Shown here: in pieces, positions 1 through 64,000 of the stretch
How positions within the stretch are numbered: position 1 is the stretch's first letter
How the letters are laid out: each line of letters begins with the position of its first letter
From: Lampris incognitus
Taxonomy: Eukaryota > Chordata > Actinopteri > Lampriformes > Lampridae
Length of the DNA: 64,000 bases
Direction: 5' to 3'
NCBI RefSeq assembly: GCF_029633865.1
Contig: NC_079215.1
Span: 50,203,843-50,267,842 of the forward strand
The notes under the pieces: generated by a model
Told to the model about the DNA's origin: nothing
The model's input: the letters and a program-made list of their open reading frames with translations, nothing else
Database searches by the model: none
Translations under genes and position numbers: made by a program

Positions 1-2943
1 GGAAGTGGCTGAGAAATGTGCAGCTTAACTGGCAATCCATCAAAGCCATGTAAGCCACAGTGAGACAGAGCCACCGCTCTACAACTGAAAGACTTAATCA
101 CCTGCTCTCTCAGTCAGCAAAGGTTTTCCAGGAGGACATTGGTACCCTTAAGCATCTGAAGGCGCAGATTGTACTGAAGGAGGACGCCACACCTAAGTTT
201 CACAAGGCTAGTCAGGTACCGTACGCCCTCCACCCCAAGCTGAAGGCAGAGCTCCAACAGTTGGAAAATGGAGGTATCCTTTCAAAAGTAGATTGATCTG
301 ACTGGGCAACTCCCATAGTACCCATAGTGAAAAGCAATAGCAATATATGCATCTGTGGCAACTTCAAGGTGACAGTGAACCCTGTATTGAGCATAGAGCA
401 GTACCCCTTACCACGCATAGGGGACATCTTCGCATCATTGGCGTGTGTTGAGCGGTTCTCCAAGATTGCCCTGACACAAGCATACCTCCAGATAGAAATG
501 GAAGAGTCGTCCAGGAAGTATTTTACAATCAATACACATAAGGGTTTGTTCCAATACAATCGCCTGGTCTTCGGCATCGCATCTGCACCAGCAATATGAC
601 AGAGGACAATTGGTCAAGTTCTACAGGGCATTTCTGGCACACAGTGCTATCCTGATGACACCATTGTCACTGGAGCTGATGATGAGGAACACCTCGTAAA
701 CCTTGAGAAGGTTCTCACCAGATTAACTGAGTTTGGACTAAGAGCAAACAAAAGCAAATGTGAGTTCTTCAGAGACTCTGTTGAGTACTGTGGCCACACA
801 ATCGACAAACAGGGATTGCATAAATCCAAAGACAAAATTGAGGCAGTTCTGAAAGCGGCAAAGCCACAGACTGTATCCCAGTTGCGCTCTTTTCTGGGTC
901 TGGTAAACTATTGCCACATTTTTACCAAACCTCTCAACTGTTCTGCAGCCTTTGAACAGTTTGCTATAGCAGGAAAGCAAATGTTGCTGGTCCAAAGACT
1001 GTGAACATGCGTTCAAAGAGGCAAAGTTACTGGTCACATCGGACAGTGTTCTTCCTCATTATAACCCCAACTTACTTCTCAAGCTCACCTGTGATGCTTC
1101 ACCATATGGAATCGGAGCAGTGTTGTCTCACCAGATGTGTGATGGCACAGAACATCCAATCGCTTTTGCATCTAGGTCTTTAACACCAGCAGAGCATAAC
1201 TATGCACAAATAGACAGAGAGGGCCTAAGTCTGGTATGGGGAGTTAAAAAGTTTTAATCAGTACCTTTATGGGAAACACTTTACCTTACTCACTGATCAC
1301 CAGCCCCTTGTGTCCATCTTTCACCCACAAAAGTGTGTTCCATCCATGGCTGCTGCACACTTGTAGAGATGGGCATTGTTCCTTGGTGCACATACATACA
1401 CCATTGAGTTCAGGGGAGCGAAACAGCATGGAAATACTGATGGTCTGTCGCAACTCCCGCTAGAGGTATCCAGTCCAGAGGAAGCAAAGGAGCCAGTGGA
1501 TATGTTCCACGTATCTCAGATGGAGCCATTACCTGTCACTAGTGCCGAAATCCAACGTGAAACAGGTCGGTACCCCACTTTGTCTAAGCTGCGTGAACTG
1601 ACAGTGAAAGGCTGGCCGACCAAAGGTGACCCACTGCTACTAGCTTACTCAGCTCAGCGTAACCAGCTTTCAGTGAGCCAAGGCTATGTCATGTGGGGTG
1701 CGAGGGTTGTCGTTCCTCCCAAGCTTCGTTCCAAGGGGCTGGAAGTGCTCCATGAAAGGCGCTTGGGGTTGGTAAAGATGAAAGAGTCTGGCTCGCAGCT
1801 ATGTCTGGTAGCCCAGCATTGACCATCAACTGGAAGACTTGGCCAGGACATGCAGCGGATGTCAACAGATACAAAAGCAACCATCTACTGCACCTTTACA
1901 CACATGGGAGTGGCCCACTATACCATGGCAGCGTGTTCAGATTGACTATGCTGGACCTTTCCTTGGCAAAATGTATCTTGTGGTGGTTGATGCCCACTCC
2001 AAGTGGCCGGCGGTCTTCTATACCAAAACAGCAACCTCCACAAAGACTATTGACCTCCTTTGCAGCCTGAACCGAACAAATAGTCAGTGATAACAGAAGT
2101 CAATTCACTTCAGAGGAGTTCCAATTTTTCATCAGGAAGAACGGCATAAAGGATATCATTTCCGCTCCCTTTCATCCTGCTACAAATGGACTTGCTGAAC
2201 GGTTCATTCAGTCCTTCAAGCAGGCTATCAGAGCTATGGGAAAGGATGGAATATCTCTGAAACATAAAATCGCAAAATTCTTACTGGCATATTGGAACAG
2301 TGCACATTCCACAACAGGTCAGACACCAGCAGTGCTTTTCATGGGACATCCCCTGAGATCATGTCTAGATTTGCTGAAGCCTGACCTGTGCAGACATAAA
2401 CAGTGGAAACAGTCTGGCTGAAGGATACGTCAGAAACCGCAAAGTCTCCGCACCTTCAATGTTGGACAAAACATGCTAGCTAGAGACTATCGTAACAGTG
2501 CTCTCAAATGGCAGCCTGGCACAATTGCTTCACAGACTGGACCATTGACTTACACTGTGAATATGGGCCCTGACATGGTCTGACCCAGACATGTGGATCA
2601 ACTGCTGAATGCAGCATCTTCTGAAACCAAAATTCAGAATGACCCTGAGATGATTACGCCATCTGAAAGCACTGACATGCCTGAGTCTCAGAGTCAGGTG
2701 GTTGACACCACAACACAAGACATTACCAGTGGTACTGAGGATGTTGGTGCCCCAGAGACTGTTGGGCCTGTGAGTCAGGGTTCTGTTAGTACCCCTGCTC
2801 CAAGGCTTGCCCCGCGTTACCCTGTGAGAATTAGGAAACCTCCAGAAAGACGTCAGTTTGCTTTAAAAAAAAAGGTTAAAGAACTGTTATTATTGTGCCA
2901 TATCTGTGTTAACGTTTGTTATATTTTCACCTTATGGCCGTAG
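1..2943 (+). pseudogene. Ty3/gypsy retrotransposon pol remnant (element A)
   Basis: Degraded pol of a Ty3/gypsy LTR retrotransposon, continuing from beyond the left edge. Successive frames carry reverse transcriptase (about 60-1000, with a YPDD version of the catalytic box near 650 and the SFLGLVNY connection motif near 890), RNase H (about 1040-1460, with the TCDASPYG and [10 protein letters not shown] motifs), and integrase (about 1560-2440, with HPATNGLAERF near 2175). The last open stretch (2593-2943) ends in a basic, proline-rich tail of the kind that closes gypsy pol (RYPVRIRKPPERR). Stops at 295, 597 and 1002, plus frame changes, break the reading frame, so it is dead. The RT, RH, IN order is what assigns Ty3/gypsy rather than Copia. 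No gag is present because the 5' part lies outside the window. Confidence is high for class, low for family. Confidence 0.9.
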
Positions 2944-3000
2944 CTGAAATACTTGTTTATACCTGTTTACACTTTAGAGTTGTGTTTATGGACATCTATG

Positions 3001-3219
3001 CTGGAAGGGAGGAGTTGCTATGTACTGTATAATTGTATGGCACTACTTCGTGTGACCGGCGCATGTATACGTTGATGCGTACTGTGACGAGTTGAGTGAT
3101 TGCTCAGTTTGCCTCAAGTTAACAGTAAAAATGTATTGAGCTTACTCAGAAGCCTGAGTTTTGTGTCCACAAGGTTAAACCTCAAAAGAGTTAAAAGTGT
3201 TTGAATGATAAACACAACA
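3001..3219 (+). repeat. Polypurine tract and 3' LTR of gypsy element A
   Basis: A purine run (GGAAGGGAGGAG, 3003-3014) lies about 60 bp after the end of the pol remnant. The next 204 bp (3016-3219) start with TG and end with CA (TGCTATGTACTG to AAACACAACA), as an LTR should. The 5' LTR is outside the window, so the boundaries cannot be checked by comparing the two ends. Confidence 0.5.
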
Positions 3220-3375
3220 GTAAGCCATTGAATTTGTGCTTTTATGCTCGTGGCAGTGTTAAATTAAAGTTATCTGTAAACGTGCTTTTCATGTAGTGTG
3301 GCTGTGTTGGACAAGTTAGCATATACGTAAATATGATTTTTAATTTGATTTTATTCTCTAAATTTTGACTTTTTT

Positions 3376-3810
3376 TATCTTTCCCCCTTTTTCTCCCCAT
3401 TGTACTTAGCCAATTACCCCACTCCTCCGAGCCATCCCGGTCACTTCTCCACCCCCTCTGCCGATCTGGGGAGGGCTGTAGACTACCACATGTCTCCTCC
3501 GATACATGTGGAGTCACCAGCCACTTCTTTTCACCTGACAGTGAGGAGTTGTGCCAGGGGGACTTGGCGCATGGGAGGGTGACGCTATTCCCCCCAGTTC
3601 CCCCTCCCCCCCGAACAGGCACCCCGACTGACCAGAGGAGGCACTAGTGCAGTGACCAGGACACATACCCACATCCGGCTTCCCACCCGCAGACACGGCC
3701 AATTGTGTCTGTAGGGACGCCTGACCAAGCCGGAGGTAACACAGGGATTTGAACCAGCGATTCCTGTGTTAGTAGGCAATGGATTAGACCACTGCGCTAT
3801 CCCGATGCCC
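3376..3810 (-). repeat. tRNA-headed SINE, family A, copy 1
   Basis: A 435-bp retroposon read on the minus strand. It starts with a tRNA-like head holding a B-box-like sequence (degraded here to GGTTCAAATCCC) and ends in a G-rich, A-rich tail. It is flanked by a 15-bp duplication, AATTTTGACTTTTT with one more T, at 3361-3375 and 3811-3825. That is a good target-site duplication for target-primed reverse transcription. Related copies lie at 4877, 9347 and 58823. The open frames inside it are not genes. Confidence 0.85.
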
Positions 3811-4142
3811 AATTTTGACTTTTTTATAAAATAGTGTCCTGCATCAGACAACTTCCACTGAAACGCCTTCCCTATCAGCTGCACACACTCGTTATTTCAC
3901 ATCCTTATTCACAGATTTTTTTACAGTTATTTTGTAGGTATGTTTTAATTCAAGTTTTATTGTTCATTCTTACAAATCTATACATAGTTTGCATTGATAT
4001 TGTTCATTTTTACAGAAACAAATGTAGAGTTCACAAAGGTATGCAACTGTTTGTGTAGCTGAACTGAAGTGTTTAATAATGGATTTTACAAATCTATATG
4101 ACATTTGAATTGATATTTATTGTTCATTTTTACAGAATTGTC

Positions 4143-4163
4143 CCTGTGTGTGTGTGTGTGTGC

Positions 4164-4201
<38 letters not shown>

Positions 4202-4218
4202 ATGCGTGCGTGCGTGTG
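4143..4218 (+). repeat. (TG)n/(TGCG)n microsatellite
   Basis: Alternating TG units grade into TGCG tetramers and back to TG. The two minus-strand open frames across it, made of alternating His, Thr, Ala and Arg, are repeat artefacts. It immediately precedes a repeat E copy. Confidence 0.95.
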
Positions 4219-4352
4219 TGGGCCCTGTGATGGCCTGGCGGCCTGTCCAGGGTGTCTCCCCGCCTGCCGTCCAATGACTGCTGGGATAGGCTCCAGCAAC
4301 CCCGCGACGCTGAGAGCAGGATAAGTGGTTTGGATAACGGATGGATTGTTAC
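4219..4352 (+). repeat. Dispersed repeat E, copy 1 (ends in GGATGGAT)
   Basis: About 135 bp with the segment GACTGCTGGGATAGGCTCCA and an end of the form GATAA-GTGGTTTGGATAA-GGATGG. The same sequence recurs at 10985-11117 and, inverted, at 16731-16860. It is a common teleost repeat that looks like the 3' end of a non-LTR element with an ATGG-type tail. The parent element is not in the window. Confidence 0.8.
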
Positions 4353-4876
4353 AAACCTCTACAAATGTAGAGTCCACAAAGGTATGCCACTGTTCTTACA
4401 TTCATGCGCTTTTACAATTGTGTAGCTGAACTGAAGTGTTTAGCTGCAGTGGATGCTTGCATGCATGGTTTGCAGCCAGTATCATTTATTATGCTTTTGT
4501 CACTTTGTGTTTTCCAAGATACTGGCTAAATGTGAAACTGAGGACTTTGAATGACATGAGTACATGGGTCATGTATTGCTTCCCAAGTCGCACTTTTTTT
4601 TTTACCTGTAGTTTTGCCTTGTTGTTTTTTTAGGCTGGCTCAAGGCATCGTGCCGCATTTTCTTTTCATTGATTGACAATTCATCTCCCACTAATACATC
4701 AAAAACAGCCCTGAAAGTTGTCAACCATTTTGAAGTTTACAGATTTGTGCAAGTCATCTCAGTTTGTCTTCCATTTCTACAAATCAGTGCAATTACTCAT
4801 AAATAATATTTACTGTTCACTTTCACTATACAATTTTTGTGATTATGTTGATTCACTTTTTAAAATGTTGACAAGT

Positions 4877-5296
4877 GGACGTCTGGGTGGCGTGGTGGTC
4901 TATTCCATTGCCTAACAACACAGGGATCATAGGTTCGAATCCCCGTGTTACCTCCAGCTTAGTTGGGCGTCCCTACAGACACAATTGGCCGTGTCTGCAG
5001 GTGGGAAGCTGGGTGTGGGTATGTGTCATGGTCGGTTGGGGCACCTGTTCGGGGGGGAGGGGAAACTGGGGTGAATAGCGTGACTTTCCCATGTGCTACG
5101 CCCCCCTGGCGAAACTCCTCACTGTCAGGTGAAAAGAAGCGGCTGGTGACTCCACATGTATTGGAGGAGACATGTGGTATTCTGCGGCCCTCCCCGGATC
5201 GGCAGAGGGGGTCGAGCAGAGATCGGGATGGCTCAGTAGAGTGGGAGAGTGGGATAATTAACCAGATACACTTGGGGGAGAAAAGGGGGGGGGGTT
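4877..5296 (+). repeat. tRNA-headed SINE, family A, copy 2
   Basis: 420-bp plus-strand copy. The head has GGTTCGAATCCC (B box) near 4933, and the tail is a G-run. A 6-bp duplication ACAAGT lies at 4871-4876 and 5297-5302. It ends a few bases before the terminal inverted repeat of the THAP/SWIM transposon (5306). Confidence 0.8.
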
Positions 5297-5440
5297 ACAA
5301 GTTGTTATAGACCCTTTTAGAGCCTACGTAATGATTAAGTCAGGGCGTCAGCTGGAGGCAAAACAAAGCCAAAAGCGGTAACGTTAAATACGAATCACGT
5401 CCTCAGGCAAGCGTACATGATCTAGCTAACATCAGCGAAC

Positions 5441-5633
5441 ATGTCTTCATGCTGTGTTTTTGGGCGCCAGAATCGAAGAAGTAATAAACTAAACTTGAAG
5501 TTTTATCATATACCAGCTGCCACTCCCAGTCAAAAAGATGGGCAACAACTGTGGTTAAACGCGATAAGACGAAAGGATTGGACTGAGGAGATCATCAAAA
5601 ATGCTTGTGTTTGTAGCGCACACTTCATGTCAG
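5441..5633 (+). pseudogene. THAP zinc-finger first exon (orphan)
   Basis: Encodes about 64 residues starting at a true ATG and ending at CAG followed by the donor GTAAGT. It fits a THAP (C2CH) DNA-binding domain: CC at 4-5, then KFYHIP, an LWLNAIRR helix, and CVCSAHF near the end for the third Cys and the His. The second zinc cysteine, expected about five residues after the first, is Arg in a GRQNR context, so zinc binding is probably lost here. THAP domains bind DNA in P-element-like transposases and in host factors. No later exon is present before the convergent SWIM-type exon, so no full protein can be made. Confidence 0.7.
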
Positions 5634-5787
5634 GTAAGTAAGGTAACGTTAAACTATACTTTTGTCTGTTGTAGGTATGGATATGTGTCTAAAGGTTTGT
5701 CATGCCCACCTAACATTAATTAGAAAATGGGGACTAGGAGAAATAACATTGGGTGATTTCTCTCCCAATGAGATGTAGGTTACTTAC

Positions 5788-6218
5788 CCAGTCATGCATG
5801 TGCAGTTCACCATCAAGATGTAGCCATTTGTTCTAATAACCCAGTGCTGATACATGATTGTCTTCTGGCCTTGCCACTGGCTGGGCAGAACTTCAGATCG
5901 CACAACACAAAACTCACTTGTTAAATCTTTGTACTTTAAGTCCTGTACATGAACATTCAGGACATAGTTATAGGCATCTAAAGATGTATACGCCCTCAGT
6001 TTCTCTCTAGTATACACGCTTGGTTTCTCTATCAGGTAGGTGTAAATGTCTGGCCACTCCACAGTAGGTACTCCTGTCACATCGTCCATCCATTGAGTGA
6101 GCGTGTATGGGTCGGCCAATCTGGTCCCGTTGGTTAATGTTAACTTTTTCAAGTAAGACTCGTGGTCCCAGGGAGAAAGCAACTGTACATATTCAGAAAT
6201 ACGCGTTTCTTCGTCCAT
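5788..6218 (-). pseudogene. SWIM-type protein first exon, convergent to THAP (orphan)
   Basis: A 144-residue open exon on the minus strand from a true ATG (MDEETRISEY). It ends at CTCMTG followed by the donor GTAAGTAA. The closing N-C-T-C sequence looks like the first half of a SWIM zinc motif (CxC, then CxH in the next exon). From memory, related fish proteins carry a SWIM motif followed by a YqaJ-type exonuclease domain, but neither the CxH half nor a nuclease is in this window. The start is about 140 bp inside the right terminal repeat, mirroring the THAP exon on the left. The family assignment is an inference. Confidence 0.55.
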
Positions 6219-6869
6219 TATAAATATACAAGCTGATAAAACTTGCTAGCTAGCTAACAGCTTCCCTTAAATGTCTCTGAGGGGAATGTTTTGCCTCCAG
6301 CTAAGCCCCGCCCACAGAAAAACGTCACTATGTTTACTAACAGAAAAGGGGTCTATATTATGTAGTTGAACTGGACTGGAACCTAACTGTACAGGAGAAT
6401 CATTAATGATGGGATACATGCATTTTATGTTTGCCTTCTCACCATTTGTAACCTAATATGTTGATGTCACTCTGTATCTTTTAAGTTTGCTTCTAAATTG
6501 TTTCGGGTAAAAGCATGCCCTAAGTGACTAACTGCTATTTTCACGTGTATTGCCCAAAAATTAGTGTTTTAAATGTATCTGTAGGTGACCTCAATACAAA
6601 CTATGATCTCAACATTCTGTCACGTGTCACCTCAGCACCCAGTTCATTTGCATTAATTCACTCTCAGTTCTGCTATCAGTCATTTTATTATACATCATAA
6701 TACTGCAAATGAATTAATGAAATGGTACATAATTTAAATATATGTATTTGTATATTTTACATATATTAAATTACATATTTTTACCACAAAAAGTATTTCT
6801 TTGTGTTTGTGTTCTTTTCAGGTAATGTTTCAACAATATTTACAAATAGTATCTCATAACTGCTGTTTG

Positions 6870-7139
6870 TAGTGACCGCAATGAAATCCACAATGGTTTG
6901 GAAGCTCTAAAGAAAGGCGATGGTGTTACTTACTCATTTCACAGCTACCAAAAACCATATGAAATGAGAAAAAAAGTACTTCATCTACACTTGGACAATA
7001 TTTTTGTTTAGGTTTTCATTTGGAATGTAGTTCGGGGGGCGGGACAATATTCTAGAATTCTGTGGCAGTTGGACGAATGAAGAAGGATCAGATTGTTATA
7101 AAACATTAGAGAGCACAAAAGGATTTAATTTGGATTTTT
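6870..7139 (+). repeat. Dispersed repeat B, copy 1, left part
   Basis: This sequence matches 58725-58820 plus 59275-59400 closely, for example the stretch around AAAGTACTTCAT, then TTTTTGTTTAGGTTTTCATTT and AATGTAGTTCGG. It resumes at 7506-7560 after a SINE. No coding potential is seen and its class is unknown. Confidence 0.7.
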
Positions 7140-7505
7140 TTTCTTTATTTTGAGATACTTTATTGATCCCTGTGGGGAAATTACACTCTGCATTTAACCC
7201 ATCCAGTAGTGGGCAGCCGCCATGCAGCACCCAGGGACCAACTCCAGTTCGTCTTGCCATGCCTTGGTCAGGAGCACAAACAGGAGTATTAACCCTAACA
7301 TGCGGGTCTTTTTTTTTTTTGATGGTGGTGGTGGGGGAAACTGGAGCACCCGGAGAAAACCCACCACAGACACGGGGAGCACATGCAAACTCCATACAGA
7401 GGACGACCTGGGGTGACCCCCAAGGTTGGATGACCATGGGGTTCGAACACAGGACCTTCTTGCTCTGAGGCGACAGTGCCAGCCACTGGGCCAGCATACT
7501 GCCAG
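7140..7505 (-). repeat. tRNA-headed SINE, family C, copy 1
   Basis: Minus-strand copy. Its head contains CCACTGG (read as CCAGTGGTTAGC in better copies) and GTTCGAACACAGGACC (inverted B box). Its tail carries TTTATTGATCCC and TGCATTTAACCCATCC. It interrupts repeat B; ATTTG on both sides may be the target duplication. The uninterrupted site is seen in the other repeat B copy near 59420. Confidence 0.8.
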
Positions 7506-8180
7506 ATTTGCCCACTGCCTACCCAGCCACTGACCTCACCGCACATCACTGCTCCTGATACAATGTAGAATTGGGGGGGCGTGTAAGTTACATAAGTTAC
7601 ATACAAGTCTAACTTTATTACATCGGCTGTATTAGTGGATATCTTGCAGTACTTCATTTTCCTCATCACTTTCACCTGAGAGGTCATGCCACGCGGGGGA
7701 AGACAGTGAAGGCCGCGAAGAAACGTTGGAGGAAGTTGGACCTGTCGGACCCACTTCTTCAGAGTACAGAGCCCTTCAGCTCCATTGTACATGTGGAGGT
7801 CAGGGACAGGGAGCTTGGAACGGAGGTGTGCAGTGTGCCCATGGAGACATCCCCACACACCTGTACAGTGCGACAGTTTTGATCGCATATGCCATCAAAA
7901 ATTATGTGCAAAGAATATATGCACCGGTATCATAGTATCTGCAGAAATCAGCTGAAAAACAGGGTTACTTTTTCTTGCCCTGAACAAGTACGTATTTCCA
8001 AGTGTCTATTGTCTGTTCCAATGCAACTACTTAAAAAAAACTACATTTCCTGGTAAACGATTGCATTGTCAAGGAGATGGTATTCAACTCATTTAAACCG
8101 AACACTGAACCACGCCAGCGAACAACATCCTTGTGGCCTACAAGATATTGAACTATTCAGACATGGACCAAAATAAAAGT
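7506..8180 (+). repeat. Repeat B continuation and unassigned sequence
   Basis: The first 55 bp continue repeat B (compare 59433-59480: CACTGCCTAC, TGACCTCAC, CGTCACTGCT). From about 7560 to 8180 I see no homology inside the window. A 197-codon minus-strand frame here runs from unassigned DNA into the neighbouring SINE and has no recognisable motif. Confidence 0.4.
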
Positions 8181-8186
8181 ACTTTT

Positions 8187-8760
8187 CGGTAGTTCATGTT
8201 GCCTCAACCAGCCAGAATGACGACAGCCGAGAAAAAAAGACGTCACTTGGGGGTTAAGAAGTCATCTGTGGCCACAGCGTCTAACGTTAAACCTGAGTCT
8301 TCAACACTCACCTCTTCTTCATCAGATGGGGCAGTCTCGGGTACAAAAACGTATCGATCTAACCCACAGTGGTTAAAAGACTAACCCCCGGCTTGTTTAC
8401 GACCAGGCCAAAAAGCAGTGTTTTGCACATAACTGTATGGAGGGAGGTGACAAGATGACAGGGAAGACCCCCTTCATTTCAAGGAACAGGATAATGTTTC
8501 AAAGCATAGCATCCCAATGTGCGTGACACGTCACGTGTAGAGATGCGCACCTGGCCGTGACTCATGGGGTTAAATTATAGGGCAAATAGCAGACAACATG
8601 AAAAGCGAACTGGCTGCAAAATTGAAGGACACATTACCTGGCCATTACGGTTGATGGGGACAGACATTTCTACAACAGAGTGAGATGGTGTGTGTATGTT
8701 CTGCTCACTGAAGACGGGGAAACCAGTGAATAAACTTGGGGCAGCAATAAGTCCATGACG
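8187..8760 (+). pseudogene. ZNF862-like gene remnant, N-terminal TTF-type zinc-finger part
   Basis: A 62-codon frame (8196-8384) ends with a basic and serine-rich leader followed by SNPQWLKD. The next ~100 bp, in shifted frames, give PWLVYDQAKK and a short Cys-rich stretch. This is the layout of the TTF-type zinc finger at the start of ZNF862-like proteins (hAT-transposase-derived). At 8590-8740 further pieces resemble the region that follows (AAKLKDTLPGHY, YVLLTEDGE), with stops and frameshifts. The C-terminal part lies at 11271-12767 in the same orientation, so the two are probably one dead gene opened by insertions (8879-9036 and 9347-9767). The assignment of this part is weaker than that of the C-terminal part. 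Confidence 0.5.
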
Positions 8761-8878
8761 CTCATGCAGTCAGTAAATTCAATATCGCAAAGCTTTTTGT
8801 GTCTCATTTTTAACGAAATTCAATAAAAGAATTACACAAAATAATTGTATACCATTAATTACATAATATTAACATTAT

Positions 8879-9036
8879 TGTAGCGAATTCGGGGGACAAC
8901 GCAGCCACAGGAACTGCCGCGGCCGGGACGCGAACCCGTATCGCCCGCACTGCGGGAGACATCGTTAACCAGTCGACTAACGGGTCAGACCCCGCGAGCC
9001 AGCGGCCAGCGTGTCTTCTTATCCACGCACGTTACA
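8879..9036 (-). repeat. Solo LTR of the tRNA-like miniature LTR element (TRIM)
   Basis: 158 bp running TG to CA on both strands, homologous to the two LTRs at 29850 and 30164. Flanks are TTAT at 8875-8878 and 9037-9040, a 4-bp duplication like the TAAT of the complete element. Read on the minus strand it holds an A-box-like TAGTCGACTGG (8979-8969) and a B-box-like GGTTCGCGTCC (8936-8926), starting 43 bases apart as in a tRNA gene. It sits in the dead ZNF862-like gene. The AT-rich flanks make the short duplication less decisive. Confidence 0.75.
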
Positions 9037-9346
9037 TTATATTGTTACCTGACATGCCCCTCGCTGATCCTCCCTCCCTGTTCCTGTATATCGTTTTCCT
9101 GGATTAAACTTTTTTGGGCGGACCGCAGCAGCGGAGCCACGCCTTCCCATGCAGTTGTCAGTGAGTGAGGGAGTTTCCCCATTGGTCGGATGGCCGGTTG
9201 GGGTTTCCCCATTGGCTGCGAACAGTTTTCTGTTACATTATCAGCTGTTCGCGGAACCGATGTCAAAACAGCCACTTTTTAAACGTATGCCTAGTCCACA
9301 CATACATGGGTATTTTTGAAAACGTTGCTTTTTCTTTGCATTTTTT

Positions 9347-9767
9347 TTTTACTTTCCCCCCTTTTTCTCCCCAGTTCTATCCGGCCATTTACCTCACTCT
9401 TCCGAGCCGTCCCGATCGCTGCTCCACCCTCTCTGCCGATCCGGGGAGGCCTGCAGACTACCGCATGCATCCTCCGATATGTGTGGAGTCGCCAGCCGCT
9501 TCTTTTCACCTGACAGTGAGGAGTTTCGCCGGGGGGGACATAGCGCGTGGGAGGCTCACACTATTCCCCCCCCCCCGCGAACGAGCAGAGGAGGCGTCAC
9601 AGTGCAGCGACCAGGACACATACCCACATCCGGCTTCCCACCAGCAGACACGGCCAGTTGTGTCTGTAGGGACGCCCGGCCAAGCTGGAGGTAACACAGG
9701 GATTCGAACCTACGATCTCCGTGTTGGTAGGCAACGGAATAGACCGCTACGCTACCCGGGCGCCCCT
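9347..9767 (-). repeat. tRNA-headed SINE, family A, copy 3
   Basis: Minus-strand copy with GATTCGAACC (inverted B box) near 9703 and a T-rich start that is the inverted tail. TGCATTTTT flanks it at 9338-9346 and 9768-9776. The 210-codon plus-strand frame across it is a by-product of the repeat. Confidence 0.8.
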
Positions 9768-10168
9768 GCATTTTTGCCTTTTGTCCACATACAATGAAAA
9801 CTGACCTTTTGGAAAACCTCTCCCAGGGTGAGGGTTTTCAGAAACTCCAGTTTCAGTGTTGATGTGTAGACAGGGAAAATGGAGTTTATGGCTTGTTGTC
9901 AGCCTTTTTTTCAGGCTTCTGACTGGGAAACATGACGTTACGGTTAGGGTTATGTGGCTGCCTGTTGGTTTGGCATGCTCTTGACAGCACAATCATTGTG
10001 TTGGGTAGCATGTGTTTTTTGCGCTTTTATTTGGGCGGAGATTTTTTTGTTAAATAGTGCTTGTGTGGACGGGATTTTTTCTAAGAATGAAGGAGGAAAA
10101 AACCCAGTTTCCAAAAATACCAGTGTACGAGTGTGAAGGCAGTTTGTCTGCCATATAATCATATATGA

Positions 10169-10735
10169 TGTTTGCTTACTTTTAATCTTTGACCATGTAT
10201 GACCTATGCTATGTTTAACCTTAGTGTATATTGCTTGGATAGATGCTTAAAGCTCATTTGTAGCAGAACAAAGGTAGCGTTATGAAGTGTCTTCTCCATA
10301 GGAACTGATAAAGGCCTGTTAACTGTTAGCTGAAAGCAGAGGAATGTATGGGAAGTTCACTCGAGTTTAACAAGGTCTGAAGGGGCAGCCCTGGGGAATT
10401 ACGAGCTGGAAGATAAGGATGAGGGGAGACCTGGCCTATGAACTCTTTGAGCAAGTTCTGTTATTCATTAGGATGACAGTCCAGCAATAAAGATGAGCTT
10501 CTGCCTCCAAACAACATTAGGGAGAAACTCTGGGTACATACCATTGTGATCATGACAGTAAGCATGTTTGGGCTGTAAGGTATAAAGGGAGTGGGCTCTG
10601 AAATCAGGGCACACACTTGAAGTATCTACGCTTTGTGTGTCTGTTCATGAGCATATTAAAGGGACAATACTATTAACAGATTTTTGTCTTGCTCCTCATT
10701 TATTGTCAGAGTGGAATTAAATAACTGCCATGACA
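10169..10735 (+). repeat. Possible solo LTR of an endogenous-retrovirus type
   Basis: About 565 bp with an LTR-like order of signals: TG start (TGTTTGCTTAC), a TATA-like GGTATAAAGG near 10579, a polyadenylation-like ATTAAAGG near 10656, a T- and G-rich stretch (TTTTTGTCTTGC), and an end in ATGACA. No coding region adjoins it and I could not find a convincing target duplication, so the boundaries and the class are tentative. Confidence 0.35.
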
Positions 10736-10984
10736 GTATGGACTAGGCAGCATAGTCACACAAAAACAGCCATTTGATAAATGTAGTCACGGGACAGACA
10801 TAAACTAGGTTTTTACTTAGTCTTACTTCCCCTGTCCCTTAAGTCACATTTGTTTTTTGTTTTTTGTTTTTTTCTAGCCTCTAAATTTAATATTCCTGTT
10901 TTTGAGAATGTCATAATATCAGTGTGGCAGTTTGTCTATACTGGCACAGTTATATTTCCGCAATACATCTCTAAAACTGATACC

Positions 10985-11117
10985 CTGTGATGGTCTGGCG
11001 GCCTGTCCAGAGTGTCTTCCTGCCTGCCACCCAATGACTGCTGGGATAGGCTCCAGCATCCCCGCGACCCTGAGAGCAGGATAAGCGGTTTGGATAATGG
11101 ATGGATGGATGGATGGG
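10985..11117 (+). repeat. Dispersed repeat E, copy 2
   Basis: Same sequence as 4219-4352, including GACTGCTGGGATAGGCTCCA. It ends in four ATGG units. It lies in what would be an intron of the ZNF862-like remnant. Confidence 0.8.
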
Positions 11118-11270
11118 TTGTCTGTTTCTCTTTTGTTAAGTGCGTTGTGTTCTTGAAAATGTAGTTATTATTATTATTATATTATTTCCACTGTTTCTGC
11201 TGCAAAACCTTAATGGTTTTTTAAAATGTAATGCATGTTTATCAATTCATTATAACTAAGGCATACTGGA

Positions 11271-12767
11271 AGCCACAAAAGCAGCATTCGATGAACTGGG
11301 TAGAGGCACCGATTGCTGGATGGAGAAGCTGATTGGATTTGGAGCTGATGGAGCCTCCGTGAACATGGGGCACCACAGAGGAGTTATATCTCTTCTATCT
11401 CTTTTACAAAGAGAAATTGGGGATCATGTGATTCCTTTTCATCACATGCCTCATGGGTAGATCTAATTCTCTGTCATTCTTATACAGTTCCTGCATCCTC
11501 ACATCATTTTACAGCCTTTTCTCTTTTTAATTCACATTTAGATTGGAGCTTGCAATCCTCACCCTCCAGAAGAAGAAAAAAAGTCCATGGTGGCCAAGGT
11601 GTATGAATTGCTGCACTTTGTGTGGGTGGAAGACCTAACATTTCAGGCCAAAGTCATGGAGAGAGCTGCAGGCCTTGGGAACAGAACTGAAATGAAATTG
11701 AGGCCAAAAAGAGGTGAAAATGATGGAGCGGTACATTGCCTGTGTCCAGAAAAAGACAGAGAAAGTCACATTTCAGGTTTGTAAGGAAGGAATGGCAGGG
11801 TATGTGCAGTATTCTGACAAATTCCTTGATTCAGTAATGAATCTTTTGTAATATTCTGATAGTGTTATTGAGTGAGGGATTGCACACAATATGGACAGTT
11901 TACTGTACTACATTTCTTCGGGGAATGGAGCTGAAGGGAGATGGTACAAACTCAGCCAATCTTGCCTTGAACAGCAAACATGTTACAGAAGCTGCGTTTA
12001 TCGCTGTTGAAGAACTCAAGACTCGCTTTAGCTGTTTACTCAGTGGAGCTGAAGCTCAAGCCTCCAATGCAGTCAAATGCTTCAGGGTGTTCATCCATGA
12101 TGCATGGCCCAAAAGTCAAACACTGCTGCTGGACTATGGCATTGAAGAGATGGATTTCCTTTTGAAGCATTTTGATGGCATCCTTAAAAAGTGAGTAGAT
12201 TGACTTGAACATTAGTAGAAGAACGTATTTTCTTACTAACTGCCTCTCCTTATAGTCACACTCCTCACTGCCCTCACCCCCACCATTTTCATAGAGGAGG
12301 GGGCGACAGCAGCAACGACAGGCAGAGTGGCAGAAACTGAAGGTCCTTGTTGCCAGCGGCAAAAGCTACCTATCTCTGTGGCAGACGCTTAACAAAAGAC
12401 CCATACAGACGTGACTGTGAGGTATGTCAGTAATATCTCTAAAATTAGTTCAATAAATTTTAACACACCTTTCACAGAATTTACATATAGTTGCTGTTTT
12501 ACAGAACATCCTGCACTTGGTTGCAGTCATGTTGCTGCTTCCAATCGCCTCTGCCTAATGTGAGAAAGGTTCTCTGTACAGAACAGAATCAAACCTTCTG
12601 TCTGGAGCAGTCTTCATTTCTCCACCACATAAGGTCTCATTTGGATCAGCATGGAGGGATGTGCATTGGAAACATTCAACCCAACAAATCTGCGATCCAT
12701 TAGCATTTCTCATCTAACCGTTTAAGGTGGCCCAACTATGAGGAGTGGCCACGGTTTATTTCTGAAA
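11271..12767 (+). pseudogene. ZNF862-like (hAT-derived) gene remnant, C-terminal exons
   Basis: At least four exon-like blocks read on the plus strand. Block 1 (11271-11457) gives GTDCWMEKLIGFGADGASV, a hAT-type core. Block 2 starts after TTCACATTTAG near 11542 and includes VYELLHFVW. Block 3 (about 11880-12190) ends FDGILKK before GTGAGT. Block 4 (about 12300-12420) gives AEWQKLKVLVASGKSYLSLW before GTATGT. Block 5 starts after TTTTACAG (12504): NILHLVAVMLLLPIASA, a stop where the family has Gln, then the hAT dimerisation segment, ending in NYEEWPRFISEI and a natural stop. The family are domesticated hAT transposases. The internal stop and frameshifts mark a dead copy; retained introns show it was not retroposed. 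Confidence 0.65.
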
Positions 12768-12884
12768 TTTAAATATTTTTGTGAAGAAGCAGGTCAAATG
12801 CCAGTCGACAATAAGTAAATGTATTTTTTGACGAATAAAGCATGTGTTTAACCATCCACCTGTGTGTGCTACTAAAATTTTCTT

Positions 12885-13165
12885 TCTTCTTCTTCTCCTT
12901 TTGGCTTATTGCCTGTTTCTCAGGGGTCGCCACAACAGATTTTACAGTTTCCATCAGTACTCTGTGATTGCACAGCACCAATGGCAGCCGTTGTTAACCC
13001 GGGTCTTCACCAATCCGGCATGGAGCCTTGACCGATCTGGTATGGTCTTGTCAATCCACATACTGATTTGGCAAAATGTTTACGTCGGATGCCCTTCCTG
13101 ACACAACCGCTAACCCTATGGACGGGGGCACAGGTAAAGTGCTGGATGCCGTCCCAGTATTCATA
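12885..13165 (-). repeat. Mini-RTE: internally deleted derivative of the RTE LINE
   Basis: On the minus strand this starts like the 5' UTR of the RTE copies at 35628 and 44306 (GTGTCAGGAAGGGCATCC, then TTTGCCAAATCA, then GACCCGGGTTAACAACG). After about 160 bp it jumps directly to the RTE 3' end (TGTGGCGACCCCT). It finishes in an AAG-rich tail. The whole RTE coding region is missing. It is a SINE-like passenger carrying both RTE ends. Confidence 0.7.
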
Positions 13166-13565
13166 AACTTGCGCCCATGCCTGTCGCCATTACTAAATTT
13201 GTCTTTGTGCTACTGAAATCTTTACCTTGCTAGCCCCAGTGCTACCACTTAAAAAAGTAAGCATACAGTCTAGGTGTACCTTTATTTTAAAAAAATCATG
13301 TTAAGATGTCATGTCGCCGCACCTTGGCTTGAGCTGAATTATCACCCCTGGTTTGTCTTCATCTGCAGTCTGATGAAAAAAATGCTTAAATTGCCTTGTG
13401 AAAAGGCTCACCTTACTAATTATCCAGCTTTCCTGGACCTGGCCTAGATGCTTGAATGTTATTGCTTTGAAAGTAGTGACAGATCGTGATGATAGTGGTA
13501 GTGGTGGTGGTGTGGGGGGGGGGGTGCACTGCTGTAAGAAGATATTCTAGTGGAAACGCATGACA

Positions 13566-14300
13566 TGAGATGAGAGTCAACACCTCCAAGTCTGAGACCA
13601 TGGTTCTCTACCGGAAAATGGTGGATTGCTCACTCCGGGTTGGGGATGAGTTGTTGCCTCAAGTGAAGGAGTTCAAGTATCTCGGGGTCTTGTTCACGAG
13701 AGAGGGTAGGATGGAGCGGGAGAGTGACAGGTGGATTGGTGCAGCATCAGCAGTAATGCGGACATTGTACCGCACCGTCGTGGTGAAGAGGGAGCTGAGC
13801 TGGAAGGCAAAGCTCTCAATTTACCAGTCAATCTTCGTTCCAACCCTCACCTATGGTCATGAGCTTTGGGTAGTGACCGAAAGGGTGAGATCGCGGATAC
13901 AAGTGGCTGAAATGAGTTTCCTCAGTAGGGTGTCTGAGCTCAGCCTTAGAGATAGGGTGTGGAGCTCGGACATCCGGAGGGAGCTCGGAGTAGAGCCGCT
14001 GCTCCTTCGCATTGAAAGGAGCCAGTTGACGTGGTTCGAGCATCTGATTAGGATGCCTCCTGGGCGCCTTCCTCTGGAGGTTCACCGAGCACTGCCAGCT
14101 GGGAGGAGACCCTGGGGTAGACCCAGAACTCGCTGGAGGGACTACATGTCCAATCTGGCCTGGGAATGCCTTGGGCTCCCCCTGGAGGAGCTGGAGGGCG
14201 TTGCTTGGGAGAGGGACATGTGGAGTGCCCTACTTAGCTTGTTGCCACCACAACCCGACCCCGGAAAAGCGGCTGAAGATGAATGAATGAATGAATGAAC
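13566..14300 (+). pseudogene. LINE family F, reverse transcriptase C-terminal part (copy 1)
   Basis: A 239-codon open frame covers the part of a LINE reverse transcriptase after the catalytic box. It starts at the segment TSKSETMVLYRKM, then FKYLGVLFT, the LTYGHELW motif, GVEPLLLRIERSQL and a closing RPRTRWRDYMSNLAW and LLPPQPDPG. It ends in a GAATGAATGA-type tail (14280-14299), so the 3' end is complete while the 5' end is truncated. Other copies are at 17060, 40546 and 53085. I do not assign a clade with confidence. Confidence 0.8.
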
Positions 14301-14484
14301 ACTTGACATGACCTCTGATGGGAATTATAAGCGTGGCTGTTGTTTAGTAGAATGCAGGCCAATCTGATTTGTTTACCAGATCTTTAGGACTGACTTTCCA
14401 CATTGATATGTGCAAGTGATCAGGTAGGATTTGTTTGTTCAGGTCTCATTAGCCTATCTGCATTGGTTGCTGTGATAAAGATGG

Positions 14485-14607
<123 letters not shown>

Positions 14608-15091
14608 ACCAGAACTGAAACAGCAAGCTGCCAGCTATTAAGAATGGATTTGTATCCTCTCATACTTGTAGTAGTGCTGAATTGCTTAGTTGATAAACAG
14701 AAAATTTGATTACAATTTTGGTCATAGATTAATCATCTCAGTCATTCATCAAGTAAAGATACCAAACATTTACTGATTTCAGTTTCTTAAATGTTAAGAT
14801 GAGCATTTAGCTGGTTTATATCATCATGAAATGAATATTCGAGGTTTTGGTCAGACCAAGTAAACCATTTTAAGACATTATTTTGGACTCTTGGAACTTG
14901 AGATGAGCATCGGTATTTTTGACTTTTAACAAACTAAGTGATTAATCGATCAACAGATTAATCAATTATGAATATCATTTGTTGCAGCCATGTCGTGTGT
15001 TGCAGTCACAGCTGGCGTTACAGTTACGTGTTATGATAAAGCCTCATGCTGGGAGAGATGAAGGGTTGTTCTATTTTGATGAACCCATATA

Positions 15092-15243
15092 AATAATCCA
15101 GTGATTCAAGTAAATTTGTTATGAGACAGTACACAGTATAAGCCTGTTTCATGCCATAAGCAATCATGATATAAGGATGATTGCTTATGGCATGAAACAG
15201 GCTTGTAGTGTCTCAAAGAATTTACTTGAATCACTGGATTATT
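15092..15243. repeat. Foldback (inverted repeat) element
   Basis: Two nested pairs of inverted arms. Outer: AATAATCCAGTGATTCAAGT (from 15092) against its complement ending at 15243. Inner: AAGCCTGTTTCATGCCATAA (from 15140) against its complement at 15185-15204. The central loop is only about 10 bases. It could be a MITE or an inverted pair of element ends; no protein is encoded. Confidence 0.8.
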
Positions 15244-15269
15244 TTGCTCCTTATTTGTTGAGCACTTTT

Positions 15270-15530
15270 ATGGCGGCACAGTGGTGCAGTGGTTAGCGCG
15301 GTCGTCTCACAGCAAGAAGGTTCTGGGTTTGAGCCCCGGGGTAGTCCAACCTTGGGGGGGGGGGGGTTGTCCTCTGTGTGGAGTTTTCATGTTCGCCCCG
15401 TGTCTGTGTGGGTTTCCTCCGGGTGCTCCAGTTTCCTCCCACAGTCCACAGACATGTAGGTCAGGTGAATCGGCCATACTAAATTGCCCCTAAATTGCCC
15501 CGGTGTGTGTGTGTGTGTCTTGTTGCTACT
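15270..15530 (+). repeat. tRNA-headed SINE, family C, copy 2
   Basis: Plus-strand copy starting GGCGGCACAGTGGTGCAGTG, with GGTTTGAGCCCC as the B box, followed by the TGCTCCAGTTTCCTCCCACA body. The 3' tail shared by other copies is missing or diverged after GCCCCGGTGTGTG. Confidence 0.75.
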
Positions 15531-15545
15531 TGAGATTAGATTACA

Positions 15546-15790
15546 AGTAAGTCAAGTCAATTTTATTTGTATAGCCCAATATCACAAATTACAAATTTGC
15601 CTCAGTGGGCTTAACAGCAACACAACATCCTGTCCTTAGACCCTCTCATCAGATAAGGAACAACTCCCTAAAAAAAAACAACCCTTTAACAGGGAGAAAA
15701 AATAGGAAGAAACCTCAGGGAGAGCAACAGCAACATAAAGGACCGTGTGTAATACGATTTGAGCGGCTAGACTGAGACGCATATCCAATG
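15546..15790 (+). repeat. Dispersed teleost repeat (TTTATTTGTATAGCCCAATA)
   Basis: Recognised by AATTTTATTTGTATAGCCCA followed by CTGTCCTTAGACCCTC and ATCAGATAAGGAA. It recurs at 22278-22385. It is a very common fish repeat, probably the 3' end of a LINE or SINE. There is no coding frame. Confidence 0.7.
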
Positions 15791-15999
15791 TGATTTGAAT
15801 TGCATTTCACACCATCTATGAATGTGGTTTAAATCTGTTTTTCAAAAGTCAGTTTCCATGTGTTATTTCTGTCCTGTCTTCATAAAAACAATCAGATTCC
15901 TATCTAGATATGTTAAAAATCAGATATGAGCTGCCTGTCTGAACATACCCAGAGTGATTCTTTTAAATTCGAATTTGTCAAATGTAGATAGTCTAATAA

Positions 16000-16560
16000 T
16001 AATGGATTACATTTATATTAGTGCTTTATCTCGATACCCAAAGCAGTGCACATTGAAGGGGGTAACTCACCTCACCCACCACCAATGTGCAGCACCCACC
16101 TGGTGGGTGCACGGCAGCCATTTTGCACCAGAACGCTCACCACACATCAGCATGAGGTGGAGAGGGAGGAATCATTGAGCCAATTACATGGGGGGATGAT
16201 TAGGTGGCCAGATGGAGACAGCCAGTTTGGACATTTTGCCAGGACACCGGGGAACCCCCTACTCTTTATGATAAGTGCCATGGGATCTTTAATGACCACA
16301 GTAAGTCAGCGCCTTGGTTTAGTCTCATCTCAAGGACGGCATGTCCTACAGCACAGTGTCCCCATCATTGCACTGGAGCATTGGGATTTTTTTTTATATC
16401 AGGACTAGCGGAAAGACTGCCCCCTACTGGCCCACCAGCACCACTTCCAGCAGCAATTTAGTTTTCCCAGGAGGCCTCAAACCAAGTAATAGCCAAGCCC
16501 ATACTTGCTTAGTTTCCGTCATTTGGCAGAGCCACGGTACATGCTGGCAACCATAACCAC
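16000..16560 (+). repeat. Dispersed teleost repeat (ATGGGATCTTTAATGACCAC)
   Basis: Contains TTTATATTAGTGCTTTATCT followed by GTGCCATGGGATCTTTAATG. This arrangement is scattered in many fish genomes. Several open frames of 70-120 codons overlap it but share no protein motif, so I treat it as non-coding. Confidence 0.55.
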
Positions 16561-16730
16561 TCAGTCTATAAAAGCTGACTGATCTAAAACTTATGTCTCA
16601 GTCTTAAACTTATCCCGTGACCCGCCTTCGGATAAGCAGCTTGGATAATGGATGGATGGATGGATAGTCCAAAACTTATGTATAGCATCTAGCAAGGCAC
16701 TACATTTAGCCTCCCATTCATGCATTCATC

Positions 16731-16915
16731 CATCCATTATCCAAACCGCTTATCCTGCTCTCAGGGTCGCGAGGATGCTGGAGCCTATCCCAGCAGTCAT
16801 TGGGTGGCAGGCGGGGAGACACCCTGTACAGTCTGCCAGGCCATCTCGGGGCTGACACACACACACACACACACCTAGACACAATTTAGTACAGCCGATT
16901 CACCTGACCTGCATA
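16731..16915 (-). repeat. Dispersed repeat E, copy 3, with (CA)n
   Basis: Inverted copy of repeat E starting ATCCATCCATTATCCAAACC, followed by a short (CA)n tract and a downstream arm (CACCTGACCTGCAT) absent from the two shorter copies. A partial fourth copy of the tail (GGATAATGGATGGATGGATG) lies at 16644-16663. Confidence 0.8.
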
Positions 16916-17059
16916 TCTCCCATTCAGTTGTCTTAAAGGTATATTTCTAAAAGGATATGACCAATTCAATTTTAAAAATAAAGTCTCATTAAGAATCTTG
17001 CCATAGTAGTGTGGTTATTGTAGATATAGGCTGATAGACTATATATACAATATACCTTG

Positions 17060-17290
17060 TGGGTGCCTTCCTTTGGAGGTTTACCGGGCACGGCCAACTG
17101 GGAGGAGACCCCAGGGTAGACCCAGAACTTGCTGGAAGGACTACATGTCCAATCTGGCCTGGGAACGCCTTGGGATCCCCCAGGAGGAGCTGGAGGGCAT
17201 TGCTGGGGAGAGGGACGTCTGGAGTGCCCTACTTAGCTTGCTGCTACCGCGACCCGACCCTGGAGAAGCGGCTGATGATGAGAGAGATGA
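17060..17290 (+). pseudogene. LINE family F, 3' end fragment (copy 2)
   Basis: Encodes only the last ~75 residues of the family F protein (RPTGRRPQGRPRTCWKDYMS to LLLPRPDPGEAADDE) and a GATGA-type end. It is a severely 5'-truncated LINE insertion. Confidence 0.8.
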
Positions 17291-18039
17291 GAGGCTGATA
17301 GACTGATTCTTTGTTTTGAAATTAGTTTAGATTGTGTAGATGGTTTGGTGAAAGGAGATTTCTCATTTGATTTTTTTTAACAATCAGGGTGTTAATGACC
17401 CTACTAAATGGTCCAACTTTGAATGGTCAAATATATATATATAAAAACAAGTGCCTCTACCAAGAAAAAAAACAAGGTTTACAAATAGCATGGATGTCTA
17501 CAAATAGTATGCTGCCTTGGCCAAATCCAAAATGTTCTGCCTTATAAGTCATGCTAAACTAGGTAGGTCTTCTGCCAACCTATCCAATAAGGGCAGAAAG
17601 AATATGACATAAAAGACCTGGCTGACAGATTTTCAACAAGCAGCATGTTGACAGTCTTTGGTCAGACTGACATCAGATTTTGCCTAAAATGCCAGATGCA
17701 GAAGTTTGGCTGCCAGATGACAAAACCCCTCCCTGCCCTTCGTTAATTCACCCCTGGCAGCAGGCTGAACAAAAATGTTTACAGATAACCAATAAGAGTG
17801 TGCAGAGTGATTTTGGTGGACATTGAACCTTGTTTTTATTAAAGAGGGGAAGTCCAGTCTGACTTTGGCAAACACAATTTCGCCTGAAAAAAAATCCCTG
17901 CCATTTTTTACATTCTCTTTTGTCATTAACAGGGATAAAATCACAGAGGCTAACCAACAAAGAAGAATTGTTTAGGCAAGAGACACACATAATTCAATAA
18001 AGACATGTCTTGACTGCTTCTTTGCTTTCCACTTGGGCC

Positions 18040-18245
18040 CTTATCGTGGACATCAGAAAGGTTCTTAATGAAGCTTTAGAAGACACTGGCCAAGAGGATG
18101 GCACAACAGAAGAGCTAACGTGTCAGGCTAGAAGTCAGCAGTCTACACCCATCTACATGCCAGTGTCCACTCTTTCAAGGATGAGGGTGTGCAGGAACGC
18201 TGGTTTGAACGGGGAGTCAAAGAGGCCATCTATGTGAAGAGGGAA
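18040..18245 (+). pseudogene. Penelope-like element fragment, GIY-YIG end (P1)
   Basis: Frames in this stretch match the C-terminal part of the Penelope-like protein seen better at 59938-60190, including QARSQQST for GQDSAVYS and GESKRPSM-type text in the shifted frame. The nuclease core is missing. It is followed at once by the inverted terminal-repeat pair at 18268-18732. Confidence 0.6.
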
Positions 18246-18267
18246 CAACCATTTCTGAATCAGAGAA

Positions 18268-18732
18268 GGTTGAATCAGTTCATCTGGATATAGCGTTTAT
18301 TGACAGATACGTTTCATCACTCAACTAAGTGCCATCTTCAGTCTAAACTGACTGCAGGCACCCCCCGTCCTTATAAACAATACAGTTGCCTAACGACCGA
18401 AACCATTGACCAGTTTAATATGCAAACATGGGTGTGACCACTAACTAGAGTTTCAAAGGCCATGCTCCTCTGTGAATAGTTCACATGGCCTTTACATGGA
18501 CTAGAGTTTTAAAGGCCATGTGTACTATTCACAGAGGAGCATGGCCTTTGAAACTCTAGTGGTCACACCCATATTTGCATATGAAACTGGGCGATGGTTT
18601 CGGTCGTTAGGCAACTGTATTGTTTATAAGGACGGGGGGTGCCTGCAGTCAGTTTAGACTGAAGATGTCACTTAGTTGAGTGATGAAACGTATCTGTCAA
18701 TAAACGCTATATCCAGATGAACTGATTCAACC
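18268..18732. repeat. Large palindrome of Penelope-like terminal repeats
   Basis: Left arm 18268-18478 starts GGTTGAATCAGTTCATCTGG; right arm 18525-18732 is its near-perfect inverse. Each arm is the Penelope-like terminal repeat (marker GTTTCATCACTC, then CTTCAGTCTAAACTGACTGC). The 46-bp centre holds a smaller inverted copy of the TTTAAAGGCCATG motif. Inverted terminal repeats are a known habit of Penelope-like elements. Confidence 0.85.
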
Positions 18733-18759
18733 GTCTTTGATTTTCTTACCTGGATTATT

Positions 18760-19080
18760 GAGCATGCATCAAGATGACCATCTTTGAACAAACGGGTTGG
18801 GGGGGGGGGGAGACTAAGAGTTCATCCGTCGCCATTTTACAGTGCTGTGATTGCAACCAATCCCAAATCCTCTGTGAATAGTACACATGCCATTGTAACT
18901 CTAGTTAATGATCATGGTAATTTGCATGTGAAAGTGATGGTTGTTTTTGGTCGTTATGCCACTGTATTGTTCATAAGGGTGGGGATACCTGCAGTCAGTT
19001 GAGACTGAAGGGGTCACTTAGATGAGTGATAAAACGTTTCTCTCTCAATAAATGTGTCCAGTTTAACTGATTCAACTTTC
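18760..19080 (+). repeat. Penelope-like terminal repeat (P2)
   Basis: Plus-oriented terminal repeat: a G-run, AGAGTTCATCCGTCGCC, TTTGCATGTGAAA, GGGGATACCTGCAGTCAG, then GAGTGATAAAACG and TTTAACTGATTCAAC. It is not joined to a coding part. Confidence 0.8.
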
Positions 19081-19249
19081 TGTAAAGAATGAAATATATA
19101 CACAAGATAAAATACAAAAAAATAAGGTGCAATAATGTGCAGTAATGGGGAAATATGGCACGTATTACAATTTACAGTTTCATTTAGCAGACGCTTTTTG
19201 TATTTACGAAATATTAAATGCAAATTTTAAATAAGTTATTTACAGTATA

Positions 19250-21660
19250 AAGTTAATGGCAGAATGAGCTATTTACACTGTAGTGGATGCTTTATGCAAA
19301 GTGTCCATTTTGAATGTGAGATTGTGCAAGTGTGTGGGTGTATGTTGAATTGTGGTGTGAAGAGAGGATCAAAGGGGGTGGGTGGTGGGTTGGGGGCAGT
19401 GCCAGTATCTGTGGGTGCCTGGGGGCTTGTTGGAAAGGGCTACTGTTGTAGGGTAGAAGCTGTTCTTGTGGCATGAGGTTCTGGTTTTTATAGACCTTAG
19501 CCTCTTGCCAGAGGGGAGTGTTTTGAAGAGACCATGGCCTGGGTGGGAAGGGTCGGCCATGATATTTCCTGATTGCCTCAGTGTCCTGAAGGCATACAGG
19601 TCCTGGACGGATGGCAGGTTGCAGCTAATCACCCTCTCAGCAGAGCGAATGATATGCTGCAGTCTGCCCTTGTCATTGGCAGTGGCAACAGCATACTGGA
19701 TAGTGATGGAGGAGGTGAGGATGGACTCAATGATTGCAGCATAAAAATGCAGCATCATTGGCTTTGGCAGGTTGAACTTCTTCAGCTGCCACAGGACGTA
19801 AATCCTCTGCTGTGCCTTCTTGGGTCCTGGGTGATGATGGGGCCCAGGAAGTAGAAGGATTCCACAGTGTTGACTTGGGGACCATACAGGGTAATGGGGA
19901 CAGGTGGGGCTGGGTACTTTCTGAAGTCTACAACCATCTCCACTGTCTTTTAGGGCATTGAGCTTTAAGGTGTTTTGGCCGCATCGGGACACCAGATGGT
20001 TAATTTCCCACCTGTACGTGGACTCATCCCCACCAGAGATGAGCCCAATGAGGGTGGTGTCATCAGCAAACTTCAGGAGCTTGACTGACTGGTGACTGGA
20101 GGTGCAGCTGTTTGTATACAGGGAGAAGAATAGAGGGGAAAGGACACAGCCTTGAGGGGAACCAGTGCCGATGGTCCAGAGTCAGAGACACATTTCCCAA
20201 GATTCACGTACTGCTTCCTGTCAGATAGGAAGTCGGTGATCCACCTGCAGATGGAATCAGGCATGTGCAGTCTAGGAGAGCTTGTCCTGCAGCAGATCTG
20301 GGATGACGGTGTTGAAGGCGGAACTGAAATCCACAAACTGGATCCTGGCATAGGTTCCTGCAGAGTCCAGGTGCTGGAGGATGTGGAGCACCATGTTTAC
20401 TGCATCATCCACAGACCTGTTGGCTCTGTTGGTGAACTGCAGGGGTCCAAAAGTGGGTCGGTGAGGATTTCAAGGTGGGACAGTACAGAGCTATTAAAAA
20501 AAAGCCACTTTATTTTTGTCATTGTACAGTTGTTCAGTTACAGGGAAATTTGTTCTCTGCGTTTAACCCATCCTATTTTATAGGAGCAGTGGGCAACTGC
20601 AGTGCCAGGGACCAAATCTAGTTCTTCTATCCATTGCCTTGGTCAGGGGCACAGGCAGGAGTATTAACCCTAACATGCATATTTTTTTGATGGTGGGAGG
20701 AAACCGGAGAACCCGAAGGAAACCCACACAGACACAGGGAGAACATGCAAACTTCACACAGAAAGGACCTGGGACGGCCTGGGGTACGAACCCAAGACCT
20801 TCTTGCTGTGAGGCAACAGTGCTAACCACTGGGCCCTGTGCTGCTCAAAGTGCTCAAACACTTCATTACCACAAAGGTCAGGGCAACGGGTTTGTAGTCA
20901 TTGAGTCCTCTGTTTTTTGGGGATGGGGATGATGGTTGAGGTCTTGAAGCAGGCTAGTACATGGCATGTCTCCAGTGAGGTATTAAAAATGTCTGAACAC
21001 CGGAGAAAGCTGATTGACACAGTGCTTCAGGGTGAAGGGAGAGACAGAATCTGGTCTAATTGCTTTCCGGAGGTTCTGGCTTTTGAACAGCCTGTTAATG
21101 TCCCTCTCTGGGATGGAGTTGTCATTGTGGTAGGGGAGGAGGGGGCCTCTAAGGTGGGCAGTTGTAGAGAGGCTTGGGCCCCAGCTGAGGTGAGAGAGGA
21201 GGAGCTGGTGGTCTTGATCTGTTGGGTGGAGTCACAGGGGTTGGTGTCAGGACTGTCCCATTGTCTTTCAAATCGACAATAGTACCCATTCAGACTGTTG
21301 GCCAGGTGCAAGTCATTAGTGGAGTGGGGGGCTTTTGGTTTGCATTTGGTGGATCTGAGGCCCTTCCAGACAGAAGGCCGAGTTGTTTTCTGAGAATTGC
21401 TGTTGAAGTTTCTCGGAGTACAGTCGTTAAGCATCTATCATCACCTTGGTAAACTTGTATTTAGACTCTCCCTACCTTGTCCCCACTCCTAAATGCTTCC
21501 TCCTTATTCAACCTGTCTGAGTTTAGCTGTAAACCACGGTTTGTCATTGTTATAACTATCCCTGATGCATGATGGTACACAGCTGTCCTCACAGAAGCTG
21601 ATACATGATGTCACAGCCTCGGTGTACTCATCCAGATTGTTGTTGGCAGTCCTGAAAAAC
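19250..21660 (-). pseudogene. L2-like LINE remnant, family K (copy 1)
   Basis: Minus-strand LINE. From 21660 down it reads an N-terminal spacer, then the segment SPVFSDIFNTSLETCHVLAC (near 20980) with IIPIPKK, then after a SINE insertion (20494-20845) the SICRWITDFLSDRKQ segment, and finally a C-terminal domain (FNLPKPMMLHFYAAIIESIL, SAERVISCNLPSVQDLY, DPSHPGHGLF). These motifs identify a reverse transcriptase of an L2-like fish LINE. The YADD box region near 20060 is degraded. Stops and frameshifts show it is dead. It is related to the copy at 31731-32880. Confidence 0.8.
20494..20845 (-). repeat. tRNA-headed SINE, family C, copy 3 (inside LINE K)
   Basis: Minus-strand copy inside LINE K copy 1. 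The head (GTTAGCAC at the 3' side, TTCGTACCCC inverted) and the body are clear. Its inverted tail reads TTTATTTTTGTCATTGTACA, which is almost the same as the 3' end of LINE K copy 2 at 31741-31765. That shared tail suggests how this SINE is copied. Confidence 0.85.
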
Positions 21661-21662
21661 AT

Positions 21663-22260
21663 CCCAGTCAGTACAGCCCAAACACGCGCGAAGATTCAAA
21701 TACCAAAAGAATTAAGTCTTTGTAAGCCCCCAATTAATTAAATAGCGGTAATTATAAGCATAAAAATTACAGTGCATGGATGAAATGTCCACAAATGAGC
21801 CGGTCCTCCACTCAACCCCCAATTCAAGTTGTCCCACCACCACCTTCAAAAGAAAAGTACACTCCCCCAGGGAATCATGTCATTGGTCTCATGTGAGAAG
21901 GAGCAGTTGTGTTTGTTGTGCTCCATGACCAGTTTGTCAAAAACAAAGCAAATATGCAGTTTTGGAGCACTCAAGTCTTACACGCCGTGTGTGGAGTCTC
22001 TGTGAAGCAATCCAGGTGATTCCCCTGGGTGATTAAAAAAAATTCAATGGCAGTGCCCATGAAATTGTCAGTTCTCCTTATAAATGGACTCTCAAAAGTC
22101 AGATATCTTAGCTGTATGAGGTCTTTATTTTCAATCATTAGAATTAATTCAAATCAAAACCTGTATTTTTACCATGGGTTTACTTTTCCTTAAGCCCAAA
22201 CAAATCACGTGACTGTCAAGTGGTTGGACTGTTCAGTTGTACAACTCTCTGATAGAAAAT
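21663..22260. other. No gene recognised
   Basis: Unassigned DNA between the LINE K 5' end and a dispersed repeat. I see no long frame, repeat partner or RNA signature. Confidence 0.4.
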
Positions 22261-22277
22261 CCTGGGTCCATTCTCAG

Positions 22278-22385
22278 AAGTCAAGTCAATTTTATTTGTA
22301 TAGCCCAATATCACAACTCACACATTTGCCTTAGGGGGCTTTACAGAAATACATCTTGTCCTTAGACCCTCGCATCGGATAAGCA
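22278..22385 (+). repeat. Dispersed repeat, second copy of the 15546 family
   Basis: Starts AGTCAAGTCAATTTTATTTG and contains CTTGTCCTTAGACCCTCGCA. Shorter than the 15546 copy. Confidence 0.75.
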
Positions 22386-22389
22386 GAAG

Positions 22390-23330
22390 GTGGCAGTAAT
22401 GAGTTTTATTGTTGGATGTCAGCCAATACTTAGATTAAAAGACAGATTACCTATACTTCACTTGAACATTAAGTTGAGCACACGACAGAACACCCTTAAT
22501 TATGTGGTAACATCTGTTTCTCGGTACAGTCAGTGGAATTAATTTTCTCACACTTTTTTTAGTTTTTGGTATTATTAAATGAAATAACACTTGCGACTCT
22601 TGTTTGATACTAGGTGCGATAAAGTAATCTCACTGTAGCGGCTGCCTTCTTTGATGCATGATTTGAAAGTGACAGAGTGCAGGACTGCATATAAATTAAG
22701 AAGGACATTTGTACAATTTGGGCATGTTTCTTCAGTTGGTGTTGAACAGGTGCTGTTTTTTCCTCGTGTTAGTCTAACAACTAGGTGTGGAAATAGTGAA
22801 TTGTAGCGAAATTTCAATACTGACACAAAATAATTCATACATGTGAATTAATTCTGAGGAAGCGAATTACAATAAGATATTGAAACCGACTTTAAAAATA
22901 CTCACTCTACATATTGGGATCAAGGTGTCTACATAATTCTGAATATAGATAAAGGAATCAAGTTGATCAACTAGTAACACTGGGGTATCTATAACCAATC
23001 AATCTTGCACAATGAACATTGACCATTATTGACAAGCTAATACATTTAGCATCCATCTGTAGCGAAACCTTTAATACTGTTAAACTTAAGTTTCAATATT
23101 TTTTTTTTAATCAGTTGATCTTAAGTTGCGGTGCAATGATTTTTCTTGCTTTAACAGTTACAGTATTCATTTTAATAGTAAGCAGAAGTTCCTTGTTGAT
23201 AATGGATTCTTTGACTTCTCTTGTAGTTTATATTTTGTATCTGTTTGCATCAAGTGATAGATTATCTGTCCATCTGTTATGGAAAAGGACTGTCCTATAA
23301 AAGTAAATGTTTTGCGGCTAAAAAAATGTC
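22390..23330. other. AT-rich unique DNA, no gene recognised
   Basis: An 87-codon minus-strand frame (22575-22838) and a 93-codon plus-strand frame (23019-23300) exist but show no domain and have the composition of AT-rich noise. It may be intron of a host gene, given the exon candidate just downstream. Confidence 0.35.
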
Positions 23331-23337
23331 CCTAACA

Positions 23338-23411
23338 GATGCCTCTCAAAAAATCTTGCGTGAGATCAAAACCCATGGGGAGAAGCTTGGGCTGCCTGGA
23401 AGCATGCGAAG
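23338..23411 (+). CDS. Candidate 74-bp internal exon of an unidentified gene
   Basis: A 74-bp block between an acceptor-like TCCCTAACAG and the donor-like AAG/GTATAA. In the open phase it encodes ASQKILREIKTHGEKLGLPG and a few more residues, a balanced, helical-looking composition unlike the repeats around it. The surrounding kilobase lacks recognisable repeats, as expected around a conserved exon. I do not recognise the protein. A chance open phase over 74 bp is quite possible. Confidence 0.25.
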
Positions 23412-24210
23412 GTATAACACTTGAAATGTAAAAGTCTCTCCGTATGTTTTGCATGTAACGTGTTTCTAAGTGCTGCTTCATTGCCTTAAAATGTAAGGGT
23501 TGAAATGACTTGTAAAGTCCATTTCATGAAAATTCAGTTTTTACAATGGAGACCTAAAATTTGGCATACTCACTGTTCATATGTTGTTGTGCTTTACAGA
23601 ACCATTTTCAGCACCACCAATATATATGTACAGTATTTCCATTTTAAAGTAAACGTTGCAGTGTAAAACTACCATTTAGAGAAGAATTGTATAAACTGGC
23701 ATACTTGTATAATTTTATGTGCTGGATAAACATTTCCATAGTAGGATTACTCATGAGTACTTTTGGAACCCCTGGCTCTACCTATATGGCCTACTATACA
23801 TCTGTCATACAGGATTACATTAAGTCTGAGTGCGGGTATGTGCACATGTGAGTGTGCTTCTGCTGGTTTAAATAACTTATGTATCTGCCATGGGAGTGTA
23901 ACAAAAATCTCTTGAATTTTGTCATATTTGCTGCCTGAAACATATTTATATAGACAGCAGTTGTCAGACTAAGCAACTGCTCTTTCTGTTCATAAAGACT
24001 CAACAAGACTGTTTTCATGCTAATTTACATGTAAGCTTTATCCATAGTATTTCCTTGTCTTTTTTCTGCCCTAAAAGTATCTGGATCACCGATATCGATC
24101 ATTTAAAATCTAACTCACTACTACTCAAACAAAACTACATTGCATAGCTGCATTTAGGCGCTATAACAAACAGTGTGACTTTTTGATCAATACCTTCTGA
24201 ACTGTCTTGA
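23412..24210. other. Unique AT-rich DNA, no gene recognised
   Basis: No repeat partner in the window and no frame with a recognisable motif. If 23338-23411 is an exon this would be the following intron. Confidence 0.35.
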
Positions 24211-24214
24211 TGGA

Positions 24215-24756
24215 TGCTCAATAATCCAGGTAAGGAAATTCCAGAGAGTTGAATCAGTTCATCTGGACACATTTAGTGGGACAAACGTTTCATCACTCAT
24301 CTAAGTGAGTTCGTCAGTCTCAGCTGACTGCAGGTATCCCCACCCTTATAAACAGCACAGTTGTGTCACAACCAAAACTGGCATTCGTTTCATACGCAAA
24401 TTGCCATGACCATTAATTAGAGTTAAAATGGGCACATGTACTATTAATAGAGGACTGGGGAATAATTGCAATGACAGCATTGTTAGATAGTGACATCTGT
24501 CATATAACTTGTCATTATGAAAAATGACAGGTTAGCCTTCTTAGAATGTGAAATTGCAATTGGCGATGGGGGACATTTGATTGTTGATGTTTACCGTAAA
24601 CCAACACATACTGATCAGTACTTAAGGTTTGACTCATCATCTACTGGAGCATAAACTATAAGTCATCAGGACAATGTACCACCGAGCTGACAACGTCCTC
24701 ACTGACACAGTGGCCACAGAAGGGGGGAAATCACACATGAAACAGGCCCTGGTTAT
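24215..24756 (+). pseudogene. Penelope-like element P3: inverted terminal repeat and RT fragment
   Basis: 24215-24470 is a minus-oriented terminal repeat (GATGCTCAATAATCCAGGTA, GTTTCATCACTCATCT, CTGCAGGTATCCCCACCC). It is followed on the plus strand by a reverse-transcriptase fragment: LAFLECEIAI, then DVYRKPTHTDQYLRFDS, then MYHRADNVLTDTVATEGGKS. VYRKPTHTDQYL is a hallmark of Penelope-like reverse transcriptases. It breaks off where a SINE has inserted (24757). Confidence 0.8.
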
Positions 24757-24947
24757 TGGGGGCACCCCAGTGGCTCATCTGGTAGAGCGAGTACCACATA
24801 AGGCTGAGTCCTTACTGCAGCGGTGTGGGTTTGAATCCAGCCTGGGCCCTTTGCTGCATGTCATCCTCTTTCTCTCTCCCGTCTTTCCTGTCACTCTCTC
24901 GACTATCACTATCAAATAAAGACGGAAAATGCCAAAAAAAAAAAAAA
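24757..24947 (+). repeat. tRNA-headed SINE, family H, with poly(A)
   Basis: A 190-bp SINE. The head has an A-box-like TGGCTCATCTGG and a B-box-like GGTTTGAATCC. The body is CT-rich, then CTATCAAATAAAG and AAAATGCC, then a run of about 15 A. It is different from families A and C and sits exactly between two Penelope-like pieces. Confidence 0.85.
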
Positions 24948-25860
24948 ATTCTTAGAAAGTTGAATAAGTTCATCTGGACACAACGTTTATTGACGGAAAT
25001 GTTTCATCACTCATCTAAGTGACCTCTTCAGTCTAAACTGACTGCAGGTATCCCCACCTGTATAAACAGTGCAGTTGCATAACGACTGAAACCAATGATC
25101 ACTTTCATATGCAAATATGGTTGTGGCCATTAACTAGAGTTTCAATGGCCATGTGTACTATTCACAGAGGTTTTGGGAATGTTTGCAATCACAGCACTGT
25201 AAGATGGCGACAGATATACTCTTAGCCCCCCCTCCCCCGCCTCAGTTCAGGGGTGGTCGCTCTCCTCTTCACATAGATGGCCTCTTTGACTCCCCGTTAA
25301 ACCAGCATTCCTCCCTATTAAGGACGTGCACATCCTCATCCTTGAAAGAGTGGCCACTGGCCTGTAGATGGCCGTAGACTGCAGAGTCCTGGCCTGATGC
25401 ATTAGCTGTCCTGAGGTGTGCCATTCTCTTGGCCAGCATTTTAGTTTCCCCAATGTACAAGTCATGGCAATCCTCCTGGCACTTAACAGTATACACTATA
25501 TTGCTCTGTTTCTGCCAGTGCACCCGATACTTGGGGTGGACCAACTTCTGGTGCAGCGTGTTTTGGGGTTTGAAAGCAACTGAGACTTGGTGTTTGGAAA
25601 ATACCCGTCTCAACTTTCCTGACATACGGCATCACCACTGGCTTACACTTAAGCAGCTGTTGTCCTTCTCCTCTCTTTGATTGGCTGGTGCAATGTTTAG
25701 GTGTACTCCTGGCTTTGTCAAACACCCAGCTAGGATAACCACACTTAACCAGGAAATGTTTAGTGTGGGATTTCTCCCCTTCCCCAGTTGCTGTGTTGGT
25801 GGGGATGTTATCAGCTCAGTGGTACAGCGTCTGGATGACTCCTAGTTTGTGCTGGATACC
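24948..25860 (-). pseudogene. Penelope-like element P4 with GIY-YIG nuclease
   Basis: 24948-25215 is the terminal repeat in minus orientation. 25255-25857 encodes, in shifting minus frames, the end of the reverse transcriptase (KCGYPSWVFDKARSTPKH, CTSQSKRGEG) and the GIY-YIG type nuclease (NIVYTVKCQEDCHDLYIGET, then KRMAHLRTANASGQDSAVYG and GHSFKDEDVHVLNREE). Penelope-like elements insert with this nuclease and copy with the RT. The upstream RT core is missing, and frame changes show it is dead. Confidence 0.85.
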
Positions 25861-25861
25861 T

Positions 25862-26395
25862 ACAGTCAGTTTAGACTGAAGAGGTCACTTAGATGAGTGA
25901 TGAAACATATCTGTCAATAAGCGTTGTATTCACATGAACTGATTCAACCTTCTTTGACTTTCTTACCTGGATTATTGAGCATGCATAAAGACAGAAGCGT
26001 ATTTTCCAAACAGTGAGTCTTGGTTGCTTTCCAACCCTAAAACACACTGTGCAAGAAACTGGTCCACCCCAAGGTTTGGGTCCCCTGGCACAAACAGCAA
26101 TATAGTGCATGCTGTTAAGTGCCGGAAGGATTGCCATGAATTGCACTCTGGGGAAAACAAACAGACACTGGCAAAGAGGATGGCACAACACAAAAGAGCT
26201 ACCTCATCAGGCCAGGACTCTGTGGTCTACATCCATCTATAGGCCAGTGGCCACTCTTTCAAGGATGAGGATGTGCACATCCTTTAAAGAGAGGAACGCT
26301 GGTTTGAACGGGGAGTCAAAGAGGTCACCTATATGAAGAGGGAAATTACCATCCCTGAACCGAGGAGGGAGGCTAAGAGTACATCTGGTGTAGGG
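25862..26395 (+). pseudogene. Penelope-like element P5
   Basis: A plus-oriented terminal repeat (25862-25985, with AGATGAGTGATGAAACATAT) is followed by plus-strand coding remains: a linker, then NIVHAVKCRKDCHELHSGEN and QTLAKRMAQHKRATSSGQDS, the GIY-YIG nuclease with substitutions at the YIG position (HSG), then the basic C-terminal end. It is inverted relative to P4, so P4 and P5 are placed head to head. Confidence 0.8.
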
Positions 26396-26495
26396 GTGGG
26401 ACTCTCTAGGCACCTAACAATTCGATTTGATTCTGATTCAGGGGGCTACAAATGCGATTATAAAATGATTATTGATGCATGTTGATGCATCATTT
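26395..26495. repeat. Short fragment resembling a hAT-type non-autonomous element
   Basis: GGGGTGGGACTCTCTAGGCA followed by AACAATTCGATTTGATTC and an inverted GATGCATGTTGATGCATC. The text recalls hAT-type repeats of fish; I cannot define ends. Confidence 0.3.
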
Positions 26496-27231
26496 TTTTT
26501 TTATCTTTCGAATATCTTTATTACATTTTCATGTACAACACAAAACACAACAGCTCAGACACAACCTGACAAAATGAGTAAGTAAATAAAAAATAGTGGG
26601 CATTATCTCCATTCCCAACTCTCACCACCCCCTACAACAAAGAAAGGCAGCATCAAATAAATAAATATGTAAACAAATTGCAAGATTACACAAAAACTGG
26701 TTTTGCAATAGAAAAGATACAGGGACAGGCTAGGCAAGTTTAGGAAACCCTTGTAATATGGAAGATGACAGCGCAGGTCCCATATGTTCTAAGTAAGGGT
26801 CCCAAACTTTATAGAAGACATCTAGTGAAGAGTGAAGCATACATGAGATGTATTCATTAGGAATACACTCCATTTTAAGATTGTGCCACAACGTTTTTGT
26901 TGGAGCGACGTCCTTGATCCAAAAAAGCAAAATATTCTTCCTAGCAGCTAAAGTCAATAGATTGAATAGTCTCTTGTGTTTGATATTTATAATATGACCA
27001 TCTGGAAGACCAAGAAGGAGGCACATGGGATCTAACTATTGGAACACCAAAAATAACACAGTTCATCCACAATACCATACCAGTAGCTTTGTAGCTTCAT
27101 ACATGACCAGAAACAGTGAATGTAAGTGCCAATCTCAGAGTTACACTTACAGCAGAGTGGAGGCACATTAGCATCCATCTTGTTTTTGAGAGCAGGTGTT
27201 ATATGCATACGATGTAAAATTTTAAACTGAG

Positions 27232-27600
27232 TAGAGGCACCGTGGCCCAGTGGTTAGCGCCGTCGCCTCACAGCAAGAAGGTCCTGGGTTCAAACCCCGG
27301 GGTTGTCCAACCTTGGGGGTCATCCCAAATCGTCCTCTGTGTGGAGTCTGCATGTTCTCCCCATGTCTGCGGTGGGATATTCTCGGGGTGCTCCAGTTTC
27401 CCCCACCATCAAAAAGACATGCATCCATCCATCTGTTAGGGTTAATACTCCTGTCTGTGCCCCTGACTGAGGCATGGCAAGATGAACTGGAGTTGGTCCC
27501 CGGGTGCTGCACGGTGGCTGCCCACTGCTCCTAGCTACACAGCTAGGATGGGTTAAATGCAGAGAAAGAATTTCCCCCTACGGGGAATAATAAAGTAGTA
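27232..27600 (+). repeat. tRNA-headed SINE, family C, copy 4
   Basis: The best-preserved family C head: CACCGTGGCCCAGTGGTTAG as the A-box side and GGTTCAAACCCCGG as the B box. The body matches the other copies, and the tail ends GGGGAATAATAAAGTAG. It lies inside the L1/Tx1-like LINE in the opposite orientation. Confidence 0.85.
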
Positions 27601-29905
27601 AAAGTAAAAAGTATTTGGTTCGATGACAGATCTTTCCGTAGCATGGGTGCACACTTCCTGCCAATTTGGGTCGTCAATCGAGATGCCCAAGCCTCTCTCC
27701 CAGGCTTGCTTGATAGCTTGGGAAGTTAGAGATGAGTTGGAATTTAGGGCTTTATAAAACACACCAATGCGTTTCTTTGACACTTGTGAAGACAAGGCCC
27801 TTTCTACATTTGAGGTGGCATTAATAGTTAATATATGAAGTGTCTCATTTGCAAGTATAAAAAATTCACCTTTCTGTAAGCCATATCGCTGCTGCGGCTG
27901 CTGAAAGGATAGTAAAGTCTGGCCATCAAATAAATCGCCTAGCTTTGTTAGCCCCTGGCTTTGCCATACTTCAAAGCCCCAGTCTTGGCAGCCTGGCAGA
28001 AAATCCGGACCATCCAGGATAGGAGTAAGAGAGGATGTTAAATGAGCACAGCCCTCTATAGTACAGATGGACCTCCAGGCTCTGACTGCACTTTGAGTGA
28101 TAGGGTTAGTAGAGAGGTCCTTAACAGACTCAAAGTTATTCACAAACAGCAAATTCCACAATGGACATTTGGACTGAGAGGATTCAATGTCGAGCCAAAT
28201 TGCGGCTGGATCATATCTGAGCCAATCTGCTATCACCCGGAGATGTGCTGCCAACTGTCAAAAGTCTCATAATTTTGGTACATCTAAGCCCCCATCAGAG
28301 CCACCCATTTGGAGTTTTGCCATCTTCAGTCGGGGCTTCCTTTTGCTCCAGATAAAGGAACTCAGCCAGCCTTCGAGCACTTTGATAACCTTATTAGCTA
28401 ACAAAATAGAGATCATTTGCAGTGAGTAGAGTAATCTGGGCAGGATCTTCATTTTAATGAGAGCAATCCTTCCAAGCCAGGAAAGAGGTAAGGGGGCCCA
28501 GCGATCTAAATCTGCCTTTATGGCATCCAGAAGAGGAGGAAAATTGGCTTTAAACATCTGACCATATGTGGATGTTATATACACTCCCAAGTAAATAAAA
28601 CCAGAGGGTGCAATGAAAAGAAAAGGGCCCTGATAAGCCTGGGACCCAAGCGGCGTGACCTCAGACTTTGCTAAATTAATTTTGTACCCTGAAAAGTGCC
28701 AAATGTTGAAATGGCTTGGATTAGGGAGGGAATAGAGGTTTTTGGTTTTGATAAAAAGATCAACGCATCATCTGCATAAAGAGTACTTGTATGCTTCCTC
28801 TCTCCAATGAGAATATCAGATATTAGAGCATTCTGCATTATTACTTGAGCCAGTGGCTCAATAGCAACATCGAAGAGCAATGGGCTTAGAGGGTCGCCCT
28901 GTCTATTCCCACAGTGAAGGGGAAAGTTGCTAGATCTCATCCCATTAGTTAGAACAGCTGCCACTGGAGAATTGTAAAGAACCCTGACCTGATTGACAAG
29001 GTTACTGCCCAGGTAAAATTTCTCCAGTGTATAAAACAAATAAGACCACCCGACCAAGTCAAAGGCCTACTCAGCATCAAGAGAAAGCACAAGGGCAGGG
29101 TCCTTGCAGCCCTGAGATAGCTGAATGATATTAAGGGGCCTGCTCATATTATCACAGGAGTTCTGACCTTTAAGAAAACCGGTCTGGTCCTCCTTAATAA
29201 TGTAAGGTAACACTTTTTCATAAACACACGGCTAGTAATTTGGAAAGCAGTTTTTGATCGGAGTTAAGTAGGGAAATAGACCTATAGGAGGTGCAACTGT
29301 CAGGGCACTTTCCTTTTTTCAGGATAAAGAAGATATTGGCCTCCCTAAGTGATTAAGGTGGGATCCCATTTTCAAATGAATGGTTAAACATAGCCAGCAA
29401 TGGGTCTAACAGAACATTATTAAACTCCTTATAAAACTCACAACCAAAGCCATCTGGCCCTGGAGCCTTGCCCGATGGCATAGACTTCAAAGCAAGCAAT
29501 GCTTCCTCTCTTGTAATTGAGGCATTTAACTGTGGTTTTTGTGGTTCTGTAGCCTTTAGGAGTCTCAGGTCCGAGAAAAATAAGTGCATAACGGCTAGGG
29601 CATTGTCAGGCTGTTCTGACTTATATAAATTGGAGTAAAATAATAATAATAATCTTGAATTCTGAAGTAAAATAGGAAGTGAAATGATCATCTTTGAAAA
29701 GAGATGATTGAAGTCTCCAGCACCTTGACAATGCCCTTTCCTCAGAAAGAGAATAAACCATATATAAAAGGGTGTGGTCAGATAAAATGATGCTACCTAT
29801 GGTACATGACAGAACCAAAACATTTTTGATGAAGGAATGAAAAGGTAATTGTAACATGCACGGATAAACAGACTCGCTAACCCTTGGCGAACGGGTCGGA
29901 CCTTT

Positions 29906-29959
29906 TAGTCGACTGGTTAACGTAGTCGCCCATGGTGCAGGAGACCGGGGTTCACGTCC
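29906..29959 (+). promoter_or_regulatory. tRNA-like Pol III promoter (A and B boxes) in the TRIM 5' LTR
   Basis: TAGTCGACTGG at 29906-29916 fits the A box; GGTTCACGTCC at 29949-29959 fits the B box in eight or nine of eleven positions. The start-to-start distance (43) is that of a normal tRNA gene (44). The anticodon arm is shortened, so it is tRNA-like rather than a tRNA gene. Transcription by Pol III is an inference. Confidence 0.55.
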
Positions 29960-30219
29960 TTGCTGCGGCGGTTCCCGGCTGCCCCCTGAATTTGCTACAT
30001 TGGTGTCAGAAGTGGGATGGTGAGACCGTGAGGCCATCGGAAGCACGTGTGTAAGGATAACGGACTCACTACACACGCTGGGTGCATGTGTACGTGCGCC
30101 CAGAGGCATGAGGGAGCCGATATGCTGAAGCACAGGGACGCGCTTCCAGAAGGAGGGGGGTAGTGTAATGTGCACAGATAAATAGACTCGTTTGCCCTTG
30201 GCTAATAGGTCGGACCCTT

Positions 30220-30273
30220 TAGTCAACTGGTTAGTGTAGTCGCCCGTGGTGCGGGAGACCGGGGTTCACGTCC
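30220..30273 (+). promoter_or_regulatory. tRNA-like Pol III promoter in the TRIM 3' LTR
   Basis: TAGTCAACTGG at 30220-30230 and GGTTCACGTCC at 30263-30273, again 43 bases apart. The B box is identical to that of the 5' LTR, although roughly one base in eight differs elsewhere. Confidence 0.55.
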
Positions 30274-30657
30274 CGGCTGTGGCGGTTCCCGGCTGCCCCC
30301 CGAATTTGCTACATAATGAATTCTAGTATAACTTTTATGGGGGGCAGAGAAAAAAGTAAACTCTGAGTCAGTGGGATGGAACTCCAGCCATACGTCTGAG
30401 TACCCATTGTCATGACATATATAAGTGAGCACCCTGGCTTGCTTTGAAGGATGAGAGAAGCCAGGTGGAAATTTATCAAGAGAGAGCTTAACATGGCAGT
30501 TGAAATCTCCTCCCACAAAAGAATTCGCAAATGCCAGTTCAGTAAATTCTGCAAAGGCCTTAGAGAGAAAATCAGGGGAATAGTCAGGAGGGCAATAGAG
30601 ATTCATAAGAACCGTTTCTTCGCCCATATCGAAAAATCCCACCTTCCCAGTGGCAAG

Positions 30658-31717
30658 ACGTGAGAAAGCTTTTGAATGAGATGGAGACTGCAGGAGTTAT
30701 CCACCCTAGTAAAAGTTCATATGCTTCTCCAGTGGTGATTGTGACTAAGAAGGACGGCACACTGCGATTATGCAATGATTATAGGAATCTCAACTCCTGC
30801 AGCCCTAGGGATGCTTTCCCTCTCCCAAGAATAGAGGAGGCCCTGGAGGATCTGGGGCAAGGAAAGTACTTCTCCAATCTTGACGTCACATCTGGGTACT
30901 GGCAAGTGGAAGTTTCTGAGCGAGATAAGCAAAAGACGGCATTCAGCACACCCATGGGATTATATGAGGCTAATAGAATACCATTATGGTTGCAGAATGA
31001 ACCCTTTACCTTCCAGCGATTAATGACTTGCTGCTTTGGGGATCTGAACTTCACCCACCTTCTCATCTACCTGGATGACCTAATCATTTTCTCTAAGACC
31101 TTTAACTAGCACCTGGAAAGGCTTCAAGTAGTGTTTGACTGGCTGCGTGAGCACAGCCTGAAGCTGAAGCCTTCCAAGTGCCAGCTTGTGAGGAAGGAGG
31201 TTCAGTACCTGGGGCATCTGGTCTCTGCAGAGGGGGTCAGAACTGATCCAGAGAAGATAAGCAAGGTCCGGAACAGGCCAAGACCCACCAGCCAGAAGGA
31301 AGTTCTTCAGTTCCTGGGGTTACTGGGGTATTAGCGACGGTTTGTCAATGGCTTCTCCAAGTTAGCAGCCCCATTTTACTCCCTTACCTCCTGGGACCCT
31401 AGAAAGAAGAAGAGGGGGAGAGAAGTTCTGGGTCAAGGTTCGCCCTTTTGTATGGATGACTGAGTGTGAGGAGGCATTTTGCACCCTGAAAGAAAGGCTG
31501 ACCTCTGCCCCAATACTGGGCTACCCTGACTACAATCTGCCATTTGTGCTCCAAACAGATGCTTCAGGCGATGGGCTGGGTGCTGTGCTGGCGCAGGTCC
31601 AGGATGGGGTTGAGAGGGTTATTGCCTACGCCAGCTGGGGCTTGAGCCCAGCGGAGACACGATATCCTGCACACAAGCTGGAGTTCCTCGCTTTGAAGTG
31701 GGTAATAACAGGTAAGT
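30658..31717 (+). pseudogene. Gypsy element B, reverse transcriptase part
   Basis: Ty3/gypsy reverse transcriptase: MRKLLNEMETAGVIHPSKS, VVIVTKKDGTLRLCNDYRNL, SNLDVTSGYWQV, a changed strand (YEANRIPLWLQNEPFTFQRL) and the YLDDLIIFSKTF box near 31070. After a stop it continues KLKPSKCQLVRKEVQYLGHL and into RNase H (FVLQTDASGDGLGAVLAQ). At 31717 it is split by the LTR element 31718-39850 and resumes at 39851. It abuts the 5' end of the L1/Tx1-like LINE. Dead. Confidence 0.88.
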
Positions 31718-31730
31718 TGTCATGGGTGTG

Positions 31731-32880
31731 TGATAGAATAGAACTTTATTTGTCATTGTACAAGTACAACGAAATTTGGAAGTGCAGTTCTTATCAGTGC
31801 AAAGATCAACATAAAAAGAAAACACACACACATTCATTTCTACATTTTACTGGACACCAACATATTGCACAAGTCAGGAATCAAGACTTAGCAGCATTTA
31901 GTGTGGTTATGGCTCGGAGATAGAAGCTGTTCTTTAGTCTATTTGTCCGAGCTCTTATTGTCCTGTTATGTCTGCCTGAGGACAGCAGTTCAAACAGATG
32001 GTGTCCTGGGTGGGATGGGTCCTTGAGGATGCCATGGGTTTTTTTGAGACAGCGGGAACTGTATAGGTCTTCCATGGAGGGGAGTGGGCATCCGATGATC
32101 TTCTGGGCGGTGGAGATGACCCTCTGGAGCGCTTTCCTCTCTGCTACCGTGCAGCGCAAACCAGACACAGATGCAGTAGGTCAGTATGCTCTCTATGGAG
32201 CAGCGGTAGAAGGACACGAGCAGTGAGGTGGTAAGGTGGTTCTTTGAGGATCCTCAGAAAGTAGAATCTCTGCTTTGCCTTCTTAACCAGCGCTGTGGTG
32301 TTAACGCTCCAGGTCAGGCCCTCCTCTATGTGTATGCCCAGAAACCGGAAGTCTGAGACACTCTCCACACAGTTCCCACCAATGAAAAGGAGCGATTGTC
32401 CGTTTTGTTAATCCTGTAGTCTATAATCAGCTCCTTTGTCTTGGACGTGTTGAGGATCAGGTTATTTTCCCTGCACCACACACACAGCTGCTCCACCTAT
32501 GCAGACTCATCCCCCCCCCCCCCAGAGATGAGCCCCACCACCATAGTGTCGTCTGCAAACTTGACAATGGTGTTGCTGGAGTGAGCGGGGGTACAGTCGT
32601 GTGTGTACAGGGTGTAGAGTAGGGGGCTCAGCACACAGCCCTGTGGGGAGCTGGTGCTGAGGCTGAGGACTGAGGAGATGTGGGGGCCTACTCTGACCCT
32701 CTGTGGGCTCTCGGACAGGAAGTCCTTAATCCAGAGGCAGATGGGATAAGCAAGGCCTAGTTCTGTCAGTTTGGTCACCAGTCTGTGGGGGAGGATGGTG
32801 TTGAATGTAAAGCTGAAGTCCACAAAGAGCAGCCTGGATAAAGAGCAGCCTGGGCAAAGAGCAGCCTGGACAAAGAGAAG
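31731..32880 (-). pseudogene. L2-like LINE remnant, family K (copy 2), inside the first LTR
   Basis: Minus-strand LINE 3' half: LAYPICLWIKDFLSESPQRV, SPQGCVLSPLLY, the FADDTMVVGLI box (32497-32600), then SDFRFLGIHIEEGLTWS, and the C-terminal segment IIGCPLPSMEDLY and DPSHPGHHLFELL. Its 3' end reads, on the minus strand, GTACAATGACAAATAAAG. Its truncated 5' end (32828-32880) is a short tandem repeat of about 18 bp. It opens the first LTR of the 8.1-kb element after GTGTGTGA. Frameshifts mark it as dead. Confidence 0.82.
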
Positions 32881-33322
32881 CCTGGGTCATCGGGGCTCTC
32901 CCATCCCCTGATTGGTGTTTCAGTTCACCTGCGCCCGTGTGCCTCAGTGACCCTGATTGCCCAGCTTCACTCACCTGTTCCCTTCTCTGATTGGCTGTCC
33001 GGTTCCTGCCCTGTGCACCTGCGCCCAATCTCCTTCTCCTTTTTCTGATTTGCTTTACGGGTCCTGCCCACCTGCGCCCGATCTCCCTGATTGCCCCCCC
33101 CCCCGCCCAGGTATATATGCTCCTTGGTCGCTCGGGCTCTTTGTCGGTTCGTTTCACACAGTCACAGAGACACTACCAGAGACTCTTGGTTGCTGGATTG
33201 CCACGTCATTTTGTGAGCTTTCTTGCTGTCTGTACCTGCTGTTTGTAAGTGTTTCTGTTATTAAAGCTTTGTTCAAGCCCCGCCTGTCTTTGCTGCCTGC
33301 ATTTGGGTCCTCTCCTGCTCTC

Positions 33323-34370
33323 GCAATGACAGTACGAACCGACCCAAATATGGACCCAACAGACCTGCTCAGCCTGCTGTATACATGTGAGGATTTTGGT
33401 GTGTGGAGGGACACTTTCCTCAATGAAGAGCCAGGCTTCTTTGAGCTTCTCACCGTACGCTTGAAGCCGGACTCTCATTTAGCCCAAGAAGGGGCTTTCT
33501 TCAGGTGGAAATTCCAGCTGAATCCGGTTCCTTCAAAGCCCTGCACAACAGAGCCTCAGCTGCCCAGCGCCCCAGAGCCTAAGCTACCCAAAGCCCCAGA
33601 GCCTAAGCTACCCAAAGCCCCAGAGCCTAAGCTGCCCAGCACCCTGAGCCTAAACTGCCCAGCGCCCCCGAGTCTCAGCTGCCCAGCGTCCCCGAGTCTC
33701 TGCTGCCCAGTGCTCCCGAGTTCCAGAATAGTTGGTCTGTTCCTGTGCTGTTGGCCGTCTTTGCCGATGTGCGATCTGTTCATGTGCTGTTGGATGTCTT
33801 TGCCGACGTGCAGTCTGTTACCGAGCTGTCAGCCAACCCGCCTCCGAAGCTTGTTCCACGAGCGGCTGCCGGCCCGCCTCCGAAACCTGCTCCACGAGTG
33901 GCTGCCGGCCCGCCTCTGAAACCTGCTCCACGAGAAGCTGCCCCGCAGCCTCCAAAACCTGCTCCACGAGCGGCTGCCGGCCCGCCTCCGAAGTCTGCTC
34001 TCTGAGCGGCTGCCCTGCTGCCTCCGAAGCCTGTCCCCTGAGTGGCTGGCCCGCCATCTCCGAAGCTTGGTCCCCGAGCGGCCGTCCCGCCGCCTCCGAA
34101 GTCAGGTCCCCGAGCGGCCATCCCACCGCCTCTGAAGTCTGGTCCCCGACCAGCAGTCCTGCCGCCTCCAAAGTCTGGTCCCCGAGCGGCCGTCCCGCCG
34201 CCTGCGAAGCCTGGTCTCTGAGCGGCCTTCCCGCCGCCTCAGAAGCCTGGTCCCCGAGCAGCTGTCCCGCCACCTCGGAAGCCTGGTCCCTGAGCGATCG
34301 TCCTGCCACCTCCAAAGTCTGGTCTCCGAGCAGCCATCCCGCCGTCTCTGAAGTCTGATTTTTGAGTGGC
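33323..34370 (+). pseudogene. Short gag-like/proline-rich ORF of the LTR element, first internal region
   Basis: From the ATG overlapping the LTR end (ATGACAGTACGAACC near 33327) the frame reads MTVRTDPNMDPTDLLSLLYT, then FGVWRDTFLNEEP and EGAFFRWKFQLN, about 70 residues of unrecognised non-repetitive sequence. Next are 8-residue repeats (PEPKLPKA, 33565-33640), and then, after frame changes, about 14 units of a 36-bp repeat (12 residues such as PPKPAPRAAAGP, 33838-34370). No protease, RT or integrase follows. The role is unknown; a structural gag-like function is a guess based on position. Confidence 0.5.
33838..34370 (+). repeat. 36-bp coding minisatellite in the LTR element
   Basis: Units start GCCTCCGAAGC and contain TCCACGAGCGGCTGCC or variants, 36 bases each (for example 33841 and 33877). 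The long minus-strand frames here (up to 165 codons, alternating Ala, Gly, Arg and Asp) are shadows of the repeat. Confidence 0.85.
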
Positions 34371-35114
34371 CGGCCTCCAGAGTGGCGGTCCTGTCGGCGT
34401 CGCCAGCCTCCGGGTCATCCATCTGCCCATTCGCCAGAGCTGCTCTGCCCTTTGGTCCTGCATCCTGGTCGTCCTCCAGATCAGTTCCATCCATTGGTTC
34501 AGCTCTCAGGCCATTCGCCTGACATCCTTGGCTCCATTCATCCTCCCCCAGACCCCCTCCATCTGTCCTTATTGATGCTCATGGTCCGTTTGTTTGGGAT
34601 GTCTGGAATCCATCCATTGGGGCGGGGGGTCCTGTCATGGGTGTGTGATCTGGGTCATCGGGGCTCTCCCATCCACTGATTGGTGTTTCAGTTCACCTGC
34701 GCCCGTGTGCCCAAGTGACCCTGATTGCCCGGCTTCACTCTCCTGTTCTCTTCTCCTATTGGCTGTGTGGTTCCTGCGCCCCTGTGCCCAATCTCCTTCC
34801 CCTTTCTCCGATTGGCTGTATGAGCCCTGCGCAGTTTCACCTGATCTCCCTGATTGCCCCCCCCCCCGCCGGGTATATATGCCCCTTGGTTGCTCGGGCT
34901 CTTTGTCAGTTCATCCCATATGCTCACAGAGACATTCCCATAGACACTCACAGAGACTCTTGGTCGGATCACCACGCCATTTTGAGAGCTTTCTTGATGT
35001 CTTTACCTGCCGTCTGTTCCTGCTGTTAGTAAGTGTTTGTGTTATTGAAGCTTTGTTCAAGCCCAGCCTGTCCTTGCTGTCTGCATTTGGGTCCTGTCCT
35101 CTCTTGCCCTGACA

Positions 35115-35627
35115 GTACGAGCCGACCCAAATATGGACCCAGCAGACCTGCTCAGTCTGCCATAGACGTGTGAGGATTTTGGTGTGTCGAGGGAAACTTT
35201 CCTCAGTGAAGAGCCTCTTTGAGCTTGTCACCATACTCTGGAAGCATGACCCCGACTTAGCTCAAGAAGGGGCTTTCTTCAGGTGGAAATTCCAGCTGAA
35301 TACGGCTCCAAAGCCCTACACAACAGAGCCTCAGCTGCCCAGCACCCCAGAGCCTAAGCTGCCCAGTGCCCCCGAGCCTAAGCTGCCCAGCGCCCCTGAA
35401 TCTCAGCTGCCCAGCATCTCCAAGTCTCTGCTGCCCAGCGTCCCAGAGCCTCAGCTGCCCAGCATACCAGTGCGTCAGTTGCCCAGCATTCCAGAGGCTC
35501 AACTGCCTAGCACCCCCAAGTTCCAGAATGGTTGGTCTGTTCCGGTGCCATCGGCCGTCTTTGCCGATGTGCAATCTGTTCCTGTGCCGTCGGCCATCTT
35601 TGCCGATGGGCGGTCTGTTACTGAGCT
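35115..35627 (+). pseudogene. Second internal region of the LTR element, N-terminal part
   Basis: Repeats the first internal region: a degraded N-terminal domain (CRGKLSSVKSLFELV in a shifted frame), EGAFFRWKFQLN, then 8-residue proline repeats (PEPKLPSA, PEPQLPSI). It is cut at 35627 by the RTE insertion and resumes at 38752. Confidence 0.7.
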
Positions 35628-38600
35628 AACCCAGCCACTGAGGATGCACAAGCCAGTACATCCTTAGTGCCGGTCCCAAGCCCGGACAAATGGGGAGGGT
35701 TGCGTCAGGAAGGGTATCCGGCGTAAAATCTTTGCCAAATCAAATATGCGGATCATAAATAAGACTTACATACCGGATCGGTAGAGGCCCGGGTTACCAA
35801 CGACCGCCACCGGTACTGTTAACCAGCAGGGTGTCGGTGGAAACTATGCTACTGTTGGGCGAAGGAGAAGGAGAGGGGGAAAGCATGTCCAGAGGCAGCT
35901 AGAGAGGAGGAAGGGTAGGCATGTGGAGGTGAGAGTTGGAACTTTGAATGTTGGCACTATGACTGGTAAAGGGAGAGAGCTGGCTGACATGATGGAAAGA
36001 AGAAAGGTAGGCATACTGTGTGTGCAAGAGACCAGGTGGAAGGGGAGTAAGGCCAGGAGTATCGGAGGTGGGTTCAAACTCTTCTACCATGGTGTGAATG
36101 GGAGGAGTAATGGGGTAGGGGTAATTCTGAAGGAAGAGTATGTCAAGAGCGTGCTGGAGGTGAAGAGAGTGTCAGACAGAGTGATGAGTATGAAGCTGGA
36201 AATTGAAGGTTTATTGCTGAATGTTATCAGCGCATATGCCCCGCAAGTTGGGTGTGAGATGGACGAAAAAGAAGAATTCTGGAGTGAGTTGGACGACATG
36301 GTGGAGAGGGTACCCAAGGAGGAGAGAGTGGTGATTGGAGCGGACTTCAATGGACATGTTGGTGAAGGGAACAGAGGTGATGAGGAGGTGATGGGAAGGT
36401 ATGGAGTCAAGAAGAGAAATGTGGAAGGACAGATGGTGGTCGATTTTGCGAAAAGGATGGAAATGGCTGCGGTGAATACATATTTCAAGAAGAGGGAGGA
36501 ACACAGGGTGACGTACAAGAGTGGAGGAAAGTGCACACAGGTGGACTATATCTTATGTAGAAGGCGCCATCTAAAAGGGATTGGAGACTGCAAGGTGGTG
36601 ACAGGGGAGAACGTAGCTAGGCAGCATCGGATGGTGGTCTGTAGGATGACTTTAGAGACCAAGAAGAGGAAGCGAGTGAAGACACAGCCGAAGATCAAAT
36701 GGTGGAAGTTGAAGAGGGAAGACTATTGTGTGGAGTTCAGGCAGGAGTTAAGACAGGCACTGGGTGGTAGTGAAGAGTTGCCAGATGGCTGGAAAACCAC
36801 TGCAGAAATAGTGAGGGAGACAGCTAGGAAGGTACTTGGTGTGTCATCAGGACAGAGGAAGGAAGACAAGGAGACTTGGTGGTGGAATGAGGAAGTACAG
36901 CAAATTATACAGAGGAAAAGGTTGGCAAAGAAGAAGTGGGATAGTAAGAGAGATGAAGAAAGTAGACAGGAGTACAAGGAGGTGCAGCGTAAAGCAAAGA
37001 GAGAGGTGGCAAAGGCAAAGGAAAAGGCGTATGGTGAGTTGTATGACAGATTAGACACTAAGGAAGGAGAAAAGGACTTGTACCGATTGGCTAGACAGAG
37101 GGACCAAGCTGCAAAGGATGTGCAGCAAGTTAGGGCGATCAAGGATAGAGATGGAAATGTGCTGACAAGTGAGGAGAGTGTGCTAAGAAGGTGGAAGGAA
37201 TACTTTGAGGGGCTGATGAATGAAGAAAATGAGAGAGAGAGAAGGTTGGATGATGTAGGGATAGTGAATCAGGAAGTTCAGCGGATTAGCAAGGAGGAAG
37301 TGAGGGCAGCTATGAAGAGGATGAAGAATGGAAAGGCAGTTGGTCCTGATGACATACCTGTGGAGGCATGGAGATGTTTAGGAGAGATGGCAGTGGAGTT
37401 TCTAACTAGATTGTTTAACACAATCCTGGAAAGTGAGAGGATGCCTGAGGAGTGGAGAAGAAGCATACTGGTACCGATTTTCAAGAACAAGGGCGATGTG
37501 CACAACTGTAACAACTACAGAGGTATAAAGTTGATCAGCCACAGCATGAAGATTTGGGAAAGAGTAATAGAAGCTAGGTTAAGAGGAGAGGTGACGATCA
37601 GCGAGCAGCAGTATGGTTTCATGCCACGAAAGAGCACCACAGATACGATGTTTGCTTTGAGAATGTTGATTGAGAAGTATAGAGAAGGTCAGAAAGAGTT
37701 GCATTGTGTCTTTGTAGATTTAGAGACAGCTTATGACAGAGTGCCGAGAGAGGAGGTGCGGTATTGTATGAGGAAGTCAGGAGTTGCAGAGAAGTATGTA
37801 GGAGTGGTGCAGGATACGTATGAGGGAAGTGTGACAATGGTGAGGCGTGCGGTTGGAATGACAGATGGGTTCAAGGTGGAGGTGGGATTACATCAAGGAT
37901 CGGCTCTTAGCCCTTTCTTGTTTGCAATGGTGATGGACAGGTTGACGGACAAGATCAGGCAGGAGTCTCCATGGACGATGATGTTCGCGGATGACATTGT
38001 GATCTGTAGCGAGAGTAGGGTGCAGGTCGAGGAGAGCCTGGAGAGGTGGAGGTATGCACTGGAGAGAAGAGGAATGAAAGTCAGTAGGAGCAAGACGGAA
38101 TACCTATGCGTGAATGAGAGAGAGGACAGTGGAATGGTCAGGATGCAAGGAGTGGAGGTGACAAAGGCATCTGAGTTTAAATACTTGGGGTCAACTGTCC
38201 AAAGTAACGGGGAGTGCAGTAGAGAGGTGAAAAAGAGAGTGCAGGCAGGTTGGAGTGGGTGGAGAAGTGTGTCAGGAGTGATTTGCGACAGAAGGATATC
38301 AGCAAGAGTTAAAGGGAAAGTTTACAAGATGGTTGTGAGACCAGCTATGTTATATGGTTTGGAGACAGTGGCACTGACGAAAAGACAGGAGGCGGAGCTG
38401 GAGATGCTAAGATTTTCACTGGGAGTAACGAAGAAGGACAGGATTAGGAACGATTATATTAGAGGGACCGCTCAGGTTGGACGGTTTGGAGACAAAGCAA
38501 GAGAGGCAAGATTGAGATGGCTTGGACATGTGTGGAGGAGAGATGCTGAGTATATTGGGAGAAGGATGCTGAATATGGAGCTGCCAGGGAAGAGGAGAAG

Positions 38601-38751
38601 AGGAAGGCCAAAGAGGAGGTTTATGGATGTGGTGAGGGAAGACATGCAGGTGGCTGGTGTGACAGAGGAAGATGCAGAAGACAGGAAGAAATGGAAATGG
38701 ATGATTCGCTGTGGCGACCCCTAACGGGAGCAGCCGAAAGTAGTAGTAGAG
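35628..38751 (+). mobile_element. Full-length RTE-clade LINE, copy 1
   Basis: 3,124-bp non-LTR element with a 16-bp target duplication, GGTCTGTTACTGAGCT, at 35612-35627 and 38752-38767. The 5' UTR starts AACCCAGCCACTGAGGATGC; the 3' end is GTGGCGACCCCTAACGGGAG then a TAG-repeat tail. It sits in the internal region of the LTR element. A near-identical copy is at 44306-47450. Confidence 0.93.
35785..38724 (+). CDS. RTE endonuclease-reverse transcriptase, nearly intact
   Basis: Open from 35785 to 38724. Endonuclease: RVGTLNVGTMTGKG (35929), VQETRWKGSKA, ISAYAPQ, VIGADFNGHVG, DYILCRR. Reverse transcriptase: MKNGKAVGPDDIPVEAW (near 37320), NYRGIKLISH, FMPRKSTTD, FVDLETAYDRVPRE, GLHQGSALSPFLF and FADDIVICSES (near 37990). 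It ends with a DNA-binding-like RWLGHVWRRD and CGDP. Copy 2 starts at an ATG farther upstream (44423); here that frame has a TAG at 35782-35784, so the first in-frame ATG is 35959, inside the endonuclease motif. Five residues present in copy 2 near 47080 (VAELK) are deleted at 38400. It is therefore probably inactive, though young. Confidence 0.88.
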   Translation, partial: RPGLPTTATGTVNQQGVGGNYATVGRRRRRGGKHVQRQLERRKGRHVEVRVGTLNVGTMTGKGRELADMMERRKVGILCVQETRWKGSKARSIGGGFKLFYHGVNGRSNGVGVILKEEYVKSVLEVKRVSDRVMSMKLEIEGLLLNVISAYAPQVGCEMDEKEEFWSELDDMVERVPKEERVVIGADFNGHVGEGNRGDEEVMGRYGVKKRNVEGQMVVDFAKRMEMAAVNTYFKKREEHRVTYKSGGKCTQVDYILCRRRHLKGIGDCKVVTGENVARQHRMVVCRMTLETKKRKRVKTQPKIKWWKLKREDYCVEFRQELRQALGGSEELPDGWKTTAEIVRETARKVLGVSSGQRKEDKETWWWNEEVQQIIQRKRLAKKKWDSKRDEESRQEYKEVQRKAKREVAKAKEKAYGELYDRLDTKEGEKDLYRLARQRDQAAKDVQQVRAIKDRDGNVLTSEESVLRRWKEYFEGLMNEENERERRLDDVGIVNQEVQRISKEEVRAAMKRMKNGKAVGPDDIPVEAWRCLGEMAVEFLTRLFNTILESERMPEEWRRSILVPIFKNKGDVHNCNNYRGIKLISHSMKIWERVIEARLRGEVTISEQQYGFMPRKSTTDTMFALRMLIEKYREGQKELHCVFVDLETAYDRVPREEVRYCMRKSGVAEKYVGVVQDTYEGSVTMVRRAVGMTDGFKVEVGLHQGSALSPFLFAMVMDRLTDKIRQESPWTMMFADDIVICSESRVQVEESLERWRYALERRGMKVSRSKTEYLCVNEREDSGMVRMQGVEVTKASEFKYLGSTVQSNGECSREVKKRVQAGWSGWRSVSGVICDRRISARVKGKVYKMVVRPAMLYGLETVALTKRQEAELEMLRFSLGVTKKDRIRNDYIRGTAQVGRFGDKAREARLRWLGHVWRRDAEYIGRRMLNMELPGKRRRGRPKRRFMDVVREDMQVAGVTEEDAEDRKKWKWMIRCGDP

Positions 38752-39320
38752 GGTCTGTTACTGAGCTGTCGTTCTGCCCCGCCTCCAAAGCTTGCTCCCC
38801 GAGCGGCTGCCAGGCTGGCTCCAAAGCCTGCTCCACGACTGGCTGCCGGCCCGCCTCTGAATCCTGCTCTCCGAGCTGCTGCCCCGCAGCCTCCGAAGCC
38901 TGTGTGTCCTCCACGTGGCTGCCCTGCCACCTCTGAAGCCTGTCCCCTGAGTGGCTGCCCTGCCGCCTCCGAAGCCTGGTCCCCGAGCAGCCGTGCCACC
39001 ATCTCTGAAGTCTGTTTCTCGAGCAGCTGCCCCGCCTCCTTGGTCCTGTCTGTATCGCTGGCCTCCAGAGCAGCGGTCCTGTCGGCATTGCCAGCCTCTG
39101 GGTCATCCATCAGCCCATTCGCTGGAGCTGCTCTGCCCTTCAGTCCTGCGTGCTGGTCGCCCTCCAGATCGGTTCCATCCATCGGTCCAGCCCTCAGGCC
39201 ATTCGACTGAGATCCTTGGCCCCATTCATCCTCCCCCAGACCCCCTCTGTCCATCTTTGTTGGTGCTCATGGTCCGTTTGTTTGCGATGTCTGGAATCTG
39301 TCCATGGGGGGGGGCGGTCC
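38752..39320 (+). pseudogene. Second internal region of the LTR element, C-terminal part
   Basis: Continues the proline/alanine repeat region after the RTE, then a unique stretch shared with 34380-34630 (TCCATCATCCTCCCCCAGAC-type text) and a G-rich polypurine tract (GGGGGGGGCGGTCC) directly before the third LTR. Confidence 0.7.
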
Positions 39321-39850
39321 TGTCATGGTTGTGTGATCTGGGTCATCGGGGCTCTCCCATCCACTGATTGGTGTTTCAGTTCACCTGCACCCGTGTGCCT
39401 GAGTGACCCTGATTGCCTGGCTTCACTCTCCTGTTCTCTTCTCCTATTGGCTGTGCAGTCCCTGCACACCTGGGCCCAATCTCCCTCCCCTTTCTCTGAT
39501 TGGCTGTCTGGTTCCTGCCCTGTCCTGCACACCTGCGCCCAATCTCCTTCCCCTTTCTCCAACTGGCTGTACGGGTGCTGCGCACCTGCGCCTGATCTCC
39601 CTGATTGCCCCCCCCCCCCGGATATATTTGCCCCTTGATTGCTCAGGCTCTTTGTCGGTTCATCTCAAACACTCCCAGAGACACTCCAAGAAAGTCTTGG
39701 TTGCCGGCTCGCCACATCATTTTGTGAGCTTTTTCGCTGTCTGTACCTGCCGTCTGTTCCTGCTGTTTGTAAGTGTTTGTGTTATTAAGGCGTTGTTCAA
39801 GCCCAACCTGTCCTTGCTGTCTGCATTTGGGTCCTGCTCTCGCCGTGACA

Positions 39851-40545
39851 TAAGTTCTTTGATCACTTGTACAGCCGTAAATTCTCAGTCCTTACAGATA
39901 ACAACCCACTCAAGAATGTGATGACAACATCTAAGCTGGATGCTATGGGCCAGAGGTGGGTGTCCCAGCTGTCGATATTTGACTTCGATATTCAGTACCG
40001 TCAGGGGTGAAATAACACCAATGTAGATGCCCTTTCTCGTATGACTAACACAGAGTTCTCCCAGGCTCTCCAATCTTGTCCTTAGCAGGTGAGAGACAGA
40101 AAGCAGGGGTGTGGTAAGACAGATGCTGTCCGAGGAACGGATGTTCATCCTGGTTACCAGATGGTCAGTTTGACAGAACTTGGTCCAACCCACTGTCTAG
40201 TGAGCCCAATTTGAATGTGGGGACAGAGTCACTACCTCCCATCACAAAACAGGAGATTTGTGCAGGACAAAAGGAACACCCTGCTATTGGCCCAGTTCTA
40301 TATTACAGGAGTCTGAACCACAAGCCAAGCTGCAGTGAGAGGTTGGATGGTGGGGGGCCAATGTGTCTTCTCTTAAAAGAGTGGAAGAGGTTGGTGATTA
40401 GGGATAGTATCCTGTACCGCTGGTTTAAGGATTGTCAAAGGGGGAGCAGTTGAGCAGCTCATCCTGCCAGAAAAGCTGCGTGTGTCAGTAAAGACTGCCC
40501 TTCATGATGACTCTGGGCACCTGGGATTCGAAAGGACATTTCAGA
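39851..40545 (+). pseudogene. Gypsy element B, RNase H to integrase start
   Basis: Resumes after the 5-bp duplication: KFFDHLYSRKFSVLTDNNPL (RNase H), KLDAMGQRWVSQLSIFDFDI, NVDALSRM. The linker follows (EICAGQKEHPAIGPVLYY, LVIRDSILYRWF), then AACVSKDCPS-type text in a shifted frame and GHLGFERTFQTV at 40515-40550, the start of the integrase zinc domain. It stops where a LINE F fragment begins. Confidence 0.82.
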
Positions 40546-41467
40546 CCGTGTACCCCGGGGCACTCTGTGGGGGGTACTGCGGGAGTAAGGGGTACTGGGG
40601 CAGTTGCTACAAGCCATCCGGTCCTTGTATAACCAAAGTGAGAGCTGTGTCCTTATTCTCAGCACAAGGTCAAACACGTTTATAGTGGGTGTTGGACTCT
40701 GCCAAGGTTGACCTTTGTCTCCATTTCTGTTTGTGATATTCATGGACAGGATCTCAAGGCGCAGCCAAGGTGAGGAATGTGTCCGTTTTGGGAACCTCAA
40801 AATTGCATCTCTGGTCTTTGCAGATGATGTTTTGTTGGCTTCATCAGAACGCGACCTCCAGCCTGCATTGGATCGGTTTGCAGCTAAGTGTGAAGTGGCT
40901 GGGATGAGTGTCAGCACCTCCAAGTCTGAGGCCATGGTTCTCTACCGGAAAATGGTGGATTGCTCCCTCCAGGTTGGGGATGAGTTGTTGCCTCAAATGA
41001 AGGAGTTCAAGTATCTCGGGGTCTTGTTCACGAGTGAGGATAGGATGGAGCGGGAGATGGACAGGCAGATTGGTGCAGCATCAGCAGTAACTCGGACATT
41101 GTACCGGATCGTTGTGGTGAAGAGGGAGCTGAGCTGGAAGGCAAAGCTCTCAATTTACCAGTCAATCTTCGTTCCAACCCTCACCTATGGTCATGAGCTT
41201 TGGGTAGTGACCAAAAGTGTGAGCTCGCGGATACAAGTGGCTGAAATTAGTTTCCTTCATAAGGTGTCTTTGCTCAGCCTTACAGATAGGGTGAGGAGCT
41301 CGGACATCCGGAGGGAGCTCGGAGTAGAGCCGTTGCTTCTTCACATCGAAAGGAGCCAGTTGAGGTGGTTCGAGCATCTGATTAGGATACCTCCTGGGCG
41401 CCTTCCTTTGGAGGTTTTCTGGGCACGGCCAACTGGGAGGAGACCTCAGAGTAGATCCAGAACTTCT
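40546..41467 (+). pseudogene. LINE family F, reverse transcriptase middle part (copy 3)
   Basis: Encodes the region from the PRGTLWG-like segment through GLCQG, PLSPFLFVIFMDRISRRSQG, the FADDVLLASS box (40820) and on to SRIQVAEISFLHKVS and RPTGRRPQSRSRTS. It lacks both the 5' half and the true 3' end, and replaces, rather than just interrupts, part of gypsy B. Much of it is one open 251-codon frame (40715-41470). Confidence 0.82.
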
Positions 41468-41541
41468 TGACCCTCGAGAAATCCAAAGGTGGTCATGAAA
41501 ATGTGCTTGATGTCACTGATCATTCTTCCCGCTTTGCACAG
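41468..41541 (+). pseudogene. Gypsy element B, integrase core fragment
   Basis: Twenty-odd residues, LEKSKGGHENVLDVTDHSSR then FAQA, match the segment after the first catalytic Asp of gypsy integrases. It is cut at once by an LTR-element fragment. Confidence 0.7.
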
Positions 41542-41985
41542 GCCTCCAGAGCGGCGGTCCAGTCAGCATCGCCAGCCTCTGGGTCATCCATCTGCCCGTC
41601 CGCCGGAGCTGCTCTGCTCTGTGGTCCTGCATCTTGGTTGCCCTCCAGATCGGTTCCACCCATCGGTCCAACCCTCAAGCCATCTGCCTGAGATCCCTGG
41701 CCCCATTCATCCTCCCCCAAACCCCCTCTGTCCGTCCTGCTGGATGCTCATGGTCCATTCATTTGGGACATCTGGAACCCGTCCCTGGAGGGGGAGGGGG
41801 GTCCTAACCCTAACCCTCAGAGACACTTGGTCATCGGATGCGCCACGTCATGTTGTGAGTTTTTACCGCTGTCTGTACCTGCCGTCTGTTCCTGCTGTTT
41901 ATAGGTTTTGTGTTAATAAAGAGTTGTTCTGGCCAGTTGGTCTCCGCTGTCTGCACTTGGGTCCTCTCCCTGCTTTCATCATGAC
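41542..41985 (+). repeat. Second, truncated copy of the non-autonomous LTR element
   Basis: Starts inside the unique 3' part of the internal region (GCCTCCAGAGCGGCGGTCC), runs to the polypurine tract, then lacks most of the LTR 5' part. In its place stands CCTAACCCTAACCCTC (41803-41818), and the LTR resumes at CAGAGACACTTGGTC and ends TCATCATGACA. Confidence 0.8.
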
Positions 41986-42263
41986 AAACAGACTGTATTG
42001 CTATCAGTAGCCTCGTCCACTTGTAAGGCCAAACGCTTGTCTTTCAGTTTTTCACTGAGTTGTTCTTCAAGGTCATTTGAAATGTTGCATATACGTCTTG
42101 CAACTGTATCATTGGACAGAGGGATAGCCTTCAATTTTGCAGCGCTTGTCTCATCAAACATAGTTAACACCCTATCTAAAGCCGCAGGAAGTATGAGCTC
42201 CTCTTCTATTGTGTGTGGTTTCTTGCACTGGCCAATTCTGTATGCGACTTTGTATGATGCCAT
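41986..42263 (-). pseudogene. hAT transposase-like (ZBED/SCAND3-type) fragment
   Basis: About 90 residues on the minus strand: SYKVAYRIGQCKKPHTIEEE, LILPAALDRVLTMF, KLKAIPLSNDTVARRICNIS, LALQVDEATDS. This fits the start of the catalytic part of ZBED5- and SCAND3-like hAT-derived proteins. It is truncated on one side by the LTR fragment and on the other by LINE G. Confidence 0.7.
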
Positions 42264-44305
42264 TACAGTACATTACATTCCAGTCATTTAGCCGATGCTT
42301 TTATCCAAAGCAACTTACAATAAGTGCATTTAACGTAGGAAATCAGGAGAACTACTAGTCATCAGAGGTCATAAGTGCATCTTCTCTCTAAACAAGCATC
42401 TAAGAGCAAAACCAGTGCTAAAGTAAAAGCGCAAGAAAGAGAATTTTTTTTAATTAGTGAATACAGTAAGTGCTAAGAGCAAGTAACAAGGTAGTAATTC
42501 TTGAAGAGGTGAGTTTTCAACCTGCGCCGAAAGATGGGCAGCGACTCCGCTGTCCTGACATCAGTGGGGAGTTCATTCCACCACTGTGGGGCCAGGACAG
42601 AAAAGAGCTGTGACCGGGTCGATCGGAAGCAGGGGCCTCTGAGCGACGAGGCAACCAGGCGTCCCGAGGCAGCAGAGCGAAGTGGTCGGGCGGGGGTGTA
42701 GGGCTTGACCATGGCCTGGAGGTAGGAAGGAGCTGTTCCCTTCACTGCCCTGTAGGCTAGCACCAGAGTCTTAAACTGGATGCGAGCAGCTACTGAGAGC
42801 CAGTGTAGGGACATGAGAAGGGGAGTTGTGTGGGAGAACTTAGGGCGGTTGAACACCAGACGAGCTGCAGCTTTCTGAACAAACTCCAGAGGTCTCATGG
42901 CCAACGCCGGGGCGCCAGCAAGGAGGGAGTTGTCGTAGTCTAGCCGGGAGATGACCATAGCCTGGATGAACACCTGTGCCGTCTCGTTGGTGAGTAATGG
43001 GCGAATCCACCTGATGTTATGGAGGAGACATTTGCAGGAGCAAGCAACCGATGCAACATTTGCAGTAAATGACAGTTGGTTGTCCAGGATCACACCCAGA
43101 TTCCTCGCAGTCCGAGTTGGCATCACCACGGTGTTGTCAATGGTGATGGCCAGGTCTCAGTGCGGGCAACCTTTCCCCGGGAGGAACATAAGCTCGGTCT
43201 TGTCCAGACTGAGTTTCAGGTGGTGTGTCGCCATCCACTCCGAGATGCCAGTTAAGCACGCAGCAATGCGTGCCTCTACTTGTGTGTCAGAGGGAGGAAA
43301 GGACAAGATCAGCTGGGTGTCATCGGCATAACAGTGATAAGAGAAGTCATGCGAGCGAATAACAGAACCCAGTGATGTCGTGTACAGGAAGAACAGGAGA
43401 GGACCCAGAACCGAACCTTGTGGAACGCCTGTAGTCAGTCTGCGAGGCTCCGACACAGATCCTGTTCTTGTCACCTGGTAGGAGCGACCCGTCAGGTAGG
43501 ATGCAAACATTGAGAGTGCAGAGCCTGTGACACTCAGACCCTCGAGGGTAGAGAGGAGGATCTGGTGTTTCACTGTGTCAAATGCAGCTGACAGGTCCAG
43601 GAGTATCAGGACAGAGGAGAGAGAGTTTGCTCTCGCAGCACGCAGCGTTTTTATCACTGTAAGGAGGTCCATCTCTGTGGAGTGACCCATCTTGAGCCCA
43701 GACTGGTTGGGGTCCAGGAGGTTGTTCTGGTGGAGGTACAAAGAAAGTTGGTTAAAGACAGCACGTTCGAGAGTTTTGGATAGAAAGGGTAGAAGGAGAA
43801 CCAGTCTGTAGTTTTTGACATCAGAGGGGTTAAGTGATGGTTTCTTGAGAAGGGGGGTGACTCTAGCATCCTTGAAGGCAGATGGAAAGCATCCTGCCTG
43901 GAGGGAGGTGTTGAGGTGGGTTAGAAAGGGAAGGCGTTCAGGTGCTATAGACTGAAGAAGAGGGGAGAGGACCGGGTCAAGGGAGAATGTGGTGGGGCAA
44001 CTGGATGTGATGAGGTTGAGGACCTCGTCGGGGGAGGGGGGAGCGAGGTGGGATAGGGCGGGACGTGGAGAGGTGAGGGAGGGTGCAGAGTGTGGGCTAG
44101 TGCAAGGAGCACTAACCGAGTGGTGAGAAAAGGAGGATCTGATGTCGTTTACCTTCTTGTCAAAGAAGTTAACGAAGTAATCAGGGAAAGGGAGGATGTA
44201 GGAGGAGGAGGTGGGGGTTGAAGAAGTGTAGAGAAGGTCTCAAAGAGTTTCTTAGGATTATAGGCAGAGGATTGGATTTTAGCGCAATAGAAGGTAGCTT
44301 TAGCA

Positions 44306-47300
44306 ACCCAGCCACTGAGGATGCACAAGCCAGTGCATCCTTAGTGCCGGTCCCAAGCCCGGACAAATGGGGAGGGTTGCGTCAGGAAGGGCATCCGGCG
44401 TAAAATCTTTGCCAAATCAAATATGCGGATCATAAATAAGACTTACATACCGGATCGGTTGAGGCCCGGGTTACCAACGACCGCCACCGGTACTATTAAC
44501 CAGCAGGGTGTCGGTGGAAACTATGCTACTGTTGGGCGAAGGAGAAGGAGAGGAGGAAAGCATGTCCAGAGGCAGCTAGAGAGGAGGAAGGGTAGGCATG
44601 TGGAGGTGAGAGTTGGAACTTTGAATGTTGGCACTATGACTGGTAAAGGGAGAGAGCTGGCTGACATGATGGAAAGAAGAAAGGTAGGCATACTGTGTGT
44701 GCAAGAGACCAGGTGGAAGGGGAGTAAGGCCAGGAGTATCGGAGGTGGGTTCAAACTCTTCTACCATGGTGTGAATGGGAGGAGAAATGGGGTAGGGGTA
44801 ATTCTGAAGGAAGAGTATGTCAAGGGCGTGCTGGAGGTGAAGAGAGTGTCAGACAGAGTGATGAGTATGAAGCTGGAAATTGAAGGTTTATTGCTGAATG
44901 TTATCAGCGCATATGCCCCGCAAGTTGGGTGTGAGATGGATGAAAAAGAAGAATTCTGGAATGAGTTGGACGACATGGTGGAGAGGGTACCCAAGGAGGA
45001 GAGAGTGGTGATTGGAGCGGACTTCAATGGACATGTTGGTGAAGGGAACAGAGGTGATGAGGAGGTGATGGGAAAGTATGGAGTCAAGAAGAGAAATGTG
45101 GAAGGACAGATGGTGGTCGATTTTGCGAAAAGGATGGAAATGGCTGTGGTGAATACATATTTCAAGAAGAGGGAGGAACACAGGGTGACGTACAAGAGTG
45201 GAGGAAAGTGCACACAGGTGGACTATATCTTATGTAGAAGGCACCATCTAAAAGGGATTGGAGACTGCAAGGTGGTGACAGGGGAGAGCGTAGCCAGGCA
45301 GCATCGGATGGTGGTCTGTAGGATGACTTTGGAGACCAAGAAGAGGAAGCGAGTGAAGACACAGCCGAAGATTAAATGGTGGAAGTTGAAGAAGGAAGAC
45401 TGTTGTGTGGAGTTCAGGCAGGAGTTAAGACAGGCACTGGGTGGTAGTGAAGAGTTGCCAGATGGCTGGAAAACCACTGCAGAAATAGTGAGGGAGACAG
45501 CTAGGAAGGTACTTGGTATGTCATCAGGACAGAGGAAGGAAGACAAGGAGACTTGGTGGTGGAATGAGGAAGTACAGCAAATTATACAGAGGAAAAGGTT
45601 GGCAAAGAAGAAGTGGGATAGTCAGAGAGATGAAGAAAGTAGACATGAGTACAAGGAGATGCAGCGTAAAGCAAAGAGAGAGGTGGCAAAGGCAAAGGAA
45701 AAGGCGTATGGTGAGTTGTATGACAGGTTAGACACTAAGGAAGGAGAAAAGGACTTGTACCGATTGGCTAGACAGAGGGACCAAGCTGCAAAGGATGTGC
45801 AGCAAGTTAGGGCGATCAAGGATAGAGATGGAAATGTGCTGACAAGTGAGGAGAGTGTGCTAAGAAGGTGGAAGGAATACTTTGAGGGGCTGATGAATGA
45901 AGAAAATGAGAGAGAGAGAAGGTTGGATGATGTAGGGATAGTGAATCAGGAAGTTCAGCGGATTAGCAAGGAGGAAGTGAGGGCAGCTATGAAGAGGATG
46001 AAGAATGGAAAGGCAGTTGGTCCTGATGACATACCTGTGGAGGCATGGAGATGTTTAGGAGAGATGGCAGTGGAGTTTCTAACTAGATTGTTTAACACAA
46101 TCCTGGAAAGTGAGAGGATGCCTGAGGAGTGGAGAAGAAGCATACTGGTACCGATTTTCAAGAACAAGGGCGATGTGCACAACTGTAACAACTACAGAGG
46201 TATAAAGTTGATCAGCCACAGCATGAAGATTTGGGAAAGAGTAATAGAAGCTAGGTTAAGAGGAGAGGTGACGATCAGCGAGCAGCAGTATGGTTTCATG
46301 CCACGAAAGAGCACCACAGATGCGATGTTTGCTTTGAGAATGTTGATTGAGAAGTATAGAGAAGGCCAGAAAGAGTTGCATTGTGTCTTTGTAGATTTAG
46401 AGAAAGCTTATGACAGAGTCCCGAGAGAGGAGGTGTGGTATTGTATGAGGAAGTCAGGAGTTGCAGAGAAGTATGTAGGAGTGGTGCAGGATACGTATGA
46501 GGGAAGTGTGACAATGGTGAGGTGTGCGGTTGGAATGACAGATGGGTTCAAGGTGGAGGTGGGATTACATCAAGGATCGGCTCTTAGCCCTTTCTTGTTT
46601 GCAATGGTGATGGACAGGTTGACGGACAAGATCAGGCAGGAGTCTCCATGGACGATGATGTTCGCGGATGACATTGTGATCTGTAGCGAGAGTAGGGTGC
46701 AGGTCGAGGAGAGCCTGGAGAGGTGGAGGTATGCACTAGAGAGAAGAGGAATGAAAGTCAGTAGGAGCAAGACGGAATACCTATGCGTGAATGAGAGAGA
46801 GGACAGTGGAATGGTCAGGATGCAAGGAGTGGAGGTGACAAAGGCATCTGAGTTTAAATACTTGGGGTCAACTGTCCAAAGTAACGGGGAGTGCAGTAGA
46901 GAGGTGAAAAAGAGAGTGCAGGCAGGTTGGAGTGGGTGAAGAAGTGTGTCAGGAGTGATTTGCGACAGAAGGGTACCAGCAAGAGTTAAAGGGAAAGTTT
47001 ACAAGATGGTTGTGAGACCAGCTATGTTATATGGTTTGGAGACAGTGGCACTGACGAAAAGACAGGAGGCGGAGCTGGAGGTGGCAGAGTTGAAGATGCT
47101 AAGATTTTCACTGGGAGTAACGAAGAAGGACAGGATTAGGAACGATTATATTAGAGGGACCGCTCAGGTTGGACGGTTTGGAGACAAAGCAAGAGAGGCA
47201 AGATTGAGATGGCTTGGACATGTATGGAGGAGAGATGCTGAGTATATTGGGAGAAGGATGCTGAATATGGAGCTGCCAGGGAAGAGGAGAAGAGGAAGGC

Positions 47301-47450
47301 CAAAGAGGAGGTTTATGGATGTGGTGAGGGAAGACATGCAGGTGGCTGATGTGACAGAGGAAGACGCAGAAGACAGGAAGAAATGGAAACGGATGATCCG
47401 CTGTGGCGACCCCTAACGGGAGCAGCCGAAAGTAGTAGTAGTAGTAGTAG
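44306..47450 (+). mobile_element. Full-length RTE-clade LINE, copy 2
   Basis: Second RTE copy, same ends as copy 1, inside LINE G. The target duplication AAGGTAGCTTTAGCA lies at 44291-44305 and 47451-47465 (up to 18 bp if TAG from the tail is counted). The tail is a run of TAG units. Both copies are nearly the same base for base. Confidence 0.93.
44423..47416 (+). pseudogene. RTE endonuclease-reverse transcriptase with one stop
   Basis: Starts at ATG 44423 (MRIINKTYIPDRLRPGLPTT), about 45 residues before the endonuclease, and is open to a TGA at 46937-46939 where copy 1 has TGG. It resumes in the same frame to 47416. Motifs are as in copy 1, but with DLEKAYDRVPRE instead of DLETAYDRVPRE and the full EAELEVAELKMLRF segment. 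A single nonsense change separates it from a full-length frame. Confidence 0.88.
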
Positions 47451-48540
47451 AAGGTAGCTTTAGCAGCAGAAAGGGAGGAGGAGAGAGTGGAAAGAAGAGA
47501 TTGGAAGTTGAGAAGGTCCTCTGGGAGTCTGCCTTTTCTCCATTTGTGCTCAGCCACTCTTAGTCTGTCAGTACGTACTGAGTCAGTCAGCCAAGGGGCA
47601 GGTGGCATTGGGCGTGCAGGCCTGGAGGCGAGGGGACAGAGATTTTCCAGAGGAGAGGAGAGGGTAGAGAGAAGAAGTTCAGTAGCAGTGCCAGGGAGTA
47701 GGAGAGAGAAAGATTCCGGTGTAGGGAGGATAGAGGTAACAGAGGAAGAAAGATCAGTGGTGTAGAGAGAGCGTAGGTGTCTACGGGTGGAAACCATGTG
47801 GGTAGGGGGAGGGGCTGAGGGGGGAGAAGAGAGGGAGAGAGAGTAGGACATGAAATAGTGGTCAGAGAGCTGGAGGGGAGTAACAGAGAGATTGGAAATA
47901 GGACAGTGTCTAGTAAAGATAAGGTCCAGCTGGTTGCCGGCCTTGTGGGTAGGAGGAGAGGGTGACAGTCAAAGGAGATGAGGAAAGAGAGAAGAGGATC
48001 TAGCTTGTCAGTGTGGATGTTGAAGTCACCGAGAAGGATAAGTGCAGAGTCATCATCAGGGAAGTGTGAGACAAGTGTGTCAAGCTCCTCCAGAAACTCA
48101 CCAAGGGGTCTGGTGGGTGGTACACAACCACAATGGTGAGTTTGACTGGATAAGAGACAGTAACAGCATGAAATTCAAAAGAGGGCGGAGAAAATTGTGG
48201 AATGGAAAAAAGAGCGTATTCCCATTTCGGGGAGATTAGCAGGCCAGTACCACCACCTTGCCTCCCAGTTCTGGGAGTGTGAGAAAAAGAGTACACATCA
48301 GACAGCTGCGGGTGTGGTAGTGTTTTCTGGCATGATCCAGGTCTCAGTTAGAGCAAGAAAGTTGAGGGAGAGCAAGGATGCGTAGCCTGAGATAAACTCA
48401 TCTTTTGGCACCACGGACTGGCAAGTCCAGAGCCCTCCCGTCACCACTAGCTCAACGTGAGTGGAGAGAGTGGGATAGATGAGATTGGTAGGGTCGCAGT
48501 GCCTAGGAGTGACCCAACGTCTATGCCAGCCCCGGGAAGA

Positions 48541-49340
48541 GGAAAGGACAGGGAATGCGAAGGAAACACATAGTCTATACTAGGTACACAAAATACAGAT
48601 GACTGACCGGATCTAAAAAGAGCAGTCCTTGCTTGACTCAGCCTTTGCTTGATGACGTCTTGGCTTGAAAAAGTCGCGCTTGCCTTTGTTCATTCAGCCT
48701 AGACTTGTGCTTTGTGCTGTTGTTCACTGATGCGGCTTTTACAAATCAATGTTCCTGCTGACGGTATGCACCAAATTTTCTCTGAAAGAACTCGAGGGGC
48801 TTGTTGACGTGACTGGGGTCTAATGTCTATAAATGTCTTCTTAATGTGTTTTCAGCCATAAAATACACACTAGTCTCTCCTCATCTCCCACCACATTCAC
48901 TTGTGAACCTGTAGAATGACTCGCATGAAGGCTTTGTTAGCGTCTAGGCTTAACATTTAATAGTCATTGCAGGGGAACTTACGTACAGTGTACAGGCATG
49001 TAGCTGTGTGTATAATGCCGCCACTAGGCTGTATGATCACGTGACTACTCTGTAAGTATGGAGTGCAGGTCAGTACAAACATAACACTACAAGGTTATCT
49101 ACAGAACCCAAGAGCAAGATAGGCTTCGTCATATTTTCTTAAATTGCCGTTAGCTAAGCATTTTGTCTTGTTTGTCTCGGAAGCATCGCCTGCCCTTCTT
49201 TTCATCCCTGTCAAATGTCTCTCTGTGAACCTACAGACTCTTGCTCATGAAACTACGTTTTGTTGATTGTTCCCCCGTGAAAAAGATTCTGACGTCATGC
49301 CTCTGTGGGGGGTGCACAACCCTGCAAAACCCTTTCCCTG
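48541..49340. other. LINE G 5' flank and unique DNA, no gene recognised
   Basis: The first 150-250 bp may be LINE G 5' UTR. The rest shows no repeat partner and no frame of note. Confidence 0.4.
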
Positions 49341-49349
49341 AACTGTGGT

Positions 49350-49486
49350 AACTAGGTAGCTACTCGTTACACCGGAAGAGAAAAGCATAGTGGCCCGAAT
49401 GCAGAAATGGACCGGAAGTGCCGCGTAAACTTGTCGATCAGTGTAAATTTAAAGGATAAATTGAGTTTCAGCAAAAGCAGCGTGTG
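49350..49486 (+). promoter_or_regulatory. Possible promoter with ETS-type motifs
   Basis: CACCGGAAGAG (49368) and GACCGGAAGTGCC (49411) are ETS/GABPA-like CCGGAAG motifs about 40 bp apart, common just upstream of housekeeping gene starts. The ATG of the exon below follows within 80 bp. There is no TATA box. Confidence 0.4.
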
Positions 49487-49684
49487 ATGTTTGGAATCTC
49501 CCACTGTGATGGTACCGCGAACGCATCAGTACAGCTGTCGCGGGATTTGTGGTATGTGACGTTAACAGGAACTGTTGCTGTGTTCATATATAACGTGGTC
49601 AAACAGTTATTTAAGGCTCCTTTGCGATCCACCAGTAAACCGAGAGAAGAAGAAGAACAAAAGGCTCCTGAGAATTCGGACTTG
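49487..49684 (+). CDS. Candidate first coding exon of a small membrane protein
   Basis: Starts at ATG 49487 (MFGISHCDGTANASVQLS) and ends before the donor GTGAGT at 49685. The ~66 residues contain one hydrophobic segment (LWYVTLTGTVAVFIYNVV, about residues 21-38), then a basic and Glu-rich stretch (KAPLRSTSKPREEEEQKAPE). That suggests a type of single-pass membrane protein with a short luminal or extracellular N-terminus, or a signal anchor. I do not recognise the family. Later exons would lie right of 49684, an area filled by a gypsy element and Penelope pieces, or beyond the window. Confidence 0.45.
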
Positions 49685-49744
49685 GTGAGTTGTTCTTATT
49701 AGTTAGATGTCAGACAGACATCATATGGTGTCAGATGTGACAAG

Positions 49745-50030
49745 AATAATAATAAATAATAATAATAAATCAAACTTATATAGCGCTTTTCTAACACTCA
49801 AAGTCGCTTTACAATAAACGGCGGTGAAACAAGACAATAGATAAACACAACACAGACATAGGAGTGGATGGGAAGGGGGGGGGGGCTACGAGAGGGAGAA
49901 GCAGCAGCCACACACGACACCAGCAGTAGTCTCCGACTTAAACCGATACAGAAGACGTTGATTTTCTGTAGGGGTTTACTCCCGTAGCCTATTCCTCTCC
50001 CGAGGTATCCACTAGGCTGTGGCATACCTC
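49745..50030 (+). repeat. AAT-rich tract and dispersed repeat (TATATAGCGCTTTTCTAACA)
   Basis: AATAAT units lead into TTATATAGCGCTTTTCTAAC and CAAAGTCGCTTTACA, a frequent fish repeat. Gypsy element C starts right after. Confidence 0.6.
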
Positions 50031-50054
50031 GTGGAGTAATTGGAACGGCTCAAC

Positions 50055-52363
50055 ATGTCGAAGTTTAATCCACTGGAAGAGTTTAAGTTTGCCAGCCCAG
50101 GTGAATGGCCGGAGTGGAAGCAAAGATTTTCGCGTTTCAGGACAGCCACCAAGTTCAACAAAGAGGACGGGGAAGTCCAGGTCTGTTCGCTCATTTACGA
50201 TATGGGCAGTGAGGCTGAAAAGATATTCAGCTCATTCAAGTTTGAAGAGGAGGCCCATGGGAGAGATTACAAAGCCATTTTGAAGAAATTCGACAACTAC
50301 TTCATTCCAAGACGGAATGTAATACATGAAAGCGCATGCTTTTATCAGAGGAGTCAGCTACCCGGTGAGAAAGCAGAAGCGTACATAAGAGTTCTGTATG
50401 AGCTAGTAGAGAACTGTGAGTTTGGCGACAAAAGCGATGAACACATCCGTGATAGACTGGTCATGAGTAGCAGAGATATGGAGTTGTCTAAGAGGTTTCA
50501 GCTAATCACAGACTTGACGCTAGCACAAGTCATCCAGCAAGTGCAGCAGTCCGAGGAGGTTGCTAGACAGATTAGCCTCCAGACCTACCCACCGGAGCGG
50601 CAGGTGGCTTATGTTAACGCCGACAGATGGTGAACGGAGCAACACGGGGAGGGAAACACTTCAAAAATCACATCCAAGGATGTAGGGTAGCACTCAGCAA
50701 TTTGAAAAAGGACAGGGGCTGTGCCTCATTTTCACCAATTTATTTTGACCCGCAAAACATGCTACAGGCCTGCCCCTGTCCTTTTTCAAATTACTGAGTG
50801 CTACCCTACATCCTTGGATGTGGTTTTTGAAGTATATGTTTTTTGGGGTTAGCACCACAGTAAGAGTTTCTTTTTGGGAAGGCGCATCCAACTCCTCCAT
50901 TACAAGGAAGGGTAACACGTCACGAGAAGATACAAGCAGCCCTAGAAAGGTCCAGAACTGCGGTAGGTACCGCACTCTGCACTATGATAAAAAGAAATAC
51001 CCTGCTTTTAAGAGTACATGTAAAAAGTGCAATAAGCAAGGAGGTTGGGCACGAGTGTACCATACCAAAACGCTGAATGAAGTCACAGAGTGTATGGGAC
51101 AGTTTCCGTTTCTGGGTGAAGTTAGTGAAGCAGCAAGCCAAGATAAATGGACTGTTACACTCAACATTGGAAATGTACCCCTGACTTTTAAAATAGATAC
51201 TGGGGCAAATGTGACTGTTATAAGTGAAAAGACATTCCAGACACTTCCTAGAGCCTATAGACTGGGTCCTACAGAGATACCTTTTTTGGACCAGGGGGAG
51301 AGCTCCATTGTATGGGCTGGTTCAGAGCTAATACTGTCTACAGAGACAAAGAATACACTTTCCCATATATGTGATTGGAGGAAAAGGCAGCAGTCTGCTC
51401 AGTCACCCAGAAGCAGTTAAAATTGGTTTAGTGAAGACAGTAGAGCAGGTTGGCACTGTGTTCGGAACCAGTGGCCTGCTAAAGACTGAATCTGTTAAAG
51501 TCATTCTCAAAGATGCTAAGCCATACGCAGTGCACACTGCTAGACACATACCACTGCCACTTATGCCTCTAGTTAAGAACAAGTTACACTGTTGGAAAAG
51601 GAGAGCATCGTTGAAAAGTGACAGCCCACAGAGTGGTGCACTGCCATGGCCTCAGTTCTAAAGTCTAACAGAAAAGAGGTCCGGTGCTGTGCTGATTTAA
51701 GGGAACTAAATCGTGCAGTTAAAAGGGAACGGTATGTGCTACCTACTACAGAGGAAATCATGCCATGGCTCTCAGGTGTTCTCTAAGACGCAGCCAGTGG
51801 ATTTTACCAGATTCCCCTGCATGAGGAAAGCCGCAATGTAACCATTTTCCTCACTCCCTTTGGGAGGTATGCTTTCCGCAGACTCCCATTTGGGATAACG
51901 AGTGCGCCAGAAATCTTCCAATGAAAAATGGCAGAAACTTTACAGGGGCTGGAAGAAACGGAAGTCTATATGGATGACATCCTCGTGCACGGAGAAACTG
52001 AGGCGATCCATGATAAACGTCTAAAGCAGGTACTGAAAGTGATCGAGGCAGCCGGCCTTAAATTGAACAAAGACAAATGTAAGTTCAGACAGAGACAGAT
52101 TCGCTTCCTGGAACACATATTTGAGGAGAGCGGTATGAGACCCGACCCAGAGAAAGTGGCTAGGATTAGAAATTTCCCACAACCTCATAATGTGGCAGAG
52201 CTCAAGCGGTTTCTAGGAAAGGTCAATTATACGGCCAAATTCAGAGTTCTCTACAGCAGGACAACTGCTCTATGAACTGCTGAAGTCGAAGGTGGAATGG
52301 CTGTGGGGACATGCACAGCAGACTGCCTTCCAGAGACTGAAGACTGCCTTAGCGTCAGCTTTT
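50055..52363 (+). pseudogene. Gypsy element C: gag, protease and reverse transcriptase
   Basis: The gag frame from ATG 50055 (MSKFNPLEEFKFASPGEWPE) runs ~190 residues with the retrotransposon-gag pattern (EWKQRFSRFRTATKF, FIPRRNVIHESACFYQRSQL) to a stop at 50631. After a foldback insert (50658-50833) come a degraded zinc knuckle (KSTCKKCNKQGG), protease (VPLTFKIDTGANVTVISEKT, near 51190), and RT in pieces: LPLMPLVKNKL, DFYQIPLHEESRN-like text in a broken frame, then YMDDILVHGETE near 51966, LKLNKDKCKFRQRQIRFLEH and PQPHNVAELKRFLGKVNY. It stops in early RNase H (near 52360). No LTR was found. Dead. Confidence 0.85.
50658..50833. repeat. Young foldback/MITE-like palindrome inside gypsy C
   Basis: 62-bp arms (50658-50719, 50772-50833) differ at only two positions and enclose a 52-base loop. 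The arm starts ACTTCAAAAATCACATCC. It separates gag from the zinc knuckle. I could not find a target duplication. Confidence 0.85.
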
Positions 52364-53080
52364 ATTTATTTTATTTTTTTTGCTTTGTTCTCTCTGTTTT
52401 TGTAAGTTTTTGGTGGTATTGTTTTTGGAGGTTTTTTGATATATGTTTTTGTGCTGTGGACTGGGGGAAACAGAATTTCGTTTCTTTTGTGTACGTAGTA
52501 CATAATATGAAAGTATGTTTTATGTTTTACTCCATCTAACAGCCAATGAAGCAAAATAAATTGACTTTAGTTCTCTTTTGTAGTTCCCTGGTGAATTGTA
52601 CATGAACATCCCTTCTGTTAGTGTAGGGGTTGAAGGTATACACTAATTTAAGTTAACATGGCAAAAACTGCCTAACATTTCACTGTGTTAGCATTGCAGT
52701 TTGAATAAAATGCTGTGCATTGAGCTTGTCTGGGTTTGGTGTTAATTGATTTGTATGAGCTACAGTGCCTAGCTACAATCTTCTGGCAATTATTTGGCAA
52801 CATGATTGCATACATAGTCAGAATGTAACATACATGTTAACAGATGGATTTTAAAACCCTTTATTTACATAATAAACATCTAGCTATTTGTACTCAGATG
52901 TCATATATGGTCTGAAAAATCTACCGAGAAGTCTGGAAATTGGAGTCTGGAAAAGTATGGAATTTTGAAATGGAAAATATGTAGGAACCCTACACTCATG
53001 ATTGGTTTTAATGTCCCAGAAAATGATCGAACATGGGAAATTTTATTGCTTTTGAAGGACATCCTAGAATTGTTCAAAGC
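52364..53080. other. T-rich and unique DNA, no gene recognised
   Basis: 52364-52560 is T-rich and includes GAATTTCGTTTCTTTTGTGT, like the 3' end of an L2-like element. 52560-53080 has no repeat partner or coding motif. Confidence 0.35.
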
Positions 53081-53084
53081 CTCT

Positions 53085-53858
53085 ATTGTAGATGCGGCAG
53101 GCGGGAGCTGTGGTTATAAGGTCATCGGTGCCTGTCGAGGCAGCAACCTAAAAACTGGCGGTGAGGGAAGTTGTCAGGCTGAAGAAGGAGGCCTTTTGGA
53201 CTTGGTTGGCCCAGGGGTCTCCTGAAGCAGCACACAGGTACCGGGAGGCCAGAAGGGCTGCCGCTTCAGCGGTCGCGGAAGCAAAAACTTGGGTGTGAGA
53301 GGAGGTCGGCGAGGCTATGGAGGAGGACTTTCGGTTGGCCTCAAGGAAGTTCTGGCAAACCATCCGGCGACTCAGGAAGGGAAAGCAGGGCTTGACTCGG
53401 GCTGTGTTCAGCCGGGGAGGAGAACTGTTGACCCGGACTGGGGATGTTGTCGAGCGGTGGAAAGAACACTTTGAGGAGCTCCCGAACCCGACTAACACGT
53501 CCTCAGTGGAGGTAGAGTCTGAAGACTCAGGGGCAGCCCCACCCATATCCCTGGCAGAGGTCTCTGAGGTAGTTAAAAAGCTCCTGGGTGTGGATGAGAT
53601 TCGCCCTGAAATGCTGAAGTCTCTGGACATTGTTGGGCTGTCTTGGTTGACACACCTCTTCAGTGTCACGTGGAGGTCGGGGACAGTACCTGTGGAGTAG
53701 CAGACTGGGGGTGGTGATTCCCACATTCAAAAAGGGGGACCGGAGGGTGTGCTCCAATTATTGGGGCATCACATTGCTCAGCCTCCCTGGGAAAGTCTAC
53801 TCTAGGGTGCTCGAAAGGAGGCTCCAACCAATTGTTGAACCTCAGATCCAGGAGTAAC
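53085..53858 (+). pseudogene. LINE family F, N-terminal part of the reverse transcriptase (copy 4)
   Basis: Covers the region upstream of that in the other copies: FWTWLAQGSPEAAHRYREAR in shifted frames, VGEAMEEDFRLASRKFWQTI, ELLTRTGDVVERWKEHFEEL, EIRPEMLKSLDIVGLSWLTH, FKKGDRRVCSNYWGITLLSL and KVYSRVLERRLQPIVEPQIQ. It breaks off before the catalytic box. Together with 13566 and 40546 it shows the family's layout. Confidence 0.82.
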
Positions 53859-53859
53859 A

Positions 53860-54285
53860 TTGCGGATCCTGTCCATTTTAAGTTAGCTTGGGCATGGTTG
53901 ATCAAAGCAGGTGTGGCTCATTACATAACCAAGCCTCCATAGGTATTCAAATCAACACAGGGATTTTCAGAACACATCCACCAATATGTGAAGAAATCTA
54001 GCTGCGACTATAGTCAATTACGAACTCTAGTTTTCATAAAATGCAGAACTGAACTCCCAACTGCTCTCACATTTTGCATCAAAGTTCTACCAAAATCGGT
54101 ATACAAGTTAATTTATTTTGTAGACATGAAAAGTTGAGGAAGGTTTTTGCCAATTTAAAAAAATTGAGCCCACGGTGATTATAAACCACTTACTGTAAAT
54201 TGTACTGGACACCAAAAGTGTAACAACTCTCAAAACTTACACGTCAAGCAGAATACTATTTTTTTCCCCTCAGAATTTCTTCATG
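53860..54285. other. No gene recognised
   Basis: AT-rich sequence between the LINE F fragment and a Penelope-like terminal repeat. Confidence 0.4.
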
Positions 54286-54652
54286 CATGCTCATTAATCC
54301 AGGTAAGAAAATCAAAGAAAGCTGAATCAATTCATCTGTGATATGCTTATCAACAGATACGTTTCATCACTTAGCACTCATCTAAGTGACCTCTTCAGTC
54401 TAAACTGAATGCAGGTATCCCCACCCTTATAAACAATACAGTTGCATGATGACCGAAACCAATGATCGGTTTCGTATGCAAATATGGGCATGACCATTAA
54501 CTACAGTTTCAATGGCCATGTGTACTATTCACAGAAGATTTGGGAATGTTTGCAATCTCAGCATCTCGGTTGCTTTCAAACCCCAAAACATGCTGTGGCA
54601 GAAGTTGGTCCACCCCAAGGATCTGGTCCCCCGGCACAAACAGAGCAATATA

Positions 54653-55875
54653 CACTCACTGGCCACTTTATTAGGTACACCTTGCTAGTACCGGGTTGGA
54701 CCCCCTTTTGCCTTCAGAACTGCCTTAATCCTTCGTGGCGTAGATTCAACAAGGTACTGGAAACATTCCTCAGAGAGTTTGGTCCATATTGACATGATAG
54801 CATCACGCAGTTGCTGCAGATTTGTCGGCTGCACATCCATGATGCGAATCTCCCGGTCCACCACATCCCAAAGGTGCTCTATTGGATTGAGATCTGGTGA
54901 CTGTGGAGGCCATTTGAGTACAGTGAACTCATTGTCATGTTCAAGAAACCAGTCTGAGATGATTCGAGCTGTATGACATGGCGCGTTATCCTGCTGGAAG
55001 TAGCCATCAGAAGATGGGAACACTGTGGTCATAAAGGGATGGACATGGTCAGCAACAATACTCAGGTAGGCTGTGGCGTTGACACGATGCTCAATTGGTA
55101 CTAAGGGGCCCAAAGTGTGCCAAGAAAATATCCCCCACACCATTACACCACCACCACCACCAGCCTGAACCGTTGATACAAGGCAGGATGGATCCATGCT
55201 TTCATGTTGTTGACGCCAAATTCTGACCCTACCATCCGAATGTCGCAGCAGAAATCGAGACTCATCAGACCAGGCAACGTTTTTCCAATCTTCTATTGTC
55301 CAATTTTGGTGAGCCTGTGCGAATTGTAGCCTCAGTTTCCTGTTCTTAGCTGACAGGAGTGGCACCCGGTGTGGTCTTCTGCTGCTGTAGCCCATCTGCC
55401 TCAAGGTTCGACGTGTTGTGCGTTCAGAGATGCTCTTCTGCATACCTCGGTTGTAATGAGTGGTTATTTGAGTTACTGTTGCCTTTCTATCAGCTCGAAT
55501 CAGTCTGGCCATTCTCCTCTGACCTCTGGCATTAACGAGGCATTTTGGCCCACAGAACTGCCGCTCACTGGATATTTTCTCTTTTTCAGACCATTCTCTG
55601 TAAACCCTAGAGATGGTTGTGCATGAAAATCCCAGTAGATCAGCAGTTTCTGAAATACTCAGACCAGCCCGTCTGGCACCAACAACCATGCCACGGTCAA
55701 AGTCACTTAAATCACCTTTCTTCCCCATTCTGATGCTCGGTTTGAACTGCAGCAGATCGTCTTGACCATGTCTACATGCCTAAATGCATTGAGTTGCTGC
55801 CGTGTGATTGGCTGGTTAGAAATTTGCGTTAACGAGCAGTTGGACAGGTGTGCCTAATAAAGTGGCCGGTGAGTG
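54653..55875 (-). mobile_element. Tc1/mariner transposon, complete
   Basis: 1,223 bp flanked by TA (54651-54652 and 55876-55877). The ends are inverted repeats of about 30 bp: CACTCACTGGCCACTTTATT on the left and CACTCACCGGCCACTTTATT read from the right. The undisturbed target (GCAATATAGTGTACG) is seen in the sister Penelope copy at 59926. It holds one intact transposase gene. Confidence 0.95.
54685..55728 (-). CDS. Tc1/mariner transposase, intact, DD36E spacing
   Basis: 347 residues from a true ATG to TAG, full length for the superfamily. N-terminal paired helix-turn-helix region ([20 protein letters not shown], then [16 protein letters not shown]). The catalytic triad is visible: WSDESRF (first Asp), [10 protein letters not shown] (second Asp) and [12 protein letters not shown] (Glu). 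I count 36 residues between the second Asp and the Glu, not the 34 of classical Tc1, matching the DD36E group (described as Incomer). [13 protein letters not shown] segment lies between the first two Asp. There are no stops, so it could still be, or recently was, active. Confidence 0.92.
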
Positions 55876-56283
55876 TAGTGTACGCTGTTAAATGCCAGGA
55901 GGATTGCCATGACTTGTACATTGGGGAAACTAAACAGACGCTGGCCAAGAGAATGGCAAAACACAGGAGAGCGAATGCGTCAGGACTCCGCAGTCTACAG
56001 CCATCTACAGGCCAGGGGCCACTCTTTCAAGGATGAGGATGTGCACATCCTTGATAGGGAGGAACGCTGGTTTGTATCCAGATGAACTGATTCAACTTTT
56101 CTTTGATTTCCTCAGAATTCTATCTCCAAAATATATTGGCACTATTTAAGGTTAGAAAAAGATTTTTTTCCCGAATCCATATCACTATTTTATCTTCAAA
56201 ATCTTCACATTCAATTCATCATTCCAGCTAAAAAAAACGAAAGAAAAAAAAACGAAAAATAAGAGTAATGGCATACAATGTCT

Positions 56284-56875
56284 TGATGCATGCTTAATAA
56301 TCCAGTTAAGAAAGTCAAAGAAGGTCCCAAAACAGTGCACCAGCCAATTGAAAAGAGGAGAAGGACAACAGCTGCCAAAGTGTAAACCAGTGGTGATTCC
56401 GTATGTGGCAGGAGTGTCGGAAAAGTTGAGATGCATATTTTCCAAACACCGCGTCTCAGTTGCTCTTTGGCCGCTCTTTAAAGGATGAGGATGTGCACAT
56501 CCTTGATAGGAAGGAACACTGGTTTGGACGGGGAGTCAAAGAGGCCGTCGAGGGAACGACCATCCCTGAAGCGGGGGGGGGGGGGGGGGGTTAAGAGTAC
56601 ATCTGTCGCCAACTTACAATGCTGTGATTGCAAACTTTCCCAAATCCTCTGGAATAGTACATATGGCCATTGTAACTCTAGTTAATGGTTACGCCCATAT
56701 TTGCAAATGAAACTCGTCGTTGGTTTCGGTCATTTTGCAGCTGTATTGTTTATATGGGGTGGAGATACCTGCAGTCAGTTGAGACTGAAGAGGTCCCCTT
56801 AGTTGGGTGATGAAACGTATCTGTCAATAAATGTTGTATCCAGATGAACTGATTCAACCCTCTTTGACTGAATGG
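56284..56875 (+). pseudogene. Penelope-like element P7
   Basis: Starts CTTGATGCATGCTTAATAAT, then the RT-nuclease linker (KTVHQPIEKRRRTT-type text), a deletion removing the GIY-YIG core, then DEDVHILDRKEHWF and a G-run (56576-56590), and a plus-oriented terminal repeat to 56875. The core deletion is between TCTCAGTTGCTCTT and GGCCGCTCTTTAA. Confidence 0.78.
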
Positions 56876-56899
56876 CATATATGTGATATTGTGCCATTC

Positions 56900-57770
56900 A
56901 CAGTTACTGCTTCTGTACTGATAAGCAAAACTTTTACGTAGAATACCATGACAATCATCCATATTTTCTCAGATCAGAATATTCTAATTGATATTGAATA
57001 CATGGATGATAAGGAGTGAGCAGAGAATCATGTTGCTGGCTACGTTTTTGACAATATTAGTTCACTTTAGTTATAAAGTTTGCCATTGTCTCCTCTGTTC
57101 ATGCAGATTCCTCATTAACAGTGGCAAAAGATCTTGGACAATAAGACTGCCAAAGATCTCTAAAATGCACCAGCTTTTCGCACCATCTTCTTTCTATCCA
57201 TCTGTCTCTGCAAGCTCATAATAATAATATCAACACTATGTGGCAAACTAATAATGTCTTCAGTTTTTCATTTTTGGGCAAATTAGTATTAGAGTTTGCC
57301 CCTGTTCATAGCTGCATGTGGCTATGATTTTTTTTTTAATTATTATTATTTTTATACACTGTCACCTCCAGAATTTGGCAGCACACGAGGATGTTTTAAT
57401 TTTCGTTCATAAATACAACTATGGATACAGCAGGGAGTACCAGAATAGTATTCCCTATTGTGAGGGTGTGTGAAGCTGAATGGAGGGGGTACTCCTGGTG
57501 ACATAATCCGCTCTTGGGTAATTGCCAATTCAAACACCAGGGGGAACCACAGCAAGAAGCTAATGTCATCTCAAACCAATGAACCACTTGCCACTACTCC
57601 ACGGGCCAGCAGGTGGGGCCCTTTGTAGACTTCTGTTTTACAAAACGTACATGTTTTAAATTGTTCAATGTCAACCTTATTTTGTGGCAGCAATTACAAA
57701 CAAGAATTTTTGCTCAGATCTCTGTGCCCTTTGGAATACTGCTGGAAACGTTCCCATCTTATTCAGGTTA
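56900..57770. other. No gene recognised
   Basis: Unique AT-rich DNA. Frames up to 77 codons have no motif. Confidence 0.4.
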
Positions 57771-57772
57771 GT

Positions 57773-58665
57773 GTCTTGATGCATGCTCAATCCAGGTAAG
57801 AAAGTCAATGAAGGCTGAATTAGTTCACCTGGATACAACATTTATTGACAGATATGTTTCATCACTCATCCAAGTAACCTTAGCTGACAGCAGGTATCCC
57901 CACCCTTATAAACAACACAGCTGGATAACGACCGAAACCACCGACCAGTTTCATATGCAAATAAGGGTGTGACCATTAACTAAAGTTTCAACGGCCCTGT
58001 GTGCTAGTCACAGAGGATTTGGGAATGTTTGCAATCACAGTATATACTCTTAGCCCCCCCCCCCGGTTCAGGGATGGTCGTTCCCTCTTAACATAGATGG
58101 CCTCTTTGACTCAAACAAGCATTCCTCCCTATTAAGGATGTGCACATCCTCATCCTTGAAAGAGTGGCCACTGGCCTGTAGATGGCTGTAGACTGCGGAG
58201 TCCTGGCCTGGCGTGCTAGCTCTCCTGTGTTGTGCCATTCTCTTGGCCAGCGTCTGTTTAGTTTCCCCAATGTACAAGTCACGGCAATCCTCCTGGCACT
58301 TAACCGCGTAAACTACATTACACTGTTTATGCCAGGGGACCCCGATCCTTGGGGTGGACCAACTTCTGGCGCAGCGTGTTTTGGGGTTTGAACAAAACTG
58401 AGACGCAGTGTTTGGAAAATATGGGTCTCAGATTTTACAACACTCCCGCACATACGTAATCACCACTGGTTTACGCTTAGGCAGCTGTTGTCCTTCTTCT
58501 CTCTTCGATTGGCTGGTGCACTGTTTAGTCATCCTCCTGGCTTTGACAAATGCCCAGTTAGGATAACCACACTTAACCAAGGCCTGTTTAATGTGGGATT
58601 TCTCCCCTTCTCTGGCCGCTGTATTGGTGGGGACGTTGTCAGCTCGTAAGGTCTCAGGATGTACC
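57773..58665 (-). pseudogene. Penelope-like element P8
   Basis: 57773-58045 is a minus-oriented terminal repeat. 58060-58330 encodes the nuclease on the minus strand (MYIGETKQTLAKRMAQHRRA, GHSFKDEDVHILNREE). 58430-58665 encodes the RT end: TLRADNVPTNTAAREGEKSH, IKQALVKCGYPNWAFVKARR. It is 5'-truncated at the ADNVPT segment. Confidence 0.85.
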
Positions 58666-58679
58666 ACATTTCACCGACC

Positions 58680-59560
58680 ACATTAACTCAGACAGTAATT
58701 ACCCACATTAAACCACAATGCTTTGGGAGCGCTAAGGAAAGGCAATGGTGTTACTTAGTAGTAGTAGTTCACATCTATCAAAAACCACATAAAACAAGAA
58801 AAAAGTACTTCATATATACTTTATTTTTTTTGGGGGGGGGATTTTCCCCACTTTTTCTCCCCAATTGTATCTGGCCAATTATCCCACTCTTCCAAGCCTT
58901 CCCGATCACTGCTCCACCCCCTCTGAAGATGCGGGGAGGCCTGCAGACTACCACATGCCTCCTCCAATACATGTGGCGTCATCAGCCACTTTATAAGTGA
59001 CAGTGAGGAGTTTCGCCAGGCAGACGTAGCATGTGGGAGGGTCACGCTATTCCCCCCAGTTCCCCCTCCCCCCCGAACAGATGCCCTGACCGACCAGAGG
59101 AGGCGCTACAGCGATGACCAGGACACTTACCCACATCCGGCTTCCCACCCGCAGACACTGCCAATTGTGTCTGTAGGAACACCCAACCAAGCTGGAGGTA
59201 AAACAGGGATTCGAACCAGGATCCCCGTTTTGGTCAGCAACGGAATAGACTGCTGCGTTACCTGGATGCCACTTTGACGATATTTTTGTTTAGGTTTTCA
59301 TTTGTAATGTAGTTCGGCCAGAGGGGCCTATTATTCTTGAATTCAGTGGCAGTTGGAAGAATGACGAAGGTTCAGATTTTTATAAAACATTACAGAGCAC
59401 AAAAGGCTGTAATTTGAATTTGTGAATACCCACTGCCTACGCAGACAATGACCTCACTGCACGTCACTGCTATATACTAAGAGAAACATTTGACTAATTG
59501 ACGCTACTCTACGCAACTGTTCCAACTTGCATCCAAATTCGACATCAGAACAGACTCATG
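58680..59560 (+). repeat. Dispersed repeat B, copy 2, with a SINE inside
   Basis: Matches 6870-7139 and 7506-7560. Here the break is at 58823, where a family A SINE entered, whereas copy 1 was entered by a family C SINE at another point. It lies exactly between two inverted, 5'-truncated Penelope copies. Confidence 0.7.
58823..59270 (-). repeat. tRNA-headed SINE, family A, copy 4
   Basis: Minus-strand copy with ATTCGAACC (inverted B box) near 59209. ACTTT flanks it at 58818-58822 and 59271-59275. Interrupts repeat B copy 2. Confidence 0.82.
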
Positions 59561-59587
59561 AACGGAACGCATTCGTAACCCAGATAC

Positions 59588-60465
59588 TACCTGTACCACC
59601 GAGCTGACAACGTCCCCACAGACACAGCGGCTGCGGAAGGGGAGAAATCCCACTTTGAACAGGCCTTGGTTAAGTGTGGTTATCCTAACTGGGCATTTGA
59701 CAAAGCCAGGAAGACTCCCAAACAGTGCACCAGCCAATTGAAGAGAGGAGAAGGACAACAGCTCCTAAGCATAAACCAGTGGTGATTCTGTATGTGGCGA
59801 GCGTGTCAGAAAAGCGGAGACGCGTATTTTCCAAGCACCGCATCTCAGTTGCTTTCAAATCCCAAAACATGCTGCTCCAGAAGTTGGTCCACCCCAAGGA
59901 TTGGGTCCCCTGGCACAAACAGAGCAATATAGTGTACGCTGTTAAGTGCCAGGAGGATTGCAGTGACTTGTACACTGGAGAAACTAAATAGACACTGGCC
60001 AAGAGGATGGCACAACACAGGAGAGCTAGCACGTCAGGCCAGGACTCCGCAGTCTACAGCCATCTACAGGCCAGTGGCCACTCTTTCAGGGATGAGGATA
60101 TTCACATCCTTGATATGGACGAACGCTGGTTTGAACGGGGAGTCAAAGAGGCCATCTATGTGAAGAGGGAACGACCATCCCTGAACCGAGGGGGGGGGGG
60201 GGGGCGAAGAGTACATCTGTCACCATCTTAGAATGCTGTGGTTGCAAACGTTCCCAAATCCTCTGTGACTAGTAGACATGGCCATTGAAACTCTAGTTAA
60301 TGGTCACACCCAAATTTGCATATGAAACTGGTCGTTGTTTTCGGTCGTTATGTAACTGTATTGTTTATCAGGGGTGGGGATACCTGCAGTCAGTTTATAG
60401 GTCACTTAGTTGAGTGATCTGTAAATAAACTTTGTATCGAGATGAACTGATTCAACCTTCTTTGA
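59588..60465 (+). pseudogene. Penelope-like element P9, best nuclease copy
   Basis: Plus strand. The RT end (YHRADNVPTDTAAAEGEKSH, KCGYPNWAFDKARKTPKQCT) is followed by KHKPVVILYVASVSEKRRRV, VHPKDWVPWHKQSNIVYAVK, CQEDCSDLYTGETK, then after a stop LAKRMAQHRRASTSGQDSAV, YSHLQASGHSFRDEDIHILD and the basic end. The YIG motif reads YTG here. A G-run and the terminal repeat (60190-60465) follow. 5'-truncated at almost the same codon as P8. Confidence 0.87.
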
Positions 60466-60469
60466 TATT

Positions 60470-61850
60470 TAGATTATACTTGATGCAAGTACCTCTGCAA
60501 CTATTCGTCTGTAAGATGTCATCTCATTTGTTTGTGGCTATGAGTGAAATTTATCATTGCACACTGAACTTTCCTGTGGCATTTGGAGTATAAGTTCAAA
60601 TTGGTCTGTATTTTCTTTGAAAATGTCAACTGCAATGTCACTGTGTGGCAGTGACACCAGAGATGAATGTTTTAACTTTAAAATAGCCAACATTTGATGA
60701 AAGCGCCCCAGTTTCCTATGTAGAATACTAAAATGTGTGCCACTTGTTTTCAAAGTATTACCACTGCCTTTATTGGCTCCACTATGATAGAACAGTAATA
60801 GGACAGTCTGTCTTTACTCAGCAAGTTTGCTAGCTGCATTTATATCACTAGTAGTTTTGTTTTTAATAGCTATACATTGTTCACTTCTCACTCCACATAA
60901 GATACATTCATGTACCTTTTAAGAAATCATTGAAGGAGTAAAGAAATATAATCTTTGTTTACATTTGACTTCCATTACGCGATGCAATACACAAAATGTA
61001 GGGTAATGTTTGTTACATGATTGTGTAACCTTTTTTTTTGAGGGAAAAAAAAAAATTCTCAAACCATTGAAAACTATTCAGAACAACCCAATGTTGTGCT
61101 GTTGATAAGTAACATAGTTGTCTTGACTTCTCTATTGTGTTTTGCAAGCCTCTTGGAACCTTATTTTAATTTTAGCTTTCTCGTCACATTATGGAAGAAA
61201 CTAGCTGTGTTGCCTGTATAAATGTAACCCTGTATGTGTCTGCAATTTAACATGAAATACAGTAATGCTTCAATAGCCAATGTTTTATCCATTTCTTTTT
61301 ATTTACTCAGTCAATGAAACCTTACCAGGCTGTGACCTGTGTGGTGTAATTAAATATGTGAGTCATCCTCAAAAACTTACCTGGCAGGTCAAGAGGATTC
61401 TTTGAAGTACGAAATTGAAATCGGCCATTGAGCAGAATTTGGACATTTTTTGTTAGTGGCGAGGTCCACCGCTGCAAATTATGCGTCTCTTCGGCAAAGC
61501 TGATATGCTCCAAGGATTTATAACTGCCTTTGCACTTTGACCATGCAAAAGATAAATGAAGTACTTTCTAGCTATGTTTTAGTAATATGAAAAATGAGCC
61601 ATCATCAGTCCAAATCAAACTGATTTGAAAATTGAAATACTTGGAGCAGTAGGTCTACAGAACGAGTAGAGTGATTGTCAATCAACTAGACAAACTGGAT
61701 TCAAGCCCACCTGTTGACAAGCATCTCCTTTGGTGAAGGGATCTTGAGCTGAATGCTAAATCGCTACCTGCTTCAAGGGTGCTGTTGTTTAGCTCGTTAT
61801 GCACCTTGACCTCCCTCAGGAGGTAGCGAGGTAAAGAGACACACATTTTT
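60470..61850. other. Unique AT-rich DNA, no gene recognised
   Basis: The longest frames (60538-60753 and 61322-61513, minus) have 63-71 codons and no motif. 61366-61386 (CATCCTCAAAAACTTACCTG) reads as an inverted splice donor, CAGGTAAG, on the minus strand. Confidence 0.35.
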
Positions 61851-62010
61851 TCTTAAAATTTACAATTTCATTTAGCAGACTTTTATCTAAAGCAACATAC
61901 ATGCGAGAGTTAATACAACACAAGCAAGGATCTAGTCAGGAGGCAACAACGCCAATGTCAAAAAAAAACTAGGTTCAAGTTCGATAGGACATATAGGTGT
62001 CAACAGGCAG
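61850..62010 (+). repeat. LINE G-type 3' end fragment
   Basis: TTTCATTTAGCAGACTTTTA then AAAGCAACATACA resembles the 3' end of LINE G (42275-42330). A still shorter piece lies at 19165-19205. Confidence 0.6.
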
Positions 62011-62241
62011 TGCACAAAGGCAAAGGTGCATAGAAGCGACTTTTTTTCTTCATTCTGAATTCACTCAGACAAGATAATTTACAAATTGATTAATACTGCA
62101 TGTCAATGTAAAACTCATCTTAACCCGATAACTTGAGCAAAGTCTGTGTTAACATAGACCAGGACTCGTGACTGAGGATCAAGGTACACCTCTGCTAAGT
62201 AAGCAATCAAAGTAGAACAGGATATTCCTGTTTACCTAGTC

Positions 62242-62441
62242 CAGGGATGGGCAACATGATCCAGAAAGGGCCGGTGTGGGTCTTTGTTCCAACCAAGCAG
62301 TTACACACCTGATTCTATTAGTCAACCAATAGTCTTTTCTAAGTAAGGACCTTGATTTGTAGACTCAGGTGTGTAACTGATTGGTTGGACCAAAGACCTG
62401 CACCCACACCAGCCCTTTCTGGATCATGTTGCCCATCCCTG
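62242..62441. repeat. Foldback MITE, hAT-like ends
   Basis: 200 bp with arms of about 75 bp starting CAGGGATGGGCAACATGATC and ending in the inverse. CAGGGRTGGGCAA ends are typical of hAT non-autonomous elements. I found no clear 8-bp duplication. Confidence 0.75.
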
Positions 62442-63300
62442 TCTGCACAGTCGGTTTTATGGCTGTCTCATTCCAAAAACATGTGGGGTTTGTTTTTAGA
62501 TTGTTGTATCACAGAACCTGTGATGGATTATAACTGCCCCATAAACAGCACTGTTAGCAAATGTTTCATGCTGGAAATGTTTCAGATCTTTATAGTAGTT
62601 TCAGTACTTAATGCAACAGTAGAACATGGCTTAATTTAGTGTGTGTGAGTGTTAAAAAGTGAATACAGTCATCCATTCTGAGTGACTCTTAAGCACAAGA
62701 AATGTCTGATGTTTGTATGTCTGAGAAACTACTATCGAAAACATGTGGTCACTTAAAGATACTACATAGTTTGGTTTTCTCAATATTGAGCTTTTTCCAG
62801 CATATAGATTTTAGAGTTTGAATAGCCAGCCTTTAAAGAGACCGGGTATCAATGACAACAATGTAAATTACTACTTAACAAACATTGTTAACTCAAACAT
62901 TGAGTCAAACATTATTACAAATCGCCCTCTACTGGCGGTTAGCGGCAATACAAGTTTCTCATCGACAAGTACACAAAATGGCTGACCTTATATAACAAAA
63001 GATGATCTATTAAAATCTACTGCCACGACCTGCTTTTGTGCGGCTGACAATCAATTATGAGAATAGCCATTGACAAATGAGTAGGCAGCTAAGATTAAAG
63101 TGTATTTGTAAATCCCATCATGCATTTGTTAATCCCATCATAGACCACGAGTTACGGGGGGGGGGTTATCTTTTGAATTTGCCCTAGGCTAGAGAACCCG
63201 AAATACTGCAATCTGAAACGTTCGGTCTACAGTTTCTCACTAACCATGACTTGTGTCATTTTGTTGACTGATTACTTATGTGCTGCAGCTACTTTAAAAC
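62442..63300. other. No gene recognised
   Basis: Mostly unique sequence with no repeat partner in the window; a G-run lies at 63157. Confidence 0.35.
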
Positions 63301-63779
63301 CAACAAGAGTTAAAGCACATTGGGGAATCTCTCAGCATACCCCACAAATAATGAGTTTTTTTTAAAAAAGGAGATTAGTCGGCTGCAATGGTTAAATGCA
63401 TTCATACTGGTTAAAACTGTTCTGTGGTTTCACACCAGTTTCAGGACAACGCTTCCGACTGTTCCTCTTGTGACTCCTCCCCCTCCTCCAATGCGCCTAC
63501 TTTTCAGAGGGAAACTATCACTCCTCCCCCCTCAGCGCAAATTGCCCTCAGACCTGTGCTGTCGTTCGCGGCGTGTTGAGCGTCTACGCCACACATCCCC
63601 GGGTGAAGGCGAGGTGGCTGCCGTCCTACATAGTAACTCGTGTCAGGCACACGCATTTCAACTAGACAGACTGATCTTACCCAGCCCTACGACTGAAATA
63701 CTCACCTTGTCGACTGAGCTGACAAGCTTCAGCACCAGCACCCGACGGGAGAGCTTTAAAAGTGAACTGTGAAAAACGG

Positions 63780-64000
63780 GTTGCACCCCCTCCCCCCCTC
63801 CCCTGTATAGCAGATGGTGCGCACACCCGCACTTCGTTCTTTTGTCGTACTTAGCAAACCAACCCCGCCACTATTGGCTGACGTCTGTCGTTTTTTTCCC
63901 CCCCTTTGAGCTACAGGAGGAGGAGGAGTTTAGATCCGAGTGTCGGAGAAGAGTCGGAACAGCGTGTGCATACCCGCCGACGCAGGTCTTGTTTTGGCGC
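63780..64000 (+). promoter_or_regulatory. Possible CpG-rich promoter at the right edge
   Basis: GC and CpG content rises sharply here. Elements include ATTGGCTGACGTC (63873; CCAAT box on the minus strand joined to a CRE-like TGACGTC) and a GAGGAGGAGGAG tract. It would serve a gene starting right of the window, or one running left. The 150-codon frame 63320-63772 next to it shows no motif and is probably not coding. Confidence 0.35.

What the first reader, a model, noticed from the sequence alone, without database searches (positions are those of the whole stretch)
29850..30313. A 464-bp LTR retrotransposon whose LTRs contain a tRNA-like Pol III promoter
Seen: two 150-bp TG...CA LTRs; one base later a primer-binding site TGGTGTCAGAAGTGGGAT; a polypurine tract before the second LTR; TAAT duplicated on both sides; no coding frame. 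Inside each LTR are A- and B-box-like sequences 43 bases apart and a 17-base stretch like tRNA-Asp. Established: plant Cassandra elements are TRIMs with 5S rRNA (Pol III) sequences in their LTRs. Inference: this is an animal TRIM built the same way around a tRNA-like sequence, so it might be transcribed by Pol III and mobilised by another gypsy element's proteins. I cannot tell whether this family has been described.
Basis: partly seen in the sequence, partly recalled or inferred. Interest (0 to 1): 0.88.

Follow-up and report, generated by a model that had tools for sequence, protein, structure and literature searches.

The report
Fish mini-retrotransposon carrying tRNA-like promoter
This is an old copy of a very small "jumping" DNA element in a bony fish that carries a tRNA-like promoter in its repeats; elements of this kind were described in 2024, but this genome also holds hybrid copies that point to the larger element whose enzymes moved it.

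Summary
The 464-bp element at 29850-30313 has two 150-bp LTRs (86.7% identical), a PBS complementary to a tRNA-Leu-like gene of this genome, a polypurine tract (PPT), TAAT target duplications and tRNA-like A and B boxes.

The kind is not new. Kojima (2024, PMC10886601) named such TRIMs "Helenus", which use 4-bp duplications in animals. Its Table 1 lists ray-finned hosts only among Acipenseriformes and Ostariophysi. RAG1 places this genome among other euteleosts, so this extends a known kind.

The family is large: 7,321 LTR/PBS junctions. The genome also points to its helper. A Ty3/Gypsy family ("GypA") has the same 18-nt PBS, similar LTR ends and PPT, and an ATAT duplication in the one copy examined. 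Patterns joining GypA LTR, PBS and TRIM interior hit 33 places; 12 were read and 11 are such hybrids. Six of eight testable hybrids carry exact 4-bp duplications. A reciprocal pattern hits nine places.

Unlike LTRs on one integrated unit are the expected product of intermolecular strand transfer at the shared PBS. This is strong evidence that GypA particles copied and integrated this family.

Pol III transcription remains inferred: A box conserved, B box imperfect, no tRNA-fold match, no expression data.

The parts
29846..29849 (.). left target-site duplication TAAT
29850..29999 (+). 5' LTR (150 bp)
29906..29916 (+). A box TAGTCGACTGG in 5' LTR (fits TRGYNNANNGG)
29949..29959 (+). B-box-like GGTTCACGTCC in 5' LTR (one mismatch to GGTTCRANNCC)
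30001..30018 (+). primer-binding site, 18 nt, complementary to the 3' end of tRNA (Leu-like) genes of this genome
30053..30092 (+). internal insert not found by BLAST in the other sampled copies
   Evidence: approximate ends from BLAST; one search lists one other copy of similar length
30148..30160 (+). polypurine tract AGAAGGAGGGGGG (then TAG)
30164..30313 (+). 3' LTR (150 bp)
30219..30274 (+). tRNA-like stretch in 3' LTR, gapless over 56 columns against a recalled tRNA-Asp
30314..30317 (.). right target-site duplication TAAT
8879..9036 (-). solo LTR of a related subfamily of the same family, flanked by TTAT on both sides; the LTR type found in the seven hybrids closest to GypA

Best explanation
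The window holds an old insertion of a Helenus-type TRIM, a non-coding LTR retrotransposon with a tRNA-derived internal promoter in its LTRs. Its RNA, probably started by RNA polymerase III at the tRNA-like part of the 5' LTR (inferred), was taken into particles of the Ty3/Gypsy family GypA. There it was primed by a tRNA-Leu on the shared PBS, reverse-transcribed and integrated with a 4-bp target duplication (supported by hybrid elements). After insertion the copy decayed.
For: Anatomy and a large family. TSDs exact in 11 of 21 copies. The A box's required positions are more conserved than its free ones, best of 330 partitions. TATAWA in 0 of 81 LTRs and AWTAAA in 1 of 81. One GypA copy has the same 18-nt PBS, PPT GGAGGGGGTAA against GGAGGGGGGTAG, LTR ends TGTARCG...TTCGCCACA against the TRIM majority TGTAACG...TTCGCTACA, TSD ATAT, and an open pol frame with RT, RNase H and integrase. 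Its LTR has no A-box or GGTTCR match but two AATAAA/ATTAAA signals, and BLAST against the pieces of that copy finds only the PBS beyond 10-base matches. Hybrid junctions GypA LTR-PBS-TRIM interior: 33 places as the union (11 and 30, 8 shared), reversed controls 0; 12 of the 33 were read and 11 are such hybrids. Exact 4-bp TSDs in 6 of 8 tested hybrids. A reciprocal pattern hits 9 places; the 4 read have a full TRIM LTR against the PBS. One composite has TRIM LTRs outside and GypA sequence inside, flanked by GTAT on both sides.
Against: No tRNA covariance-model match in the window's element or in 20 loci, and ARAGORN finds nothing in the window or 18 loci. Strict GGTTCRANNCC in 0 of 81 LTRs; position 7 is C in 70 of 81. 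Only 45 of 81 LTRs keep both boxes. TTTT in only 7 of 81 LTRs, so the RNA 3' end is unexplained; AAAA is depleted as well, so the TTTT depletion is not specific. No expression data. TSDs were not exact in 10 of 21 copies. Only one GypA copy was examined for TSD and pol. One of the six exact hybrid TSDs (L131) lies in an AT repeat and says little. At two of the four reciprocal places read, no GypA 3' LTR was found at the expected distance. Hybrids with the window element's own LTR subfamily are few and more diverged (L114, L117).
Confidence: 0.8

Rival explanations
1. TRIM mobilised as above, but the tRNA-like stretch is a relic (an old SINE or tRNA insertion) and transcription is by Pol II from neighbouring or cryptic promoters.
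For: No tRNA fold, B box off at position 7 in 70 of 81 LTRs, TTTT in only 7 of 81.
Against: A-box pattern of conservation; A and B boxes 43 bases apart start to start, close to the tRNA spacing (recalled); TATAWA in 0 and AWTAAA in 1 of 81 LTRs; Kojima reports conserved boxes in Helenus generally.
Confidence: 0.3
2. Hybrids arose after integration, by ectopic DNA recombination between PBS sequences of separate GypA and TRIM insertions.
For: The PBS is the only stretch of any length shared by the two.
Against: 6 of 8 hybrids are flanked by the same 4 bases on both sides (one of the six inside an AT repeat), the other two differ at one base; recombination between two insertions would join unlike flanks. 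A composite has matching GTAT.
Confidence: 0.05
3. Two SINEs in tandem rather than an LTR element.
For: tRNA-like boxes; tandem arrays occur.
Against: 4-bp TSDs, PBS complementary to a tRNA 3' end, PPT, TG...CA ends, solo LTRs with TSDs, and no A-tail by inspection.
Confidence: 0.01

Closest known systems
Helenus (Kojima 2024, PMC10886601), fish families including LTR-11_DR of zebrafish
   Same: Short non-coding LTR element, tRNA-like sequence with A and B boxes in the LTRs, 4-bp TSD, tRNA-Leu among the vertebrate primers, thousands of copies and tandem arrays in zebrafish.
   Different: The host is a euteleost outside the ray-finned orders of its Table 1. Sequence identity to its consensus set not tested. 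The paper gives only PBS-region similarity to Gypsy for animal Helenus, and interior similarity to a Copia element for one fungal family; here a specific Gypsy family and hybrids are found.
[quoted passage not shown]
   Same: Pol III promoter type in the LTRs; tandem LTR-interior arrays (passages of PMC7215508).
   Different: tRNA-like, not 5S; animal; Cassandra has conserved Pol III terminators, while only 7 of 81 LTRs here have a T4.
ta-TRIM and its candidate helper lennie in Echinococcus (PMC4558846)
   Same: TRIM with a tRNA-Leu PBS and a helper proposed from shared LTR ends, PBS and TSD length (one section read).
   Different: The words 'polymerase III' and 'chimeric' do not occur in that paper; lennie copies there had frameshifts in pol.
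Dasheng and RIRE2 in rice (Jiang et al. 2002; seen only as a citation in PMC4558846 and PMC3031573; paper itself not held)
   Same: A non-autonomous LTR element paired with its autonomous partner.
   Different: A large element with extensive similarity to its partner (passage). I recall, from no call, that chimeras were reported there.

Membership tests
Helenus | TRIM-sized LTR element with PBS and PPT and no coding capacity | tested here: met
Helenus | tRNA-derived sequence in the LTRs | tested here: met
   Of seven recalled human tRNAs, Asp scores above 500 of 500 shuffles for all three window LTRs, Gly for two, Glu for one, the other four for none. Against 20 tRNA loci of this genome (Thr, Cys, Lys, Ala, Arg; no Asp), shuffles reaching the score: 1 of 300 for the 3' LTR, 6 for the 5' LTR, 35 for the solo LTR; 38 of 81 LTRs exceed the 95% point of shuffles. 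Covariance model negative.
Helenus | Conserved A box and B-box core GGTTC | tested here: met
   A box 69 of 81, GGTTCRNNNCC 57 of 81, both 45 of 81; position 4 of the A box is mostly T, where Kojima reports TRGCY for most Helenus
Helenus | 4-bp target duplication in animals | tested here: met
   11 of 21 exact, 6 more with one mismatch, 4 worse
Helenus | Sequence homology to published fish Helenus consensus sequences | not tested
TRIMp3 | Transcription by RNA polymerase III | not testable with these tools
   no expression or ChIP data
Cassandra | 5S rRNA sequence in LTR | tested here: not met
   Rfam scan of 29500-30700 gives no match at E up to 1
Tandem SINE | A-tail, long variable TSDs, no PBS or PPT | tested here: not met

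The most novel reading that the evidence does not exclude
In this fish an ordinary Gypsy element (GypA) repeatedly packaged an RNA made by RNA polymerase III, reverse-transcribed it and integrated it; the hybrid elements are the physical record of both genomes in one particle. That would be sequence-level evidence of the helper of a Pol III-promoter TRIM, and of a partnership long enough to leave both old and young hybrids.
Probability: 0.55. Interest if true: 0.75.

Novelty: new member of a known kind. Interest (0 to 1): 0.55.

Why it matters
Who moves TRIMs is an old question. PMC4558846 (section read) says that no candidate had been proposed before its own. PMC10886601 had no indication of a helper for Cassandra, and only PBS-region similarity for animal Helenus. 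Hybrid elements joined at the PBS and flanked by target duplications are a direct, searchable signature of shared particles. The same search can be run in any genome with a TRIM. In the held library I found no report of such hybrids for TRIMs (searches; mostly listings and abstract beginnings; most subscription papers are not held).

Tried and rejected
tRNA gene in the LTR: rejected as a folded tRNA. Short R region ending at a T4 beside the A box, as in Cassandra: the window's 5' LTR has CCTTTTAG, but the family majority has CCCTTTAG and only 7 of 81 LTRs have any TTTT, so dropped. Second A-box-like site at LTR 36-46 (55 of 81): its spacing to the B box is longer; not pursued. TRIM as an internally deleted GypA: rejected, only the PBS aligns beyond 10-base matches. 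The Gypsy-like remnant in the window at 50-52 kb: no LTR pair found. The exact PBS/interior start in viral contigs and genome contigs: 0 and 0. A first, shorter hybrid pattern was useless for counting (2,317 hits), because TRIM ends differ from GypA ends by two bases there.

Rows dropped before counts; 12 chains that were parts of longer arrays; one 'solo' (L021) that is really followed by a PBS variant was left in; a first pass without that sorting gave 9 exact of 26; 73 partial LTR hits of 160, and duplicates from overlapping loci, leaving 81. The 20 places were chosen by their bases before the PBS, not at random. Of 19 junction candidates fetched (L114-L124, L126-L133), 11 have GypA LTR against the PBS and 8 do not. 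Hybrids read: these 11, L091 and L141 (the C9 composite), 13 in all. Of the 11 places all were read: 10 hybrids, and L133 with only a 43-bp GypA piece. Of the 30 places, 9 were read, all hybrids; 21 were not read. L117 and L119 come and are outside the 33. TSD test: 8 of the 13; L091, L114, L115 and L126 lack a complete GypA LTR, and L141 was judged as part of its composite. For L117 the LTR end was set 2 bases beyond the BLAST end. L104 was first noted as a chimera, but its left side was not shown to be an LTR and it is not counted.

Full report
What is there. The two 150-bp LTRs differ at 20 positions, 17 of them transitions. Between them lie 164 bases that begin, after one T, with an 18-base PBS and end with a purine tract and TAG. 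TAAT flanks both sides. A second member lies 20 kb away: a 158-bp solo LTR at 8879-9036 on the minus strand, flanked by TTAT on both sides. Its identity to the element's LTRs is 73%.

Host. A 593-aa RAG1 frame of the same genome is 89.6% identical to Lates and 84-85% to two cyprinids over 568 columns. In a FastTree of 18 sequences it branches among euteleosts, outside the cyprinids and outside the percomorph cluster, without firm placement. I name no species. Kojima's Table 1 lists ray-finned Helenus hosts only in Acipenseriformes, Cypriniformes, Siluriformes and Gonorynchiformes, so this looks like an extension of host range.

The family. The LTR-end/PBS junction occurs 7,321 times with at most 2 mismatches, 0 for the reversed control. 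In 58 records I collected 160 LTR matches, 81 of them distinct and full length. Whole copies and solo LTRs have exact 4-bp duplications in 11 of 21 cases (8 of 16 whole, 3 of 5 solo), about 0.08 expected by chance at equal base frequencies; 6 more differ at one base. Four of the 11 are ATAT. Neighbouring LTR pairs are 74.7-97.4% identical (26 pairs), so insertions span a range of ages. Arrays LTR-interior-LTR-interior-LTR are common: among the 100 places listed, 11 lie in same-strand groups less than 340 bases apart (my count from that list). Arrays are also reported for LTR-11_DR and for Cassandra.

Promoter. At LTR 57-67 the A-box pattern TRGYNNANNGG is met in 69 of 81 aligned LTRs. At 100-110 GGTTCRNNNCC is met in 57, both in 45. 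Within the A box the seven required positions are more conserved than the four free ones; this partition ranks first of 330, and 6 of 140 positions of the mask along the LTR do as well, the A box included. Mean conservation is 0.921 for the A box, 0.905 for the B box, 0.827 between them and 0.879 over the LTR. In a first set of 43 LTRs the most conserved 11-base windows begin at 50-53, just before and into the A box, and at 139-140, the LTR end. The match to tRNA-Asp (human, recalled) is gapless over 56 columns for the 3' LTR and above 500 of 500 shuffles for all three window LTRs; of six other recalled tRNAs, Gly and Glu do so for some LTRs and four for none. Against 20 tRNA loci of this genome, which include no Asp, the 3' LTR still beats 299 of 300 shuffles, the 5' LTR 294 and the solo LTR 265. 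Against this reading: the strict B box is met in 0 of 81, its seventh base is C in 70 of 81, no covariance-model tRNA is found, and only 7 of 81 LTRs have a T4. The LTRs also lack Pol II signs: TATAWA in 0 and AWTAAA in 1 of 81. I therefore put Pol III transcription at about 0.6.

Primer. The genome has 39 places with GGTTCGAATCCCACTTCTGACA (reversed control 0). Of three read, two score as tRNA by Rfam with a long insertion in the anticodon part. I read them as intron-containing tRNA-Leu from the sequence and from memory of human tRNA-Leu-CAA; ARAGORN called one Val and missed the other. With CCA added, the last 18 bases are the exact complement of the PBS.

Helper. A pattern excluding the usual TRIM LTR end finds 455 places that keep the PBS after another CA end. 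Of 20 chosen and fetched, 8 belong to one Gypsy family, GypA; 8 are TRIMs with a changed end; L091 and L103 are hybrids; L102 and L104 are unresolved. One GypA copy has LTRs of about 327 bp (96.5% over the 198 bp compared), TSD ATAT, PPT GGAGGGGGTAA before TGTA, ends TTCGCCACA, and a 1203-aa open pol frame with RT, RNase H and integrase in Gypsy order. Its LTR has AATAAA/ATTAAA signals at two places and no A-box or GGTTCR match. The TRIM and GypA share only the PBS as a stretch of 18 bases, plus similar LTR tips and PPT.

Hybrids. Patterns joining the GypA U5 end through the PBS to the TRIM interior hit 11 and 30 places, union 33, reversed controls 0; normal GypA junctions number 92. Twelve of the 33 were read: 11 have GypA LTR against the PBS and TRIM interior after it, one (L133) has only a 43-bp GypA piece. 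Two more hybrids (L117, L119) came, 13 in all. Seven (L126-L132) have GypA LTR 90-98% identical to the copy above, joined to the solo-LTR subfamily. L114, L115, L117 and L119 match GypA at 70-87% and L091 over only about 95 bp, so older hybrids probably exist too. Six of eight testable ones have exact 4-bp duplications on both outer sides (ATAT four times, one of them in an AT repeat; GTAT; TTAT) and two differ at one base. L103 joins another LTR-like sequence with two AATAAA to the TRIM interior, flanked by ATAC on both sides, though an adjacent inverted TRIM shares the left ATAC. A reciprocal pattern (TRIM LTR, PBS, GypA leader) hits nine places. Four were read and have a full TRIM LTR there; a GypA 3' LTR end was found at the expected distance for one (C11), not for C2 and C25. 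The fourth, on C9, is a composite: TRIM LTR and GypA leader at one end, GypA LTR, TRIM interior and TRIM LTR at the other, GTAT on both outer sides; about 5 kb between were not read.

Mechanism. In normal reverse transcription both LTRs of a new copy come from one plus-strand strong-stop DNA and start identical (established knowledge). Unlike LTRs joined at the PBS are what results when the GypA strong-stop DNA, which ends in the PBS copy, anneals to the TRIM minus strand. This needs both cDNAs in one particle and an integrase that accepts one GypA end and one TRIM end. Such hybrids should not breed true, so each is probably its own event (inference). Shown: structures, counts, TSDs. Inferred: strand transfer, packaging, Pol III start.

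Known or new. The element fits Helenus by the features I could test, with the tRNA fold negative; consensus homology was not testable. In the library, 'Helenus' with 'retrotransposon' and 'TRIM' gives only Kojima's paper. A wider search from 2024 on lists 15 papers; besides Kojima's I opened two, a meeting report that mentions Helenus (PMC12859917, passages) and an unrelated codfish paper (PMC13011446, passages), and judged the other 12 by title. The helper evidence appears to be new for this kind, within the limits of the held library.

Noticed in passing
L067 (G000 C1, around 9870039, minus strand): A second TRIM family with another tRNA-like module and PBS TTGGTGGCAGCGGTGGGAT (recalled: complement of a different tRNA-Leu) is fused with the first family: LTR1-PBS2-interior2-LTR2-PBS1-interior1 (by inspection).
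   Followed up: partly
L021, L027, L032, L086/L087, L112: Copies often sit as inverted neighbours, in L112 sharing a TSD sequence with the next copy; could be self-integration or repeated targeting of similar sites.
   Followed up: no
L129 (G000 C21:48261580-48262780): A hybrid whose TRIM part is already a tandem (LTR-interior-LTR-interior-LTR) with ATAT on both outer sides, which suggests that arrays can be copied as units.
   Followed up: partly
window 30053-30092: This copy has about 40-47 extra internal bases not found in the other sampled copies by BLAST, though one search lists another copy of similar length on C26.
   Followed up: partly
window 35923-38724 and 44423-46939: Two long similar open frames of a non-LTR retrotransposon; the first has endonuclease and RT domains and is 80% identical to its top-ranked hit, from Silurus asotus; the second was seen only in the ORF list.
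   Followed up: partly
window 54639-55889: Tc1/mariner-like transposon: 347-aa open transposase frame between inverted repeats.
   Followed up: no
window 50040-52275: Probable remnant of another Gypsy-like element: a frame with weak aspartyl-protease similarity, below Pfam's cut-off, and an RT-like frame by inspection; no LTR pair found.
   Followed up: no
L102 (G000 C2:150142070-150142730): A further non-TRIM sequence with the same PBS but another leader, perhaps a second Gypsy family.
   Followed up: no
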